Below, piece after piece: positions 1 to 64,000 of a DNA stretch of 64,000 nucleotides. The notes beneath the pieces were generated by a model. It saw only the letters and a program-made list of their open reading frames with translations. It was not told where the DNA came from and did not search any database. Made by a program: the position numbers and the translations under genes. This stretch comes from Aquamicrobium aerolatum DSM 21857 (lineage in GTDB: Bacteria; Pseudomonadota; Alphaproteobacteria; Rhizobiales; Rhizobiaceae), in NCBI RefSeq assembly GCF_900113935.1, contig NZ_FORF01000015.1, positions 1 through 64,000 on the forward strand, given 5' to 3'. How positions within the stretch are numbered: the stretch's first letter is position 1; every line of letters begins with the position of its first letter.

Positions 1-191
1 TCCACCTCGTCTCGAAGCTTTACGAGCGCACCAGCGTCATCATCACCACCAATCTCGCTTTCGCAGAATGGCCGAGCGTCTTCGGCGACGCCAAGATGAC
101 GACCGCACTGCTGGACAGGCTCACGCACCACTGCGAAATCGTCGAGACCGGAAACGAATCCTGGCGCTTCAAAAGCCGCTCTCAAAGCTAA
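1..191 (+). CDS. istB: IS21-family helper ATPase IstB, C-terminal fragment
   Basis: This is an open frame entering from the left edge and stopping at TAA 189-191. The translated tail contains the conserved IstB end, with the sensor-1-like stretch [19 protein letters not shown], then [11 protein letters not shown] and a final ESWRFK. IstB is the AAA+ partner of the IstA transposase and controls target choice. Only about 62 residues are present; the rest, including the Walker motifs, lies upstream of the window. It is therefore partial because of the window edge, not visibly broken. Confidence 0.85.
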
Positions 192-261
192 AGCCGAAAA
201 GCCAATCAGCCGCGCCCGATCAGGCTGTGCAACCCCGACCAGCTTCGCCTGATCGGGCGCT

Positions 262-327
262 AACCGGCGTGCCCTTCACAAGCTCTAACCGGGGTCCCTT
301 TTACACGAAAAGGCGGGGTCCCGTTTC
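262..327 (+). repeat. Tandem terminal repeats of the IS21 element
   Basis: Three related units of roughly 18 bases are spaced about 24-26 bases apart: TAACCGGCGTGCCCTTCAC (from 261), TAACCGGGGTCCCTTTTAC (from 285) and GCGGGGTCCCGTTTCCAC (from 313). Multiple terminal repeats near the ends are characteristic of IS21-family elements, where they are taken to be transposase-binding sites. Confidence 0.65.
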
Positions 328-341
328 CACGGTCATTGACA

Positions 342-979
342 ATCTCGCCCTTGCGCGACTGGCGTGTGGTGGTGGTGACATGAAGTGCCTGCTGCACGGC
401 CTGATAGATGGTCTCGACAGGCAAGCCGAGCGCTGTACCGATGCCGGCAGCGGCCGAAGGCCCGAGATGGGCGATATGGTCGATCTTGTGCTCATGCAGG
501 CAGATGCCCTTCACCAGATTGACCTGTACCTCGTACCCGGTGGCGATGCCCTTGGCGAGCGCCGCGCCATTGAGGCCGACATGCTGGGCGACAGCGAGGA
601 TCGCCGGAATATTGTCGCCTGGATGTGAATAGTCGGCGGCGAGGAAGGTGTCGTGAAAGTCGAGTTCGCGTACTGCGACGCCATTGGCCCATGCCGCCCA
701 TTCCGGCGAAACGCGCTCCGCGGTCGAAAGTCCGAACACCGTCGCGCCGGGCAGGAAAGGATGCGCCTGCGCCTGCACACGGGCGCTGGCCACCGGACGG
801 CGCGCCAGCGAGGCCGCGGCGACGGCTGCGTTGTCGATGATACGATTGCCGATCATCTCGATGACATCATCATCGAGCGCGACGTCATCGGCGGCAATGG
901 AAGCAATCTTCCAGGCAAGCTGGTCCTCGCGAGCGAGATTTTCGGCGGATTTGTAAGTGCGAACCTTATGCTGCTTCAC
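342..979 (-). pseudogene. MmgE/PrpD family dehydratase, 3' end removed by IS21
   Basis: This is the N-terminal part (about 210 residues) of an MmgE/PrpD-family protein, the family of 2-methylcitrate dehydratase used in propionate catabolism. Recognisable segments are [43 protein letters not shown] and [14 protein letters not shown]. Homology stops exactly at the IS edge; the frame then runs on through IS sequence to 260. A full-length family member has about 450-500 residues, so more than half is missing. The start is taken as GTG 979, where the frame reads [11 protein letters not shown]. It is preceded by a GAGGAGC ribosome site and overlaps the stop of the thioesterase gene upstream (GTGA), so the two form one operon. 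PrpD itself versus another MmgE/PrpD paralogue cannot be decided. Confidence 0.85.
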
Positions 980-1398
980 GGATGAAGCTCCTCTTTTGCT
1001 GGTTGATCTGAAACAGGCACGGGAACGGGGTGGCCCTTGTCGTCGACGGCGATCATCATGAAGCGGCCGGTGATGGCAGGGGTGGCATCCTTGCCGGTGC
1101 AATCCTCAGGCGCGATCTCAACGATCACCGTCATCGAGGACTGGCCCTGAAAGGCGATGTGCGCGCGGATCGCGATGATCGACCCCTGTGGGACCGGCCG
1201 GAAGAACTCGATACAGTCGGCTTTCGCCATCACGACCGGTCCGCGAGCATGTCGCGTGGCGCAGACAAAAGCGGCCTTGCCCATAATCTGCAGCGCATTG
1301 AGGCCGTAGAGCGGACCGTGAGCACTGGCCTGTTCCGACAAAATCATTTCCAGAAATTGGGCCTCGGGGAGGCTCGATGTGCTCGCCTGCATGTTCAA
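976..1398 (-). CDS. Acyl-CoA thioesterase (hotdog fold, YciA-like)
   Basis: This 140-residue protein is the usual size of a single hotdog-domain acyl-CoA hydrolase. The helix-forming stretch with [20 protein letters not shown] and the later [20 protein letters not shown] match the substrate-binding helix and the following strand of this family. The C-terminal half, with [13 protein letters not shown] and [15 protein letters not shown], is the end of the sheet. It would hydrolyse acyl-CoA to free acid and CoA in the cytoplasm; the chain length is not predictable. It is the first gene of an operon whose second gene is the IS-truncated MmgE/PrpD gene, and it is divergent from a short-chain fatty acid regulator. 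That suggests a role in propionyl- or methylcitrate-related metabolism. Confidence 0.8.
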
Positions 1399-1486
1399 TT
1401 TGAATTGCCCGGTGACTTTTCAAATTCACATTATCCGCATAGAATTAGTCCTATAAAGGACTGAAATTGCAGAGTTTTGTGAAGCC

Positions 1487-1515
1487 AAACTTGTGAAGAT
1501 GCGAAGTTTGCGAAG
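1487..1515. promoter_or_regulatory. Candidate operator for the ScfR/RamB-type regulator in the divergent promoter
   Basis: Between the divergently transcribed thioesterase and regulator genes lies an inverted repeat AAACTT (1487-1492) and AAGTTT (1504-1509), continuing as AGTTTGCGAAG. The TTTGC(G/A)AA core resembles the TTTGCAAA boxes known for the RamB/ScfR class of XRE regulators. A further related stretch, GAGTTTTGTGAAG, lies just upstream at about 1473. The assignment to the adjacent regulator is inference. Confidence 0.45.
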
Positions 1516-1536
1516 TCCGAAGGAAGGAGCCTATAC

Positions 1537-2955
1537 GTGAAGAAGGCCTTCATGGGGGTACGCCTGAAGCGGCTGCGCGAGGAGCGCAAGCTCACCCAGC
1601 AGGCGCTGGCCGACGCGCTCGGCATCTCGCTCTCCTACCTCAACCAGATCGAGAACAATCAGCGGCCGCTGACCGTCCCGGTGCTGTTGAAGCTCAACGC
1701 CGCATTCGGCATGGACGTGCAGCTCTTTTCGGACAATGACGATGCGCGGCTGATCGGCGAATTGCGCGAGGCGCTGGCTGATCCAACTGTCGGCGAGAAC
1801 ATCGCCCTGGCCGATCTGCGGGAACTGGCGAGCAACATGCCGGCGCTCGCCCGCGCCTTCATTTCCCAGAGCCGGAGATTGAAGCAGGCCAGCGAGCAGG
1901 CTGCTGCCTATGCGGCAAGGGTTGGAGACGACCGGCAAGGAGAGGGGGTCTCGTTACCGTCGACTCCTTTCGAGGAAGTGCGCGATTTCTTCTTCGCCAG
2001 CCGCAACTATGTCGATGCGCTCGACCGAGCGGCAGAAACCGTCGCCCAGGAACTCGGCATGCCGATCGGTCGAATGGCTTCGGCGCTGGCCGGCAGACTG
2101 GAAGTAAAGCACGGACTGCGGCTGGCTGATCTTGAGGAAGATGCAGACTCCGGCGTACAGCGAAAGTACGATCCTGCGACGCGCACCCTCCGGCTCTCGC
2201 GCCGGTTGCGTGCGGGACAGCAGGCGTTCCAGATGGCGACACAACTTGCCTTTTTAGAACAACGCGAACTCATGGATGCTCTGGTCGCAGACGGGGCGTT
2301 TTCCAACGAGGAAGCCCGCTCGCTTGCTCATATCGGCCTGGCAAACTATTTCGCCGGTGCGCTCGTTCTGCCCTATACGCCGTTTCTCCAACTGGCTGAG
2401 CGCCTGCGCTACGATATCGATCTGCTCGGCCGCGATTTCGGGGTCGGCTTCGAGACGGTCTGCCATCGGCTCAGCACGCTTCAGCGACCCGAGGCGCGTG
2501 GCGTGCCGTTCTTCTTCGTCCGCGTTGATCGTGCCGGCAACATCTCGAAGCGGCAGTCGGCGACGGATTTCCACTTCTCGCGTGTCGGCGGGACTTGCCC
2601 ACTCTGGAACGTCTACGACGCCTTCTCCAATCCCGGCCAGATACTGACCCAAGTCGCGGAGATGCCGGACGGGCGCGCCTATCTCTGGATCGCCCGGATG
2701 GTGGAGAATTCGCGCGGCGGATACCGAACACCGACGAAAAGATTCGCAATCGGCCTTGGATGCGACCTGCACCACGCCGACCGGCTTGTCTATTCGCAAG
2801 GCATTGTCCAAGACCCGGTCGCACGAACACTGATCGGTGCCGGCTGCAAAGTGTGTGAACGGTCCGGCTGCTCTCAGCGAGCTTTCCCGCCGATCACGAA
2901 GACACTGGTCATCGACGACCGGCAGAGTTCATTCGCGCCGTATTCGACCGCCTGA
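1537..2955 (+). CDS. XRE-family short-chain fatty acid regulator (ScfR/RamB/PrpR class)
   Basis: Residues about 5-62 form an XRE helix-turn-helix (LTQQALADALGISLSYLNQIE). The middle (about 150-300) corresponds to the IrrE/ImmA-like region, here without a visible HEXXH zinc motif. The C-terminal DUF2083 domain ends with the cysteine cluster CKVCERSGCSQRAFPP. This arrangement and the 472-residue length are typical of regulators that control glyoxylate- or methylcitrate-cycle genes in response to short-chain acyl-CoA. It is divergent from the thioesterase-prpD operon, its probable target. The start is GTG 1537, preceded by GGAAGGAG at 1520-1527; ATG 1552 is an alternative. The regulator is intact although its likely target operon has been cut by an IS. 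Confidence 0.85.
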   Translation: MKKAFMGVRLKRLREERKLTQQALADALGISLSYLNQIENNQRPLTVPVLLKLNAAFGMDVQLFSDNDDARLIGELREALADPTVGENIALADLRELASNMPALARAFISQSRRLKQASEQAAAYAARVGDDRQGEGVSLPSTPFEEVRDFFFASRNYVDALDRAAETVAQELGMPIGRMASALAGRLEVKHGLRLADLEEDADSGVQRKYDPATRTLRLSRRLRAGQQAFQMATQLAFLEQRELMDALVADGAFSNEEARSLAHIGLANYFAGALVLPYTPFLQLAERLRYDIDLLGRDFGVGFETVCHRLSTLQRPEARGVPFFFVRVDRAGNISKRQSATDFHFSRVGGTCPLWNVYDAFSNPGQILTQVAEMPDGRAYLWIARMVENSRGGYRTPTKRFAIGLGCDLHHADRLVYSQGIVQDPVARTLIGAGCKVCERSGCSQRAFPPITKTLVIDDRQSSFAPYSTA

Positions 2956-3059
2956 CATAGTCCGAAGATCATCGCGTGCTGGCGCCAGGAGGGCGCCTTG
3001 CCTCGGCTGCGCATCGCCAGATCGACTCTGGTAACTAGTCGTCTCATGCAAATGTAAAT

Positions 3060-3079
3060 ATATAAACATTTCTTTATAT
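3060..3079. promoter_or_regulatory. AT-rich 20-bp palindrome upstream of the cobalamin riboswitch
   Basis: The sequence ATATAAACATTTCTTTATAT has perfect 7-bp arms around a 6-base spacer and stands in an AT-rich island of an otherwise GC-rich region. A TTGACT hexamer that could be a -35 box follows at 3085-3090. The palindrome looks like the AT-rich operators of ArsR-family methionine-cycle regulators (SahR/SamR) in alphaproteobacteria. That identity is inference from overall pattern. Confidence 0.4.
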
Positions 3080-3121
3080 CGTATTGACTTTGCCGGCTGT
3101 TTGCCCGAGGGTGATCGTGTC

Positions 3122-3300
3122 ATGGTTCTCTGGTCATCCTTGCGATGCGCCGGAGCTAAGAGGGAAGCCGGTGCGCGCGAATGCAATGCCGGAGCTGCCC
3201 CCGCAACTGTAAGCGGCGAGCCGAAATCCACTGATGTCACTGAGGCCTGGGCCTTGGGAAGACGGACGGAGGCTGCAACCCGCGAGCCAGGAGACCTGCC
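3122..3300 (+). promoter_or_regulatory. Cobalamin (B12) riboswitch
   Basis: The stretch contains the B12-box signature GCCCCCGCAACTGTAAGC near 3196-3213 and the upstream TAAGAGGGAAGCCGGTG element. The CACTG...GGGAAGACGG segment and CGCGAGCCAGGAGACC at the 3' side complete the pattern. The closing stem can be drawn between GGTTCTCTGG (3124-3133) and CCAGGAGACC (3287-3296). These are the hallmarks of the adenosylcobalamin-class aptamer. The expression platform must lie in 3300-3414, where GCGGGGTGTCCCG and a small CCCAA/TTGGG hairpin just before the mesX start are candidates. It should repress mesX-mesD when B12 is sufficient. Confidence 0.93.
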
Positions 3301-3414
3301 CTGACATGTAACGTCCACGGGCGGGGTGTCCCGGTGTGCCGTAGCGGAAGCCGCGTGGCGGTCTGTCTTGCTATGTGTCCGCTGATCCTTGCCCCCAACT
3401 TATTTGGGTAAGCC

Positions 3415-4461
3415 ATGTCTCAAACCGCAACTCGAATTGCCGCCCCGGTCGTGACGATCGTTGATCCCCGGCCGAGCGCGACGGGAAACGACTTCACATT
3501 CCGCCTCAAGAGGATTCGCTTTGATGAGGATTACCGCCCCTCGGAAAATACGCGCATCACGACGAATTTTGCCAATCTGGCCAGAGGTGAGAACCGGCAG
3601 GAAAACCTGCGCAATGCGTTGAAGATGATCGATAATCGTTGCAATGCACTGGCGCATTGGGACAATCCCACGAGTGATCGCTACTCGGTAGAGCTTGAAA
3701 TCATCTCCGTCGAGATGGACGTCGCTTCGGCAACGAGCGAACCCTTTCCGCTGATCGAAATGCTCAAGACGACCATCGTCGACAGGAAGACGAACCGACG
3801 CATCGACGGCATCGTCGGCAATAATTTCTCCTCTTATGTGCGCGATTACGATTTCAGCGTTGTCCTGCCTGCGTACAACAGGAACCGAACCGAATTCACC
3901 GTGCCCGACGATTTCGGTGTGCTGCATGGAAACCTGTTCAAGTGCTTCCTCGATTCCGATGTCTACAGGGAGAATTTCACCAAGCGGCCGGTCATATGCC
4001 TCAGCGCCTCGGGCAGCAGAACATACAGGCGGACGGAAAGCCGTCACCCCGTATTGGGGGTCGAATACCAGCAGGACGAATTGTCATCGACCGATCTGTA
4101 TTTCCAGAAAATGGGATTGCAGGTTCGCTATTTCATGCCCCCGGACAGCGTTGCGCCTTTCGCGTTTTACCATCTTGGAGACCTGACCGGAGACTATACC
4201 AATCTGGAACTGATCGGCACGATCAGCACGATGGAGACCTTTCAGAAGATCTATCGACCCGAGATTTACAACGCCAACTCCGTCGCGGGCGTCCACTATC
4301 AGCCCAGCCTGAAGCATCAGGACTATTCGCTGACCCGCATCGTTTATGACCGCGAAGAACGTAGCCGGCTTGCCGTCGAGCAGGGAAAATTCACGGAAGA
4401 GCGGATCATCAAACCATACAAAGCCATCTTCGAGCGCTGGGTTGGCACCAATGCCCTTTGA
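3415..4461 (+). CDS. mesX: MesX (DUF1852), partner of the folate-independent methionine synthase
   Basis: This 348-residue protein belongs to DUF1852, which is almost always encoded next to a short MetE-like protein. In the characterised pair, MesX is required together with oxygen for MesD to make methionine without B12 and without folate; its chemical role is unknown. Family-like segments are FTFRLKRIRFDEDYRPSENT, RQENLRNALKMIDNRCNALA, HWDNPTSDRYSVELEII and SVAGVHYQPSLKHQDYSLTR. There is no signal peptide and it is probably cytoplasmic. It is the first gene after the B12 riboswitch. It starts at ATG 3415 with no strong Shine-Dalgarno, so translation may be the regulated step. Its stop overlaps an ATG (4451) in the mesD frame, which suggests coupled translation. 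Confidence 0.9.
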   Translation: MSQTATRIAAPVVTIVDPRPSATGNDFTFRLKRIRFDEDYRPSENTRITTNFANLARGENRQENLRNALKMIDNRCNALAHWDNPTSDRYSVELEIISVEMDVASATSEPFPLIEMLKTTIVDRKTNRRIDGIVGNNFSSYVRDYDFSVVLPAYNRNRTEFTVPDDFGVLHGNLFKCFLDSDVYRENFTKRPVICLSASGSRTYRRTESRHPVLGVEYQQDELSSTDLYFQKMGLQVRYFMPPDSVAPFAFYHLGDLTGDYTNLELIGTISTMETFQKIYRPEIYNANSVAGVHYQPSLKHQDYSLTRIVYDREERSRLAVEQGKFTEERIIKPYKAIFERWVGTNAL

Positions 4462-4489
4462 TCAACCGAACCACACAAGGTCATCTGTC

Positions 4490-5518
4490 TTGAAAAAACT
4501 CTTGCCCACGTCAACCGCCGGCAGCCTGCCGAAGCCCTCCTGGCTCGCGGAACCGGAAAAGCTCTGGTCTCCATGGAAGCTACAGGATGAGGAACTGATC
4601 GCAGGCAAGCAGGATGCTCTGCGTCTGTCCCTCGACGATCAGCGTCAGGCAGGCATCGATATCGTCAGTGATGGCGAGCAAACGCGCCAGCATTTCGTCA
4701 CCACCTTTATCGAACATCTCGATGGCGTTGATTTCGAGAAGCGTGAAACTGTCAGAATTCGCAATCGCTATGATGCGAGCGTGCCGACGGTCGTCGGTGC
4801 GGTCTCCCGCCAAAAGCCGGTTTTTGTGGAAGATGCCAGATTTCTGCGTCAGCAGACCAGCCAGCCCATCAAATGGGCGCTGCCTGGTCCCATGACGATG
4901 ATCGATACGCTTTATGATGCGCACTATAAAAGTCGCGAGAAACTGGCCTGGGAGTTCGCCAAAGTCCTCAATGAAGAAGCGAAGGAGCTGGAGGCTGCTG
5001 GCGTCGATATCATCCAGTTCGACGAACCCGCCTTCAATGTCTTCTTCGATGAGGTGAACGACTGGGGCATCGCCACCTTGGAGCGGGCCATCGAGGGGCT
5101 CACCTGCGAAACCGCCGTCCACATCTGCTACGGCTACGGCATCAAGGCCAATACGGACTGGAAGAACACGCTGGGGTCGGAGTGGCGGCAGTACGAGGAA
5201 TCGTTCCCGAAACTGCAGCAATCCAGCATCGACCTGATCTCGCTGGAATGTCACAACTCGCATGTGCCGATCGACCTGATCGAACTCATCCGCGGCAAGA
5301 AAGTGATGGTCGGTGCCATCGATGTGGCGTCGAACACTATCGAGACCCCGGAGGAAGTCGCCGAAACCCTGCGAAAAGCGCTGAAATTCGTAAATGCAGA
5401 CAAACTCTATCCCTGCACGAATTGCGGCATGGCCCCACTGTCCCGTCAGGTAGCCACCGGCAAGCTGAAGGCCTTGAGTGCAGGCGCAGAGATCGTCCGA
5501 AAGGAACTTTCCGCGTAA
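4490..5518 (+). CDS. mesD: MesD, core-MetE-type folate-independent methionine synthase
   Basis: The product of about 342 residues corresponds only to the C-terminal catalytic half of cobalamin-independent methionine synthase and lacks the N-terminal folate-binding half of MetE. Zinc and homocysteine-site segments are visible: DIVSDGEQTRQHF, IIQFDEPAFNVF, HICYGYG, SLECHNSH and YPCTNCGMAPLSR. MesD makes methionine from homocysteine with a methyl donor that is not 5-methyl-THF. It needs MesX and oxygen. I place the start at TTG 4490, because homologues begin with the KKLLPTSTAGSLPKP segment and an AAGG lies nearby. ATG 4451, overlapping mesX, would add 13 residues. Both genes are under the riboswitch, so this is the low-B12 alternative to MetH. 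Confidence 0.9.
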   Translation: MKKLLPTSTAGSLPKPSWLAEPEKLWSPWKLQDEELIAGKQDALRLSLDDQRQAGIDIVSDGEQTRQHFVTTFIEHLDGVDFEKRETVRIRNRYDASVPTVVGAVSRQKPVFVEDARFLRQQTSQPIKWALPGPMTMIDTLYDAHYKSREKLAWEFAKVLNEEAKELEAAGVDIIQFDEPAFNVFFDEVNDWGIATLERAIEGLTCETAVHICYGYGIKANTDWKNTLGSEWRQYEESFPKLQQSSIDLISLECHNSHVPIDLIELIRGKKVMVGAIDVASNTIETPEEVAETLRKALKFVNADKLYPCTNCGMAPLSRQVATGKLKALSAGAEIVRKELSA

Positions 5519-5915
5519 GGTTTGAGTTCAATCAGGTCCGCAGTAGGATTGTGGCGGTAAGCCTTCGCAGAAGGCGAGCCACGAGCTTTTGGGCAACATT
5601 CTGAGAATGCAGTGTAAAGGCGAACCGCGTGAAGTCGATGAGCGTGAGGGCGGTGGTCGACGCTCGCTTTCATCGCGATCGTTGAGAATCTGCCACTGAC
5701 GCCAAGAGCTTAGTTCGCCGAATTGATCGGCGGGCTTGTTGGGTCGCTGCGTTTGCGGGCGACCCAATCTTGGAAGCGGCATCGTTCTGTAGAGTCATTC
5801 TTGCCACTCGCACCTGAGGCAGACGAGAGGCGATGTGAGATCATGGTACGTGCTGCTCTGATCGCGATCTAGCTAAATGTCTCGTAGGGCAGTGTCTGCG
5901 TAAGAGGCCACCTTA
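5519..5915. other. Intergenic stretch without a supported gene
   Basis: About 400 bases separate mesD from the VIT transporter, which converge. Short frames of up to 84 codons occur on the minus strand, but none gives a recognisable protein. The only clear structure is the inverted repeat at 5739-5767. It may be remnant DNA. Confidence 0.5.
5739..5767. repeat. 9-bp inverted repeat with 11-base loop
   Basis: TTGGGTCGC (5739-5747) is exactly complementary to GCGACCCAA (5759-5767). No T-run follows on either strand, so it is not a convincing intrinsic terminator. It could be the remnant of a mobile element end. Confidence 0.5.
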
Positions 5916-6617
5916 TCAGACGCTCACGCCAAAGATCCGCCCTACACCAGCGGTGATCGCCATCGCTGCGGCTCCCCAGAAGAGCACCCGAAGCGTCGCC
6001 GGCAATTTGGGAGCACCGCCCGAATGAGCTCCCAGCGCTCCCAGCACCGCCAAGCATACCAGCGTCGATGAAACCACGACCGGAATGATTTTGTCTGTGG
6101 GTGCCAGAAGTGCCGAGGCGAGAGGAATTGCGGCAGCGACCGAGAATGTGAGCGCTGATGTGAGCGCCGCCTGTAAAGGTTTGGCAGCGTGAATTTCTGA
6201 CAATCCAAGTTCCTCGCGTACATGGGCGCTGACCGCGTCGTGTTCTGTCAGCTCTCGAGCTACTAAAGCCGCGGTCCCGGCCGAAAGGCCACGAGATTCG
6301 AAGATAGAAGCAAGCTCAGCCTCTTCCTCTCGGGGGTTGTCCAGAATGGCAGCGCGTTCCCGCACGATATCCGCCCGCTCGACATCAGCTTGCGAGCTGA
6401 CCGAAACATACTCGCCGGCGGCCATGGACATTGCCCCTGCCGCAAGAGCTGCGGCGCCCGCGACCAGAATTGCACTTCGACCAGGATCGGCGGCGGCGAC
6501 GCCAACAATCAGCGAAGAGACGGAAACGATTCCATCGTTCGCTCCGAGCACGGCCGCGCGTAGCCAACCCGCTCTATCGATGAAGTGAGGCTCTTCGTGT
6601 GCCGATTTATATTCCAT
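5916..6617 (-). CDS. VIT1/CCC1 family iron/manganese transporter
   Basis: This 233-residue membrane protein has the VIT/CCC1 pattern. After a short polar start (EEPHFIDRAGWLRAAVLGAND) come GIVSVSSLIVGVAAA and AGAMSMAAGEYVSVSSQADV, followed by a charged cytoplasmic segment (about 75-145). Three C-terminal hydrophobic segments end the protein. Family members move Fe2+ or Mn2+ out of the cytoplasm. The glutamate-rich loop that binds metal in plant VIT1 corresponds to the ERADIVRERAAILDNPREEE-type region. The start is ATG 6617, with GGAG a few bases upstream inside the end of the preceding small frame. The two would be co-transcribed. Confidence 0.88.
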   Translation of the reverse strand: MEYKSAHEEPHFIDRAGWLRAAVLGANDGIVSVSSLIVGVAAADPGRSAILVAGAAALAAGAMSMAAGEYVSVSSQADVERADIVRERAAILDNPREEEAELASIFESRGLSAGTAALVARELTEHDAVSAHVREELGLSEIHAAKPLQAALTSALTFSVAAAIPLASALLAPTDKIIPVVVSSTLVCLAVLGALGAHSGGAPKLPATLRVLFWGAAAMAITAGVGRIFGVSV

Positions 6618-6622
6618 CGAAG

Positions 6623-6863
6623 TCAGTCTCCTGCAATGCCGTTCGGCATCTCACCATGCTGCGCGAGGATGATTGCCTCTTCCAGCACTTCACCTGTTTC
6701 TGCATCAAGCTGTTTGCAAGGCAGCGATAGCGCCAGCCGATCAACCAGCGTCACGCTCGGCCGGCTTGATCGCTTCGTCGGCGTCTTGAACGCCCATCTG
6801 CCGGGGCTGGATAATGCAAAACGTTCTTTGCCATCATCCGATATCCATTTTTGAGTTAGGCAT
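6623..6863 (-). pseudogene. Small conserved-looking gene with a one-base frameshift
   Basis: Reading from ATG 6863, the frame stops after nine codons (MPNSKMDIG). If one A of the AAAAA run at 6848-6852 is dropped, the frame continues as MPNSK-WISDDGKERFALSSPGRWAF and runs about 80 residues to TGA at 6623. That stretch includes TPTKRSSRPSVTLVDRLAL and ends EMPNGIAGD. The long clean frame, its use of coding-like codons and its stop only 5 bases before the VIT start argue that it is or was a real gene in the same operon. The defect could be a genuine mutation, a sequencing indel in a homopolymer, or slippage. I do not recognise the family. Confidence 0.55.
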
Positions 6864-6968
6864 GGGCTCTCTCCCTAGCCAAAGAGCCTGCTCTCGCAAT
6901 GAATGTTTACCGCCATTCGCTGTGTTGGCGGCGCTGCTGTGAAGCGGCCGCTAAAATTAACCGTCGTT

Positions 6969-7418
6969 TTAGTCGTCGATGGCCTGTCTGCCTGTCATGT
7001 GCTCAATGACGATTCTGTAGAACAGATGTGGTGATATTGTTGCCAAGGGTGGTGTGACGGGCTTGAGCGCACCCGGCTCCCACCAATTGGCGTGCCTGCT
7101 CAGCAGGGACCATGCATGTTCTCGCTCGTGCTTGAAGCCAATTCTGTCTGGTAGTTCTTCAAAGACGCCATTGATGACAACGCTCTTCCAAGCTCGACCC
7201 TCGCCGAACTCGTCAATCTGAATGCACACTTTGGGATTGATCCGCATCCAGTCGACTTTTTGACCGGGCATCGAAAAGCTGTACAGGTAATTGCCAAAGA
7301 ATGAGAACGTGATTGGAACGACGTATGGCTGACCATCTTTGGCGCATGCCAAGCGTCCTTGCCTGCTGGACGCTAGAAGAGCTTGAATCTGCTGTTTGTC
7401 TAACTCTCTGATAATCAT
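6969..7418 (-). CDS. Pyridoxamine 5'-phosphate oxidase family flavin-binding protein
   Basis: This 149-residue split-barrel protein of the PNPOx-like superfamily resembles the NimA/general stress FMN-binding group rather than true PdxH. Typical segments are SRQGRLACAKDGQPYVVPI at the N-terminus, SFFGNYLYSFSMPGQKVDWM, NPKVCIQIDEFGEGRAWKSV and a C-terminal FYRIVIEHMTGRQA. It probably binds FMN or another cofactor in the cytoplasm; the reaction is unknown. It stands alone on the minus strand with its own start (ATG 7418), preceded by GAGAG. Confidence 0.8.
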   Translation of the reverse strand: MIIRELDKQQIQALLASSRQGRLACAKDGQPYVVPITFSFFGNYLYSFSMPGQKVDWMRINPKVCIQIDEFGEGRAWKSVVINGVFEELPDRIGFKHEREHAWSLLSRHANWWEPGALKPVTPPLATISPHLFYRIVIEHMTGRQAIDD

Positions 7419-7544
7419 CTCTCAGCCCTCAGAAAAGCCGTGCGACCCTAAAACAAATTCACCTTAAAACCGCCAAGCATGCAACATCTTGCTACCTTAC
7501 GCGGAGCCCATCAAGCATGACAACGCTACCCGAAGCGCCGCGGA

Positions 7545-7724
7545 CCCTACGCCGAGATCAACCTTCTTTCCTTTCCGTATGTGCTCCAGAAGCGTTTGCC
7601 CAAAACAGCTTTGGGCTGGCTAGGCTCGACGAATGCCGAGCTGCATGGGGCCGGCGAGGCAGCTGGCACCTATCGTGAGTATTTCATCGAGAACGCAGAC
7701 TACACGACGGTCCGGTTCCATTAG
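7545..7724 (+). pseudogene. Fragment of an unidentified protein-coding gene
   Basis: An open frame without a good start reads YAEINLLSFPYVLQKRLP, then GWLGSTNAELHGAGEAAG, TYREYFIENADYTTVRFH and a stop at TAG 7722-7724. The residue composition looks like a real protein C-terminus. Upstream the frame is lost, so it is probably the 3' remnant of a decayed gene. I do not recognise the family. Confidence 0.35.
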
Positions 7725-7791
7725 GAACTGCGCATGATCACGATGCCGCCCTGACCAGAACGGGCGCGGTATTTTCTGCTAGGGTCTCGCC

Positions 7792-7959
7792 TCAGATGAT
7801 GAGCTGCATACGGCGCTCCAGTGCAGCGGCGTCTTGTCTGCTCGAACGTGCGAGTTCCCGATCACGAATAGTTCCGGGATCCGCTGATGCCTTGGCTAGA
7901 TCGCATGGCCGCGCTGGATTGGAGCGCTGTAGGGTGTCTGCAGCAGCAAGGTTTTCCAC
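7792..7959 (-). CDS. Possible small ORF or gene remnant (55 codons)
   Basis: The frame runs from GTG 7959 (VENLAAADTLQRSNPARP) to TGA 7792 (ALERRMQLII). The arginine- and alanine-rich, helix-prone C-terminus RDRELARSSRQDAAALERR looks protein-like, but there is no clear ribosome site and no recognised family. It may be a remnant. Confidence 0.25.
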   Translation of the reverse strand: MENLAAADTLQRSNPARPCDLAKASADPGTIRDRELARSSRQDAAALERRMQLII

Positions 7960-8040
7960 AGTCTCTTAAGCTAACAAAAGGTGCTAATGACCCCTGCTAG
8001 GGTAGAAATCTAAACATCTGATTTTGTTAAGAAAATATAT

Positions 8041-8114
8041 TGGCTGGGGAACCTGGATTCGAACCAGGACTAACGGAGTCAGAGTCCGTGGGTCTACCGT
8101 TAACCTATTCCCCA
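8041..8114 (-). tRNA. tRNA-Gln (anticodon CUG)
   Basis: On the minus strand the sequence starts TGGGGAATAGGTTAACGG. It forms a 7-bp acceptor stem (TGGGGAA with TTCCCCA) and a T-arm with GGTTCGAATCC. The anticodon arm ACGGA-CTCTGAC-TCCGT has a seven-base loop CTCTGAC, giving anticodon CTG, hence glutamine. The 3' CCA is encoded (8041-8043). Length is 74 with CCA. Confidence 0.95.
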
Positions 8115-8308
8115 AGAAGCGATTCTGATGCGATCCGCTTTGGTGCCGCCGCTTTGTGTTGCGGTGAACGAGGCCCGATATAGAGGCCGCGGATAAATAG
8201 TCAACCCTATTCTTGCAAGACAGGCTGCGTGTTGTGGAAAAATTGCACAGCGCTGGGTTGGTGTTTACCTCAAGCGCTGGTATCCTGACTCCAACGTAGA
8301 AAATCAAG

Positions 8309-9799
8309 GTGCCTGCAGCGTCCGGTTGGGCTCGCGCGGCGCTGAAGGATAATAATTTGAGAGACCCCCGAAAGGGCGCGAAAGCGTCGGATGAAGGGGC
8401 GTCAGGTGGACTGGAGGGCCCATCGCGGGCCAGGCAGCGACCTACTGAGCGGAACGCAAATGCTGTTCCTGCCAGAGACGGCCCGCATGAAGCGCGGGCT
8501 GATCAGGACGCCCATCAAGGCAAGGGCCCGCTGAAAAAGCGCCGCAAGAGGCGTCGCGGACGGAAGGTCTTTGCGCGTGACAAGGATGCGGTGCCGCCTG
8601 GGCCTGCGTCCGGGTCACCAGCGTGTGCGTCGGAAGGCAACGACACCGCGGCCGACGGCAGGCGCGTCTCAAACGGGCGGCGTGCCCCGGCGGCACACTT
8701 GTCTGGCAGCCGTTCTGAACCACGCCCCGCACAGCATCAGCCGACAGGATCCAAGGGCGGCCACGGCAAGTTTGGCAGCAGGTCTGCCGAATTGCCTGTC
8801 TACGCGGCCCTGGATCTGGGGACGAACAATTGCCGTCTCCTTGTCGCGGTTCCGACCGGGCCGGGACAGTTTCGGGTCATCGATGCGTTCTCGCGGATCG
8901 TTCGTCTGGGCGAGGGGCTTTCAACGTCAGGTCGCCTGAATGACAATGCGATGGATCGCGCTGTCGAAGCGTTGAAAGTGTGTGGCGACAAGCTGAGGGC
9001 GCGACAGGTCCGCAAGGCGCGGCTGATCGCTACCGAGGCGTGCAGAACCGCCGCCAATGGAAGCGACTTTCTGCGCAGGGTTGAGATTGAAGCGGGGCTC
9101 AAACTCGAGATCATCGACCGCAAGACGGAAGCACGACTGGCAGTTTCAGGATGCGGCTCTCTTGTCGAGCGCAATACTGATGGGGTGGTCCTGTTCGATA
9201 TTGGTGGCGGTTCTTCGGAAATCGCACTGATCGACATTTCGCGTCACAGAACACCGCGCCTGGCGAATCACATTGTGTCCTGGACGTCGCTGCCGGTCGG
9301 CGTTGTCTCGCTTGCAGAACGTTTCGGCGGGCGTGAAGTGACCCCGGAAATTTTCGAGGCCATGGTTCTGGCCGTGATGCAGATGCTTGATGGCTTCGAG
9401 GGGCGTACGAAGTTGGCGCATCTGGGCGCGGACGCTCGTTTCTATCTACTTGGAACTTCCGGCACGGTGACGACACTTGCGGGGGTTCATCTCGGGCTGG
9501 AGCGCTATGACCGGCGGCAGGTCGACGGACTGTGGATGGACAATGCCAATGTCGATGCAATGATTTCCAAACTTTTGGGTTGGAATTTTGAAGCACGGAT
9601 GGCCAATCCTTGCATCGGCGCGGATAGGGCCGATCTGGTTCTTGCGGGCTGCGCAATTCTCGAGGCGATTCGCAGATATTGGCCTTCCGAGCGAATCCGA
9701 GTGGCCGATCGCGGCCTGCGAGAAGGGATATTGTCCGAATTGATGGCAGATGATGGCGCCTGGCGGAATCCGCGTCGTCGAGGAGCGTTGGGTCGATGA
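8309..9799 (+). CDS. Ppx/GppA family phosphatase with a long basic N-terminal extension
   Basis: Residues about 165-480 are an ASKHA-fold exopolyphosphatase/guanosine pentaphosphatase domain. It shows the phosphate-1 motif [38 protein letters not shown] and the phosphate-2 motif [26 protein letters not shown] follows. Such enzymes hydrolyse polyphosphate or pppGpp. The first 160 residues are low-complexity, rich in Arg, Lys, Gly and Ala (for example [13 protein letters not shown]), and probably disordered; they could bind nucleic acid or polyphosphate. The start is uncertain: GTG 8309 gives the longest form and there is no strong ribosome site. The stop overlaps the start of rlmE by four bases (ATGA), so the pair is an operon. 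Confidence 0.87.
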
Positions 9800-10542
9800 A
9801 AAAACCTGGAAGCGGTACGCCGAAGACAAGTGGCGCACGCGTTCTCAAAACCCGTATCAAGAAGAAGCGGGGTCTGAAGAATTCGTCGCGGCGGTGGCTG
9901 GAGCGACATCTTAACGATCCCTATGTGCTGAGATCCAAGGCCGAAGGATACCGCTCGCGCGCAGCCTTCAAGCTGATCGAGATCGACGACAAGCACAAGC
10001 TGTTGCAGCCAGGTCAGAGGGTGATCGATCTTGGGGCTGCTCCTGGCGGCTGGTTGCAGGTTGCCGCGGCACGGGTGAAGTCGCCGGAGGATGCGCCAAC
10101 TGTCGTGGGCATTGACTATCTTGGTCTAGATCCGGTTCCCGGCACCACGATCCTGGAGATGGATTTTCTTGATGACGACGCACCGGCGCGTTTGATGGAA
10201 ACCCTTGGTGGCGCGCCGGACATCGTCATGTCGGATATGGCTGCGCCGACGACAGGCCATCGTCGAACCGACCATATCCGTACGATGCATCTGTGTGAGG
10301 TCGCGGCAGACTTCGCGGTGCAGGTGTTGAAGGAAGGAGGGCACTTCCTCGCCAAGACGTTCCAAGGCGGGACTGAAAGCACTCTCCTTGACCTGCTGAA
10401 GCGGAATTTTCGGACGGTGCAGCACGTCAAGCCACCGGCATCGCGAGAGGAATCGGTCGAGCTCTACATTCTCGCCAAGCACTTCAAGGGACGTGGTGAG
10501 GGGAGCGAAGCTGAACCTGAGGGAGAGTCGGCGGAGTCCTGA
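9796..10542 (+). CDS. rlmE: 23S rRNA (uridine-2552-2'-O)-methyltransferase RlmE (FtsJ/RrmJ)
   Basis: This 248-residue SAM-dependent methyltransferase modifies U2552 of 23S rRNA in the ribosome A-loop. The family core is complete. It includes [16 protein letters not shown] with the catalytic lysine, the SAM motif [16 protein letters not shown], the aspartate of [16 protein letters not shown], and [15 protein letters not shown] with the second catalytic lysine. A basic N-terminus (about 30 residues, [20 protein letters not shown]) and an acidic C-terminal tail are typical of the rhizobial form. It is translationally coupled to the preceding Ppx/GppA gene by ATGA overlap. Confidence 0.95.
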
Positions 10543-10717
10543 GAGACCGGCTTTGCCGATTGTCCCGTAAGTACTTGCTGTGAGGATCGCTGAGGTTGCA
10601 GACGGTTCGTTGCGGTGATCGGGGCGCGAATGGCGGGCCACCATCAGGGTGATGGTTAGCGAAAGCGCGTCGCGATCTTTCAGATTCGCTCCTTGCGCTT
10701 TAGCTTCTTGTTTTTAC

Positions 10718-10762
10718 GCATGTCTTTGTCTCGAAACCGGTTCTCACTTTCGGAAGACATGC
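10718..10762. repeat. Rhizobiales-type interspersed palindromic repeat, copy 1
   Basis: The element begins GCATGTCTTTG and ends GGAAGACATGC, so its arms GCATGTCTT/AAGACATGC pair, with an ACCGGTT centre. It lies between the convergent rlmE and aminotransferase genes, where it may also serve as a bidirectional transcription end. A related copy is at 13885-13926 and a weaker one near 12553-12610. Confidence 0.65.
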
Positions 10763-10763
10763 T

Positions 10764-11945
10764 TTAAAGGATCGAGATGACTTTTGCGGCAAGGTCGTCA
10801 AGCCTGTCGCCCGGCAGACCGGCGACGTTGAAGCGGCTGTCGCTGACAATGTAGACGCCGTGCTTCTCGCGCAATTCCATGACCTGTGTCTGTGTCAGGC
10901 CGAGACGGGAGAACATGCCGCGCTGGTTCGCGATAAAGTCGAAGCGCTCCGAGTTCGACTGGCGCCGCAGAGCTTCTGCAAAACCGTTACGAAGGCTCAA
11001 CATACGCAGGCGGACCGATTCCAGTTCTGCCTGCCAGTTGGCGCGCAAATCGTCGTCATGCAGGACAATACGCACGCAAGCGGCAGCGTGATCGGGTGGC
11101 ATTGACCAGATGCAACGTCCGACGCCGAGCAGTTGGCTGTAGGCGATGTCAGCTTCTGACCTGTTGCGACCCAGAATGATGGCGGCACCGGCGCGGTCGC
11201 GATAAACGGAAAAATTCTTGGAGCAGCTTGCCGCAACAAGCATCTCAGGGACGGTTTCTGCCAGAATCCGCACCCCGGCTGCGTCTTCCTCGAGACCTTC
11301 TCCGAAACCCTGATAGGCGATGTCGACAAGCGGAATCAGCCCTTTCCGGACCATAAGATCGGCCAGCGTTTTCCAGTGTTCCGGTGCGAGATCCGCGCCG
11401 GTCGGGTTGTGGCAGCAGCCGTGCAGCAGGACGACATCGCCCGCTGGAAGTTGCTCCAGCGCGTCGAGCATGGCATCGACGTCAACGCTGTTCGTATACG
11501 CATCAAAATATGGGTAGATGTTTGTCGTCAGGCCGGAAGCTGTGATGATTGGCACGTGGTTCGGCCAGGTTGGGCTGGGCACCCAAACCGTCGCATCGGG
11601 ACGCGCGAGCCGCAGCAGATCTGACAGGGCTCGCAGCGCACCGGTTCCGCCGGGGGTCTGCGCTGCCCGCAACCGTGTGCGGTCAGCCTTGTCTCCCATC
11701 AGAAGACCGATCATCAATTCATTGAAAACGGTGTCTCCGGCAAGGCCGAGATAGCTTTTGGTCGCTTGCGTTTCATGCAGACGGCGCTCGGCTTTTCGGA
11801 CTGCCTGCATGACCGGTGTCTTGCCGGTTGCGTCCTTGTAGACGCCTACGCCGAGATCGATTTTTTCCGCGCGCGGGTCGTCTCGGAACATCGACATAAG
11901 CATCAGGATGCCGTCGGGTGCAGCAGGATTAAGTGTCTCAAACAT
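10764..11945 (-). CDS. Aromatic/aspartate aminotransferase (class I, AspC/TyrB type)
   Basis: This 393-residue fold-type I PLP enzyme opens with FETLNPAAPDGILMLMSMF and DDPRAEKIDLGVGVYKDATG, the start of the Ia aminotransferase subgroup. LLHGCCHNPTGADL carries the PLP-ring asparagine region, and the Schiff-base lysine is in AASCSKNFSVYRDRAG. It transfers amino groups between aromatic amino acids or aspartate and 2-oxo acids; TatA/TyrB rather than AspC is favoured by similarity of pattern but not proven. It is a single gene on the minus strand, convergent with rlmE across a palindromic repeat. Confidence 0.9.
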   Translation of the reverse strand: MFETLNPAAPDGILMLMSMFRDDPRAEKIDLGVGVYKDATGKTPVMQAVRKAERRLHETQATKSYLGLAGDTVFNELMIGLLMGDKADRTRLRAAQTPGGTGALRALSDLLRLARPDATVWVPSPTWPNHVPIITASGLTTNIYPYFDAYTNSVDVDAMLDALEQLPAGDVVLLHGCCHNPTGADLAPEHWKTLADLMVRKGLIPLVDIAYQGFGEGLEEDAAGVRILAETVPEMLVAASCSKNFSVYRDRAGAAIILGRNRSEADIAYSQLLGVGRCIWSMPPDHAAACVRIVLHDDDLRANWQAELESVRLRMLSLRNGFAEALRRQSNSERFDFIANQRGMFSRLGLTQTQVMELREKHGVYIVSDSRFNVAGLPGDRLDDLAAKVISIL

Positions 11946-12077
11946 GAAAATCTACTCCACAAGCCGGCGCAACCAAGCCCCAAATCCACATGCAGTGCAA
12001 CCTCTATGCGTGTGGGCAGAGTAGAAGGCTCGTGCATGTTGCAGTTATGCGTCGGTCGTCGCGCCGGGGAGAGATCC

Positions 12078-12491
12078 TCATGATGAGCTGTGTGGGTTGT
12101 CGACCCGCAACACGGTCAAGGCATGGCCGCGTCCGTCCGGGGTCATCCATTCCATCCCTTGTCCGGTAGACAGTCCTATCAGCGCGACACCCGCCGGTGT
12201 GAGGACAGAGACTTTTCCAGCATTTTCGTCTGCATCATCCGGGAAAACCAGTTCCGCGCGCCGGGCTTCTCCGGCTTCAGTACGCCAAACAACTGTTGAG
12301 CCCATGCGAATGACCGTGGCGGGGACGCGCGTGTCCGGAACTATCCTCGCGCGGCCAAGTTCTTCGCCCAATGTCTCGGAAAGCGTCTCATTGAGACTCG
12401 ACGCCGAATTCAGGATGAGCGACAGACGGCCATGGTCATTCTCCCCGATAACTATCGGGCTTTTTCTCTCCCTGCGAAAGCTTCTCTGCAT
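12078..12491 (-). CDS. rnk: Nucleoside diphosphate kinase regulator Rnk (GreA/GreB C-terminal family)
   Basis: This 137-residue protein has the Rnk architecture. A short N-terminal helical part (DHGRLSLILNSASSLNETLSETLGEELGRARIV) lacks the long GreA coiled coil. A GreA/GreB C-terminal domain follows (IRMGSTVVWRTEAGEARR, ELVFPDDADENAGKVSVLTP, GVALIGLSTGQGMEW). Rnk binds RNA polymerase near the secondary channel without cleavage-factor activity. It was named for raising nucleoside diphosphate kinase. It is monocistronic and divergent from the ferredoxin reductase gene. Confidence 0.85.
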   Translation of the reverse strand: MQRSFRRERKSPIVIGENDHGRLSLILNSASSLNETLSETLGEELGRARIVPDTRVPATVIRMGSTVVWRTEAGEARRAELVFPDDADENAGKVSVLTPAGVALIGLSTGQGMEWMTPDGRGHALTVLRVDNPHSSS

Positions 12492-12552
12492 ATCGGTCCG
12501 TCGGTTGTTGTGGAATGGTTCAGTGAATGTATGAAATTAAGTACAGGTTTCT

Positions 12553-12610
12553 GTTTTTACGCACGATTTCTGCGCCGAAAACCCGGTCTGGAACCGGGAA
12601 GATGTCTTGC
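12553..12610. repeat. Degenerate interspersed palindromic repeat, copy 2
   Basis: The sequence TTTTACGCACGATTTC, then CCGAAAACCCGGTCTGGAACC and GGGAAGATGTC, follows the layout of the 10718-10762 element but with many changes. It still pairs around CCCGGT...ACCGGG. It lies between divergent genes, unlike the other two copies. Confidence 0.4.
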
Positions 12611-12673
12611 ATCGACAGATTTTTCTCCCGCTGCTACTGCGGTAGTTGCGGGTGAGGCAGAAAGGATAGTCGA

Positions 12674-13885
12674 GTGGCCGAGAGCGCGATTTCACGAGTG
12701 GTGATCATCGGAAGTGGACAGGCCGGCGTAGAGTGTGCGGCCGCGCTGAGGGCGCAGGGTTTTCCAGGCGCGATCTCCATCATCGGTGACGACCCTCATC
12801 TTCCATACCAGCGTCCGCCATTGTCGAAAGAATTTCTGAAAAGTGCAGCTGATTCATCGTTGCCACTTAAAGGTGAGGCCTTTTATGCAGCTAACAATAT
12901 CGACCTATGCTTGGGCGTAGCTGTCCATTTCATTGAGCGAGATGCTGGCCGGGTCATTCTCGGCAATGGCGATGTGATCCCCTACGATCATCTCGTAATT
13001 GCCACTGGCGCCCGCAACCGTTTCCCACCTGTCGTGGGCCTCGATCCAGACAAGGTGCTGGAACTACGAACGCTTGCAGACGCCCAGGAGATGACAAGCA
13101 GACTCGATCAGCTGCGAACGATCGTGATAATCGGTGGCGGCTTCATCGGGCTTGAGGTCGCGGCGCTGTTGCGACAACGGCAGGTCGATGTGCATGTCGT
13201 GGAGGCGGCAGACCGCCTCATGTCGCGCGTTCTTACTCCGATGATGAGCGCTGAGTTCGCGAACATTCACCGGGAGCAGGGGACGCATCTGCATCTTGGC
13301 GTTGTGGCAAAGTCTGTGGACGGCAGCCGGGTTACGCTCTCTCAAGGAACCACGATCAACGCTGATGCGGTGCTGGTCGCTGCAGGTGTCGTGCCGAATG
13401 TCGAGATTGCAGCAGAGGCTGGCCTTGCGGTGCAGAATGGCATCGTTGTTGACGAGTTGCTGCTGACTTCGGACCCCAACATTTCTGCAATAGGTGACTG
13501 TTCACTTCACCCAAGCCGATGGGGATCGGGCATTATTCGTCTGGAATCTGTCCAGAATGCCGTGGATCAGGCCAAGTGTGTGGCAAGGCGACTGGTGGGG
13601 AATCCGGCACCGTATGACAGTCTGCCATGGTTCTGGTCTTATCAGGGCGAGGCCAAGTTGCAGATCGCGGGTCTGGGGCAAGGGATGGACGATGCCGTCT
13701 TGCGTGGCGATCCGGCGACCGGGAAATTTTCGGTATTTGCCTATCGTGAGGGACGATTGATTGCGGTTGAGAGCGTCAACAGTGCGGCCGACCACATGGT
13801 GGCACGGCGCCTGCTTGCCGGGGGGCGTTCGATCGACCGCGATGTTGCGGGCGATCTGTCGATTGACCTCAAGTCGTTGCTTTAG
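12674..13885 (+). CDS. FAD-dependent ferredoxin reductase (rhodocoxin/putidaredoxin reductase type)
   Basis: This 403-residue pyridine nucleotide-disulphide oxidoreductase carries the N-terminal FAD motif VVIIGSGQAGVECAAALRAQG, then DDPHLPYQRPPLSKEFL and VIATGARNRFPP. The NAD(P)H motif IVIIGGGFIGLEVAALLRQR and TSDPNISAIGDCSLHP come next. A C-terminal reductase domain resembling the AIF/BphA4 class ends the protein (FWSYQGEAKLQIAGLGQG). Such enzymes pass electrons from NAD(P)H to a 2Fe-2S ferredoxin serving a P450 or dioxygenase. No ferredoxin or oxygenase gene is adjacent. The start is GTG 12674, preceded by AAAGGATAG. Confidence 0.88.
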   Translation: MAESAISRVVIIGSGQAGVECAAALRAQGFPGAISIIGDDPHLPYQRPPLSKEFLKSAADSSLPLKGEAFYAANNIDLCLGVAVHFIERDAGRVILGNGDVIPYDHLVIATGARNRFPPVVGLDPDKVLELRTLADAQEMTSRLDQLRTIVIIGGGFIGLEVAALLRQRQVDVHVVEAADRLMSRVLTPMMSAEFANIHREQGTHLHLGVVAKSVDGSRVTLSQGTTINADAVLVAAGVVPNVEIAAEAGLAVQNGIVVDELLLTSDPNISAIGDCSLHPSRWGSGIIRLESVQNAVDQAKCVARRLVGNPAPYDSLPWFWSYQGEAKLQIAGLGQGMDDAVLRGDPATGKFSVFAYREGRLIAVESVNSAADHMVARRLLAGGRSIDRDVAGDLSIDLKSLL

Positions 13886-13926
13886 CGTATGTCTCCCGAA
13901 AGTGGGAACCGGTTTCGGGAAAAAGC
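13885..13926. repeat. Interspersed palindromic repeat, copy 3
   Basis: This begins at the last base of the reductase stop codon: GCGTATGTCTCCCGAAAGTG followed by GGAACCGGTTTCGGG. Arms CCCGAAA and TTTCGGG pair around GTGGGAACCGG. It is an inverted relative of the 10718-10762 element and again sits between convergent genes. Confidence 0.65.
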
Positions 13927-14015
13927 TTGTGCGAATGAGGCAACTCAAGGCCTATCCGTAAAATCGCGACACGCTGCGTTGGAAATTATGAGTCTATTCA
14001 AGTCGCTGTAGGCGT

Positions 14016-16115
14016 TTATTCAACGAACAGCTTGACGCTGTCGGAACGCCCGGCTGCATCGATGACCGTCAGCGTCGAAAATCCCGCGCCGGTCGGCACC
14101 CAGGTCATCGTGCGGCGGCGCGACACGCTGTCAAATGCCCTACCATTGGCGAGCCATCGAAATGGCGCACGTCCTCCCTGCAGTTTGAGAGCGACAGTGT
14201 TCAGCCCGCCTTCGATCCGTTCAACCCTGGCGCCCTGCGGCGGAAAAATGATCTGCGGAGCCGGCTCGGCAAGAGGGCGCTCCTGCAGTTCCTCCTTGCC
14301 GGTTGCAAAACGTCTCAACGTAATTGGCAAATCAGAATACGAGCTGCGAAATGCACCAGTCGGCGGGCGCGGCAAAGAGAGGATGGCAACACCGGATTTC
14401 GCGAATGCCTCGAACAAGATCGGTGCGGCTGACTGATAGCCTGCCAGACCCGGTACTGGCGCACCATCGGGACGACCGACCCATACGCCGATGACATGCC
14501 GTCCATCGAAGCCAACGGACCACGCATCACGATAGCCGTAGCTCGTTCCAGTCTTGTAGGCGATGCCCTGACGTCTGGATCCTTCTGGTGGTGTAATGCC
14601 GCCGAGCATATCGCTGACTTGCCAGGAGGCTGCACTCTCCAAAAGACGTGAGCGCTGGCGCGGACCGGGAAGGTTCCCAAGGCTTGTCACCTCGCCGAGG
14701 TTTGGAAACGCAGTGTAAAGCTGGACGAGGTCGTGGAGAGAAATTCCAGCACCTCCGAGCGCGATGGCCAACCCTGGCCGCTCGAAACGGGGAAGAGCCA
14801 TTTCGATACCGGCCTGCCGGAAGCGCGTGGTCAGCTTTGCCGGACCGACACTATCAAGAAGATGTACGGCAGGCACATTCAGTGACATCTGCAGCGCGGT
14901 ACGGATTGATACGTCGCCCTGGTAGGCAAGATCGAAGTTGCGTGGGCGGTAGCCACTGAAGTTTGATGGCCGATCTTCGATAACAGTTTCCTGCGCTACC
15001 AATCCTTCCTCGAACGCAAGACCGTAGATGAACGGCTTGAGGGTTGAGCCCGGTGAGCGCACGGCGCGCGTCATATCCACCCAACCGGCGCGGGTTGAAT
15101 CGAAAAAGCCGGCCGAGCCAACATCTGCGATCACGTCGCCATTGTGCGCATCAGCCATCACGATTGCGACAGAGATACGCGGTCCGAGTTGCGTCGCAGC
15201 CAGGTGGGCGACACGCTCAAGCGCCTCCTGAGTACGGCGGTCGATTGTCAGTTGATGACGTTTCTGGAGGGGGGCGATGGCCAGCGCGCGCTGCGCCGCG
15301 TGTGCGGCCAGAAATGGCAGCGCTAGGCGTTGGGAGGGGACAGAATCCATCATGCCCCGTTCGGCCTCTCCCTTGTCGATATGCTGTTCGGAAGCCATCC
15401 GCTCAAGCACGCGGTCGCGTGCCGCCAGAGCGTTTACCGGGTTTGTGTCTGGCCGTCGCCGCTCAGGTAATTGCGGCAATGCGACGAGCAATGCCGCCTC
15501 ACTCACCAGAAGACGCTTCGGTTCCTTGCCATACCAACCCAGAGTAGCTGCCCGAATGCCCTCAAGATTGCCGCCATACGGAGCCAGAGTGAGATATCGT
15601 TCCAGAATTTCGTCTTTGCCGAGACGCCGCTCGATCTGAACAGCCCGCAACATCTGCCGAATTTTGGCGGACAGGGAACGCTTTTCACGCGGCTCGATCA
15701 GGCGTGCCAACTGCATGGAGATGGTCGAGCCGCCTGACACGATGCGGCCATTTGTGACCAACTGGAGCGCCGCCCGTCCTATCGCGATCAAGTCGATGCC
15801 ACGATGAGCGTAAAATCGTCGATCTTCGTATGCGATCAGCATGTCGACAAACCGAGGGTCCACATCGTCCAATGCGACGGTGAATCGCCAGACACCTTGC
15901 GGCGTGGCAAGCGAACGCAACAGTGCGCCGTTGCGGTCCACCACCTCCGTTGAAACGTCGAAATGATCCAGAGGCGGCGGGTAGGCCGCATCCAGCGATC
16001 GCAGCGTTGCCATCAACGTCATGCCGATGATGGCGGTCGCGCCCAGCGCGAGCACTGGCCATCTTCGGCAGGCGCGGGCCTGCATGATCAGCTTCGTAGG
16101 GAGTGCCATCGCCAT
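14016..16115 (-). CDS. pbpC: Penicillin-binding protein 1C
   Basis: This 699-residue bifunctional peptidoglycan synthase has an N-terminal anchor (about 18-38). A GT51 glycosyltransferase domain follows (YEDRRFYAHRGIDLIAIGRA, SGGSTISMQLARL, KDEILERYLTLAPYG). The transpeptidase domain has SPGSTLKPFIYG for the catalytic serine and YKTGTSYGYRDAW. A C-terminal BiPBP_C domain (about 610-699) is present. PBP1C acts at the inner membrane, facing the periplasm. It follows the alpha-2-macroglobulin gene on the same strand with a 13-base gap, the classic pairing in which macroglobulin traps proteases that enter after wall damage and PBP1C repairs the wall. Confidence 0.95.
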   Translation of the reverse strand: MAMALPTKLIMQARACRRWPVLALGATAIIGMTLMATLRSLDAAYPPPLDHFDVSTEVVDRNGALLRSLATPQGVWRFTVALDDVDPRFVDMLIAYEDRRFYAHRGIDLIAIGRAALQLVTNGRIVSGGSTISMQLARLIEPREKRSLSAKIRQMLRAVQIERRLGKDEILERYLTLAPYGGNLEGIRAATLGWYGKEPKRLLVSEAALLVALPQLPERRRPDTNPVNALAARDRVLERMASEQHIDKGEAERGMMDSVPSQRLALPFLAAHAAQRALAIAPLQKRHQLTIDRRTQEALERVAHLAATQLGPRISVAIVMADAHNGDVIADVGSAGFFDSTRAGWVDMTRAVRSPGSTLKPFIYGLAFEEGLVAQETVIEDRPSNFSGYRPRNFDLAYQGDVSIRTALQMSLNVPAVHLLDSVGPAKLTTRFRQAGIEMALPRFERPGLAIALGGAGISLHDLVQLYTAFPNLGEVTSLGNLPGPRQRSRLLESAASWQVSDMLGGITPPEGSRRQGIAYKTGTSYGYRDAWSVGFDGRHVIGVWVGRPDGAPVPGLAGYQSAAPILFEAFAKSGVAILSLPRPPTGAFRSSYSDLPITLRRFATGKEELQERPLAEPAPQIIFPPQGARVERIEGGLNTVALKLQGGRAPFRWLANGRAFDSVSRRRTMTWVPTGAGFSTLTVIDAAGRSDSVKLFVE

Positions 16116-16128
16116 AGTGGCCGTGAAA

Positions 16129-19100
16129 TCATTGTGCCGCGACTACCTCCATCATGCCGGAAGCAGAGCGTGCATTGAACTGCGGACGATACATGTCTTC
16201 GACAACCGCAGCCGGGTGAGAATAGATTCCGGGCGTGACGGCGCGAACGACGTAGGCGACGACGAACTCGCCGCCATTGTCACGATCGAAGGCCGCAACG
16301 AACCGGTCGTCGCGGAATTCGCTGTGCGCCGCGCCGGGTTCTCCGAGCCATTCGAAGTTGGATAGCTCTGCACTGCCTATCAATCCTGGATTGTCGATCT
16401 CCAGTCCCGCTGGCAACAGGTCCGTGATGACAACTCGTGATGGCCAGTCATTGTTCTCGACGATGCGAAGTACGACGACATATCGCTCGTTCTGCGTCGC
16501 TTCAGTGATGTTGGCTTCCTCGCCATCGAGGGAATAATAGGTGCGCTCTATGGTAAAGCCGTCGCCTCCTGCGGGAAGAGGGTCCGCTGGTGCGCCGACG
16601 GTCGTAATCACCGCATCAACAGGCTGCTTTCCCCGGTTGGAGATCTTCAACGCGGTTGCCTGCAGTTCGTCGCCCTCGATACGCCGCGCGAAGCTTCCTG
16701 CGTGAGGGATGCCGTCAATCTCCAGCTGGATGTTGCTGTCATTGTCGTTGATCGCCCGTGCGGCAAGCAGCATCCAGACCTGCTCCTGTGTCGACAGGTA
16801 GGACTTCTCCTGCCGCTGTTGTGCCACGAAACGCGTCAATGCGGGGATCGCGGCGGGTGCAGGACGCGTTTCGGCGGCCAACGCCAAAACCGCAGCGCTA
16901 TCTCGCAAGGTAGAGCCGTAGTCGGACCGATAGAAGCTATCGTTCGACCCGCTTTCAGCCGCGCGCAAGGCGGCCGCAAAGGTGCGTTCAGCGCGGGGAT
17001 TGTCCCCGTAGAGCGCCAGCGCCGCAGCAATCTGCGCCCGCGCCATCGAGCTTGCGAATTCTTCGATGCGCGCGTCTGCGTAATAACGCAGATCTCCCAC
17101 CGACGCCTTGCGATTGCGTGCCAGCACATAAAGAGCGTAGGCGATTTCGGTGCCGCGATCCTGAATGTCGGTCGTGTAGGCAAGCTGATTCTGCAAATTG
17201 TCGAGCGCTGCGGTAAAGCCCTGTACAGGAACCAGATAGCCTGCCTCGCGCGATCGGGTCAGGAACTCGGCAATGTACGCGTCGAGCCACATGTCGCCGT
17301 AGCCCGGTCCCCAGAGGCCGAATGTCCCGCTCGACGTCTGCGCGCTCAACACTCGCCCGATTGCATCCTGTACTCGCTGTCGCAGGGCTGGGTCGTCCGC
17401 TACGCCACTCGCCTTCGCCAGTTCGCTGACATAGAGCAGGGGCATCGCGCGCGAAGTCGTCTGTTCGGTGCATCCATAAGGATAGCGGTCGAGTGAAGTC
17501 AGCATCGACGGAATGTCGAGCGCGGCCAGTGGTGAAATCCCGATGGATATGGATGCGCCGTCCATCAGACTGTCCGAGAGCAATTGCTCGTCTATTTGAA
17601 GCGTGCCGCCCGCAGGAACACTTACTGTCTGCCTGCTGGTCAGTGGCATCGATGGTTGGCGGACGGGAATGAACAATGTGCGCTGAACGGTGGTGCCATT
17701 GTTGTTGGTGAGTGCAACCGTCAGGGTTGCGTCGCCGGTGGTCAGCGCAGTGATCGGCAGATCGACCACAGCGCGTGCGCCAGTCTCCAGGTTGACACTT
17801 TCTGGTGCGGAACCGAGGTCGAATGTCGCTTTTCCGTCAGTTGCGATGGAAAGTGCGTAGTTGCCCGAAGGTCCGTCAGTGTTGTGTATGTCGAGACGGA
17901 TGGACGCCTGGTCGCCGGCAGCAAGGAACCTTGGCTGACCGGCGGTTACCACCAGCGGATCACGGATCACGACGTCGCCGCTTGCCTGGCCGATGGCGGA
18001 TTTCGACCAGGCCACTGCCATCACACGTGCGGTGCCGTTGAATTCGGGGATGGGAAATGACACCTGGGCTTTGCCGTCGTCACCCACCTGTACCGGGCCT
18101 GAAAAGAATGCGACGAGCTTTTCGGTTGGCGGATTGCCTTGAACCGCCATTCCGCCGCCATCGCCGCCCGTCCGAAGGCGGCCAAAAGCGCCCATCGATC
18201 CATCGATCAAGCGACCGTAGAGATCACGCAGTTCGAGGCCAAGGCGTCGCTGTCCGAAATACCAGCCTTGTGGGTCCGGAGCAGAATAGCGCGTCAGGTT
18301 GAGAATGCCGACATCGACGGCCGCGACCGTGACATAGGCTTCCTCCCCCGGCGCAAGTCCCGATAGCGCGACGGGTATGACCAGCTCTTCGCGCGGTGAG
18401 GTTTGAGATGGAAGGTCCAGCGTCACTCCAAGCGAGCGCTTGCCGGGATCAATCGACAGCCATTTCACGCCGATTGCGCGTGACGGCATGCGATTTTCCT
18501 TGGCATCGCCGGGGCGAAAGAGTGCTGCCGTCACGTAGGCGCCGCCGCCCCAATCCTGTGACACGGGAATGGCTATCTCTGCGCCTTCCGACGGGATTGT
18601 CTGTGTAAGCGTCGTGAACAAACGGTCGGAGCCGACCGTCACCAGCAATTCTCCGGCAAAACGCGGCGATACTTTCAGCCGTGCAGTTTCGCCTGCCTCA
18701 TAGCGCTCCTTGTTCAACGCAATTTCGAGGCCGTCGGGTGTCTCGGTCGAGGCGGCTTCGACAAACCAGCCGGCGTTGAACTCAAAGCTTGCGGCAGGGC
18801 CGTCAGCGTTGTCACCTTCAACATCGAGGCGATAGCGGCCCCAAGCTACGCGCACGCCCAGCTTGGCCGGTTCATCGGCGCGAATGGCGAGCTTGCCGCT
18901 GTCGACACGACTTTCCGTGGTGATTGCCTCATAGTTCCAGCTGTTGTTGGAACGATACCATTGATAGCTGCGCTCAATCTTGTTGAGGGTCCAGTTAACG
19001 GATGGCAGCGAGATTCTCTCTCCATCAGGAGAAACCGCTATGATTTGCAGTGCGGCGGTGGAGTTTTCGGGAACTTCCTTGCCGCCAAACTCGGGGCGAA

Positions 19101-21588
19101 TGCCCAAAACGGTCTGTTCCGGGGTTATCGTAACCGGTGTGCGCCGTTCGACGGCTCGGCCACCACCTTCACGCATGCGGACGGCTACTTGGGCCTCCAG
19201 CAGGGCAGTCGTCGCGGGCAGGGGGGCAAGAACCGCTTCAAAGCTGCTGTGACCGTCTTCGTCTGCCGGGTTGATGTCGAGGGGTATGGAGACGGCGTCA
19301 ACTTCCTCGTCTGAAAGACCGAAGAAGTAACCGGGGAAACGCTCCCAATCGCGCTTGAGGCGAACAGAAACCTCGCCTTCGAATTCGAGTCCGGCCGCCG
19401 GTGCGCCGTAGAGGTAACGGCCCTGAACTTCCATGCGTATGGGTTCGTCCGCCGCAACCGACGTTGTCAGAGCGTTCAAATCAAATTCTATACGATCCGG
19501 CACGAACTGTTCGACCAGAAAACTCGCCTGAGCGACGGCAGGCATTTTCGGGTCGGTGTGGACCGCCATGCTCCATGTGCCGAGCATGGCTGTTGGTTCC
19601 AGCGCAAGCGGCGCATAGTGCCCGCCAAGCGCGGCGTGGTCGCTGACAATACGTTGGTCTTCAACGCCGTCGGGGCGGGAGTAGATGAACGTCAGCGGCA
19701 GGGCTTCGACGGCCTCGGCACTGTCATCTCTTGCGAGTGCCGCGCCATGAACCGTCTCACCAGCGCGATAGATGCCGCGTTCCGTCCAGGCAAAGACATC
19801 CAGCGCGCCGGGCGCTGTTCTTCCCGTCACGCCACGATCTGAAAGATCGAAACCCGGCTTTGTCATGTCGAGAAACACGGAGCCTCCCGCTGGCAGTGAT
19901 GCTGTCAGGACTGACGGTGCCATTCCCGACGTGCCGCGAATCAATCCGGGAGTGAAGACGACACGACCGTCCTCGTCGGTGGTGGCGGTTCCAAGAATCT
20001 CGTTGTTGCGTGCCAGAAGCTGTAGTTCGACACCGACCATCGGCTTTGCCGTAGCAAGGGAGCGGGCAAAGACAGTCAGGCCATCCTCTCCGGTGTAGGT
20101 CGAGAGCCCGATATCCGAGACGACAAACCATTGCGTTGCCCGCGCATCCCAAGCCTGGCTTGTGTCTCCTTCAGGCGTGGCGCTGAGAACATATACGCCG
20201 GGTTGGCGCTCTGGCAGAGCCTCCGAAATGGGGAAGCTCGTCACAATCTCCTTGTTGAGATCGTTTTCAAGCTCGATCGCGCCCTCCCACATCAGTTCGC
20301 CGCTCTCGGTCGTCAGATTTTCCAGCGCATAGGCGTCGAGCTGGCGCAGGAACTGATAACCGTTCACAAGGCTGGCAAGTGATCGGTCACCGATACGGTA
20401 CAGTTTAAGATCCGCAGTGGCTGAATTGACGCTGACCATCGGGATGCCGTGGCGTCCCGCCGATGGCAGCACGAAATTTTCACCGGAGAAGCGGATCGAA
20501 GGCGCGCGATCTCTTACATAAATTGCCAGGGCGACGGGAGCTTCTGTGACCTCGCCTATCGCTGCGGGCAGCCCCTGACGAACATTGATCCGGTAGTTTT
20601 CACCGTGACGCAGTCCTTCAATGCATATTTGCTGGCCCTTGGCTTCAACAGCTTGCGGCGGTCCGTCGTTGATCGTGATGAAAGGGGCGTAGTCCTGACC
20701 AGACTTGGCGAGCTGTTCGGAGAACTGAATGCAGGCTCGCGGCGTCGCACTATCGGTCTCGACCGTATTTCCAATCACGCGAAATCCCTTGCGTGATTTC
20801 AGGTCGAGATAGGCCGCCCGCACAGTCGCATCATTGCTGAGCGTCAGGCTCGCCTCATATGCCTGCAGGGCAGGGCGATAGAGGTCGCGCCGGTCCAGCG
20901 CCTTTGCCAGCACCGCAAGGCTTTGCGCACGTTGGGAGACGGTGCGGGTCAATTCGTATCCGATTGCAGCCGCAGACGACGCATCGCGTGAAAGTTCGGC
21001 AGTTTCGTCGCTGTTTTCCGGCTGAATTGCCAGCAATGCTTCGGCGAGACGGGACCAGACGTCGCTTTGATCGTCGGCGATTGCGAGCGCGGCGCGATAG
21101 TTCTGTGACGCCGCGCGAGCGTCGCCTGCTTGCATCGCACTGTCTCCCGCCGAGGACAGGTAGACCAGACCGTCTTCCTGATTTTGAGTCAGGTCGGATA
21201 TGGTTTGCCGGTAGCGACGAACTTCATCCGAAAAATAGCTGGGCAAAAAGCCCAGCTTGGACGGCGCACCGATGTCAGTGTCGCCTGCAAGATTGACGAC
21301 ACGCCCTGCGACAGCGCCGGCGAATGGTTTCATCACACTGTAGTCGGACTTCAGGAAACACCATTGCGCCTTGGTGTTGTAGGTGTAAGCGCGGCAGTCG
21401 CCATCAGCGAGGCAGATTGCACTGCACTGGTCCAGGGAGACATCGCGTTCAGTACGCAAGTCGAAACCGAAATAGTCGCTGTCAGGCGTCGTGATGACGG
21501 AGCGCTCGACGGACTGGGAAAAGCCCAGTGTCGGGAATGCGAGCAGGGTCAGAACAACGGAAAACCAGCGGGCCGCGCGCAATGACAT
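16129..21588 (-). CDS. Bacterial alpha-2-macroglobulin (ECAM-type) with N-terminal PAN domain and thioester
   Basis: This 1,819-residue secreted protease trap starts with a signal peptide ending near LAFPTLGFSQS. No lipobox cysteine is seen, unlike the lipoprotein E. coli YfhM. Residues about 30-95 form a PAN/Apple-like domain with paired cysteines (QCSAICLADGDCRAYTYN, WCFLKSD). MG domains follow, and the thioester motif is YGCTEQTTSRAMPLL at about residue 1,370. The alpha-hexamer thioester domain and a C-terminal receptor-like domain (ITDLLPAGLEIDNPGLIG) complete it. The thioester cysteine and glutamine are intact, so covalent trapping of proteases in the periplasm is expected. It is the first gene of an operon with pbpC. 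Confidence 0.95.
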   Translation of the reverse strand: MSLRAARWFSVVLTLLAFPTLGFSQSVERSVITTPDSDYFGFDLRTERDVSLDQCSAICLADGDCRAYTYNTKAQWCFLKSDYSVMKPFAGAVAGRVVNLAGDTDIGAPSKLGFLPSYFSDEVRRYRQTISDLTQNQEDGLVYLSSAGDSAMQAGDARAASQNYRAALAIADDQSDVWSRLAEALLAIQPENSDETAELSRDASSAAAIGYELTRTVSQRAQSLAVLAKALDRRDLYRPALQAYEASLTLSNDATVRAAYLDLKSRKGFRVIGNTVETDSATPRACIQFSEQLAKSGQDYAPFITINDGPPQAVEAKGQQICIEGLRHGENYRINVRQGLPAAIGEVTEAPVALAIYVRDRAPSIRFSGENFVLPSAGRHGIPMVSVNSATADLKLYRIGDRSLASLVNGYQFLRQLDAYALENLTTESGELMWEGAIELENDLNKEIVTSFPISEALPERQPGVYVLSATPEGDTSQAWDARATQWFVVSDIGLSTYTGEDGLTVFARSLATAKPMVGVELQLLARNNEILGTATTDEDGRVVFTPGLIRGTSGMAPSVLTASLPAGGSVFLDMTKPGFDLSDRGVTGRTAPGALDVFAWTERGIYRAGETVHGAALARDDSAEAVEALPLTFIYSRPDGVEDQRIVSDHAALGGHYAPLALEPTAMLGTWSMAVHTDPKMPAVAQASFLVEQFVPDRIEFDLNALTTSVAADEPIRMEVQGRYLYGAPAAGLEFEGEVSVRLKRDWERFPGYFFGLSDEEVDAVSIPLDINPADEDGHSSFEAVLAPLPATTALLEAQVAVRMREGGGRAVERRTPVTITPEQTVLGIRPEFGGKEVPENSTAALQIIAVSPDGERISLPSVNWTLNKIERSYQWYRSNNSWNYEAITTESRVDSGKLAIRADEPAKLGVRVAWGRYRLDVEGDNADGPAASFEFNAGWFVEAASTETPDGLEIALNKERYEAGETARLKVSPRFAGELLVTVGSDRLFTTLTQTIPSEGAEIAIPVSQDWGGGAYVTAALFRPGDAKENRMPSRAIGVKWLSIDPGKRSLGVTLDLPSQTSPREELVIPVALSGLAPGEEAYVTVAAVDVGILNLTRYSAPDPQGWYFGQRRLGLELRDLYGRLIDGSMGAFGRLRTGGDGGGMAVQGNPPTEKLVAFFSGPVQVGDDGKAQVSFPIPEFNGTARVMAVAWSKSAIGQASGDVVIRDPLVVTAGQPRFLAAGDQASIRLDIHNTDGPSGNYALSIATDGKATFDLGSAPESVNLETGARAVVDLPITALTTGDATLTVALTNNNGTTVQRTLFIPVRQPSMPLTSRQTVSVPAGGTLQIDEQLLSDSLMDGASISIGISPLAALDIPSMLTSLDRYPYGCTEQTTSRAMPLLYVSELAKASGVADDPALRQRVQDAIGRVLSAQTSSGTFGLWGPGYGDMWLDAYIAEFLTRSREAGYLVPVQGFTAALDNLQNQLAYTTDIQDRGTEIAYALYVLARNRKASVGDLRYYADARIEEFASSMARAQIAAALALYGDNPRAERTFAAALRAAESGSNDSFYRSDYGSTLRDSAAVLALAAETRPAPAAIPALTRFVAQQRQEKSYLSTQEQVWMLLAARAINDNDSNIQLEIDGIPHAGSFARRIEGDELQATALKISNRGKQPVDAVITTVGAPADPLPAGGDGFTIERTYYSLDGEEANITEATQNERYVVVLRIVENNDWPSRVVITDLLPAGLEIDNPGLIGSAELSNFEWLGEPGAAHSEFRDDRFVAAFDRDNGGEFVVAYVVRAVTPGIYSHPAAVVEDMYRPQFNARSASGMMEVVAAQ

Positions 21589-21700
21589 GATGTCCTCCAG
21601 ATGCTCGCAATGTCCCCTAATCGGGCAACTGAGCAGCCTTGGCGGAAATTTGTCAACACACGCAAGAGGCCCACAGCAAAAACATCGGGCTTATCAGCAG

Positions 21701-22291
21701 CTATCGGCAGCGTTGCATCTGACCGGCATAATTGTTCGCCATTGCCGCAGTCTTGCGCGCGTAAGCCTGAATGTTGCTGTTGGAGCGCCAGCTGCCACGC
21801 GCATATCCGGCATGGCCTGAATAGTAGGCGAGGTAGAGGCTCTGGGTATCGCTGGACGCGATGCCCAGCGTATTGACGGATTTGCGATGATACCATCCGA
21901 CAAAATCAGCTGCGTCGGAGAAATTGCTGCGGCGCGCACCGTGACGACCGGTTTCGCGTTGATATTGCAGCCACGTGCCGTCCAGCGCTTGCGAGTATCC
22001 GTAGGCGCTGGACGCACGCGGGCCAGGAATGAAGCCGAGATACATCTTGCGGGCAGGACGGGCACGGCCATCGAAGCCTGATTCCATCCTTATCGTGGCC
22101 ATCACCACATGCAGAGGGATCCCATGCCTGCGCGAAGCGGCCGTTGCCTCCTGACGCCAGCTGCTGATCCACCCATCATTCTGGGCAAACACGGCACACA
22201 CGTCGTTGATGCGTTGTGGCTTGGACGCGCAGGCAGAAACTGCCAGAACCAGCAACAGGGAAGCGAAACGCAGAACAGATGAGATACGCAT
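21701..22291 (-). CDS. Lytic transglycosylase SLT-domain lipoprotein
   Basis: This 196-residue protein has a lipoprotein signal (LLVLAVSAC, lipobox VSAC) at residues 1-21. A compact goose-type lysozyme/SLT domain follows. RMESGFDGRARP carries the catalytic glutamate, and PRASSAYGYSQALDGTW corresponds to the conserved GxxQ-like region. YLAYYSGHAGYARGSW ends the domain. It would cleave peptidoglycan glycan strands with anhydro-muramic acid formation in the periplasm. It lies just upstream of the macroglobulin gene's 5' side on the same strand order and may belong to the same envelope cluster, but it has its own promoter space. Confidence 0.85.
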   Translation of the reverse strand: MRISSVLRFASLLLVLAVSACASKPQRINDVCAVFAQNDGWISSWRQEATAASRRHGIPLHVVMATIRMESGFDGRARPARKMYLGFIPGPRASSAYGYSQALDGTWLQYQRETGRHGARRSNFSDAADFVGWYHRKSVNTLGIASSDTQSLYLAYYSGHAGYARGSWRSNSNIQAYARKTAAMANNYAGQMQRCR

Positions 22292-22369
22292 ACGCGCAAC
22301 GTATCTCGTTGACGTAAATTAAAGCTTTCTACGAGTTTTAACTAATAAGGCATTGTTGTGGATTCGCTT

Positions 22370-23137
22370 TCATCCCTCGGACCGGAGAGTGAGCTCGTCA
22401 AATCTGATCCCTGCTGACCCTGAATAGGGGGTAGCGTGCAATGCGAGAAACCACAGGCTGACGACCGCTGCGACCATGAAAATGCCAAGCGCATTGCGCG
22501 CTGCTGCTGGCCGATCTGCGTGAGTGGCGGCAATGGCAACCATTGATAGAAGCGTGAGGAAAAGCACCAGGTTCCATTTATGGGTGCTTACTGAACTGTT
22601 GCCGATAGCGAGCCGCTTGTTGCGTGCATCCTGCAACTCATCGAAATCGCGCGTCATTTTTCCGATCAGAGGGCTGGGGATTCCCTCCCGTGCCAGCTTC
22701 ACGATTTCGACGCGTATCCGCTGAAGTGAAGCATCGACGGAGGCCACGGGTACGCGATTCAGGCCGGTCCCCCATTCTTTTTCTTCTACCTCATGCTTGT
22801 AGTCCGCAATCGAACTCATGATTTCGGGAAGGCCGAGCGCGTCCTCTTCAGCAATGCCAACGAGGCGAATGATTGCCGAGCGCTCTTCGCTCAACGCCTG
22901 ATCCGCATTGGCACGGGCGGCCCATACGTCTGCAGCCACAAAACCAAGTGCCAGAGCCCAGGCTGTTGCGATTGTCCCCACAAAGGTGGGCGCGGGCACC
23001 GCTCTGGAAAGGTTGCGGTGGCGATGCCTCAGCAGTCTCAGATAGCCCATTGCCAGAGCGTAGCAGAGTAGCCCGAAGCCGGTCAGGAGAAGCAATTGCA
23101 CGATTGCCGATTGCCAGAAGAATAAGTTCAAAAGCAT
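22370..23137 (-). CDS. DUF4239 (bestrophin-like) membrane protein
   Basis: This 255-residue protein has two N-terminal transmembrane segments (about 10-32 and 48-68), a central soluble helical region (75-180) and two C-terminal transmembrane segments (about 188-205 and 215-235). The pattern VPAPTFVGTIATAWALALGF, ADQALSEERSAIIRL and WNLVLFLTLLSMVAIA fits the DUF4239 family, predicted to resemble bestrophin channels. The function is unknown. It is monocistronic, divergent from preT. Confidence 0.75.
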   Translation of the reverse strand: MLLNLFFWQSAIVQLLLLTGFGLLCYALAMGYLRLLRHRHRNLSRAVPAPTFVGTIATAWALALGFVAADVWAARANADQALSEERSAIIRLVGIAEEDALGLPEIMSSIADYKHEVEEKEWGTGLNRVPVASVDASLQRIRVEIVKLAREGIPSPLIGKMTRDFDELQDARNKRLAIGNSSVSTHKWNLVLFLTLLSMVAIAATHADRPAAARNALGIFMVAAVVSLWFLALHATPYSGSAGIRFDELTLRSEG

Positions 23138-23301
23138 CGTCCAGCACTCCGATCCTGCGAATTGGCGGATGAATGCGTGAATTTAGAGCTGAATGGTAAG
23201 CAAAAGCCTTCCCGGTTGCTCCGACGATCTCAGGACTGCGATAAAAACATGACTAACATACTCATGTTTTTGCTGATGAAAAACAATCACTTACCAAAAA
23301 T

Positions 23302-23317
23302 TTGACCGATTGATAAA
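23302..23317. promoter_or_regulatory. Weak RutR-like operator upstream of preT
   Basis: TTGACCGATTGATAAA matches the RutR consensus TTGACCANNTGGTCAA at 11 of 14 defined positions, with the left half nearly perfect. It lies about 50 bases before the preT start. A better copy precedes the transaminase gene of the same pathway. Functional binding is inference. Confidence 0.4.
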
Positions 23318-23366
23318 AAAATTGTTCGTGCTAGCATTTCCCCAAAACCAATAATGGGGAACATTG

Positions 23367-24737
23367 ATGATGGCTGAAGGCCAGTTGAAAGAAGGCATAG
23401 TCGCCGGTCGACTATCGTCTATGGAGTATGCCGACAATTTTTCCGACCTAAATGCGCCGCTAGATGCGCATGAGGCTCGGGTGGAGGCGGACCGTTGTTA
23501 CTTCTGCTATGATGCACCGTGCATGACGGCGTGTCCGACCTCGATCGACATTCCACTCTTCATCCGGCAGATTTCGACTGGAAATCCGCTCGGAGCTGCC
23601 AAGACGATCTTTGACCAGAATATTCTGGGCGGGATGTGTGCCCGTGTCTGTCCGACCGAGACGCTGTGCGAAGAAGTCTGTGTTCGCGAGACGGCTGAGG
23701 GCAAGCCGGTCCAGATCGGTCGCTTGCAACGTTACGCTACCGACGAGGCGATGGAGCGCTCCAAGCAGTTTTACACGCGGGCGGAGGCGTCCGGCCGCAA
23801 GGTGGCGGTGGTGGGAGCCGGGCCTGCCGGGCTTGCTTGCGCACATCGCCTGGCCGTCAATGGACATGATGTCACGATCTTTGAAGCCCGGCCCAAGTCG
23901 GGCGGTCTCAACGAATATGGCATCGCTGCCTACAAGACGACCGACAATTTTGCGCAGGCGGAAGTCGATTATGTCACGGCCATCGGCGGTATCGAGATCC
24001 GGCATGGGCATGCCTTGGGCAGGGACGTTTCCCTCGCTGAGCTTGCGGATGGCCATGACGCCGTATTTCTGGGCATGGGCATGAGTGGCGTCAACGCGCT
24101 GCGCGCCGAAGGTGAAGACGCGGAAGGCGTTGTCGACGCCGTGGATTTCATTTCCGAGTTGCGTCAGGCCGATGATCTGTCGACGGTCGCGATTGGCAGG
24201 CGTGTCGTCGTTATCGGCGGTGGCATGACGGCGGTCGATGCCGCGATACAGTCACGACTTCTCGGTGCTGACGAGGTGACGATCTGTTACCGTCGCGGTC
24301 AGGAAAATATGAATGCTTCCGCCTATGAGCAGGATCTGGCCAACGTCAATGGCGTCATGATCCGTCATTGGCTTCAGCCAAAGCGCGTTCTGACCGAAGG
24401 CGGACGCACCGTCGGGGTTGAGTTGGAGTATACCAGGCTTGAAGGCGACCGCCTTGTCGGTACTGGTGAGATGCTGGTGATCCCCGCCGATCAGGTGTTC
24501 AAGGCGATTGGTCAATCATTTGAAGCTGCTCCGCTCAACGGCAGCGGCAGTGCTATCGCCCTGGAGCGGGGGCGTATCAAGGTCGACGCAGAAGGTCGTA
24601 CTTCGATGCCGAAGGTCTGGGCGGGAGGCGACTGTGTCGTCGACGCGAGGGAGGACCTGACTGTCGCCGCAGTCGCAGCCGGGCGCGATGCTGCGGAAGC
24701 CATACACCGGTCACTTACCGCCAATGGGAGGGCATGA
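23367..24737 (+). CDS. preT: NAD-dependent dihydropyrimidine dehydrogenase subunit PreT (PydX)
   Basis: The glutamate-synthase-small-subunit-like flavoprotein of about 456 residues passes electrons between NADH and PreA for uracil/thymine reduction. The N-terminal Fe-S region has CYFCYDAPCMTACP and MCARVCPTETLCEEVC. The FAD site is VGAGPAGLACAHRLAVNG, the NAD site VVIGGGMTAVDAAIQSRLLG, and WAGGDCVVDAREDLTVAA is the closing FAD motif. ATG 23367 or 23370 follows GGGGA at 23356-23360. It overlaps preA by four bases. Expression is probably controlled by RutR. Confidence 0.93.
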   Translation: MMAEGQLKEGIVAGRLSSMEYADNFSDLNAPLDAHEARVEADRCYFCYDAPCMTACPTSIDIPLFIRQISTGNPLGAAKTIFDQNILGGMCARVCPTETLCEEVCVRETAEGKPVQIGRLQRYATDEAMERSKQFYTRAEASGRKVAVVGAGPAGLACAHRLAVNGHDVTIFEARPKSGGLNEYGIAAYKTTDNFAQAEVDYVTAIGGIEIRHGHALGRDVSLAELADGHDAVFLGMGMSGVNALRAEGEDAEGVVDAVDFISELRQADDLSTVAIGRRVVVIGGGMTAVDAAIQSRLLGADEVTICYRRGQENMNASAYEQDLANVNGVMIRHWLQPKRVLTEGGRTVGVELEYTRLEGDRLVGTGEMLVIPADQVFKAIGQSFEAAPLNGSGSAIALERGRIKVDAEGRTSMPKVWAGGDCVVDAREDLTVAAVAAGRDAAEAIHRSLTANGRA

Positions 24738-26053
24738 GCATGGCCGACATTCGCAACAATTTCATCGGTATCAAGTCGCCTAATCCATTCTGGCTCGCGT
24801 CCGCTCCGCCGACCGATAAAGCCTACAACGTTGTCCGCGCTTTCAAGGCGGGTTGGGGCGGTGTCGTCTGGAAAACACTGGGCGAGGAAGGTCCGCCCGT
24901 CGTTAACGTCAACGGGCCGCGCTATGGCGCAATCTGGGGCGCCGACCGTCGCCTGCTGGGCCTCAACAACATCGAGCTGATCACCGACCGCGACTTGCAG
25001 ACCAATCTGCGCGAGATGAAGCAGGTCAAGATGGATTGGCCCGACCGCGCGCTGATCGCCTCGATCATGGTGCCGTGTGAAGAAAACGCATGGAAGAACA
25101 TCCTGCCGCTGGTCGAAGAAACCGGTGCGGACGGTATCGAGCTGAATTTCGGCTGCCCGCATGGCATGAGTGAACGCGGTATGGGCGCTGCTGTCGGGCA
25201 GGTTCCCGAATATGTCGAAATGGTCGTGCGCTGGTGCAAACAATACACGCGCATGCCGGTCATCACCAAGCTGACGCCGAACATCTCGGATATTCGCCAG
25301 CCGGCGCGTGCCGCTCTTGCCGGGGGCACCGATGCTGTCTCGCTGATCAACACGATCAATTCGATCACGTCGGTCAATCTCGACTCATTCTCGCCGGAGC
25401 CGTCGATCGACGGCAAGGGTACCCATGGCGGTTATTGCGGCCCGGCGGTCAAGCCGATCGCGATGAATATGGTCGCAGAGATTGCGCGTGATCCGCAGAC
25501 CCAGGGGCTGCCGATCTCCGCTATCGGCGGCATCACCACCTGGCGCGATGCTGCCGAGTTCCTTGCGTTGGGGGCAGGCAACGTTCAGGTGTGCACGGCC
25601 GCGATGACCTATGGCTTCAAGATCGTCGAGGAGATGATCGAAGGGCTGAAGAGCTGGATGGACGAAAAGGGCCACGCAACCCTCGATGACATTATCGGAC
25701 GTGCAACGCCCAACGTCACCGACTGGCAATATCTCAACCTCAACTATATCGCGAAGGCGCATATTGATCAGGATTCCTGCATCAAATGTGGCCGCTGCCA
25801 CATCGCCTGCGAGGACACCTCCCATCAGGCGATCACCAGCATGGTCGACGGGGTGCGTCACTTCGAGGTGATCGAAGCCGAATGCGTTGGCTGCAATCTC
25901 TGCGTCAACGTTTGCCCGGTTGAGAACTGCATCACCATGGAGCCGCTTGCGGTAGGCGCGCTGGACCAGAGAACGGGCCAGACGGTCGAGCCAACTTATG
26001 CGAACTGGACAACGCACCCGAACAACCCGATGGCCCGCGAGGCTGCCGAATAG
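24734..26053 (+). CDS. preA: NAD-dependent dihydropyrimidine dehydrogenase subunit PreA (PydA)
   Basis: This 439-residue catalytic subunit has an FMN-binding TIM barrel related to dihydroorotate dehydrogenase at residues about 1-320. Segments are SPNPFWLASAPPTDKAYNVV, GIELNFGCPHGMSERGMGAA and ISAIGGITTWRDAAEFLALG. A C-terminal pair of 4Fe-4S motifs follows: CIKCGRCHIACED and CVGCNLCVNVCPVENC. It reduces uracil and thymine to the 5,6-dihydro compounds, the first step of reductive pyrimidine breakdown. Its start overlaps the preT stop (ATGA). Confidence 0.95.
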   Translation: MSMADIRNNFIGIKSPNPFWLASAPPTDKAYNVVRAFKAGWGGVVWKTLGEEGPPVVNVNGPRYGAIWGADRRLLGLNNIELITDRDLQTNLREMKQVKMDWPDRALIASIMVPCEENAWKNILPLVEETGADGIELNFGCPHGMSERGMGAAVGQVPEYVEMVVRWCKQYTRMPVITKLTPNISDIRQPARAALAGGTDAVSLINTINSITSVNLDSFSPEPSIDGKGTHGGYCGPAVKPIAMNMVAEIARDPQTQGLPISAIGGITTWRDAAEFLALGAGNVQVCTAAMTYGFKIVEEMIEGLKSWMDEKGHATLDDIIGRATPNVTDWQYLNLNYIAKAHIDQDSCIKCGRCHIACEDTSHQAITSMVDGVRHFEVIEAECVGCNLCVNVCPVENCITMEPLAVGALDQRTGQTVEPTYANWTTHPNNPMAREAAE

Positions 26054-26216
26054 TTCCTCCCAGCGCGAGGTCGCCCAAGTTGCGTATCGGGTAGCCTCGC
26101 GCGCAAGAGAGTTCGGGCATTTCCGCTTTCTTCGAGTTGTGGAATTGCTCCAACTCTCTATTTTTCCGTGTTTCCGAACGCGAAACCGCTTCGCAATTGA
26201 TGAACTGCTCTGGCAG

Positions 26217-26253
26217 GCAGGTTCCAGCCATAAGACCACAACGGCTGGCCTGC
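26217..26253 (+). terminator. Hairpin after preA, possible terminator or attenuator
   Basis: GCAGG-TT-CCAGCC (26217-26229) pairs with GGCTGG-CCTGC (26243-26253), an 11-bp stem interrupted by a two-base bulge. Only a short TGTTT follows, so termination strength is doubtful. It sits between preA and the DMT transporter gene. Confidence 0.4.
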
Positions 26254-26291
26254 TGTTTCCACTAGGCAGACTGCAGTCACTCGGCTAAGTC

Positions 26292-26301
26292 CTGTATACA
26301 G
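26292..26301. promoter_or_regulatory. Short palindrome before the DMT transporter gene
   Basis: CTGTATACAG is a perfect 10-bp palindrome directly upstream of the GGAGG ribosome site (26303-26307) and of ATG 26315. TGTATACA cores are common in GntR-family operators. No GntR regulator is encoded in this window. Confidence 0.3.
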
Positions 26302-26314
26302 TGGAGGGCCGAGA

Positions 26315-27271
26315 ATGAGCCAGACGACAGCGACGACCGTTTCTACCGTCATTCAGGATGCTCCCGAGCAAGCGCCGGCCACGCTGCGCGGCCACCTCGC
26401 GATGATCTTGTTTACGGCGCTTGTGTCGGGTTCCTATTCTTTTGGAGGGCTTGCCGCCCCCCATATCGCGCCTGGCGCCGTCAATGCGATGCGCTTTGCG
26501 GTCGGCATAGGCTTCATGGCGGCGGTTGTGGTTGTGCTCTATCGCGGGCGAATTCCCGCGCCCAGCTCTTCATGGCGCTATCTCCTGCTAGGCGGATTGA
26601 TGGCCGTGTTCTTCATCACCATGTTCATGGCTTTGGGGCTGACTGATCCGGTCTCCACCGGCGCAGTTTTTACGCTGATGCCACTGATGTCGGCGATCTT
26701 CGGCTATTTCCTACTTCGCCAGATCCCGCGTCCGATTGTTGTTGCCAGCCTTGTCGTTGCCGCTTTGGGGTCGATATGGGTGATCTTCGGGGGTGATCTT
26801 GCTGCCATTCGTTTGTTCGACATCGGCCGTGGTGAGATCATCTTTTTCGTTGGCGTCATCTGCCACGCGCTTTATTCGCCGCTGGTCAAGAAGCTCAATG
26901 ATGGGCGCGAGCCGCTCGCCGTGTTCACGCTCTACACCATGATGGGGACGGGGCTCTGCATCGCGATCTACGGGGCGCGTGAGGTGCTGGAGACCGATTG
27001 GGCTGCACTGCCACCTGTGGTCTGGCTCGCGATTGGCTATCTGGCCGTCTTTACAAGCGCCGGCACCACCTATCTGGTCCAGTATGGCGCGATGCGGCTG
27101 CCGGCCGCCAAGGTGATGGCCTACACCTACCTCTCGCCGTGCTTTATCATCGTCTATGAGGGGATGCTGGGCCATGGATGGCCAAGCTTTGCGGTGCTTG
27201 CAGGGGTGGTCGTGATCGTGCTCGGCCTTCTGGTGATGGCGCTGTCGAAAGACCCGCAAGTTTCGCGATAA
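26315..27271 (+). CDS. DMT-superfamily transporter (EamA domains)
   Basis: This 318-residue inner-membrane protein has about ten hydrophobic segments arranged as two EamA repeats. The first runs from about 28 to 155 (LAMILFTALVSGSYSFGGLA, ITMFMALGLTDPVSTGAVF). The second runs from about 178 to 305 (IIFFVGVICHALYSPLVKKL, VFTSAGTTYLVQYGAMRLPA). Such permeases export or exchange small metabolites. Its place between preA and the remaining pyrimidine genes suggests movement of a pyrimidine or of a beta-amino acid; this is only context. It starts at ATG 26315 with a strong GGAGG. Confidence 0.85.
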   Translation: MSQTTATTVSTVIQDAPEQAPATLRGHLAMILFTALVSGSYSFGGLAAPHIAPGAVNAMRFAVGIGFMAAVVVVLYRGRIPAPSSSWRYLLLGGLMAVFFITMFMALGLTDPVSTGAVFTLMPLMSAIFGYFLLRQIPRPIVVASLVVAALGSIWVIFGGDLAAIRLFDIGRGEIIFFVGVICHALYSPLVKKLNDGREPLAVFTLYTMMGTGLCIAIYGAREVLETDWAALPPVVWLAIGYLAVFTSAGTTYLVQYGAMRLPAAKVMAYTYLSPCFIIVYEGMLGHGWPSFAVLAGVVVIVLGLLVMALSKDPQVSR

Positions 27272-27334
27272 CGCATCATTAACCCAAATCGGCAAGCTTC
27301 GTATCAAGGTGAAGGTGATGCGCGGAAGGTCGGC

Positions 27335-27577
27335 ATGATCGTTATAAGAGCGAGCGGGAAGACCGATGTCCGGGCTTTGCGCAAATTGGCGACCCAACTT
27401 TCAGCGGATGAAGTCGAAGTTGCACCGCAGGAAGTGGAGGCGGCGACGCGTCGTCGTGACCGAAAGCCGCCCGTGAGTACGCTGGCTGGTGCCAAGGTCT
27501 CCGCTGAGACGCAGAGCGCCTTGATGGATTTGCGCCCTGTGGAGGGTGTGACGGCGGGCGAGTATGATTTCGCCTGA
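27335..27577 (+). CDS. Hypothetical small protein (80 residues)
   Basis: The frame starts at ATG 27335, six bases after GGAAGG (27323-27328), and ends at TGA 27577. It encodes a mostly hydrophilic protein (MIVIRASGKTDVRALRKLA ... VEGVTAGEYDFA) without signal peptide or membrane segments. The good ribosome site and GC-rich third positions favour a real gene. I do not recognise a family. It is convergent with rutR, ending 17 bases from it, and follows the DMT transporter by about 60 bases, so it may be the last gene of the preT operon. Confidence 0.5.
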   Translation: MIVIRASGKTDVRALRKLATQLSADEVEVAPQEVEAATRRRDRKPPVSTLAGAKVSAETQSALMDLRPVEGVTAGEYDFA

Positions 27578-27594
27578 CTGAACCGGGTTCGTGA

Positions 27595-28242
27595 TCAGTC
27601 GGGCTGGAGTCCATCCACGAAGATCTGTTCCAGAAAGCGGGCTGCGTCTTCAAACCGCTCCTCTCCGCCGCGAAGTGGACCGAGGACGGTTCGCACCTGA
27701 ACGTCGAAGTCGGCATAGTGCTGCGTCGTTGCCCAGATCGAAAAGATGAGGTGGTACGGGTCTGTGTGGATAATGCGGCCCGACCGCATCCAGCCAGAAA
27801 TTACCTCTGCCTTCTCATCGACCAGAGTCTTCAGCTCGCCCTCGATCATGGGCATGATGCGAGGTGCACCCTGAAGAATTTCGTTGGCGAACAGGCGACT
27901 TTCGCGCGGGTAATCACGCGCCATTTCTAGTTTGCGCCGAATGTAGCTGCGTAGTTCGGAGATTGGATCTCCGACGTCATCCAGCTCACGCAACGGCGCG
28001 AGCCAGGTCGTGAGCAGTCGTTGCATCAGCGTGATGTGGATTTCTTCCTTGGAGCGAAAATAGTAAAGCAGGTTTGGCTTCGACATGCCTGCGCCGTCGG
28101 CGATCTGGTCGATAGTCGCCCCGCGAAAGCCATGCTGGGAGAAGATCTCGAGCGCGGCGTCGAGAATCAGCTCGCGCTTTTCCGTCTGGATTCTGGTCCT
28201 GCGTCGCGGCTTTTCGGCCTCCATGCTTTTGTCCTCCCGCAC
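27595..28242 (-). CDS. rutR: TetR-family pyrimidine regulator RutR
   Basis: This 215-residue protein has a TetR N-terminal helix-turn-helix (LILDAALEIFSQHGFRGATI, IADGAGMSKPNLLYYFRSKE). Its C-terminal domain is of the RutR type (NEILQGAPRIMPMIEGELKT, HTDPYHLIFSIWATTQHYAD). RutR senses uracil or thymine and releases DNA, opening pyrimidine catabolism genes. It is flanked on both sides by pyrimidine catabolic genes and lies divergent to the transaminase gene, with a near-consensus RutR operator in the shared region. The start could be ATG 28242 or 28224 (MEAEKPRRR). Confidence 0.9.
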   Translation of the reverse strand: MREDKSMEAEKPRRRTRIQTEKRELILDAALEIFSQHGFRGATIDQIADGAGMSKPNLLYYFRSKEEIHITLMQRLLTTWLAPLRELDDVGDPISELRSYIRRKLEMARDYPRESRLFANEILQGAPRIMPMIEGELKTLVDEKAEVISGWMRSGRIIHTDPYHLIFSIWATTQHYADFDVQVRTVLGPLRGGEERFEDAARFLEQIFVDGLQPD

Positions 28243-28364
28243 GCTTTCCGTGCTGTTTCTGGCCTAATCCATCTGGACCAGTTTTCTTCAGTCCTGTGGA
28301 GCGCGCGCAGGTCCATAGAAATGCGCTAGTAATGGCTTGACCGCCCGACTGGCGGTGCTAACGT

Positions 28365-28380
28365 TTGTCCAATTGGTCAA
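28365..28380. promoter_or_regulatory. RutR operator upstream of the transaminase gene
   Basis: TTGTCCAATTGGTCAA differs from the RutR consensus TTGACCANNTGGTCAA at one position. It lies in the divergent region between rutR and the transaminase gene, 79 bases before the latter's ATG. A TTGACC hexamer at 28338 could be a -35 box, which would put the operator around the transcription start. Confidence 0.75.
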
Positions 28381-28458
28381 AAAAATGCGTAACATGATTG
28401 CGCTCCAAGAACCAAGCGTTGGCCGTATCGAACTGGAACTCAAAGGGGAAGCTTGGTT

Positions 28459-29787
28459 ATGTCCAACAGGCTCAACGTTGCGCCAAACGATCTTAGCGCA
28501 TTTTGGATGCCGTTTTCGTCCAATCGACAGTTCAAGCAGGCTCCGCGCATGCTGGTTGCTGCGAAGGACATGCACTATACTTCGTCTGATGGCCGGCAGA
28601 TACTTGACGGCACCGCAGGCTTGTGGTGCGTGAATGCGGGCCATTGCCGTCCGAAAATTACCGAGGCGATCCAGAACCAGGCAGCGCAGCTTGACTATGC
28701 GCCTGCGTTCCAAATGGGGCATCCGCTCGTATTCGAACTGGCAAACCGTCTGGTCGATATCGCGCCAGAGGGAATGGACCATGTGTTCTTCACGAATTCC
28801 GGATCGGAATCGGTCGACACCGCGCTGAAGATCGCGCTGGCCTATCAGCGCATCAAGGGTGAGGGGAGCCGTACACGTCTGATCGGTCGCGAGCGCGGCT
28901 ATCACGGTGTGAATTTCGGTGGCATCTCGGTTGGCGGTATCGTCACCAACCGGAAGATGTTCGGCACGCTGCTGACCGGCGTCGATCACATGCCACATAC
29001 CCACATGCCGGCCAAAAACAGCTTTACGCGTGGTGTGCCTGAGCACGGCGGCGATCTTGCCGACGAACTCGAGCGTATCGTCACGCTGCACGATGCTTCG
29101 ACCATCGCTGCCGTGATTGTCGAGCCGGTTGCAGGGTCCACCGGCGTGCTGATCCCGCCGCAGGGCTACCTGCAGCGTTTGCGCGACATCTGCAGCAAGC
29201 ATGGCATCCTGCTGATCTTTGATGAAGTGATCACCGGTTTTGGTCGTCTCGGTACGCCGTTTGCCGCTGACTATTTCGGCGTCATTCCTGACATCATGGT
29301 CACCGCCAAGGGCGTCTCCAACGGCGTGATCCCGATGGGCGCGGTGTTCGTGAAGAAGGAGATCCACGACGCGTTCATGACCGGTCCGGAACATCTGATC
29401 GAGTTCTTCCACGGCTATACCTATTCGGGCAACCCGATTGCTTCGGCTGCGGCCATCGCCACGCTCGACACCTACAAGGAAGAGGGCCTGTTGACCCGCG
29501 GGGCCGAGCTTGCTGGCTATTGGGAAGATGCACTGCATTCGCTGAAGGATGCGCCGCATGTGATCGATATTCGCAATATCGGTCTTGTTGGTGCAATCGA
29601 GCTGCGCTCGATTGATGGTCAGCCGTCAAAGCGTGCATTCTCGGCATTCGTGAAGGCGTTCGAAAAGGGTGTCCTGATCCGCACCACAGGCGACATTATT
29701 GCGTTGTCGCCGCCGTTGATTGTGGAAAAGGGCCAGATCGATGAGATTGTCGACTGCGTGCGCAGCGTCTTGCAGGCAATAGACTAA
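28459..29787 (+). CDS. Class III omega-aminotransferase, beta-alanine:pyruvate type
   Basis: The fold-type I PLP enzyme of about 442 residues has the omega-amino acid:pyruvate transaminase pattern: FWMPFSSNRQFKQAPRML, LDGTAGLWCVNAGHCRP, the PLP phosphate site FFTNSGSESVDTALK, LIFDEVITGFGRLGTPFA, and the Schiff-base lysine in IMVTAKGVSNGVIPMGAVF. Its likely substrate is beta-alanine (or 3-aminoisobutyrate), the end product of uracil/thymine reductive breakdown, yielding malonate semialdehyde and alanine. It starts at ATG 28459 after AAAGGGGAAG. A RutR operator precedes it and the amidohydrolase of the same pathway follows. Confidence 0.9.
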   Translation: MSNRLNVAPNDLSAFWMPFSSNRQFKQAPRMLVAAKDMHYTSSDGRQILDGTAGLWCVNAGHCRPKITEAIQNQAAQLDYAPAFQMGHPLVFELANRLVDIAPEGMDHVFFTNSGSESVDTALKIALAYQRIKGEGSRTRLIGRERGYHGVNFGGISVGGIVTNRKMFGTLLTGVDHMPHTHMPAKNSFTRGVPEHGGDLADELERIVTLHDASTIAAVIVEPVAGSTGVLIPPQGYLQRLRDICSKHGILLIFDEVITGFGRLGTPFAADYFGVIPDIMVTAKGVSNGVIPMGAVFVKKEIHDAFMTGPEHLIEFFHGYTYSGNPIASAAAIATLDTYKEEGLLTRGAELAGYWEDALHSLKDAPHVIDIRNIGLVGAIELRSIDGQPSKRAFSAFVKAFEKGVLIRTTGDIIALSPPLIVEKGQIDEIVDCVRSVLQAID

Positions 29788-29803
29788 GCCTTACCAACCT
29801 ATT

Positions 29804-29831
29804 CGGGCCGGGGACCAACGTCACCGGCCCG
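29804..29831 (+). terminator. GC-rich hairpin between transaminase and amidohydrolase genes
   Basis: CGGGCCGG (29804-29811) pairs perfectly with CCGGCCCG (29824-29831), followed by TTT. It lies in the 74-base gap between two genes of the same pathway, so partial termination or mRNA stabilisation is as likely as a full stop. Confidence 0.5.
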
Positions 29832-29861
29832 TTTCGTAACTGACTGACAAAGGACTTACTA

Positions 29862-31112
29862 ATGGCCGCACCCGGCGAAAACCTGCGCATCAACCCAGAT
29901 CGGTTGTGGGACACTCTGATGGAGATGGCCAAGATCGGACCGGGCGTTGCAGGTGGTAACAACCGCCAGACGCTCACCGATGAGGACGGCGAGGGCCGCC
30001 ACCTCTTCAAGAAGTGGTGCGAGGAAGCCGGCATGACCGTCGGCGTCGACAAGATGGGCACGATGTTTGCTTACCGCGAAGGCACCGACCCATCGCTGCC
30101 GCCTGTTTACATGGGGTCGCATCTCGACACTCAGCCAACTGGCGGAAAGTTTGACGGCGTGCTGGGCGTGCTCGGCGGCCTGGAAGTGGTGCGCACCCTC
30201 AACGACCTCGGCATCAAGACGAAGCATCCGATCGTCGTTACCAACTGGACCAACGAGGAAGGCACGCGGTTTGCACCGGCGATGCTGGCGTCCGGAGTGT
30301 TTGCCGGCGAGCACACGCTCGAATGGGCCTATGATCGCGTCGATGCCAAGGGCAACCGTTTTGGCGACGAACTGGAACGAATCGGCTGGAAGGGCGACAA
30401 AGAAGTCGGCAACCGTCCGATCAAGGCGTTCTTCGAACTGCATATTGAGCAGGGACCGATCCTTGAAGACGAGGGCATCGACATCGGCGTCGTCACCCAC
30501 GGGCAGGGGCTGTGGTGGCTCGAAGTGACGCTGACCGGCAACGATGCGCATACGGGCTCGACGCCGATGCACAAGCGCCGCAATGCTGGCCTGGGTCTTG
30601 CCCGCGTTACCGAACTCGTCCACGAAGTGGCGATGGACTACCAGCCCGACGCAGTCGGCGCGATCGGCCATATCGAGGTTTATCCTAACTCGCGCAACGT
30701 GATTCCAGGCGAAGTCGTGTTCACCATCGATATTCGCTCTCCCAATGCGGAAGTGCTGAACGAGATGCGTGCACGCATCGAGCAGGGCATCGAACTGATC
30801 GCGGAAGCGCTTGATATCAGTTCGGATGTTGAGGCGGTCGGACATTTTGAACCTGTGACGTTCGACGAGAATTGCGTCAAAGCCGTTCGCGATGCTGCAG
30901 AACGGCTGGGCTATTCTCATCGCGATATCGTCTCGGGTGCAGGGCACGATGCTTGCTGGATCAACCGGCTTGCGCCGACCGCCATGGTGTTCTGCCCGTG
31001 CGTCGATGGGTTGTCGCACAATGAGGCCGAGGAGATTTCCAAGGAGTGGGCTGGCGCTGGCGCCGATGTCCTCTTCCACGCTGTCGTCGAAACCGCTGAA
31101 ATCGTGGAATGA
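29862..31112 (+). CDS. Zn-dependent N-carbamoyl-beta-alanine/L-amino acid amidohydrolase (M20 family)
   Basis: This 416-residue binuclear-zinc hydrolase of the HyuC/AmaB/PydC group has metal-ligand segments GSHLDTQPTGGKFDGVLG, VVTNWTNEEGTRFAPAM and ELHIEQGPILEDEGIDIG. The dimerisation-domain histidine lies in GNDAHTGSTPMH, and a late ligand region is SGAGHDACWINRLAPT. In this context it should act as beta-ureidopropionase, splitting N-carbamoyl-beta-alanine into beta-alanine, CO2 and ammonia, the third step of the pathway. Sequence alone cannot exclude N-carbamoyl-L-amino acid as substrate, since a hydantoinase-type gene follows. It starts at ATG 29862 with AAAGGA upstream. Confidence 0.9.
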   Translation: MAAPGENLRINPDRLWDTLMEMAKIGPGVAGGNNRQTLTDEDGEGRHLFKKWCEEAGMTVGVDKMGTMFAYREGTDPSLPPVYMGSHLDTQPTGGKFDGVLGVLGGLEVVRTLNDLGIKTKHPIVVTNWTNEEGTRFAPAMLASGVFAGEHTLEWAYDRVDAKGNRFGDELERIGWKGDKEVGNRPIKAFFELHIEQGPILEDEGIDIGVVTHGQGLWWLEVTLTGNDAHTGSTPMHKRRNAGLGLARVTELVHEVAMDYQPDAVGAIGHIEVYPNSRNVIPGEVVFTIDIRSPNAEVLNEMRARIEQGIELIAEALDISSDVEAVGHFEPVTFDENCVKAVRDAAERLGYSHRDIVSGAGHDACWINRLAPTAMVFCPCVDGLSHNEAEEISKEWAGAGADVLFHAVVETAEIVE

Positions 31113-31579
31113 TCGACAGGCACTGACAATTGCTGGGTGGGGAAGATAAACTCTCCACCCAGACGTTCCCGAAATGGGAAGGCGACGAGAAATGCTCTCG
31201 AAAAGAGAGCGCATGCGACGGCTATTCACAGGCCGAGGAACCCTGTGAATAGCCGCAGTCGAACGAGATAGTCTCTCTTTTGGGGAGACGGGTGGGAGCG
31301 CTGGCACGCGCCATTGACCGCAACAACTTCACCGCCCCGGAACGAGCAGATCCGGGAGACGGGAAATGCGGTGGGTGTTGGTGGCAATCTCGCCGAAGAG
31401 GCTCCCGTAGCCGGGAGTCGGGCCGTGCTACTCGCAGGAAGAGGAACCCTGCTGGCAAGCACTGTCGCACCAGTTTTTCCTTCCCGTTACGGGGAGGGTG
31501 AGGGTGAAGATTGTCCTTCGCCATTCACGATCTGCAGATCGCCCGCAAGAGGCGTCGTAAGAATAGGGGAACTGAAAGT
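31113..31579. other. 467-base gap with hairpin, no supported gene
   Basis: Between the amidohydrolase and dihydropyrimidinase genes no frame has a plausible product. Short frames here are extensions of neighbours or composition artefacts. The gap contains a strong inverted repeat (31219-31255) and a TTCCCGTTACGGGGAGGGTGA stretch near 31481-31501 that resembles part of common rhizobial intergenic repeats. The real start of the next gene is 31580. Confidence 0.6.
31219..31255. repeat. Perfect 13-bp inverted repeat in the pyrimidine operon gap
   Basis: CGGCTATTCACAG (31219-31231) is the exact reverse complement of CTGTGAATAGCCG (31243-31255), with an 11-base loop. No T-run follows on the plus strand. 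It could be an mRNA processing or stability element, or a mobile repeat. Confidence 0.7.
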
Positions 31580-33031
31580 ATGACAAAAGTCATCAAGAAT
31601 GGCACCGTTGTTACCGCTGATCGCACGTACCAGGCCGACGTCCTGATTGACGGGGGAAAGATCGTTGCGATTGGCGCGCAACTCGATGGTGACGAGGTCA
31701 TAGATGCCACCGGCTGCTATGTGATGCCGGGTGGGATCGACCCTCATACCCATCTTGAGATGCCGTTCATGGGCACTTATTCCGCCGACGATTTCGAGAG
31801 CGGCACACGGGCCGCCTTGTCCGGTGGGACGACGATGGTAGTCGATTTCTGTCTGCCGTCGCCGGGCCAGTCGCTGCTTGAGGCGATTACCATGTGGGAC
31901 AACAAATCGACGCGCGCCTGCTGCGACTATTCCTTCCATATGGCGATCACCTGGTGGGGCGAGCAGGTGTTCAATGAAATGCCCGAAGTCGTGGCGCGCG
32001 GCATTCCGTCGTTCAAGCATTTCATGGCCTATAAGGGCGCGCTGATGGTTGACGACGATGAGATGTTCTCGTCGTTCCAGCGCTGCGCTGAACTCGGTGC
32101 GCTGCCGATGGTTCACGCCGAAAACGGCGACGTGGTGGCGCAATTGTCCGCGAAGCTGCTCGCTGAAGGCAATAACGGTCCGGAGGGCCATGCTTATTCC
32201 CGCCCGCCGGAAGTCGAAGGCGAGGCGACCAACCGCGCCATCATGATCGCTGACATGGCGGGCGTGCCGCTCTATGTCGTGCACACCTCCTGCGAGCAGA
32301 GCCACGAAGCGATCCGCCGCGCCCGCCAGAAGGGCATGCGGGTCTTTGGCGAGCCGTTGATCCAGCATCTGGTGCTCGACGAAAGCGAGTATTTCGACAA
32401 GGACTGGGACCATGCGGCGCGCCGGGTAATGAGCCCGCCCTTCCGCAACAAGCAGCATCAGGATTCGCTGTGGGCGGGGCTGTCGTCGGGCTCGCTGCAG
32501 TGCGTCGCGACCGACCACTGCGCCTTCACCAGCGATCAGAAGCGCACCGGCGTCGGCGACTTCACCAAGATACCCAACGGCACCGGTGGGCTTGAAGACC
32601 GTCTTCCCGTGCTGTGGACATTCGGGGTCAATACCGGCCGTCTGACGATGAACGAATTCGTCGCCGCGACCTCGACCAACATCGCCAAGATTCTCAACAT
32701 GTATCCGCAGAAAGGTGCGATCCTCGAAGGGTCTGACGCCGACATCATTGTCTGGGACCCCGAGCGTTCCAAGACAATCTCGGCCAAAACGCAGCAGTCG
32801 GTGATCGACTACAACGTTTTCGAAGGCATCGAGGTCAAGGGCCTGCCGCGACATGTCTTCACGCGCGGCGAGGCGGCAGTTGTCGACGGCACCGTTCAGG
32901 CGACGCCAGGCCACGGCCAGTTCGTCTCCCGCGAGCCAAACATGGCGGTAAACAAGGCGCTGTCGACGTGGAAACAGGTGGTTGCACCGCGCAAGGTGGA
33001 ACGCACCGGCATTCCGGCAACGGGCGTGTGA
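31580..33031 (+). CDS. hydA: Dihydropyrimidinase / D-hydantoinase
   Basis: This 483-residue amidohydrolase opens the ring of dihydrouracil to N-carbamoyl-beta-alanine. Metal-site segments are GGIDPHTHLEMPFMGT (two histidines), the carbamylated-lysine region SFKHFMAYKGALMVDDDEM and LPMVHAENGDVVAQL. YVVHTSCEQSHEAI and CVATDHCAFTSDQK follow. The start is ATG 31580, where homologues begin (MTKVIKNGTVVTADRTY), after AGGGGAA; a longer upstream frame is not supported. The stop overlaps a GTG start of the ABC ATPase gene, so this gene and the transporter are co-transcribed. Confidence 0.94.
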   Translation: MTKVIKNGTVVTADRTYQADVLIDGGKIVAIGAQLDGDEVIDATGCYVMPGGIDPHTHLEMPFMGTYSADDFESGTRAALSGGTTMVVDFCLPSPGQSLLEAITMWDNKSTRACCDYSFHMAITWWGEQVFNEMPEVVARGIPSFKHFMAYKGALMVDDDEMFSSFQRCAELGALPMVHAENGDVVAQLSAKLLAEGNNGPEGHAYSRPPEVEGEATNRAIMIADMAGVPLYVVHTSCEQSHEAIRRARQKGMRVFGEPLIQHLVLDESEYFDKDWDHAARRVMSPPFRNKQHQDSLWAGLSSGSLQCVATDHCAFTSDQKRTGVGDFTKIPNGTGGLEDRLPVLWTFGVNTGRLTMNEFVAATSTNIAKILNMYPQKGAILEGSDADIIVWDPERSKTISAKTQQSVIDYNVFEGIEVKGLPRHVFTRGEAAVVDGTVQATPGHGQFVSREPNMAVNKALSTWKQVVAPRKVERTGIPATGV

Positions 33032-33861
33032 TCGACCAGATGAACGCACTTGCCAGCCAGATCAAGCCAGCAACCGCAGTGTCAGTTCCGGTCGTCGAGG
33101 CCAAAGGTCTCGGTCTCACCTTTGAGACGAATGACGGTCCGGTCCATGCACTGTCCAACGTCAACCTCACCATAAACAAGGGCGATTTCGTCTCGTTCAT
33201 CGGCCCATCGGGCTGTGGCAAGACAACCTTTCTACGCACCATTGCCGATCTCGAGCAGCCGACCGCCGGGACGCTGTCGGTGAATTCCATGACTCCACGC
33301 CAGGCGCGCGAGGCGCGCGCTTATGGCTATGTGTTCCAGGCGGCGGCCCTGTTGCCGTGGCGCACCATCGAGCGCAACGTCGCTTTGCCTCTGGAGGTAA
33401 TGGGCTTTTCGCGCACTGATGTCGCCGAGCGCATCCACCGCACGCTTGAACTCGTCAATTTGACTGGGTTCGAGAAAAAATATCCGTGGCAATTGTCCGG
33501 CGGCATGCAGCAACGCGCTTCAATCGCGCGCGCGCTCGCGTTCGATGCCGATCTGCTTTTGATGGACGAGCCCTTCGGTGCGCTTGATGAAATCGTGCGC
33601 GATCACCTCAACAGCCAGTTGCTGGAACTGTGGGCGCGTACGTCGAAGACGATCTGCTTCGTGACGCACTCGATCCCCGAGGCGGTGTATCTGTCGACAA
33701 AGATCGTGGTAATGTCGCCGCGACCAGGACGGGTGACCGACGTGATTGAGTCAACCCTGCCGAAAGAGCGTCCGCTGGATATCCGCGAAACGCCGGAATT
33801 CCTCGCTATTGCGGCACGGGTTCGTGACGGCCTGCGTGCCGGTCATTCCTACGAGGATTGA
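33028..33861 (+). CDS. ABC transporter ATP-binding protein (nitrate/sulfonate/pyrimidine class)
   Basis: The ATPase of about 277 residues has Walker A FIGPSGCGKTTFLRTIAD, the Q-loop region YVFQAAALLPWRT, the signature YPWQLSGGMQQRASIARALA, Walker B LLLMDEPFGALDEIVRD and the H-loop FVTHSIPEAVYLS. This subgroup energises importers with NMT1/ThiY-type binding proteins. GTG 33028 overlaps the dihydropyrimidinase stop; ATG 33040 is the alternative. It is followed by two permeases and a binding protein, a complete importer. Confidence 0.9.
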   Translation: MIDQMNALASQIKPATAVSVPVVEAKGLGLTFETNDGPVHALSNVNLTINKGDFVSFIGPSGCGKTTFLRTIADLEQPTAGTLSVNSMTPRQAREARAYGYVFQAAALLPWRTIERNVALPLEVMGFSRTDVAERIHRTLELVNLTGFEKKYPWQLSGGMQQRASIARALAFDADLLLMDEPFGALDEIVRDHLNSQLLELWARTSKTICFVTHSIPEAVYLSTKIVVMSPRPGRVTDVIESTLPKERPLDIRETPEFLAIAARVRDGLRAGHSYED

Positions 33862-33866
33862 CCGCC

Positions 33867-34745
33867 ATGGACAGGTTTCGTGACAAGATCATCCCGGTTC
33901 TGACGATCCTGATGGGGATCGTCATTGCGTGGTATATCGGCGCCTACGCACTTAACGCGCCGTTCCAGCGCGATCTCGACCGGCGGGCGGGTGAAACTCC
34001 GACCACATATGAGTTCGTCGTCAAGACGATGACGCAGCCGAAGCCGACGCTGCCAGCACCGCATCAGGTGGCGTCGAATTTTTTTGAGAACACGTTTCTA
34101 CGCAAGGTCAGTTCAGCGCGCAGCCTTGTCTATCATGCAGGCGTCACTCTTGCCTCGACGCTGAGCGGTTTCGCTCTCGGTACTTTGCTTGGCATTTTGA
34201 TTGCCGTTGGCATCGTTCACGTGACGACGCTTGATCGCAGCCTGATGCCGTGGATCATCACCTCGCAGACGATCCCCATTCTGGCGCTGGCGCCGATGAT
34301 CATCGTCGTACTGGCGGCGGTCGGCATTACGGGGCTGATCCCCAAGGCGCTGATTTCGACCTATCTTTCGTTCTTCCCCGTCGCCGTCGGCATGGTGAAG
34401 GGGCTGCGCTCGCCAGAGACGATGCATCTCGATTTGATGCACACATACAACGCCAGCAAGGCCGAAACCTTCTGGAAGCTGCGGCTGCCGGCCTCGGTGC
34501 CGTTCCTGTTTGCGTCGATGAAAGTGGCGGTTGCGGCCAGTCTGGTCGGCGCGATCATCGGCGAATTGCCGACAGGTGCTGTCGCCGGTATCGGCGCCAA
34601 GCTGCTTTCCGGCTCCTACTACAGCCAGACCATCGACATGTTCTCGGCACTTGTCGCCGGTGCAGTCGTTGCCGCCTTGTTGGTGACCTTGGTTGGCGTT
34701 GCCGGAAAACTTGTTGAACGGGCGATGGGAGCGCGGCCGGCATGA
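33867..34745 (+). CDS. ABC transporter permease 1 of the pyrimidine-locus importer
   Basis: This inner-membrane permease of about 292 residues has a BPD_transp_1 domain. An N-terminal membrane segment (about 8-30) is followed by a periplasmic loop (30-90) and a five-helix core. The EAA loop is HTYNASKAETFWKLRLPASV, which contacts the ATPase. The start is taken as ATG 33867; TTG 33858 would overlap the ATPase stop. The stop overlaps the next permease start by four bases (ATGA). Confidence 0.88.
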   Translation: MDRFRDKIIPVLTILMGIVIAWYIGAYALNAPFQRDLDRRAGETPTTYEFVVKTMTQPKPTLPAPHQVASNFFENTFLRKVSSARSLVYHAGVTLASTLSGFALGTLLGILIAVGIVHVTTLDRSLMPWIITSQTIPILALAPMIIVVLAAVGITGLIPKALISTYLSFFPVAVGMVKGLRSPETMHLDLMHTYNASKAETFWKLRLPASVPFLFASMKVAVAASLVGAIIGELPTGAVAGIGAKLLSGSYYSQTIDMFSALVAGAVVAALLVTLVGVAGKLVERAMGARPA

Positions 34746-35857
34746 CCAGAGTCTATCACAATTGGCAGGCGCTGGCTGTCCTCGTGCTGGTTGCCAGTTC
34801 CGCTCTCTCGCTGCCGTTGATGTCGGGTCTTCCGTCGGGGGGTAGCACGGCCATCATCATGATCAGTCTGATTGCCGGAGCGCTGGCGGCCATGGCAACG
34901 CAACTGTCGCTGCCGCGACTGGCGGTGTTGGCAGTCGCGCCGCATCTGGCAGCTTGGTTGCTGCTGGCACAAGCGGGGCAAGCGCCGGGGCAGGCGACAG
35001 CATCATTCTGGGTGTTGCTTGCCGCCAGCTGGTTGCTGGCGTGGCGGCTGGCAAGCAGCCTGTCGGCGATCAAGGCGCGGACCCGTGGCGTGGATCTCGC
35101 CTTGCGTCTGATCATACCGACATTGTTCGGCGTGTGGATCCTGCTCCTGTGGGAAGCCATCGTGATCGGAGCGGGCATTCCGTTCGTGCTGTTGCCGCCA
35201 CCCTCGGCGGTCGCCGCGCGCTTTGCGAATTCGCTGCCGGTGCTGGCCGCTGACGTCAACCAGACGATCTTCAAGTCGGTGCTCATCGGTTACGTTCTTG
35301 GCTGTTCGACGGGGTTTCTCGCAGCGATCGTTGCCGACAGGTTCGTGTTCATCCGTCGTGGGCTTCTGCCGGTGGGCAACATGGTCTCGGCCCTGCCGAT
35401 CATCGGCATTGCTCCGATCATGGTGATGTGGTTCGGCTTCGACTGGCATTCGAAGGCAGCCGTCGTCGTGGTGATGACCTTCTTCCCGATGCTGGTGAAT
35501 ACTGGGGCCGGGCTGGCGGCAGACGGGCACATGGAGCGCGACCTGATGCGCACCTATGCCTCGGGCTACTGGCAGACGCTGGCCAAGCTGCGTTTGCCCG
35601 CAGCGATGCCGTTCATCTTCAACGCTTTGAAGATCAATTCGACCTTGGCGCTGATTGGTGCCATCGTAGCTGAGTTTTTCGGAACACCAGTCGTCGGCAT
35701 GGGCTTTCGTATCTCCACCGAGGTCGGGCGCATGAATGTCGACATGGTTTGGGCGGAAATTGCGGTGGCAGCACTCGCGGGTTCCGTCTTCTATGGCGTG
35801 ATAGCTCTCGCAGAAAGAGCAATCACGTTTTGGCATCCGTCTGTCCGTGGGGGATAG
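34742..35857 (+). CDS. ABC transporter permease 2 of the pyrimidine-locus importer
   Basis: This 371-residue permease is longer than usual because of about four extra hydrophobic segments in the first 120 residues (LAVLVLVASSALSLPLMSG, GGSTAIIMISLIAGALAAMA). The BPD_transp_1 core (about 125-365) follows, with an EAA loop MRTYASGYWQTLAKLRLPAA. It pairs with the preceding permease to form the channel. The N-terminal extension is alanine- and leucine-rich and its role is unknown. Confidence 0.87.
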   Translation: MTRVYHNWQALAVLVLVASSALSLPLMSGLPSGGSTAIIMISLIAGALAAMATQLSLPRLAVLAVAPHLAAWLLLAQAGQAPGQATASFWVLLAASWLLAWRLASSLSAIKARTRGVDLALRLIIPTLFGVWILLLWEAIVIGAGIPFVLLPPPSAVAARFANSLPVLAADVNQTIFKSVLIGYVLGCSTGFLAAIVADRFVFIRRGLLPVGNMVSALPIIGIAPIMVMWFGFDWHSKAAVVVVMTFFPMLVNTGAGLAADGHMERDLMRTYASGYWQTLAKLRLPAAMPFIFNALKINSTLALIGAIVAEFFGTPVVGMGFRISTEVGRMNVDMVWAEIAVAALAGSVFYGVIALAERAITFWHPSVRGG

Positions 35858-35878
35858 ACGTAACCAGAGGGTAACAAG

Positions 35879-36844
35879 ATGAAAAAATACATCGTTTCCG
35901 CTTTGGCCGGGGCAATGTCCCTGGCAGCGATGCAGGCATGGGCGGCAGATGCCGTCACCCTGCAAACCAAATGGGTAGCGCAGTCACAGTTTGCCGGCTA
36001 CTACGTTGCGCTCGACAAGGGGTTCTATGAGGAAGAGAACCTCGACGTCACCATCAAGCCCGGCGGACCCGACATTGCGCCCGAACAGGTGATCGCCGGC
36101 GGCGGTGCCGACGTCGTGGTGACCTGGATGGCCGCAGGTCTGGCCGCGCGCGACAAGGGCGTGCCGCTGGTCAATATCGCCCAGCCTTACAAGAAGGCCG
36201 GTATGCAGCTCGTCTGCCCCGCCGATGGGCCGATCAAGACCGAAGCCGATTTCAAGGGCCACACGCTTGGTGTCTGGTTCTTCGGTAACGAATATCCGTT
36301 CTATGCGTGGATGCACAAGCTTGGCCTGCCGACCGAAGGTGGCCCTGACGGCGTGACCGTGCTGAAGCAGTCTTTCGACGTCCAGCCGCTGATCCAGAAG
36401 CAGGCCGACTGCATCTCGGTGATGACCTATAATGAGTATTGGCAGGTCATCGACGCGGGATTCAAGCCGGAGGATCTGATTGTCTTCAACTATACCGAGA
36501 TGGGCAACGACCTTCTGGAAGACGGTCTCTATGTCATGGAAGACAAGCTGGCCGACCCTGCGTTCAAGGAGAAGATGGTGCGCTTCGTGCGTGCGTCGAT
36601 GAAGGGCTGGGCCTATGCGATGGAGCATCCGGAAGAAGCCGGGGCGATCATCATCGACAATGGCGGTCAGGACGAAAACCACCAGGTGCGCATGATGACG
36701 GAAGTCGCCAAGCTCATCGACAAGCCGGACGCCAAGCTGATCCCGGCTGCCTATGAGCGCACAGCCAAGGCGCTGCTCGATCAGAAGATTATCGAGAAGG
36801 CCCCGGAAGGTGCCTACACCACCGAAATCACCGACGCGATGTAA
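35879..36844 (+). CDS. ABC transporter substrate-binding protein (NMT1/THI5-like)
   Basis: This 321-residue periplasmic protein has a signal peptide cleaved after about residue 22 (AAMQAWA-AD). The mature part shows the NMT1/ThiY pattern: TKWVAQSQFAGYYVALDKGF, YEEENLDVTIKPGGPDIAPE, ADVVVTWMAAGLAARDKGVP, SFDVQPLIQKQADCISVMTY. Relatives bind thiamine-pyrimidine precursors, riboflavin or similar flat heterocycles. With dihydropyrimidinase just upstream, uracil, thymine, a dihydropyrimidine or a hydantoin is the likely ligand; this is inference. It is the last gene of the operon, followed by a strong terminator. Confidence 0.88.
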   Translation: MKKYIVSALAGAMSLAAMQAWAADAVTLQTKWVAQSQFAGYYVALDKGFYEEENLDVTIKPGGPDIAPEQVIAGGGADVVVTWMAAGLAARDKGVPLVNIAQPYKKAGMQLVCPADGPIKTEADFKGHTLGVWFFGNEYPFYAWMHKLGLPTEGGPDGVTVLKQSFDVQPLIQKQADCISVMTYNEYWQVIDAGFKPEDLIVFNYTEMGNDLLEDGLYVMEDKLADPAFKEKMVRFVRASMKGWAYAMEHPEEAGAIIIDNGGQDENHQVRMMTEVAKLIDKPDAKLIPAAYERTAKALLDQKIIEKAPEGAYTTEITDAM

Positions 36845-36867
36845 ATCGTTCGTGTATTCGACAATTG

Positions 36868-36897
36868 AAAGGGGCGTTATCGCCCCTTTCCCTTTTT
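36868..36897 (+). terminator. Intrinsic terminator of the pyrimidine/ABC operon
   Basis: AAAGGGGCG (36868-36876) pairs with CGCCCCTTT (36881-36889) across a TTAT loop and is followed by CCCTTTTT. It is placed just after the binding-protein gene and before the gamma-lyase-like gene. Confidence 0.85.
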
Positions 36898-36975
36898 GGT
36901 AGCAAATATTTCGCAGACCCGCCTGTGTCGAAAAGATAGGGTGGAAGCAATCTTGCTTGAAATCAGGAGTAGATC

Positions 36976-38259
36976 ATGGCGGCGCCCCGTCCCTCGAAAA
37001 CGCATATCGGCAATCACAGGTTGCACCCCGAAACCCTTATGCTCAGCTATGGGTTCGATCCTGAATTGTCGGAAGGCGCGGTCAAGCCGCCGGTGTTCCT
37101 GACCTCGACCTTTATCTTCCGCTCCGCAGAAGAGGGGCGCGATTTCTTTGACTATACGTCGGGACGCAAGGAACCGCCGCAGGGGACAGCGGCGGGGCTG
37201 GTCTATTCGCGTTTCAATCACCCGAACAGCGAGATCGTCGAGGACCGCCTCGCCGTTCACGAAGGCACCGAGGCGTGCATCCTGTTTTCGTCCGGCATGT
37301 CGGCGATTTCGACAACGCTGCTCGCCTATGCGCGTCCCGGCGACGTGGTGCTGCATTCGCAGCCGCTCTATGGCGGCACCGAGACGCTGCTGGTCGGAAC
37401 GCTGTCGAAATTCGGCATCCAGACGGCTGCATTCTCTGATGGTGTCGACGCAGAGGCGGTACGCAAGGCTGCCGACGAAGCCATGGCGAAGGGACGTGTG
37501 GCGGTGATCCTGATTGAAACGCCGTCGAACCCGACCAATACGCTGGTCGACATCGCCCTGATGGCGCAGGTGGCGTCCGAGATTGAAGCGCGGCAGGGCC
37601 ACCGCCCGGTCGTCGTCTGCGACAACACGTTGCTCGGCCCGGTGTTCCAGCGCGCAACCGAGCATGGCGCAGACATTTCGGTCTATTCGCTGACCAAATA
37701 TGTCGGCGGCCATTCCGATCTGATCGCCGGTGCTGCGCTAGGGTCGAAGGCGATGACGCGCCCGGTCAAGGCTCTGCGGGGCGCAATCGGCACGCAGCTT
37801 GATGCGCATTCCTGCTGGATGCTGGGCCGTTCGCTGGAAACGCTGACCTTGCGCATGGAAAAGGCCAATGCCAATGCCGCGCTGGTGGCGCAATTCCTTG
37901 ACGATCACGCCAAGGTGACGAAGGTGCATTATCTGCCGTTTCTTGATCCGGCCTCCGCAGCGGGCAAGGTGTTTGCCAAACAATGCAGCGGTGCAGGCTC
38001 GACATTTTCGTTCGACATCGCCGGGGGCGAACCGGCTGCCTTCCGTTTCCTTAACGCGTTGCAGATCCTGAAGCTGGCGGTCAGCCTCGGCGGAACGGAA
38101 TCGCTGGCGAGCCATCCTGCTTCGACCACCCATTCAGGCGTGCCGGTCGAGGTGCGCAATCGCATAGGGGTGTTGGATACCACTATCCGCCTGTCGATTG
38201 GCGTCGAGCATCCCGACGATCTGCTCGCCGATCTCGCACAGGCGCTTTCGGCAGCTTGA
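36976..38259 (+). CDS. Cys/Met metabolism PLP enzyme (methionine gamma-lyase / cystathionine gamma-synthase family)
   Basis: This 427-residue enzyme of the MetB/MetC/MGL family shows [60 protein letters not shown] and [19 protein letters not shown]. The Schiff-base lysine is in [18 protein letters not shown], and [20 protein letters not shown] is near the C-terminus. The extra 20 residues before [20 protein letters not shown] and the insert [13 protein letters not shown] mark a subgroup usually annotated simply as cystathionine gamma-synthase family. The reaction (gamma-elimination versus replacement) cannot be told. It is monocistronic. Confidence 0.87.
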
Positions 38260-38260
38260 C

Positions 38261-40438
<2,178 letters not shown>

Positions 40439-40459
40439 CGCGGCAAACCGGAGAGAGTG

Positions 40460-40855
40460 ATGACCGAAAAGACCAAACGTTACGAAGAGGGCATGGCAAC
40501 GCGCCGCAAGGTGCTGGGCGACGCCCATGTCAATCGCGCCGAAGCGGCAAAGACCGCTTTTGATGAACCCTACCAGGATCTGATCACCGAGGCAGCGTGG
40601 GGCCATGTCTGGTCGCGCGACACCATTTCGAAGCGCGAACGCTCGATGATCACGTTGGCTTTGCTGGCAGCACTTGGAAACCTTGAAGAAGTCGCCATGC
40701 ACACTCGCGCGACCGCCAATACAGGCGCGACGCGCGACGACATCATGGAAGCGATGCTGCATGTGGCGATCTATGCCGGCGTGCCGCGCGCCAATCACGC
40801 AATCAAGATCGTCAGGGAAACCCTTGATGCTATGGACAAGGAGCAAGCGCAATGA
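40460..40855 (+). CDS. pcaC: 4-Carboxymuconolactone decarboxylase
   Basis: This 131-residue AhpD-like single-domain enzyme decarboxylates 4-carboxymuconolactone to the enol-lactone. Typical segments are [40 protein letters not shown] and [20 protein letters not shown]. The start is ATG 40460 after GGAGAGAGTG. It overlaps pcaH by four bases. Here the gene is a stand-alone PcaC and not a PcaL-type fusion with PcaD. Confidence 0.95.
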
Positions 40856-41607
40856 GCGAGGGTAAGCTCTCCAACCGCAGGCCGGAGACGGGCGCGTTCT
40901 ACCAGCGCGACCTCGACTGGCACCCCAAGGCATTCACGCCAGGCTATAAGACCTCCGTCTTGCGCTCGCCGCAGAAGGCGCTGCTGTCGCTGGACGGCAC
41001 GATTTCAGAGACGACCGGCCCGCGCTTTGGTCACAACATCATTGGTGAACTCGACAACGACCTGATCCTCAATTTCGCGCGTCCCGGCGAAAGCGCTATC
41101 GGGCCGCGCATCATCGTTTATGGACGGGTGCTCGACGAGAATGGCCGTGGCGTTCCCGGCGCTCTGCTCGAATACTGGCAGGCCAATGCCGGCGGTCGCT
41201 ACCGCCACCGCAAGGAAGGCTATCAGGCGGCGCTTGATCCGAATTTCGGCGGTTGTGGCCGCTCGATCACTGACGAGGACGGCGGTTACTACTTCCGTAC
41301 CATCCAGCCCGGACCTTACCCATGGCCGAACGGCCCCAACGACTGGCGTCCGGCGCACATCCACTTCTCGGTGTTCGGGACGGGCTTTGCCCAGCGCCTG
41401 ATCACGCAGATGTATTTCGATGGCGATCCGATGATCCCGCTGTGCCCGATCGTGCGCACGCTCAACGATCCGCAGGCCGCTGCCGCCCTGACGGCAAAGC
41501 TCGACATGCAGTCGACGCTGCCGATGGACAGCCGCGCTTACAAGTTCGACATCGTGCTACGCGGCCGCCGCTCCACCTTCTTCGAGAACCGTCGCGAAGG
41601 AAACTGA
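40852..41607 (+). CDS. pcaH: Protocatechuate 3,4-dioxygenase beta subunit
   Basis: This 251-residue iron-binding subunit has its iron-ligand region in [20 protein letters not shown] (tyrosine) and [11 protein letters not shown] (two histidines). [18 protein letters not shown] carries the other tyrosine, and the N-terminal [20 protein letters not shown] is typical of PcaH. With PcaG it forms the intradiol dioxygenase that opens protocatechuate to 3-carboxy-cis,cis-muconate. Its start overlaps pcaC and pcaG follows after three bases. Confidence 0.97.
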
Positions 41608-41610
41608 TCC

Positions 41611-42225
41611 ATGTTCCAGTCTCTTAATCGTCTCAAGGAAAGCCCGTCGCAAACGGCTGGTCCTTACGTTCATATCGGCCTGACGCCGAATTTCGCCGAG
41701 ATCACCGGCGTCTATCCGGACGACCTCGGCACGTCGATGGTCAACGACAAGACCAAAGGCGAGCGCATCACCATCACCGGTCGTGTGCTCGATGGCACCG
41801 GCACGCCGCTAAAGGACGCGCTGGTCGAAATCTGGCAGGCAGACGCCGACGGTCTCTACAATTCGCCGTCCGAAATGCGTGGCTCCGCCGACGCCAACTT
41901 CACCGGCTGGGGCCGTTGCCCCTCCGGCATGGACGATGGTGTCTTCCGGTTCGAGACGATCAAGCCAGGCAGGGTTCCGTATCCGGATGGCCGCATGCAG
42001 GCGCCGCATGTCACCTTGTGGATCGTCGCGCGCGGGATCAATATCGGCTTGCAGACGCGGATGTATTTCCCCGAAGAAGAGACAGCCAACGCCGAGGATC
42101 CGATCCTCGGGCGTGTCGAGCATCGCATCCGGGTCGGCACGTTGATTGCGCAGAAGGTCGAGGGCGGCTACAGCTTTGACATTCACCTGCAGGGTGACAA
42201 AGAAACTGTCTTCTTCGACATCTGA
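41611..42225 (+). CDS. pcaG: Protocatechuate 3,4-dioxygenase alpha subunit
   Basis: This 204-residue partner of PcaH has the same fold but lacks the iron ligands, as expected for the alpha subunit. Family segments are LKESPSQTAGPYVHIGLTPN, ALVEIWQADADGLYNSPSE, FETIKPGRVPYPDGRMQAPH and VTLWIVARGINIGLQTRMYF. It is in the same operon, directly behind pcaH. Confidence 0.96.
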   Translation: MFQSLNRLKESPSQTAGPYVHIGLTPNFAEITGVYPDDLGTSMVNDKTKGERITITGRVLDGTGTPLKDALVEIWQADADGLYNSPSEMRGSADANFTGWGRCPSGMDDGVFRFETIKPGRVPYPDGRMQAPHVTLWIVARGINIGLQTRMYFPEEETANAEDPILGRVEHRIRVGTLIAQKVEGGYSFDIHLQGDKETVFFDI

Positions 42226-42237
42226 GCTGAAAACGCT

Positions 42238-43296
42238 GTGACCATATCCCCGTTCGACCATCCTGTGCTTGGCGGCCTGCTCTCAGATGAGGAGGTCGCT
42301 GCCGCGTTCACCGCGAAGGCCGAACTCGACGCGCTGCTTGCGTTCGAGATTGCTTTGGCGCAAGCGGAGGCCGAAACGGGGGTCATCCCGGCTGAGGCAG
42401 GGGCTGGTATCGCGCAGGCCCTTGCGACCGTCTCACCCGATATTGCCGCCTTGCGGCAGGGTGTGGCGCAGGATGGCGTCGTCATCCCGCAATTCGTCAC
42501 CCAGTTGCGCGCTGCGGTCGGCGACAAATTTGCACCGCATGTGCATTTTGGCGCGACCAGCCAGGATGTCGTCGACACGGGACTGGCGCTGCGGCTTGGT
42601 CCGGTGCTGCACCTTCTCGACACGCGCCTTTCAGCGGTGATTGAAACACTAGCCGCGCTCGAAGCCCGCGATGGCGAGATCGAAACGATGGCACATACCC
42701 GGATGCAGGCGGCGATTCCGGTGCCTGCATCGCGCAAGATCGCCAGCTGGCGTGAGCCGCTGGTGCGTCATCGCGAGCGTCTTGGCGATGTGCGTGACGA
42801 AGTGTGCGTCCTCAGCTTCGGTGGCGCAGCCGGAACTTTGGAAAAGCTCGGAGACAGCGCGCAGGCGGTGCGTGACGCGTTGGCCCGACTTTTGTCTCTG
42901 CGTGCGGTATCGCGCCCGCGTCACAGCGAGCGCGACGGCATTGTTGCGCTGGCCTCATGGCTTTCGCTGGTCAGTGGCAGCCTCGGCAAGATGGGGCAGG
43001 ACGTAGCTCTTCTGGCGCAAAGCGAGGTCGGCGAGGTCAAGCTCGCCTCCGGCGGCGGTTCCTCGGCGATGCCGCACAAGGTCAATCCGGTGGGGGCCGA
43101 AACGCTGGTGACGCTGGCGCGTTTTAACGCGACGCTGGTGTCCGGCATGCACCAGTCGCTGGTGCACGAGAACGAGCGCTCGGGTGCCGCGTGGACGCTC
43201 GAATGGCTGTTGTTGCCTCAAATGGTCATGGCGACCGGCAGCGCGCTCAGGACAGCGCAGACATTGCTGCAGTCCCTGTCGTTTCAACGGCGCTAA
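42238..43296 (+). CDS. pcaB: 3-Carboxy-cis,cis-muconate cycloisomerase
   Basis: This 352-residue member of the fumarase/aspartase superfamily contains HVHFGATSQDVVDTGLALRL, AHTRMQAAIPVPASRKIASW and the signature loop ASGGGSSAMPHKVNPVGAET. It cyclises 3-carboxymuconate to 4-carboxymuconolactone, the substrate of PcaC. The start is GTG 42238, 12 bases after pcaG. It is the last gene of the operon and is convergent with the phosphofructokinase gene. It is slightly short compared with the 400-450 residues of some homologues, but rhizobial forms near 350 are usual. Confidence 0.93.
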   Translation: MTISPFDHPVLGGLLSDEEVAAAFTAKAELDALLAFEIALAQAEAETGVIPAEAGAGIAQALATVSPDIAALRQGVAQDGVVIPQFVTQLRAAVGDKFAPHVHFGATSQDVVDTGLALRLGPVLHLLDTRLSAVIETLAALEARDGEIETMAHTRMQAAIPVPASRKIASWREPLVRHRERLGDVRDEVCVLSFGGAAGTLEKLGDSAQAVRDALARLLSLRAVSRPRHSERDGIVALASWLSLVSGSLGKMGQDVALLAQSEVGEVKLASGGGSSAMPHKVNPVGAETLVTLARFNATLVSGMHQSLVHENERSGAAWTLEWLLLPQMVMATGSALRTAQTLLQSLSFQRR

Positions 43297-43313
43297 GCTG
43301 CTTCCGGCCAGAT

Positions 43314-44480
43314 TTACACGAATGGCATTCCAGGCTCGTATCTGCGCGGCAGGAGCCGTGCCAGGTAATGGTACCCATTTTCCGACAATTGATTTTCATC
43401 CGGTTGCAGAAAATCGGCCGGCATATGGCGCGTCTTGCCGGCAACGTTCTCGAGCGGCACCTTGCGTAGCACTGTCTCGCCGCCTTGTTCTTGTAGCGCC
43501 ACCGAACCGCCGCCTTGCGCGGCCACCTCGATGGCAAACCGTCCAGCTTCAAACGCTTCGCGCGCATCTACCTCGTTGATCATTCCGATATTGCCGCGCG
43601 GCAGATAGCCAAACGTATCGACGCGCGCGCGCTTGCCTTTCAGATCCTCGGCGAGGATATGTTCGATTGCATGGGCAAGGTCGGTGCCCGACAGTTTGAC
43701 GTTGCCATGAGCGTCATATTCCAGTCGGTCGTGAGTGGTCAGTTCTTCCACCAGAGACTTGCCCGATGGCGAGGTGATGCCCTCCGACAGCGCCACGATG
43801 CAGCGACCGTGCCGTGCCATCGTCCGCTTGATGTCGTCGACGAAGCGTGCGCGCTCGAAAGCGCGCTCGGGCACGTAGATCAGATGTGGGCCACTTTCAT
43901 CGTCCAGCCGCCATGCCGCAGAAGCGGCAGTCAGGAAGCCGGCGTGCCGGCCCATCACGATGCCGCAATAGATGCCGGGCAGGGCGCGGAAGTCGAGATC
44001 AACCGACAGGAACGCGGACGCAACAAATTCTCCGGCGGAGATAAAGCCCGGCGTGTGGTCGTTGTCGACGAGATCATTGTCGATCGTTTTTGGAGCGTGG
44101 ACAAATGCGATGCTGGAGCCGGCCGCATCGCGCAGGATGGCCTGCGTGCCAGACGTGTCGTTGCCGCCGATGTAGATGAACGCATCCGCGTCGACTTCAC
44201 GCAAACCCTGCAGGATCAGCTCGCAATAGGCAGCGTCAGGCTTGTCGCGGGTGGAGCCCAGCGCCGCGCTCGGCGTGGCAGCAATCCGTAAAAGCGCGTC
44301 TTCGGGTTGAAGGGAGAGGTCGACATAATCACCGTCGCGGATGCCCCGAACACCGAAGCGCGCTCCGAGTACGCGGCATCCGGGATGTCGTCGCCGTGCT
44401 TCCAGCGCGGCGCCGACCATGGTCTGATTGATTACGGCGGTCGGCCCGCCTCCCTGAGCTATTACAAATGTCTGGGGCAT
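43314..44480 (-). CDS. Phosphofructokinase, PPi-type (PfkA superfamily)
   Basis: The protein of about 388 residues phosphorylates fructose-6-phosphate. Family motifs are QGGGPTAVINQTMVGAA, YIGGNDTSGTQAILRD in place of the GGDGS of ATP enzymes, HAPKTIDNDLVDNDHTPGF, VMGRHAGFLTAASAAWR and YLPRGNIGMINEVD. The GGND variant and PKTIDNDL point to pyrophosphate as phosphoryl donor, so the enzyme may run in both directions. The start is placed at ATG 44480 (MPQTFVIAQGGG) after CAGGA; the longer upstream frame has no homology. It stands alone between aromatic genes and small genes. Confidence 0.88.
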   Translation of the reverse strand: MPQTFVIAQGGGPTAVINQTMVGAALEARRRHPGCRVLGARFGVRGIRDGDYVDLSLQPEDALLRIAATPSAALGSTRDKPDAAYCELILQGLREVDADAFIYIGGNDTSGTQAILRDAAGSSIAFVHAPKTIDNDLVDNDHTPGFISAGEFVASAFLSVDLDFRALPGIYCGIVMGRHAGFLTAASAAWRLDDESGPHLIYVPERAFERARFVDDIKRTMARHGRCIVALSEGITSPSGKSLVEELTTHDRLEYDAHGNVKLSGTDLAHAIEHILAEDLKGKRARVDTFGYLPRGNIGMINEVDAREAFEAGRFAIEVAAQGGGSVALQEQGGETVLRKVPLENVAGKTRHMPADFLQPDENQLSENGYHYLARLLPRRYEPGMPFV

Positions 44481-44629
44481 CACTGTCATCCTGGCTGCGC
44501 GTGATTGCGAATCTGACACGAAACACGCGAGTTCGAAAGATGTTGAAGCAAAGTTCTGACCGCCTCTTTCCTTCAGATCTTCAGGCGATACATAAGTCAT
44601 CTAATGCAGAAGCGCGAAGGAGAGAGCCG

Positions 44630-44941
44630 ATGAGGCGTCATGTTTTGCTGACCGCCGCAATGGTTTGTGTTGCAACTTTTGCCTATGCCCAAGGGCGGCG
44701 CCCAGATACCCGGACGATGAATTGTGAAGAAGTTCAGTCAATGATCGCCCAGCGTGGCGCCGTGGTCATGTCGACGGGACGACACACGTATGATCGTTAT
44801 GTCAGTGACAGGTTCCAATGTTCTTTCAGCAGTGAGGTTGCGGTACGTACCTATGTGCCGGCCCTTGACAGGCGCAGCTGTCCCGTTCGCCGCTGTGAAA
44901 TGTACGACCCGGAAGATCGCTTCGGTGATTTCATGAACTGA
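44630..44941 (+). CDS. Small secreted protein of unknown function
   Basis: This 103-residue protein has a signal peptide (MRRHVLLTAAMVCVATFAYA, cleavage before QG). The mature part has four cysteines (NCEEVQ, FQCSF, RRSCPVRRCEMYD), suggesting disulphides in the periplasm. The segment MIAQRGAVVMSTGRHTYDRY recalls short periplasmic proteins common in Rhizobiales. The start ATG 44630 follows AAGGAGAG. No known function and no operon partner. Confidence 0.75.
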   Translation: MRRHVLLTAAMVCVATFAYAQGRRPDTRTMNCEEVQSMIAQRGAVVMSTGRHTYDRYVSDRFQCSFSSEVAVRTYVPALDRRSCPVRRCEMYDPEDRFGDFMN

Positions 44942-45168
44942 TCGTTTTCCAATCGAGCGAGAGGAAGACCGCCGTCAGCCTTCAATGCCGAGCATGCTCA
45001 TTCGGCCGTTTGAGCAAGTGTGCGGCGTGGAAATGAGCGTTTCAGCTCTACGTAAGGAATGCGCGCCGCGCCAAAGGATTTGCTTGCCCGACCGGTTTGG
45101 CCTATGCGATGCCTCGTTTCTTGCATGATGCTTCAGGGGTTATCCCGTGGCACAGCGAAAGGCTCGAC

Positions 45169-45879
45169 ATGCTGGCTCCCGACGGGACAAATCACACCAC
45201 TGACGAAACCGCGATTATCGACGACGCGATTATCTCGCGGCGGTCTGTGCGCGCATTTCTCCCTACGCCGGTGGAAGACGATGTAATCCGTGAAATCCTG
45301 CAGGTTGCGGCACGAGCCCCATCTGGCACCAACATGCAGCCCTGGAAAGTGTTTGTTGTTTCTGGCGATAAGAAACAGGCAGTGACCGACGCGATCCTCA
45401 ATTCCGGTATTCGTCCCGAAAAAATAGCATGGGATGAGTACAAGTATTATCCTGACCAGTTTTTTGAGCCTTACCAGTCACGCCGTCGCGCCAATGGATT
45501 TGCTCTTTATGGCCTGCTCGGCATTGGCCGTCGCGAGGTGGAGAAGATGCGTGCGCAGCACGATCGCAACTTCACCTTCTTCGATGCGCCGGTTGGATTG
45601 ATCTTCACGATCGATCGCAGGCTCAATGTCGGTTCGTGGCTTGACCACGGCATGTTCCTGCAGTCGATCATGATCGCGGCGCGTGCACGTGGGCTCCATA
45701 CTTGCCCGCAAGCGGCATTCGCGCCCTATCACCGTCTGATCCGTCCGATCCTCGAACTGCCTGACGAGGAGATCGTGGTGTGTGGCATGGCACTTGGTTA
45801 TGAGGACGAGAGCAAGCCCGAAAACAGCTTGCGTAGCGAACGCGCACCGCTTGAAGAGTTCGTGACCTTCGTCAAGTAA
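45169..45879 (+). CDS. Nitroreductase-family flavoprotein
   Basis: The protein of about 236 residues has an FMN-binding nitroreductase fold: DDAIISRRSVRAFLPTPVED, ILQVAARAPSGTNMQPWKVF, GSWLDHGMFLQSIMIAARAR and VVCGMALGYEDESKPENSLR. It probably reduces nitro compounds or quinones with NAD(P)H. A BluB-type role (dimethylbenzimidazole formation) is less likely from this pattern. The start is ATG 45169 (MLAPDGTNH) after GAAAGG. The mechanosensitive channel gene begins shortly downstream. Confidence 0.85.
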   Translation: MLAPDGTNHTTDETAIIDDAIISRRSVRAFLPTPVEDDVIREILQVAARAPSGTNMQPWKVFVVSGDKKQAVTDAILNSGIRPEKIAWDEYKYYPDQFFEPYQSRRRANGFALYGLLGIGRREVEKMRAQHDRNFTFFDAPVGLIFTIDRRLNVGSWLDHGMFLQSIMIAARARGLHTCPQAAFAPYHRLIRPILELPDEEIVVCGMALGYEDESKPENSLRSERAPLEEFVTFVK

Positions 45880-45968
45880 ACATGTGCTGCCTGGTGCAGC
45901 GCGGCTTGCCGCTGCGGGCGCTGTCGCATATCAACAGCTATTGGTCCTCACGGAATTTCGTTCATCGC

Positions 45969-48383
45969 ATGAAGTGGACGGCGTCTTTATTCCTCCGGCT
46001 TCTCGTGCTGCTGATGTTGGCGGCGGGTTCGAATGTTGCCCTGGCGCAGACGCAAGGAGCCGTCGAGACCAATGGCGCGCAGCCTGAAGCGGGACCAGCG
46101 CGGACATCGGATCCCGACATCGTCGCCGAACAGGGAGAGAAAATTGCCTGGATTCGTGAGCGGGCCGAAATTCTCCAGGCGCGGGTGGCAGGCAATGCCG
46201 ACAATGATGCCGTGCTGGTTGAAATTCGCACGGAACTTGATGCGCTCGCCCGAGACCTGATCGCTGCCGGCGTTTCATTTCGTCCGCGCCTCGCTGCTAT
46301 CAATGCGCGATTGGATGAAATCGGTCCATCGCGAGGCGAGGGAGAGCCGGCCGAGCCAGAAACTCTGGCTCGCGAACGTCAGAGCCTGACCGAAGAGAAG
46401 TCGCATATCAATGCGCTGCTGGGCGAGGCCGAGCGCCTGTCGCTTCGCGTAACCCGCTTGATCGAAGAAATTGCTCAGACGCGGCGTGCGTTATTTAGCA
46501 GTTCCCTGTCGAGGCGCTACGATATCTCCTCCGCCCTCAGCCCGGACGTCTGGCACGACGCACGGACGGAAACGCGCAAACTGAAGAACGCGGTGTCTTC
46601 CTGGTTTGTGTTCATGCTCAGATACAAGCTGAATTCTGCACTTCTGGCAGCGTTGTTTGCCTCTGCAGCGGCAGCTGTTCTGTTCATCGGCGGCAGGAAA
46701 ATTATTGGTCAACTTGGCAAGCCCGACCCCGCGCGCGCCGAGCCAAGCTATCTTGCGCGGCTTTCGGTTTCGTTCTGGTCGACGGTGCTTCCTTCTTTGT
46801 CTCTCGTTGCATTTCTGGGCGCGACGTATTTTTTCTATAGTTATTTCGGACTTCTGCGCAGCGACATTGCGCAAATGATGGCTGGTCTCTTCACGGTCGT
46901 CGCGGTGCTTTTTGCCGTCTGGTCGTTGCTGCATTCGGTATACGCGCCGGCTCTGCCCAACTGGCGCATGGTTCCGGTATCGGACAGCGGCGCCCGCTTG
47001 TTGCTCGGCCTTACTTTCCTGATGGTGCTCGTCACAGGGGTTGATCACCTGGCCAGTCGCATCAACCAGGTGCTGGGCTCGCCGCTGACCCTGACGGTCG
47101 CAAAGAGCCTCGTCTACACGGTGCTGGTCGGCGTGCTACTTGGCATCATCGGGCTTGTGCTGCCGAGGACGAGAAAAGACGGCAGTCCGCCAAGCCGCTG
47201 GGCAACGCTGTCACGCGCCGTGATTTTCCTGCTTGCAGGCGGAACCATCGCGGCGGCGCTGCTCGGCTATATCGGTCTGGCCCGTTTCATAGCCCAGCAG
47301 GTGGTTGTCACAGGCGCAATTCTGGCCACGATGTATCTCGGCTATCAGTCGTCTTCCGCCGTTTCGGATATTGGAGCGTTTGGGCGCACGGGCCTTGGCC
47401 GGTTTCTGGACCGAAAATATCAGATCGATGAAGCGACGAAGGATCAGCTTGGTCTGGTCTTCGGCATGCTGATCAACCTGCTTGTGTTGGCCATTGGTTT
47501 GCCCCTTATTTTCCTTCAGTGGGGCTTTCAGTGGGGCGATATTGAAGCATGGACCTATAACGCCGCTAACGAATTGCGCATCGGCTCGATTTCGATCTCG
47601 TTGGTTGGCATAGTCACCGGTATCGTGGTGTTCCTGCTGGGTTACTTTGGCACCCGCGTTTTCCAGCGCTGGCTCGATGGCAAGGTGATGGCACGGGGCC
47701 GGGTGGATCCTGGCCTGCGCAATTCGATTGGTACGGCTGTCGGTTATGCCGGTATTGCGCTTGCCGGGCTTGTCGCCATCTCGGCTGCCGGGCTTGACCT
47801 GTCCAATCTGGCGCTCGTCGCCGGTGCCCTGTCGCTGGGTATCGGCTTTGGGCTACAGAATATCGTCAACAATTTCGTTTCCGGGCTGATCTTGCTTGCG
47901 GAGCGGCCGTTCAAGGTTGGCGACTGGATTGTCGCCAGCGGGGTTGAGGGCTCGGTCAAGAAGATCAGTGTGCGCGCTACTGAGGTTGAAACCTTCCAAC
48001 GACAGACGGTTATCGTACCCAACTCGTTGCTGATCAACGCCTCGGTTGCGAACTGGACGCATCGCAACAAGCTCGGCCGGGTCGAGGTGAAGGTTGGTGC
48101 ATCCTATGAAAGCGATCCTCGTCGAGTACAGGAACTGCTGCTGGAAATAGTCCGCGCGCAACCGAACGTCCTGAAAAACCCTGAACCGGTCGTGCTGTTT
48201 TTGGGGTTCGGGGTATCGTCGCTTGATTTTGAACTGCGTGCCTTCCTTGCGGACATCACGAGTCAGAGCGCCTTCCTCAACGAGGTGCGCTTTCAGATTT
48301 TTGAGCGTTTCAAAGCGGAGGGCATTGATTTGCCCTATACTCAACCGACCGGACTTGTGCGGCCGGTCGCCCCGCTCGTCTAG
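45969..48383 (+). CDS. Large MscS-family mechanosensitive channel with DUF3772 region
   Basis: The protein of about 804 residues has a signal peptide (FLRLLVLLMLAAGSNVALA). A periplasmic coiled-coil region with the DUF3772 pattern follows (about 50-190). About eight transmembrane segments lie between 215 and 600, and a C-terminal MscS domain with the pore helix and beta domain ends it (LALVAGALSLGIGFGLQNIV, NNFVSGLILLAERPFKVGDW, TVIVPNSLLINASVANWTH). It opens under membrane tension during osmotic downshock. The start is taken at ATG 45969, which begins the signal peptide; an upstream extension of 29 codons is unlikely. Confidence 0.88.
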   Translation: MKWTASLFLRLLVLLMLAAGSNVALAQTQGAVETNGAQPEAGPARTSDPDIVAEQGEKIAWIRERAEILQARVAGNADNDAVLVEIRTELDALARDLIAAGVSFRPRLAAINARLDEIGPSRGEGEPAEPETLARERQSLTEEKSHINALLGEAERLSLRVTRLIEEIAQTRRALFSSSLSRRYDISSALSPDVWHDARTETRKLKNAVSSWFVFMLRYKLNSALLAALFASAAAAVLFIGGRKIIGQLGKPDPARAEPSYLARLSVSFWSTVLPSLSLVAFLGATYFFYSYFGLLRSDIAQMMAGLFTVVAVLFAVWSLLHSVYAPALPNWRMVPVSDSGARLLLGLTFLMVLVTGVDHLASRINQVLGSPLTLTVAKSLVYTVLVGVLLGIIGLVLPRTRKDGSPPSRWATLSRAVIFLLAGGTIAAALLGYIGLARFIAQQVVVTGAILATMYLGYQSSSAVSDIGAFGRTGLGRFLDRKYQIDEATKDQLGLVFGMLINLLVLAIGLPLIFLQWGFQWGDIEAWTYNAANELRIGSISISLVGIVTGIVVFLLGYFGTRVFQRWLDGKVMARGRVDPGLRNSIGTAVGYAGIALAGLVAISAAGLDLSNLALVAGALSLGIGFGLQNIVNNFVSGLILLAERPFKVGDWIVASGVEGSVKKISVRATEVETFQRQTVIVPNSLLINASVANWTHRNKLGRVEVKVGASYESDPRRVQELLLEIVRAQPNVLKNPEPVVLFLGFGVSSLDFELRAFLADITSQSAFLNEVRFQIFERFKAEGIDLPYTQPTGLVRPVAPLV

Positions 48384-48482
48384 ACCGTTCAGGTGGTGTT
48401 CAGGTGAGAACATCTATATGTACACTCACTCGGGCCATGGTGGCTTAGAGACTATCGGGAGCGACTTCCTGTCGTAAATGTC

Positions 48483-48752
48483 ATGATCAGACTTCTCGCT
48501 GCCACAACAGCCGTCGCGTTTGTTGCATTTCCGGGGCTCTCATTGGCCGCTACTGTGATCAACCACGATGCGGTTCCCTATACATTGACGGTGACTGAGG
48601 CCGGGCAGCAGTTCGAAGTCGTTGTCAGTGCGGGCGATACTGTCGAAATCTGTCCCGCCGGGTGTTTTGTGGTCATGCCAAACGGGGACCGGGAGGCGCT
48701 CACCGGCTCCGAGCGCCTTGAAATCGAATCCGGCCGCGCCACCATTTTCTGA
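48483..48752 (+). CDS. Small secreted protein of unknown function
   Basis: This 89-residue protein has a signal peptide (LLAATTAVAFVAFPGLSLA, cleavage near AAT). A short mature domain rich in valine, threonine and aspartate has two cysteines (EICPAGCFVVMPNGD). It probably forms a small periplasmic beta domain. The start is ATG 48483. I know no function for it; it lies between the MscS-type channel and the dehydrogenase-like gene. Confidence 0.65.
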   Translation: MIRLLAATTAVAFVAFPGLSLAATVINHDAVPYTLTVTEAGQQFEVVVSAGDTVEICPAGCFVVMPNGDREALTGSERLEIESGRATIF

Positions 48753-48905
48753 TCAAGCCTGTCCGGCGGTCTGCCGGACGACTGGCGTCGTCTTTCTTGA
48801 TCCTGTCTCTGTCGCGGCTCGCGTGGGCCATGTCGCAAACAGGCTTCGTCCATTTCATCGGCCCGTTTATTGTCTCCCCGTACAATCGCGGAGGAGGCGT
48901 GGGAC

Positions 48906-51467
48906 ATGGCAGAATTTCCGCAGCGGGCGAGGGTGGTGGTCATTGGCCTCGGCGGCATCGTCGGCGCGTCGGTGGCGCATCACCTGATCGAGCGCGGCTG
49001 GGACGACATTGTCGGCATCGACAAGTCGGCAATCCCCACCGACATCGGTTCGACCGCCCATGCGTCGGATTTCTGTTACACCACCAGCCACGATCTGCTG
49101 TCGGTCTATACCACCCAATATTCGATCGATTTCTTTGAAAAGATGGGTCATTACGCCCGCGTCGGCGGCCTCGAAGTCGCGCGCACCGGCGACCATGCCT
49201 GGATGGAGGAGATCAAGCGCAAGCTGATGTCCGCGCGCGCCTTCGGGACCAATGCCCGCTACGTCTCGCCGGCCGAAATCAAGGCGCTGTTCCCGCTGAT
49301 TGAGGAAGACCAGGTGATGGGCGGCATGTTCGACCCCGACGCCGGGCTCGTCGTGCCGCGCTCGCAAACCGTCGCTGGCAAGCTCGTTGACGCTGCCGAG
49401 AAGACCGGCAAGCTCACCGCCTTCGCCAACACCCCGGCGCAGTCGCTGCTGGTCGAAGATGGCCGCATTGCCGGCGTCGTCACCCATCGCGGCACCATCC
49501 GCGCTGATCACGTCGTCGTCTGCACCGGCCTGTGGGGGCGGCTGATCGCCGAGATGGTCGGCGAGGACCTGCCGGTGATGCCGGTCGACCACCCGTTGAC
49601 CTTCTTCGGTCCGTTCAACGCCTTTGAAGGCACCGGCAAGGAGATCGGCTATCCGCTTTTGCGCGATCAGGGCAATTCCGCCTATATGCGCGATACCGGC
49701 GACCCCAAATCCACCGAGGGCGGCCAGCTCGAATGGGGCTATTACGAGACTGACAATCCCCGTCTCGTCCATCCGCGCGACCTGCTCGAAAAGCACGAGG
49801 CGCGGCTGTCGCCCTCGCAGCGCGACCTCGACATGGAGCAGATCCTTGAACCGCTGGAGCGCGCCATCGAGCTGACGCCGATCCTCGGCGAGATCGGCTA
49901 CAACGAAAGCCATTCCTTCAACGGTCTGTTGCAGGCGTCGGCCGCCGGCGGCGCGTCCTGCGGCGAAAGCCAGAAGGTGCGCGGCCTGTGGTATTGCGTC
50001 GGCATCTGGGTCAAGGATGGCCCCGGCTACGGCAAGCTCATCGCCGACTGGATGACCGACGGGCGCACCGAAGTCGACCATAACGGCATCGACTATGCCC
50101 GTTTCTATCCGCATCAATTGCAGGAAGATTTCATCGAAAATCGCGGCGGCGAGGCGGCGCGCAAAATCTACTACCCGGCGATCCACCCGCGCGAACCCTA
50201 TGCGACCAGCCGCAACATCAAGCGTTCGCCGTTCTACGATCGCGAGGTCGAGTTGGGCGGCTACTTCATGGAACTCGGCGGCTGGGAGCGCGCCCACGGC
50301 TATGCCGCCAACGAGCATCTGCTTGAAAAATACGCCGACCGCGTCCCGGTGCGCGAAAACGAATGGGACAGCCGCCATTTCTGGCGCGTCTCCAACGCTG
50401 AACATCTGGCGATGAGCGAGGATTGCGGCATCGTCAATCTGTCGCATTTCTTCATCTTCGATGTCGAAGGCCCCGACCACGTCGCGCTGATGGAATGGCT
50501 GTGTGCGGCCAAAATCGGCGGCGACGCCAATATCGGCAAGGGCATCTACACCCACTTCCTCGACCAGGAAGGCATGGTGCGCGCCGATCTGACCGTCATC
50601 CGCATGGCAGACCGCTGTCGCATCATCGACGGCGCCGACGCCGGGCCGCGCGATTTCCACTATGTCCGCCGCGTCGCGCAGGACAAGGGCTTTGACGTCA
50701 CCGTCACCGATGTGTCGGAGCAAAACGTCACCATCGGCATCTGGGGACCCAACGCCCGCGCCACGCTGAAAAAGGTCGTCGCCGACCCCGCCGCGCTTGA
50801 GCCGGACAACTTCCCCTTCGCCGCGATCCGCCCGATCGAGATTGCCGGCAAAATGGTCACTGCCTTCCGCATTTCCTATGTCGGCGAGCAGGGCTGGGAA
50901 CTGCATATGGCCTATGATGACGGCCTTGCCGTCTGGGATGCGTTGCGCAGCACCGGCGTGATGGCGTTCGGCGTCGAGACCTACGCCAATTCGCGCCGCA
51001 TGGAAAAAAGCCTGCGCCTGCAAAACGCCGACCTGCTCACCCAGTACAATCTGCTCGAAGCCGATCTGGCGCGCCCCAAGGTCAAGGACGCCGATTTCCG
51101 CGGCAAGCAGCAACACCTCGCCTACCGCGCCCGCGAACACCAACCGGCGATGCTGTGCACGCTCGTCCTCACCGACACCACGGACGCAAACGGCGTGGTG
51201 CGCTACCCTGTCGGCATCATGCCGGTGATCGACCCCGCCACCGGTGCGGTTCTGGTCGACGAACTCGGCCGCCGCTCCTACACCACCTCGGTCGCCTACG
51301 GCCCGACGCTCGGCAAAAACATCGCGCTCGCCTACATTCCGTGGAGCCATTGCCAGCCGGGCCGGGTGCTGTCGGTCGACTATTTCGGCGAAACCTTCCC
51401 CGCCGAAATCGCCGCCGTTGGCTACCAACCGCTCTATGACCCGGAGAACACGAAGCCGCGCAGCTGA
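48906..51467 (+). CDS. FAD-dependent dimethylglycine/sarcosine-dehydrogenase-like enzyme with GcvT domains
   Basis: The protein of about 853 residues has an N-terminal DAO-type FAD domain (VVVIGLGGIVGASVAHHLIE). The flavin-attachment region GSTAHASDFCYTTSHDLLS keeps the histidine but replaces the usual WHAAG by AHASD. A FAO_M middle segment is followed by a GcvT aminomethyltransferase part from about 440 (CGIVNLSHFFIFDVEGPDHV, FRISYVGEQGWELHMAYDDG) and a GcvT C-terminal barrel. Relatives oxidise N-methyl groups of dimethylglycine or sarcosine and can hand the C1 unit to tetrahydrofolate. The start ATG 48906 follows GGAGGAGG. A full-length antisense frame is an artefact of its codon usage. It is probably part of the corrinoid methyltransferase system downstream. 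Confidence 0.85.
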   Translation: MAEFPQRARVVVIGLGGIVGASVAHHLIERGWDDIVGIDKSAIPTDIGSTAHASDFCYTTSHDLLSVYTTQYSIDFFEKMGHYARVGGLEVARTGDHAWMEEIKRKLMSARAFGTNARYVSPAEIKALFPLIEEDQVMGGMFDPDAGLVVPRSQTVAGKLVDAAEKTGKLTAFANTPAQSLLVEDGRIAGVVTHRGTIRADHVVVCTGLWGRLIAEMVGEDLPVMPVDHPLTFFGPFNAFEGTGKEIGYPLLRDQGNSAYMRDTGDPKSTEGGQLEWGYYETDNPRLVHPRDLLEKHEARLSPSQRDLDMEQILEPLERAIELTPILGEIGYNESHSFNGLLQASAAGGASCGESQKVRGLWYCVGIWVKDGPGYGKLIADWMTDGRTEVDHNGIDYARFYPHQLQEDFIENRGGEAARKIYYPAIHPREPYATSRNIKRSPFYDREVELGGYFMELGGWERAHGYAANEHLLEKYADRVPVRENEWDSRHFWRVSNAEHLAMSEDCGIVNLSHFFIFDVEGPDHVALMEWLCAAKIGGDANIGKGIYTHFLDQEGMVRADLTVIRMADRCRIIDGADAGPRDFHYVRRVAQDKGFDVTVTDVSEQNVTIGIWGPNARATLKKVVADPAALEPDNFPFAAIRPIEIAGKMVTAFRISYVGEQGWELHMAYDDGLAVWDALRSTGVMAFGVETYANSRRMEKSLRLQNADLLTQYNLLEADLARPKVKDADFRGKQQHLAYRAREHQPAMLCTLVLTDTTDANGVVRYPVGIMPVIDPATGAVLVDELGRRSYTTSVAYGPTLGKNIALAYIPWSHCQPGRVLSVDYFGETFPAEIAAVGYQPLYDPENTKPRS

Positions 51468-51509
51468 AGTTTTCCACATTGCGTAGAATCGAGGGGAAGC
51501 GGAAAAGTT

Positions 51510-52502
51510 CTATGCTGCCAGCTTTCGATCGGCACGTTCCTGCTGCGGTGAGCGGGCGTAGAGTTCGCGGTAGCATTTCGAAAAATGCGAAGCGGAAACA
51601 AAACCGCATGCAACCGCTACTTCGACTACTGGCAATGTCGACTGAATCAGAAGATGCCGCGCGCGATCCAGCCGGATTTCCAGATAGTAGCGTGCAGGCG
51701 AGCGACCCATTTCCTGGCGGAACAGCCGCTCAATCTGCCGTCGCGAAAGCCCCACGTGGTCGGCAATTTCGATCAACGAAAGGGGCTCTGCAAGGTGAGC
51801 CTCCATCAGTTCGATAATGGTCAGGATTTTCGAATTCTGCACGCCAAGCCGTGCGCGCAGAGGCAGGCGCTGTCTGTCGGTTGGGCTGCGTACGCGGTCG
51901 GTCAGTACCTGTTCACATACGCGATTGACCAGGTTGTCGTCGAAATCATCGCCAATCAGCTTCAGCATCATGTCAAGAGCTGCCGTGCCGCCGGCGCAGG
52001 TGTAGATGTTGCCATCAACCTCAAAAAGATCGGCGTAGACGTTAGCTTTTGGAAAAGTTTCCGAAAAACCTGGGAGGTTCTCCCAGTGAATGGCGCATCT
52101 TCTGCCGGATAGCAGTCCTGCCTGAGCCAGCACATGCGCCCCTGTGCACAGGCCGCCTATCGCAACGCCGCGATTATACTCTTCGCGCAGCCAGGCAAAC
52201 ACGGTGCGTTGGCTGTATTTCTCGACGTTTAAACCAGAGCAGACGATCACCATGGATGGGCGGTCTTGCCCAGCCATCTTGCGCCGCTCCTCTTCGAGTG
52301 ACGTGTTGGCGGCGCATTCGACCCGATTTGAGGCATATACCGGCTTCCCGTCCACGCTTGCGATACGCCAATGATAGGCCTCGTAGCCGAGCATCCGGTT
52401 TGCCGCGCGCAACGGTTCGAGCGCGGTCGCGAACGCAATCATGGTGAAGTCGGGTATCAGGAAGAAAACGATCGAGCGTTTGACGTTCTTGGATGGGGTC
52501 AC
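51510..52502 (-). CDS. GlxA-family AraC regulator (DJ-1/PfpI plus HTH)
   Basis: This 330-residue protein has an N-terminal class I glutamine-amidotransferase-like sensor domain (about 10-190: VFFLIPDFTMIAFATALEPL, GGLCTGAHVLAQAGLLSGRR, CAGGTAALDMMLKLIGDD). The C-terminal AraC domain (about 225-320) has LSLIEIADHVGLSRRQIERL and VVEVAVACGFVSASHFSKCY. This is the class of GbdR/CdhR regulators that control glycine betaine and carnitine catabolism. It is convergent with the dehydrogenase-like gene, its plausible target. The inducer is unknown. Confidence 0.88.
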   Translation of the reverse strand: MTPSKNVKRSIVFFLIPDFTMIAFATALEPLRAANRMLGYEAYHWRIASVDGKPVYASNRVECAANTSLEEERRKMAGQDRPSMVIVCSGLNVEKYSQRTVFAWLREEYNRGVAIGGLCTGAHVLAQAGLLSGRRCAIHWENLPGFSETFPKANVYADLFEVDGNIYTCAGGTAALDMMLKLIGDDFDDNLVNRVCEQVLTDRVRSPTDRQRLPLRARLGVQNSKILTIIELMEAHLAEPLSLIEIADHVGLSRRQIERLFRQEMGRSPARYYLEIRLDRARHLLIQSTLPVVEVAVACGFVSASHFSKCYRELYARSPQQERADRKLAA

Positions 52503-52675
52503 TTGTGCCTCCCAGCGGTAAAGCGGCCCGCAGACAGGTCATGTCGCGATCAGCAAAGCGTCATCCGAAATATGATGGACTGTCAATGGCCTGGCCCATC
52601 TTCAAGAGACAAATATTTTAGTGCGAATGAATTCATTCGTATCAACAACACTGTCAGGCGCCCGATCAGCCCGGC

Positions 52676-52861
52676 TCAATATTCGTTTCTTGAATGAGCG
52701 TCTTGCTCTACCCGCTCGAGAGCTTCCATCCAGCCAATATCCTTCTGGATTTCAACCGGCAAGGAGCGGAGCGTTACATAGTTGTAGTAGCGCCGGCGCC
52801 GGGCTCGGTAGTCCGAAGTAAGGTTCGCTAGTGCCTGAAAGATAGACATAGCCGACTCCAT
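52676..52861 (-). CDS. DUF1127 small protein
   Basis: This 61-residue basic protein has the DUF1127 (YjiS-like) pattern: a conserved block TLRSLPVEIQKDIGWMEALE preceded by an arginine/tyrosine-rich helix (RARRRRYYNYV). Such proteins are abundant in Rhizobiales. Some bind RNA and affect phosphate or nitrogen metabolism, and several are targets of the LysR regulator VtlR. The start is ATG 52861 or 52849 (MSIFQ). It is divergent from a LysR gene, which may control it. Confidence 0.8.
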   Translation of the reverse strand: MESAMSIFQALANLTSDYRARRRRYYNYVTLRSLPVEIQKDIGWMEALERVEQDAHSRNEY

Positions 52862-52983
52862 TTCCGGGGAGGAAAGATGCTGTTCAATGCATCTTGTCTG
52901 ACTTGACTATGGGGAAATGAGGGTATTCAATCAAACGAAATCAAGTGATCCTTTTGTTCAAGAATATTGAATCGTAGCGCACC

Positions 52984-53880
52984 ATGAACGCCCCCTTGCA
53001 TCACCCATTGCCGCTGCTGGATTTGGAAGTGCTGCGCACTTTCGTTGCAATTGCGGAAACCGGAAGTTTTACGACCGCGGCAAATGCGGTGTTCAGAACG
53101 CCGTCCGCAGTTTCCATGCAGATCAAGAAGCTTGAGGAGATTCTCGGTGTATCCGTTTTCTGGCGTGATGCGCGATCGGTTACTCTGACGCCGGACGGCG
53201 AAATCCTGCTGGGTTACGCGAGGCGTCTTCTCGCGCTCAACCGCGAGGCAGTAGCCAAGTTCGTGCTGCCGGACATTTCAGGTGTAGTGCGGCTTGGGTC
53301 GCCTGATGACTTTGGCGAGCGTGTTTTGCCCAATGTTCTCAAGCGGTTCGCGCGTTCTCATCCATGCATCGCCGTGGATGTAACCATTGATATGTCCGCC
53401 AACCTGCACAAGCGCATGAATGAACGTTCGCTTGATATTGTGCTGGTCACTGCGTGTCGCAATATTCCGGTCGGTGCTGAAGTCGTATTGACCGAGCCAA
53501 TCGTATGGGCTGGGGCACGCGGTGGCAGCGCTCATCTACGCGCGCCTTTGCCTGTCTCGCTGTGGGAGGAGGGCTGCGTATGGCGTGCCGATGCTTTGGA
53601 GGCGCTTGGACGCGCTGAGCGTGAATACCGGGTTGCCTATATGAGTGCACATACAGCCGGTCAGCGTGCCGCGATCCTTGCCGATCTCGCAGTCGCGCCT
53701 TTGCCCAAGTCCTTTATTGGCGATGAGATCGTTGCTCTAGGACCAGAAGAAGGGCTGCCGCCGCTTTCGCGATACAATCTAGCGATGATCATCGCACCAG
53801 ACGCATCTGCACCAGTCCTTGCCGCGGCTGATCACATTCGGGCGACCTTTGACTCTTTTCGCGAAACCGGAAAGTTTTAG
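52984..53880 (+). CDS. LysR-family transcriptional regulator
   Basis: This 298-residue protein has a winged helix-turn-helix at residues about 12-72 (DLEVLRTFVAIAETGSFTTA; SAVSMQIKKLEEILGVSVF). A LysR substrate-binding domain follows (about 95-290: GVVRLGSPDDFGERVLPNVL, AYMSAHTAGQRAAILADLAV). The pattern resembles the LrhA/VtlR-like group found throughout Rhizobiales. The divergent DUF1127 gene is a likely target, since VtlR in Brucella directly controls small DUF1127 genes. That parallel is inference. The start ATG 52984 has a weak ribosome site. Confidence 0.85.
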   Translation: MNAPLHHPLPLLDLEVLRTFVAIAETGSFTTAANAVFRTPSAVSMQIKKLEEILGVSVFWRDARSVTLTPDGEILLGYARRLLALNREAVAKFVLPDISGVVRLGSPDDFGERVLPNVLKRFARSHPCIAVDVTIDMSANLHKRMNERSLDIVLVTACRNIPVGAEVVLTEPIVWAGARGGSAHLRAPLPVSLWEEGCVWRADALEALGRAEREYRVAYMSAHTAGQRAAILADLAVAPLPKSFIGDEIVALGPEEGLPPLSRYNLAMIIAPDASAPVLAAADHIRATFDSFRETGKF

Positions 53881-53896
53881 CACGTCGCCGCCGCGT

Positions 53897-54781
53897 CTAC
53901 CCGGCCAGAAACGCCACCATTCTGTCGCGTGCCGCGCGCGCTTCGGGGATGGGGAGCAGGGGCCAGACGTGGATCATTCCATCGCCTGTCACCAGTTCGA
54001 CTTGCGCGCCGGCCTTCGTCGCCTTTTGCGCGAACACTTCCGTGTCGGGATAGAGCAAATCGCGGGTGCCGGAGAACACCAGCGTTGGCGGCAGTGCGGT
54101 GAGGTCACCATAGGCGGGGCTGATGCGCCAGTCGGAAAACTCGAGGCCGCCGGCATAAATCCGCACGGATTCGCGCCCGCCGTCGACGTCGAGCCACGGG
54201 TCTCGCTTGGCGGCTTCCAGTGTTGCTGGGTTCTTCAGCGTCATGTCGACGCTCGGCGACAGCAGCGCCAATCGGCTGGGAAGCTTCCAACCTTCCTCGG
54301 CGGCCATCAGCGTCAGAACCAGCGCCATGTTGCCGCCGGCGGAATCGCCGGCCAGAACCACCTCTCGCTCGTCTGCCATAACGTCCTGATAGACAGCGCG
54401 CGCCATGCCGTAGATCACGTCGAACTGGTGTTCCGGAGCCAGCGGATAGATTGGCACCGTTACCTGCGCGTCGAGGCGTTCGGCCAGTTCCGCGACAAGG
54501 TTCCAGTGAAACGGCGTCATTTCGAAGCAATAGGCCCCGCCATGCAGATACAGCACCCGCCGCGTCGCGCCGCCTGATTTCGGCCACGCCTCATAGACGG
54601 GAAATGCCTGCACCGCCCGTGTCTCGATTACCAGACGCTGCGCAATTTTTGCCGGCGGGCAATGGTCCTGTTTCGGTCGCGATTTGGCGATCCACGCGTG
54701 CAGCCCGTCGGCACTGCGAAACGCCTTCTTGCGGGTGTTCTTCAGGATGAAGGCAAACAGATGGGCTTTCAGGCTCGGCAT
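53897..54781 (-). CDS. Alpha/beta hydrolase, hormone-sensitive-lipase type
   Basis: This 294-residue esterase of the HSL family has the oxyanion motif VLYLHGGAYCFEMTPFHWNL and the nucleophile elbow VVLAGDSAGGNMALVLTLMA. The acid (FSGTRDLLYPDTEVF) and histidine (GDGMIHVWPLLPIPEARAA) regions complete the triad. The substrate is unknown. It follows the RACo-like gene on the same strand with a 49-base gap, so it may be the last gene of the corrinoid operon, perhaps releasing a methylated amine from an ester. Confidence 0.85.
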   Translation of the reverse strand: MPSLKAHLFAFILKNTRKKAFRSADGLHAWIAKSRPKQDHCPPAKIAQRLVIETRAVQAFPVYEAWPKSGGATRRVLYLHGGAYCFEMTPFHWNLVAELAERLDAQVTVPIYPLAPEHQFDVIYGMARAVYQDVMADEREVVLAGDSAGGNMALVLTLMAAEEGWKLPSRLALLSPSVDMTLKNPATLEAAKRDPWLDVDGGRESVRIYAGGLEFSDWRISPAYGDLTALPPTLVFSGTRDLLYPDTEVFAQKATKAGAQVELVTGDGMIHVWPLLPIPEARAARDRMVAFLAG

Positions 54782-54830
54782 GGGATCCCCCGCAATCGTG
54801 CCGAAACTGAAACCTGTTCACCGCATCGCG

Positions 54831-56891
54831 TCAAGTGCGGCTGCGCCGTGCCGCGCGATCCTCGCGCGAGCGGCGGCGCTGGGCGGCGCTGTCTGTCCCG
54901 TCGCCGGCATCCTGCTCGATCTGGCGCGGCGGCAGCGTCACCTGCTGCGCCAGAAACGGGAACGGATCGACCTTGTTGGGCAGCGCCATCGCATTGATGA
55001 AGATTCTCTGGAAATTCGGCTCCAGCGCGGTCTCGATCTTTTCGATGTGGGTGACCGTGTCCTCGATCTCGCGACGATGGTCGCGGTTGAGCAGCGCCAT
55101 CAGCGCGCCGTGCCCAGCGGCATTGCCGACCGCCTTGACCTTGTCGAGGTCGCAATCGGGGATCAGCCCCAGCACCATCGCATAGGTCGGGTCGATGAAG
55201 GTGCCGAACGCGCCGGCCAGGCTGATCCGGTCGACATGGTCGATGCCGAGCTTTTCCATCAACAGCTTGATCCCGGCATAAAGCGCCGCCTTGCCGAGCT
55301 GGATCGCGCGTACGTCGTTTTGCGTCACAGTGATGCGCGGCGTGCCGTCATGCAGCAGATACGACCAGGTGCGGCCGTTCTGCAGGATGCGCGGCGTCTT
55401 GTCGGCCAGCGCGCCGTCGATCACGCCGTCCTCGGAAATCACCCCCGACAAATACATTTCCGCGATCACTTCGATGATCGCCGAGCCGCAAATGCCGGTG
55501 ACGCCCAATTGGGCTGAGGCTTCGGCAAAACCGTCCTCGTCCGACCATGTGTCGACGCCGATGATCTTGAAGCGCGGTTCCAGTGTGTCCTTGTCGATGC
55601 GCACGCGCTCGATTGCGCCGGGCGCGGCGCGCTGGCCCGACGAGATTTCCGCGCCCTCGAAGGCCGGGCCGGTTGGCGACGACGCCGCCACCACCCGGTC
55701 GCGGTTGCCAAGCACGATCTCGGCGTTGGTGCCGACATCGACCACCATCATCATCTCGTCCTGCCGGTGCGGTCCCTCGCACAACGCTGCCGCCGCCGAA
55801 TCCGCGCCGACATGTCCCGCGATGCACGGCAGCAGATAGACGCGCGCGCCCGCATTGGCGCTCAAGTCCAGCGTCGAAGCCGGCACATCGACCGCGCCGG
55901 ACACTGCCAGCGCAAACGGTGCCTGTCCCAGCTCCGTCGGGTCGATGCCGAGGAACAGATGGTGCATGATCGGATTGCCGACAAACACCATGTCGAGAAT
56001 GTCGTCGCGCGCCACGTCGCCCTCGGCGCAGACTTTTCCAATCAGCTCGTTGGCGGCTTCGCGCACCGCCGTCGTCATCGCCTCCCGGCCGTTGGGGTTC
56101 ATCATCACATAGGAGACGCGGCTCATCAGATCTTCGCCGAAGCGGATTTGCGGGTTTGACGCGCCCGACGAAGCCACGATCCGCCCCGACAACAGCGACA
56201 CCAGATGCATCGCAATCGTCGTTGAACCAATATCGCAGGCGATGCCATAGGCTTCGTTGTGCAGCCCCGGCCACAGCGCGATGATCGTCGGCCGCGCGGT
56301 CGGTCCGTCGCGATGGATCGCCGCCGTCACGCCCCATTCGCCCTTGCGGAGGATTTTTTGCACCTCGTGCAGCAGATGCGGCGCGACCTGCAGATCGTGA
56401 TAGTGCCAGTCCTGTTCCAGCATCTTCTTGAGCCGGTCGAGATCGCCGAGCGGCTTGTGCATGTCGGGCTCGTCCAGCTCGACATAGCACAATTGCACCG
56501 CCGGATTGCGCTCGATCACCCGGTCGAGCGCCGCCTTGCGGACCACCTGCGCGTTGATGACGGTATCCTGCGGCACGTCGATGACGAGATCACCCTCGAT
56601 GGTGCTCGAACACGACAGCCGCCGCCCATCCGCCAGCCCGCGCACCCGCTCATAGCGCTCTTCCTTCGCGCCCCGGGCCGACAGATGGTCGTTGGCCGAG
56701 GTGATGCCGTGCTTTGCGAAATTTCCCTCCTGCACGATGACCTGGCACCGCCCGCAGGTCGCGCGCCCCCCGCAGACGCTCTCGACATAAACGCCCAACT
56801 CCCGCGCCGCATCCAGCACGACGGTCCCCTTGGCAAACCGCCCCCGTTTGCCCGACGGCATGAACAAAACAAGCGGATCGGTGGTGGCCAT
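54831..56891 (-). CDS. RACo-like corrinoid reactivation protein (2Fe-2S plus ASKHA ATPase, DUF4445)
   Basis: The protein of about 686 residues has an N-terminal plant-type 2Fe-2S domain with ligands in VESVCGGRATCGRCQVIV and a fourth cysteine in RRLSCSSTIEGDL. A linker region (about 100-205) and an ASKHA-fold DUF4445 region follow (GIACDIGSTTIAMHLVSLLS, MMVVDVGTNAEIVLGNRDRV, RISLAGAFGTFIDPTYAMVL). Such proteins use ATP to reduce inactive Co(II) corrinoid back to Co(I), an essential repair step for methyltransferases, above all in the presence of oxygen. The start ATG 56891 (MATTDPLVLFMPSG) is chosen because homology begins there. It is 13 bases after the methyltransferase gene. Confidence 0.9.
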   Translation of the reverse strand: MATTDPLVLFMPSGKRGRFAKGTVVLDAARELGVYVESVCGGRATCGRCQVIVQEGNFAKHGITSANDHLSARGAKEERYERVRGLADGRRLSCSSTIEGDLVIDVPQDTVINAQVVRKAALDRVIERNPAVQLCYVELDEPDMHKPLGDLDRLKKMLEQDWHYHDLQVAPHLLHEVQKILRKGEWGVTAAIHRDGPTARPTIIALWPGLHNEAYGIACDIGSTTIAMHLVSLLSGRIVASSGASNPQIRFGEDLMSRVSYVMMNPNGREAMTTAVREAANELIGKVCAEGDVARDDILDMVFVGNPIMHHLFLGIDPTELGQAPFALAVSGAVDVPASTLDLSANAGARVYLLPCIAGHVGADSAAAALCEGPHRQDEMMMVVDVGTNAEIVLGNRDRVVAASSPTGPAFEGAEISSGQRAAPGAIERVRIDKDTLEPRFKIIGVDTWSDEDGFAEASAQLGVTGICGSAIIEVIAEMYLSGVISEDGVIDGALADKTPRILQNGRTWSYLLHDGTPRITVTQNDVRAIQLGKAALYAGIKLLMEKLGIDHVDRISLAGAFGTFIDPTYAMVLGLIPDCDLDKVKAVGNAAGHGALMALLNRDHRREIEDTVTHIEKIETALEPNFQRIFINAMALPNKVDPFPFLAQQVTLPPRQIEQDAGDGTDSAAQRRRSREDRAARRSRT

Positions 56892-56904
56892 CTGTCGTGC
56901 GTCC

Positions 56905-57855
56905 TTAAGCCTTCGCCATCCGTGCCTCGCGACCGCCACGCCGGCGGGTGGGGGCGGCGTCGTTGGCGACGGGGGCAGGGGCGGCGTGTTCGCCCGGCTT
57001 GAAATCCTTGTAGGTCTTGATCCATGTCGTGCAGTCGCGATCTGTTCCAGCCAGCACGTTGGCGCCGCGCACGGCTTCCATCTCCTGCGGGCGGCAGGGG
57101 TTCATGATCGCGCTGGTCATGCCGGCGCCGATCACCATCGGGATGAAGGCGGCGTTGATGCCGTGGCGATGCGGCAGGCCGAACGAGATGTTGGACAGCC
57201 CGCACGTGGTGTTGACCTTCAGCTCCTCGCGCAACCGGCGCAGCAGCGCGAACACTTGGCGGCCGGCATCGCCGAGCGCGCCGATCGGCATCACCAGCGG
57301 GTCGACCACCACGTCTTCCGGCTTGATGCCGTGATCCATTGCCCGCTCGACGATCTTTTTCGCCACCGCAAAGCGCACGTCCGGGTCCATCGAAATGCCG
57401 CTCTCATCGTTGGAGATCGCCACCACCGGCACGTCGTATTTCTTTACCAGCGGCAGGATCGCCTCGAGTTTCTCCTCTTCGCCGGTTACCGAATTGACCA
57501 GCGGCCGGCCCTTGGCGACGCGCAAGCCCGCCTCGATTGCCGCCGTCACCGACGAGTCGATCGATAGCGGTACGTCGACCAGGCTTTGGACGATTTCCAG
57601 CGTTTGCACCATCAGCCCCGGTTCTGTGGCGTTGGGGTCGACGGCGGTGACGCCGGCATTGACGTCGAGCATCGTCGCGCCCGCCAGCACCTGTTCGAGC
57701 GCGTCCTTGCGCACAGTGTCGAAATTGCCGGCGATCATCTCGGCGGCGAGTTTCTTGCGCCCGGTCGGGTTGATGCGCTCGCCGATGACGCAAAATGGCT
57801 GGTCGAAGCCGATGACGATTTCCCGGGTCGCGGAGGCGACAATGGTGCGGGTCAT
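56905..57855 (-). CDS. Methyltetrahydrofolate:corrinoid methyltransferase (pterin-binding, MtgA/AcsE type)
   Basis: The TIM-barrel protein of about 316 residues shows the pterin-binding pattern: CVIGERINPTGRKKLAAEMI, ATMLDVNAGVTAVDPN, PLSIDSSVTAAIEAG, NSVTGEEEKLEAI, ISNDESGISMDPDVRF and TTCGLSNISFGLPHRHGIN. It moves a methyl group between a corrinoid protein and tetrahydrofolate. Here, in concert with the MttB-like enzyme, it would make 5-methyl-THF. It has no homocysteine or B12 domain, so it is not MetH. The last about 35 residues are an Ala/Arg-rich tail. The start is ATG 57855; the longer frame upstream belongs to the neighbouring gene's antisense composition. Confidence 0.9.
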   Translation of the reverse strand: MTRTIVASATREIVIGFDQPFCVIGERINPTGRKKLAAEMIAGNFDTVRKDALEQVLAGATMLDVNAGVTAVDPNATEPGLMVQTLEIVQSLVDVPLSIDSSVTAAIEAGLRVAKGRPLVNSVTGEEEKLEAILPLVKKYDVPVVAISNDESGISMDPDVRFAVAKKIVERAMDHGIKPEDVVVDPLVMPIGALGDAGRQVFALLRRLREELKVNTTCGLSNISFGLPHRHGINAAFIPMVIGAGMTSAIMNPCRPQEMEAVRGANVLAGTDRDCTTWIKTYKDFKPGEHAAPAPVANDAAPTRRRGGREARMAKA

Positions 57856-57883
57856 GGAGATGTCCTCGTTGAAACGGTCGGGG

Positions 57884-58189
57884 TCAGGAATGGACGTGGT
57901 GGCCGCCGGCCTTGACCAGCGCCACAAGCGTGTCGCGGTCGAATTGCGCGTCGAGCGCGGCGGCGGCCTTGTCGGCTTCGGCTTCGAGATCGTCGGAGAC
58001 GGGCACCGGCTCGGCCTTGCGCCATTCGGCCAGATAGGCGTCGGTGTCGCCCGCGCCGGTGCGCATCGCGCACATGTCGATGGCTTCGGTAAAGCGCAGC
58101 GGCAATTCGCGTTTGGCGTTCTGCCGGCCTTTCTTGACAATCACTTGCGCGGGAATATCCCGCCAGTAGACGACGATCAGATCTGCCAT
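57884..58189 (-). CDS. PF13769 'virulence factor' family protein, small
   Basis: This 101-residue protein has the pattern MADLIVVYWRDIPAQVIVKK, RQNAKRELPLRFTEAIDMCA and EAEADKAAAALDAQFDRDTL. The family name is historical and no biochemical role is established. Its genes often stand next to MttB-like methyltransferases, and here it is encoded 28 bases before the methyltetrahydrofolate:corrinoid methyltransferase gene. A chaperone, corrinoid-loading or assembly role is a guess from context. Confidence 0.8.
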   Translation of the reverse strand: MADLIVVYWRDIPAQVIVKKGRQNAKRELPLRFTEAIDMCAMRTGAGDTDAYLAEWRKAEPVPVSDDLEAEADKAAAALDAQFDRDTLVALVKAGGHHVHS

Positions 58190-58287
58190 CTGTTTCCTTC
58201 CTCACTCAGAAGACAGGATTGCCGAAGGGCGGGCAGGCAAGCTGTTTGGCCCACGACGCGCGCACCCTCAATTGCGACGTGGGCGTC

Positions 58288-58899
58288 TCACTTCAACTTG
58301 CCGAGATCGCGCTGCAGATCGCCATAGCCGGTGAAACGCTTTTCATAGCCGAGCCCGAGCAGGACGGCGGCGTCCTTGGCGACCTGTTCCAGCGCCGGAT
58401 CTTCGGTCTGGGCGAGATAGATGACCTTCTCATAATTGCCGAAGAAATCCGTGATCAGCTCCGGGTGGCGATCCAGTCCCAATGGCTTGATGAAGAAGGC
58501 ATCGAATTGGCGGCACAGAAAGTCGGTCATGTAAAACGACATCATGTCGCCATCGGCGACTTTCGCAAACGCCGCTTCGCCCTGATAGAACGCGAAGCAA
58601 TGCGGCCCGGCCATGCGCGCGACGCCGTGTTTTTCGCACACCACGTCGAGATGGCCGCCGGTGCCGCAATCGGCATAGCCGACAAAAATATGCTGATAGC
58701 CCTCGGCCTTAGCCTTTTCGATCGCCGCATCCATCGCCGGGGCGATCTTGTCGGGGCGGTAGTGAAATTCCGCCGGCAGGCAGGTCAGCTCCAGATGGTC
58801 GAAGCCGAGCCGCTCCTTCACCGCCAGTACCTCGCGTGCGATCATCCCACAGGCGATCACGAGAACTTTTTCCGCGTTCGTGCGTTGAGCGTTCGTCAC
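58288..58899 (-). CDS. DUF1638 protein of the corrinoid methyltransferase cluster
   Basis: This 203-residue soluble protein of family DUF1638 contains KVLVIACGMIAREVLAVKER, LELTCLPAEFHYRPDKIAPA, HIFVGYADCGTGGHLDVVCE and RMAGPHCFAFYQGEAAFAKV. Conserved cysteines (ACGM, TCLP, DCGT, HCFAF) and histidines could bind a metal or cofactor. The family occurs mainly beside corrinoid methyltransferases, in methanogens and in proteobacteria; its role is unknown. It is the first gene of the minus-strand run DUF1638, PF13769, methyltransferase, RACo and hydrolase. Confidence 0.85.
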   Translation of the reverse strand: MTNAQRTNAEKVLVIACGMIAREVLAVKERLGFDHLELTCLPAEFHYRPDKIAPAMDAAIEKAKAEGYQHIFVGYADCGTGGHLDVVCEKHGVARMAGPHCFAFYQGEAAFAKVADGDMMSFYMTDFLCRQFDAFFIKPLGLDRHPELITDFFGNYEKVIYLAQTEDPALEQVAKDAAVLLGLGYEKRFTGYGDLQRDLGKLK

Positions 58900-58942
58900 C
58901 AGTTACGCGCCCCCTTGGCGCGTCATGATGCGGAGAGCCAAG

Positions 58943-59101
58943 ATGACATCCAGTATGTTTACCAGAGTTGCAGCCATCGTTCTCGTCACTGCTTTTGCGG
59001 CGGGGTGCGCAAACACCATTCGCGGTGCCGGTCGCGATACTGCCAACGCCGTTCAGGCGACACAAGACGCTGGTCGAAGCGTGGAACGTGCCGCTAACTA
59101 A
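58943..59101 (+). CDS. Entericidin-like small lipoprotein
   Basis: A 52-residue frame, ATG 58943 to TAA 59101, begins MTSSMFTRVAAIVLVTAFAA, then has lipobox AAGC and a short tail NTIRGAGRDTANAVQATQDA ending GRSVERAAN. This is the EcnA/EcnB pattern of small outer-membrane lipoproteins. A CGGAGAG ribosome site precedes it. It lies on the opposite strand between two genes of the corrinoid system. Entericidin B is linked to stress-induced lysis in enterobacteria; whether that holds here is unknown. Confidence 0.8.
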   Translation: MTSSMFTRVAAIVLVTAFAAGCANTIRGAGRDTANAVQATQDAGRSVERAAN

Positions 59102-59149
59102 CCACTCGCCGGCAAGCTCTTGCGTAACGCATGACGCGATGTCCGTGTC

Positions 59150-59848
59150 TCACGCCGAGGCGCGGACGTTGTGCCTGCGTTTCATGAAATCCTTCGCCGT
59201 CTCCACCGCAACGGCTGCATCGCGGCAGTAGGCGTCTGCGCCCACGGCCTTGCCGAATTCCTCGTTGAGCGGCGCACCGCCGACCATCACGACGAAATCG
59301 TCGCGAATGCCCTTTTCCTTCATCGTGTCGATCACGACCTTCATATAGGGCATCGTTGTCGTCAGCAGCGCTGACATGCCGACAATATCCGGCTTGTGTT
59401 CTTCAATTGCCGCGAGGTATTTTTCGACCGGATTGTTGATGCCGAGGTCGATCACGTCGAAGCCGGCGCCTTCCATCATCATGCCGACAAGGTTCTTGCC
59501 GATGTCGTGAATGTCGCCCTTGACGGTGCCGATCACCAGCTTGCCCTGCTTGGGCGCGCCGGTGGCGGCCAGCAGCGGGCGCAGGATGAACATGCCGGCC
59601 TTCATGGCATTGGCCGACAGCAACACTTCCGGCACGAACAGGATGCCGTCGCGAAAATCCTCGCCGACGATGCGCATGCCCTCAACCAGCGCCTCAGTGA
59701 GAACCTTGTATGGGAGCCAGCCGCGGTCGAGCAGGATCTGCGTGCCTTCCTCGATCTCCTCCTTCAACCCGTCATAGAGGTCGTCGTGCATCTGCTGGAC
59801 GAGTTCGTCGTCGGAAAGCTCGGAAAGGATGATTTCATCGTCAGACAT
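59150..59848 (-). CDS. Methyltransferase cognate corrinoid protein (MtgC/MtbC type)
   Basis: This 232-residue two-domain protein has an N-terminal four-helix cap (about 10-95: SDDELVQQMHDDLYDGLKEE, LVEGMRIVGEDFRDGILFVP). A Rossmann-like B12 domain follows with TVKGDIHDIGKNLVGMMMEG (the DxHxxG cobalt-ligand histidine), DIVGMSALLTTTMPYMK and VVMVGGAPLNEEFGKAVGAD. It carries the methyl group between the MttB-like enzyme and the THF methyltransferase. It is divergent from the MttB-like gene across about 230 bases. The DUF1638 operon starts further downstream on the same strand, with the entericidin gene in between. Confidence 0.93.
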   Translation of the reverse strand: MSDDEIILSELSDDELVQQMHDDLYDGLKEEIEEGTQILLDRGWLPYKVLTEALVEGMRIVGEDFRDGILFVPEVLLSANAMKAGMFILRPLLAATGAPKQGKLVIGTVKGDIHDIGKNLVGMMMEGAGFDVIDLGINNPVEKYLAAIEEHKPDIVGMSALLTTTMPYMKVVIDTMKEKGIRDDFVVMVGGAPLNEEFGKAVGADAYCRDAAVAVETAKDFMKRRHNVRASA

Positions 59849-60077
59849 GTTTGGCTCCCGAAAGCAGCAGACATAGCCGCTGCCTTGTTGTTCTGTCGGA
59901 ATCTTAGCTGTGACAAGAACGATTGCTTGGCTGATTTGCGACGTCCCGCGCCGGGAAAGCGACTGCGTTATCTGTCGATTTTGCGACAGGCTCTGACGCG
60001 GAGTGGCCGTTTTTATGGCGCGTCCGGCCTACGATCCTAGTCAACCAAACATGGGCCTGCGCAGACGGGGAACGGCT

Positions 60078-61637
60078 ATGGAAGACCAGACAGACGGTGG
60101 TGGACGGCGAGGGCGCGGCGAACGTGGTGGTGCGGCGGCGCGACGTGCGGCGCGCACCGGCGGTGGTGCGGGGCTGCAACTGACCTATATCAAGCGCGAA
60201 GTTCCGGTCTACAACGTGCTCAACGAGGAAGGCTTGGCGCTGATCGAGGCCAATGCCGACACCGTGCTGGAGGAAACCGGCATCGAGTTTCGCGACGACG
60301 CCGAAGCGCTGGCGCTGTGGAAGGATGCCGGGGCCGATGTGCGCGGCGAGCGCGTCCATTTCCCCAAGGGGCTGCCGCGGTCGCTGCTGAAGACCGCGCC
60401 GTCCGTCTTCACCCAGCATGCGCGCAATCCGGCCCGCTCGGTGCAGATCGGCGGCGACGCCACCGTGTTTGCGCCGGTCTACGGCCCGCCCTTCGTGCGC
60501 GATCTCGACGGCAACCGCCGCTATGCCACCATCGAGGACTTTCGCAATTTCGTGAAGCTCGCCTATATGGCGCCGTCGATCCACCATTCGGGCGGCACCG
60601 TCTGCGAGCCGGTCGACGTGCCGGTCAACAAGCGCCATCTCGACATGGTGCTGGCCCACATCACGTTGTCCGACAAGCCGTTCATGGGCTCGGTCACCGC
60701 GCCCGAACGCGCCGAGGATTCGGTGGCGATGGCGAAAATCCTGTTTGGCGACGAGTTCGTCGACCAGAACACCGTGCTCATCAATCTCATCAACGCCAAC
60801 TCGCCGATGGTGTTCGACGAAACCATGCTCGGCGCGGCCAAGGTCTATGCCCGCGCCAATCAGGCCACCATCATCACCCCGTTCATCCTTGCCGGCGCGA
60901 TGAGCCCGGTGACGGTCGCTGGCACGCTGACGCAGGTGCTCGCTGAAGTCCTTGCAGGCGCGGCGTTTACCCAGCTGATCCGTCCCGGCGCGCCGGTGCT
61001 GTTTGGCACCTTCGCCTCGTCGATCTCGATGCAGTCGGGCGCGCCAACTTTCGGTACCCCGGAACCGTCGCTGGTGTCCTATGGGGCAGGGCAGCTCGCC
61101 CGCCGTCTCGGCCTGCCGTTCCGCACCGGAGGCTCCTTGTGCGCTTCAAAGATCCCGGATGCGCAGGCGGCTTATGAAAGCGCCAACACGCTGAATTCGA
61201 CCATGCTCGCCGGCACCAATTTCGTCCTCCACGCCGCCGGCTGGCTCGAAGGCGGGCTGGCCTCCTGCTACGAAAAATTCATGATGGACATCGACCAACT
61301 CGGCATGGCGCAGCGCTTTGCCGCCGGTGTCGACCTATCGGAAAACGGTCAGGCGATGGACGCGATCCGGGAAGTTGGCCCCGGCAGCCATTTCCTCGGC
61401 TGCGCCCACACTCAGGCCAATTTCCAGTCGGCGTTCTACCGTTCGACGGTCGCAGACAACAATTCCTTCGAGCAATGGCAGGCAGAAGGCCAGCAGCGGG
61501 TCGAAACACGCGCTAACGCGTTGGCACGCAACTGGCTTGATTCCTACGAGGCCCCGCCGCTCGACCCCGGCATCCGCGATGGCCTCAATGATTTCGTCGC
61601 GCGCAAGAAGGAATCGATGCCCGACGCGTTCACCTGA
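60078..61637 (+). CDS. MttB-superfamily methylamine/betaine:corrinoid methyltransferase without pyrrolysine
   Basis: This TIM-barrel protein of about 519 residues belongs to the trimethylamine methyltransferase superfamily. Typical segments are VPVYNVLNEEGLALIEANAD, VLEETGIEFRDDAEALALWK, PVDVPVNKRHLDMVLAHITL, AFTQLIRPGAPVLFGTFASS and GCAHTQANFQSAFYRSTVAD. True MttB needs an in-frame amber codon read as pyrrolysine. Here the frame is uninterrupted, as in MtgB (glycine betaine) and related enzymes for quaternary amines. It would move a methyl group from such an amine to the corrinoid protein encoded divergently. ATG 60078 follows GGGGAA; a longer GTG frame from 60003 exists. A glycine- and arginine-rich leader of about 30 residues precedes the fold. 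Confidence 0.92.
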   Translation: MEDQTDGGGRRGRGERGGAAARRAARTGGGAGLQLTYIKREVPVYNVLNEEGLALIEANADTVLEETGIEFRDDAEALALWKDAGADVRGERVHFPKGLPRSLLKTAPSVFTQHARNPARSVQIGGDATVFAPVYGPPFVRDLDGNRRYATIEDFRNFVKLAYMAPSIHHSGGTVCEPVDVPVNKRHLDMVLAHITLSDKPFMGSVTAPERAEDSVAMAKILFGDEFVDQNTVLINLINANSPMVFDETMLGAAKVYARANQATIITPFILAGAMSPVTVAGTLTQVLAEVLAGAAFTQLIRPGAPVLFGTFASSISMQSGAPTFGTPEPSLVSYGAGQLARRLGLPFRTGGSLCASKIPDAQAAYESANTLNSTMLAGTNFVLHAAGWLEGGLASCYEKFMMDIDQLGMAQRFAAGVDLSENGQAMDAIREVGPGSHFLGCAHTQANFQSAFYRSTVADNNSFEQWQAEGQQRVETRANALARNWLDSYEAPPLDPGIRDGLNDFVARKKESMPDAFT

Positions 61638-61641
61638 AAAG

Positions 61642-61661
61642 AGCCCGATTCCGGCCGGGCT
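61642..61661 (+). terminator. Possible weak terminator after the MttB-like gene
   Basis: AGCCCG (61642-61647) pairs with CGGGCT (61656-61661), four bases after the stop. There is no T-run, so it may end transcription only in part. Confidence 0.3.
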
Positions 61662-61805
61662 AAAGTGGCCAATATCATCTATGATCATGTCTGGCGTGGC
61701 CCTATGCGCGACAGCTAGAGACAGGCGCGTGTTCTTCGTTAACAGCGTGCCTGTCCCAGCGGTATCGCTTGCGCGAAATAATGTCACCCTCGGAGAAGAA
61801 ATTCC

Positions 61806-62480
61806 GTGCCCAACCTGATCTCTCAAATCGACGACGCGTTAACGGCATGCGGCCTTATGGTCCGCGGTGCGGTTGCCTTGTCGTCCGAGGATCACGCGCC
61901 TAACGGGCCTTTGGGCATGCCGGCACGGTCGGTGGTTCTCGTCGGCCACGGTGGCGCGGATTACTGGCCGCATTTTGAGCGGTGGCGCTCCACCCAGACT
62001 CAGGATTTGGCTAATCCGCTCGACGCATGGTCGCGGTCGGTTCTGGAAGAGGTTGCGTCGCTGGTGGGTGCCCGTGCCCTTCTGCCAAACGACCGGCCGT
62101 ATGCGCCGTTTCAGCAATGGGCAATCCGTGCCGAACGGCTACGTCCGTCTCCGATTGGATTGCTGATTCATCCGGTCTACGGTCTGTGGCATGCGTTCCG
62201 CGGCGCGTTGTTGTTCGATGCTGAGATCGAGATTCAACAAGCTGAACAATTGAATCATCCGTGCGCCGTATGTGTCGAAAAACCTTGCATGAATGCCTGC
62301 CCGGTAGATGCATTCAGCGCAGCTGGTTTCGCCTATGAGCGATGCCTGGCATATGTGCGCGGGCCGGAGGGACAGCATTGCACCGGGTGTCAGGCGAGGA
62401 ACGCTTGTCCGATTGGTATAGAGTACCGATACCCCGCATCGGTGCAGACATTCCATCAGGCGGCGTTTGCAGGGTTGTGA
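61806..62480 (+). CDS. 4Fe-4S protein related to epoxyqueuosine reductase-type ferredoxins
   Basis: This 224-residue protein has two 4Fe-4S-type cysteine motifs at the C-terminus, CAVCVEKPCMNACPVDAF and CTGCQARNACPIG. An N-terminal domain of unknown fold has VVLVGHGGADYWPHFERWRS and SPIGLLIHPVYGLWHAFRGA. The layout recalls the QueG/RdhA group, where a cobalamin-binding domain precedes ferredoxin clusters, but full similarity is not evident. The start is GTG 61806. It lies 168 bases downstream of the MttB-like gene on the same strand and could donate electrons to the corrinoid system; that is only context. Confidence 0.7.
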   Translation: MPNLISQIDDALTACGLMVRGAVALSSEDHAPNGPLGMPARSVVLVGHGGADYWPHFERWRSTQTQDLANPLDAWSRSVLEEVASLVGARALLPNDRPYAPFQQWAIRAERLRPSPIGLLIHPVYGLWHAFRGALLFDAEIEIQQAEQLNHPCAVCVEKPCMNACPVDAFSAAGFAYERCLAYVRGPEGQHCTGCQARNACPIGIEYRYPASVQTFHQAAFAGL

Positions 62481-62519
62481 GGAAATCCGCTGCCGAAGTG
62501 ACAGACAGGCGAGTTTACC

Positions 62520-63464
62520 TCACTCCATCTTCCAGCGTTTGTGGAACCACATCCATTGGCCGGGATGTTCGCGCACCCAACCCTCGACGGTGTCGTTGAG
62601 CAATTGCGCGGTGGCGTTGACGTCGACGGTGCCCTTCTCGGTGCGCGGAAGGACCAGAGGATCCTGAATCTCCAGCCGGTAGCGGTTGCCGGGCAGGCGG
62701 ATGCAGCGGGCGGGGTAGACGTCGCATTCGTATTGGCGCGCAAGCTTCGGCACCAGCGGGCTGGTGTTGCAGGCCTGCCCAAAGAAGGTGGTTTTCACGC
62801 CGCGTGTGAACTTCTGGTCGACGAGAACGCCAATATTGCCATTGCGCTCGAGAATGCGGGCGAGGCCGAAGGCGGCTCCGGCGCGCGAGGCGAGCAATTC
62901 GCCCATCGATTCCGCGCGCGTCGAAAAGATGTATTTGGCGATATAGGGGTTATTTGGCGCGCGAAACAAAGCCGTTACTTTGAGGTCGTAGCGGGCTGCG
63001 GCGACCGGAAGAAGCTCGAAATTCCCGCTGTGCGCGGTGAAGAAAATATGCGGACGACCGCTGTCGCGCAGGCGCAGGAAGGTTTCGGCACCGACAACTT
63101 CGACACGTCCCGGTTCCGCCGCGTTCGGGTCAAAGTCGAACAACTGGTCAAGAAAGACGTATTCGCCGGCCAGACGCGCCATGTTGCCCCACATGTCGGA
63201 GGCAATTTCGGCGATTTCCTGCTCGCTCTTTTCCGGGTAGGCCTGACGCAGATTGTCGAGTGCAACGCGGTGGCGGCCAACCAACGGGCCGAGACGACGC
63301 ACCACCCTATCGGCCAAGTTGAGCGCAGCATCGGCCGGCAGGCGGCGCAGCAGCCACAACACGCCCAAAGCAAGGCGCGCAATGATCCAGTATTCCGCCT
63401 GCTTCAGCCCGCGCAGGGTGCGGGCAATCAGCGGCCGCAGAAACGGCGCGCGCGTCTCGCTCAT
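62520..63464 (-). CDS. Lysophospholipid/lipid A acyltransferase (LpxL/HtrB family)
   Basis: The membrane-associated acyltransferase of about 314 residues has an N-terminal hydrophobic stretch (YWIIARLALGVLWLLRRLPA). The catalytic segment is FFTAHSGNFELLPVAAARYD (HX4E/D-like), followed by ALFRAPNNPYIAKYIFSTRA, NGNIGVLVDQKFTRGVKTTF and the C-terminal HPGQWMWFHKRWK. It adds a secondary acyl chain to lipid A at the inner membrane. Rhizobial genomes carry several paralogues, so which chain is added is unclear. The ATG start overlaps the stop of the upstream dehydrogenase gene (TGATG), so both are in one operon. Confidence 0.9.
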   Translation of the reverse strand: MSETRAPFLRPLIARTLRGLKQAEYWIIARLALGVLWLLRRLPADAALNLADRVVRRLGPLVGRHRVALDNLRQAYPEKSEQEIAEIASDMWGNMARLAGEYVFLDQLFDFDPNAAEPGRVEVVGAETFLRLRDSGRPHIFFTAHSGNFELLPVAAARYDLKVTALFRAPNNPYIAKYIFSTRAESMGELLASRAGAAFGLARILERNGNIGVLVDQKFTRGVKTTFFGQACNTSPLVPKLARQYECDVYPARCIRLPGNRYRLEIQDPLVLPRTEKGTVDVNATAQLLNDTVEGWVREHPGQWMWFHKRWKME

Positions 63465-64000
63465 CACCCGACCCGCAGGATGATCTTGCCGAACACGTCA
63501 CGACCTTCCATGCGCTCCAGCGCTTTGCCGATGCCGTCGAAATCGACTTCGGTATCGATCACCGGATGGACGATGCCGGAGGCCATCTTCTGCATTGCAT
63601 CGGCCATGTTTTCCATACGGCATCCGAATGAACCGAAGATCTTCAGTTGCTGCTGGAACAACTGCATCAGGTTCATGTTGGTGGAGACGCCTGAGGTCGA
63701 ACCACAGGTGACGAGGCGCGCACCGCGCTTCATGCACAGCATCGACCCGGCCCATGTATCCGCACCGACGTGCTCGAACACGACGTCGACGCCCTTCTTC
63801 TTCGTCAGCTTGCGCACGACGCCTTCAAAGCGGTCTTCGCGGTAGTTGATGACGTGATCGGCTCCAAGCGCCTTGGCCTTCTCGATCTTGTCATCTGATC
63901 CGACGGTGGTGATGACGGTGCAGCCCATGCGCTTGGCAAGCTGAATTGCAGCTGAACCGATGCCTGAGCCGCCAGCGTGGACAAGAATGGTCTCGCCCGG
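63464..64000 (-). CDS. Zinc-type alcohol dehydrogenase/quinone oxidoreductase family protein, 3' part
   Basis: The C-terminal 178 residues of a medium-chain dehydrogenase are present; the 5' part lies beyond the right edge. Segments are PGETILVHAGGSGIGSAAIQ and LAKRMGCTVITTVGSDDKIE (NAD(P)-binding Rossmann start), VDVVFEHVGADTWAGSMLCM and RDVFGKIILRVG at the end. The substrate is unknown. In many alphaproteobacteria this gene precedes a lipid A acyltransferase gene, as here, where acyl-chain synthesis for long-chain lipid A is one context. I cannot tell whether the gene belongs to such a cluster. Confidence 0.87.
   Translation of the reverse strand, partial: PGETILVHAGGSGIGSAAIQLAKRMGCTVITTVGSDDKIEKAKALGADHVINYREDRFEGVVRKLTKKKGVDVVFEHVGADTWAGSMLCMKRGARLVTCGSTSGVSTNMNLMQLFQQQLKIFGSFGCRMENMADAMQKMASGIVHPVIDTEVDFDGIGKALERMEGRDVFGKIILRVG

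What the first reader, a model, noticed from the sequence alone, without database searches (positions are those of the whole stretch)
54831..61637. Corrinoid-dependent methyltransferase system in a probable aerobe, substrate unknown
The divergent MttB-like gene and corrinoid protein gene, plus the minus-strand run DUF1638, PF13769, methyl-THF:corrinoid methyltransferase and RACo-like reactivase, form a complete methyl-transfer chain: amine methyl to cobalt to tetrahydrofolate, with ATP-driven repair of oxidised cobalt. Each core component is recognised from sequence motifs. Such chains are best known from anaerobes; here the surrounding genes (pobA, protocatechuate dioxygenase) need oxygen. 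The MttB frame has no amber codon, so it is of the MtgB class acting on quaternary amines. Which amine, and how Co(I) survives in air, is open.
Basis: partly seen in the sequence, partly recalled or inferred. Interest (0 to 1): 0.88.

Follow-up and report, generated by a model that had tools for sequence, protein, structure and literature searches.

The report
Oxygen-tolerant B12-dependent betaine demethylation cluster
A rhizobium-like bacterium carries the vitamin B12-dependent gene set that other oxygen-using bacteria use to strip a methyl group from the osmolyte glycine betaine; the set is already described, but it has a neighbour that looks like the human B12-processing protein and may be an overlooked part.

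Summary
The genes are there as described: MttB-family methyltransferase and corrinoid protein divergently arranged, then DUF1638, PF13769, methyl-THF:corrinoid methyltransferase and a RACo-like activase. The question posed is largely answered in print: aerobic Ruegeria pomeroyi needs MtgC and MtgD of such a set to demethylate glycine betaine (PMC12478193), and Phaeobacter uses the C, D and activation parts as a split methionine synthase (PMC5764234). Our locus fits: the set recurs in most of 80 related loci, a dimethylglycine oxidase-type gene and a GbdR-like regulator lie 2-6 kb beyond its edge, it holds the only MttB found in the genome, and MtgB matches glycine betaine methyltransferase structures (E about 1e-124). 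The substrate in this organism is inferred. Two additions I did not meet in the text read: PF13769, labelled a virulence factor, occurs in 37 of 193 alphaproteobacterial genomes, all 37 with an MttB; and the gene after mtgB (61806-62480), present in 75 of 80 loci, is predicted to fold like human MMACHC/CblC, with eight invariant cysteines, suggesting a B12 reductase or loader. That second link is weak outside close kin. Verdict: new member of a known kind, with one open, testable extra part.

The parts
54831..56939 (-). RACo/RamA-like ATP-driven corrinoid activase with N-terminal [2Fe-2S] ferredoxin (probable start near 56891, inferred from relatives)
   Evidence: Pfam RACo_C_ter 298.1, Raco_middle 165.8, RACo_linker 95.3, Fer2 28 bits; Cys 56, 62, 65, 110
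56905..57855 (-). MtgD: methyl-tetrahydrofolate:corrinoid methyltransferase
   Evidence: Pterin_bind 96.1 bits; NF005719 391.9 bits, cut-off 259; ATG at 57855
57884..58189 (-). PF13769 ('Virulence_fact') protein, function unknown, here tied to the corrinoid system
   Evidence: 92.2 bits; all 37 PF13769-bearing genomes of 193 also have MTTB
58288..58899 (-). DUF1638 protein, probable helper of cobalamin reactivation
   Evidence: 79 bits; 36 of 37 DUF1638 genomes also have PF13769; fitness link published (PMC5764234)
59150..59848 (-). MtgC: corrinoid-binding protein
   Evidence: B12-binding and B12-binding_2; DIHDIG at 112
60003..61637 (+). MtgB: non-pyrrolysine MttB-family methyltransferase, probably glycine betaine:corrinoid (probable start 60078)
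   Evidence: MTTB 778.5 bits; PDB 4yyc E 3e-286, 2qne E 1.9e-124, 9yce 'Glycine betaine methyltransferase' E 6e-124
61806..62480 (+). CblC(MMACHC)/QueG-like protein with eight invariant Cys (two [4Fe-4S] inferred); candidate cobalamin reductase or loader
   Evidence: in 75 of 80 loci, within 700 bp of the mtgB match in 67 of those 75; model pLDDT 91.2; all 29 PDB fold hits at E<=0.001 are MMACHC/CblC or QueG
48870..51467 (+). N,N-dimethylglycine oxidase/dehydrogenase-type flavoenzyme (probable next step of the pathway)
   Evidence: PDB 1pj5 E 8.1e-105; DAO + GCV_T domains
51510..52502 (-). GbdR-like AraC-family regulator (choline/betaine catabolism)
   Evidence: NF052371 360.4 bits, below cut-off 480, best of its matches

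Best explanation
This is the aerobic alphaproteobacterial MtgBCD glycine betaine demethylase with its cobalamin-reactivation genes. MtgB moves one methyl of glycine betaine onto Co(I) of MtgC, giving dimethylglycine; MtgD moves it from methyl-cobalt to tetrahydrofolate. When Co(I) is oxidised to Co(II), the RACo-like protein rebuilds Co(I) using ATP and an electron from its [2Fe-2S] domain, helped in an unknown way by DUF1638 and, I infer, PF13769. Dimethylglycine is then demethylated by the flavoenzyme at 48870. MtgC can probably also serve homocysteine methylation through an MtgE (BHMT-like) protein coded on another contig, but the organism also has a complete MetH. Shown here: gene content, families, synteny, co-occurrence. 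Shown elsewhere (Ruegeria): need of mtgC and mtgD for betaine use. Inferred: substrate here, direction, and the roles of PF13769 and of the CblC-like neighbour.
For: Families and positions. MtgB closest to the structure 4yyc (recalled to be S. meliloti) and to 2qne and 9yce, glycine betaine methyltransferases (2qne so named in PMC9842639). One PF06253 gene found in the genome. Cluster conserved in related loci, nearly all named as Hyphomicrobiales (the order is recalled taxonomy). Dimethylglycine oxidase-type gene and GbdR-like regulator at 48870-52502; in class member L118 the whole set lies with GbdR-like (42%) and DMGDH-like (27%) genes within 18 kb, and in L120 mtgB is beside a DMGDH-like gene (24%). 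MtgE-type gene in the genome. The best GbcB match in the genome and the oxygenase beside it score below the GbcB and GbcA cut-offs (385.7 of 500; 492 of 670), and that oxygenase matches 4qup and 3vca (E about 1e-229; recalled to be proline betaine/stachydrine demethylases), so this pair more likely handles proline betaine. Published genetics: PMC12478193, PMC5764234.
Against: No experiment on this organism or on a Hyphomicrobiales MtgB that I saw. The paper tested mtgC and mtgD mutants; I saw no mtgB mutant in the Results and Discussion. The MtgE-type protein scores over the cut-off of a model named betaine--homocysteine S-methyltransferase (551.1 of 338); PMC12478193 argues that such S. meliloti-type proteins lack betaine-binding residues, but I did not check those residues here, so a direct Bhmt route is not excluded. 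The metF-type gene that sits between PF13769 and mtgD in most relatives is missing here (3 of 72 sequences with mtgD lack it, the window included); a diverged MetF-like gene is elsewhere, next to a LigM-like demethylase gene. GbdR- and DMGDH-like genes are found near the cluster in only 5 and 9 of 80 loci within the 10-kb flanks held, and the 9 DMGDH matches are 23-25% identical. The Rieske pair could still act on betaine; I did not search the whole genome for GbcA.
Confidence: 0.8

Rival explanations
1. Same chemistry, different methylated substrate (for example proline betaine, carnitine, choline or another betaine), glycine betaine being handled by the Rieske pair or by a true Bhmt.
For: MttB-family members differ in substrate (MtpB, MtcB, MtyB, MthB; named in PMC12478193); many class members carry several paralogues (10 of the 39 genomes with a match reach 7, which is the most that one search scored per genome). 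The genome has a Rieske pair that scores against GbcA/GbcB and a protein that passes a model named betaine--homocysteine S-methyltransferase.
Against: Single MttB copy found here, best named relatives are glycine betaine enzymes, and betaine-pathway genes lie close by. The Rieske oxygenase stays below its GbcA cut-off and matches 4qup/3vca strongly.
Confidence: 0.13
2. The cluster mainly runs as a split methionine synthase (methyl-THF to MtgC to homocysteine through MtgE), with demethylation secondary.
For: MtgC, MtgD, activase and DUF1638 are needed for methionine synthesis in Phaeobacter (PMC5764234); an MtgE-type gene is present; the metF-type gene is absent from the cluster.
Against: The genome has a 1281-aa MetH frame with activation domain and a MesX/MesD-type pair behind a cobalamin riboswitch, so methionine has other routes. 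mtgB is in all 80 loci, but they were fetched by mtgB, so this counts little.
Confidence: 0.07

Closest known systems
MtgBCD glycine betaine demethylase / split methionine synthase of Ruegeria pomeroyi (Mausz et al. 2025, PMC12478193)
   Same: Same families: MtgB, MtgC, MtgD, RamA-like, DUF1638; aerobic alphaproteobacterium; MtgE in the genome; dimethylglycine-step gene present
   Different: Here the parts are clustered (the paper says they are not in Ruegeria); one MttB found instead of several; a complete MetH is also present; metF-type gene missing from the cluster; CblC-like gene follows mtgB (not mentioned in the text read; figures not held)
Split methionine synthase with RamA-like and DUF1638 proteins of Phaeobacter inhibens (Price et al. 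2018, PMC5764234)
   Same: MtgC, MtgD, ferredoxin-DUF4445 activase and DUF1638
   Different: Here mtgB is part of the cluster and methionine has other synthases
MtgB/MtgA/MtgC of Desulfitobacterium hafniense (Ticak et al. 2014, not read; recalled and as cited in the papers read)
   Same: Non-pyrrolysine MttB-family enzyme plus corrinoid protein plus methyl-THF transferase
   Different: Anaerobe; MtgC of a different lineage according to PMC12478193; NCBIfam MtgC models not reached by our MtgC (215.7 of 370, 179.6 of 310)
MMACHC/CblC and QueG (for the neighbour 61806-62480)
   Same: Predicted fold (29 of 29 hits at E<=0.001) and a short GxxxHPxxGxWxxxRG motif shared with MMACHC (chain positions 147-162)
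   Different: Sequence scores far below family cut-offs (PF16690 16.1 of 27; TIGR00276 20.5 of 200); shorter than QueG; the eight invariant Cys are not in MMACHC as far as I recall

Membership tests
Aerobic MtgBCD glycine betaine demethylase | PF06253 methyltransferase without pyrrolysine codon | tested here: met
   778.5 bits, open frame without amber
Aerobic MtgBCD glycine betaine demethylase | Stand-alone corrinoid protein MtgC (PF02607+PF02310, DxHxxG) | tested here: met
Aerobic MtgBCD glycine betaine demethylase | Stand-alone pterin-binding MtgD | tested here: met
Aerobic MtgBCD glycine betaine demethylase | RamA/RACo-like activase and DUF1638 | tested here: met
Aerobic MtgBCD glycine betaine demethylase | MtgE (PF02574, BHMT-like) in the genome | tested here: met
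   G000:C28, 225.2 bits to PF02574, 551.1 bits to NF005718
Aerobic MtgBCD glycine betaine demethylase | Paralogous metF2 with mtgD (accompanying gene in Ruegeria, not a part of the enzyme) | tested here: not met
   Absent between PF13769 and mtgD; diverged MetF-like gene on another contig
Aerobic MtgBCD glycine betaine demethylase | Glycine betaine is the methyl donor | not testable with these tools
   needs growth or enzyme assays
Pyrrolysine MttB (trimethylamine methyltransferase) | In-frame amber/pyrrolysine codon and TIGR02369 score over 525 | tested here: not met
   no stop inside; 270.4 bits
GbcAB glycine betaine monooxygenase (rival route in the genome) | GbcA and GbcB scores over cut-off | tested here: not met
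   492 of 670 and 385.7 of 500 for the C26 pair; GbcB searched in the whole genome, GbcA not
True Bhmt (rival route in the genome) | Betaine-binding residues of human BHMT in the C28 protein | not tested
   model named betaine--homocysteine S-methyltransferase passed; residues not examined
MMACHC/CblC (neighbour gene) | PF16690 score over 27 | tested here: not met
   16.1 bits
MMACHC/CblC (neighbour gene) | CblC fold | tested here: met
   predicted model against PDB, TM-scores of the CblC hits at E<=0.001 0.51-0.60 by query length, E down to 3.5e-7; prediction only
MMACHC/CblC (neighbour gene) | Binds and reduces or dealkylates cobalamin | not testable with these tools
   needs purified protein
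QueG epoxyqueuosine reductase (neighbour gene) | TIGR00276 score over 200 | tested here: not met
   20.5 bits

The most novel reading that the evidence does not exclude
The gene after mtgB encodes a bacterial CblC-like iron-sulfur protein that loads cobalamin onto MtgC or reduces its Co(II), i.e. a third, so far undescribed activation component beside RACo and DUF1638; and PF13769, misnamed a virulence factor, is a dedicated part of the aerobic corrinoid methyltransferase system. Together these would be the answer to how Co(I) is kept usable in air. (Lowered from 0.3 to 0.25 after a recount, showed that the CblC-like gene is seldom next to the other parts outside close kin.)
Probability: 0.25. 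Interest if true: 0.65.

Novelty: new member of a known kind. Interest (0 to 1): 0.4.

Why it matters
PMC12478193 presents MtgBCD as a major route of N-osmolyte demethylation in the ocean; this locus is a compact version in a rhizobium-like bacterium. What would be new is a defined helper set for keeping a super-reduced cobalt working in air: in the 193 class genomes sampled, PF13769 is never found without an MttB-family gene, and the CblC-like neighbour would tie a bacterial catabolic enzyme to the protein family behind the human cblC disorder. Both are single-gene tests.

Tried and rejected
Pyrrolysine MttB: rejected (no amber codon, TIGR02369 below cut-off). GbcAB as the genome's betaine route: the C26 pair scores below both cut-offs and its oxygenase matches 4qup/3vca; not fully excluded. 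First impression that the genome has one MTHFR only: corrected, a diverged MetF-like gene is on C33. DUF1638 fold: confident model (pLDDT 91.0) but no PDB match at E<=0.001; the best-ranked match has TM 0.22, the highest among the 50 shown is 0.49 (1b73, glutamate racemase, E 0.013); its mechanism stays open. PF13769: no PDB sequence match at E<=1. RNA families at gathering scores: a cobalamin riboswitch and a tRNA in the window, neither at the cluster. Literature: the word PF13769 is in 0 papers of the held library (the Pfam name itself was not searched); DUF1638 in 3; five phrases for bacterial CblC-like proteins gave 2 papers, both about animal cobalamin disorders by title and abstract; a search for MMACHC with QueG gave 116 papers, 15 listed, none opened. 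These cover only the open-licence PMC library.
Full report
Observation. The MttB-like frame has no amber codon. Its 544-aa reading probably starts too early; relatives point to M26, ATG at 60078. The corrinoid protein has the DxHxxG motif at residue 112, and the activase has a CX5CX2C plus C110 pattern (that these mean cobalt binding and a [2Fe-2S] ferredoxin is recalled). pobA and protocatechuate dioxygenase near by are real, so the host very likely uses oxygen.

Host. The window lies in a 3.64-Mb genome of 49 contigs, estimated 100% complete. The nearest MtgB proteins (up to 91% identity) come from records named Aquamicrobium, Aliihoeflea, Rhizobiaceae, Mesorhizobium and Aminobacter, so the host is probably of the Phyllobacteriaceae/Rhizobiaceae; this rests on one protein.

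Neighbourhood in relatives. Of the 80: MtgC 77, DUF1638 75, CblC-like gene 75, PF13769 71, MtgD 71, RACo 68, MtgE within the flanks 59. Of the 67 loci of more than 21 kb, in the same order: 67, 67, 62, 66, 66, 65 and 54. Most relatives carry a methylene-THF reductase-type gene between PF13769 and mtgD, of one of two kinds (55 and 15 of 80). The window lacks both; of 72 sequences with mtgD (window included) only 3 lack them, the others being L046 and L070. A diverged MetF-like protein, 44% identical to one of the two kinds, is coded on contig C33 beside a LigM-like vanillate/3-O-methylgallate demethylase gene and a catechol 2,3-dioxygenase gene; the ordinary metF is on C26.

What it does. The closest solved structures are 4yyc (E 3e-286; recalled to be S. 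meliloti), 2qne (E 1.9e-124) and 9yce, deposited as glycine betaine methyltransferase (E 6e-124); 2qne is named as the glycine betaine methyltransferase MtgB in PMC9842639 (passages). One MttB-family gene was found in the genome. A dimethylglycine oxidase-type gene (1pj5, E 8.1e-105) and a GbdR-like regulator (360 bits, cut-off 480) lie 3.4-6.0 and 2.3-3.3 kb from the edge of the cluster. The genome also has an MtgE/BHMT-type gene on C28, which passes a model named betaine--homocysteine S-methyltransferase (551 bits, cut-off 338), and a MetH frame of 1281 aa with the activation domain on C12. PMC12478193 argues that the S. meliloti homologue of this BHMT-type gene is MtgE and not a true Bhmt; I did not test that here. 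A Rieske pair on C26 scores below the GbcA and GbcB cut-offs and its oxygenase best matches 4qup and 3vca, which I recall as proline betaine demethylases. So glycine betaine is the most likely substrate, with the methyl going to THF.

What is known. PMC12478193 (abstract, Results and Discussion read; passages elsewhere; figures not held) reports that in aerobic Ruegeria pomeroyi mtgC and mtgD are needed both for methionine synthesis and for glycine betaine growth, that two PF06253 proteins, a RamA-like protein (SPO2041) and DUF1638 (SPO2162) rise on N-osmolytes, and that S. meliloti has the set together with the cobalamin operon. [quoted passage not shown] PMC5764234 (passages) showed by mutant fitness that the three synthase parts, the RamA-like protein and DUF1638 work together in Phaeobacter, with no specific proposal for DUF1638. 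The finding is therefore a new member of a described system.

What may be new. (a) PF13769. In 193 genomes drawn evenly from the class (the same 193 in each search), DUF1638 occurs in 37, PF13769 in 37, MTTB in 39. DUF1638 and PF13769 share 36; all 37 PF13769 genomes have MTTB, and the two MTTB genomes without PF13769 have only distant matches (best E 2e-76 and 8.6e-78). DUF1638 and PF13769 lie within 1 kb in 25 of the 36. Fisher values (2e-34 or smaller for these three pairs) ignore kinship between genomes. The word PF13769 is in no paper of the library; synteny may be drawn in figures I could not see. PF13769 also occurs in Bacillus subtilis, one of 14 control genomes, which has no MTTB match, so the domain is not confined to this system outside the class.

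(b) The gene after mtgB, 61806-62480. It is on the same strand, follows within 700 bp in 67 of the 75 loci that have it, and has eight invariant cysteines (153, 156, 161, 165, 180, 192, 195, 201) in 47 aligned sequences. Its sequence is only weakly like known families (PF16690 MMACHC 16.1 bits, cut-off 27, for the window's protein; no MMACHC match for the two relatives scanned with it). A short stretch aligns with human MMACHC chain positions 147-168 (E 0.24 at best, not significant alone), putting its invariant Gly118 and Arg132 at 147 and 161, sites of the variants G147D and R161Q named in papers found (search listing only). The predicted structure is confident (pLDDT 91.2, pTM 0.88), and all 29 PDB matches at E<=0.001 are MMACHC/CblC or QueG, with reductive dehalogenases next; all are cobalamin proteins (recalled). 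TM-scores are moderate (0.50-0.60), with large rmsd. In the 193 genomes 38 have a strong match: 30 of the 37 DUF1638 genomes and 8 of the 156 others (at most 15 candidates per genome were scored, so misses are possible; 7 weak matches dropped). Against a strict link: 7 DUF1638 genomes lack it; of the 30 that have both, only 4 (the window's genome, G088, G093, G167) have it within 5 kb of DUF1638, and G025 and G123 have it within 5 kb of a listed MttB gene (one search's list is cut short); in 7 of the 8 genomes without DUF1638, fetched, no other cluster gene was found beside it, apart from a 22% GbdR-like match in one. In favour: G093 has it with DUF1638 and an MtgC-like gene but no MttB. It evolves faster than its neighbours (median 55% identity against 94% for MtgC). 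I read it as a cobalamin-handling iron-sulfur protein with a wider role that has been drawn next to mtgB in Hyphomicrobiales, either an electron donor/Co(II) reductase or a loader for MtgC; this is inference, and I lowered its odds.

Score. The core is known, so interest is moderate; the two additions give it a clear, cheap next test.

Noticed in passing
window 3106-5518 (+): A cobalamin riboswitch (124.9 bits) stands directly before MesX (594.5 bits) and a core methionine synthase of MesD type (NF006589 708.1 bits; MesD by its MesX neighbour): apparently a B12-independent, oxygen-dependent methionine synthase switched on when B12 is short, in a genome that also has MetH and the MtgCDE parts. 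Function of MesX/MesD from PMC7857596 (passages), whose main text has no 'cobalamin riboswitch'.
   Followed up: partly
G000:C33, L106:6436-10994: LigM-like vanillate/3-O-methylgallate O-demethylase (645.7 bits, cut-off 580), diverged MetF-like protein, DUF1932 protein and catechol 2,3-dioxygenase (332 bits, cut-off 320.2) in a row: a probable THF-dependent aromatic demethylation cluster.
   Followed up: partly
G000:C26, L091:3053-8538: Old-yellow-enzyme-type protein, LysR-like regulator and Rieske oxygenase/reductase pair close to 4qup/3vca: probable proline betaine demethylation locus (regulator by eye).
   Followed up: partly
L070 (Chelativorans sp. J32): Cluster with RACo, MtgD, DUF1638, MtgC, MtgB but without a match to PF13769, the CblC-like gene or the metF-type genes.
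   Followed up: no
L114 (G093:C32): DUF1638, MtgC-like (47%) and CblC-like genes together in a genome without PF06253 or PF13769 matches: possibly only the methionine-synthase side of the system.
   Followed up: no
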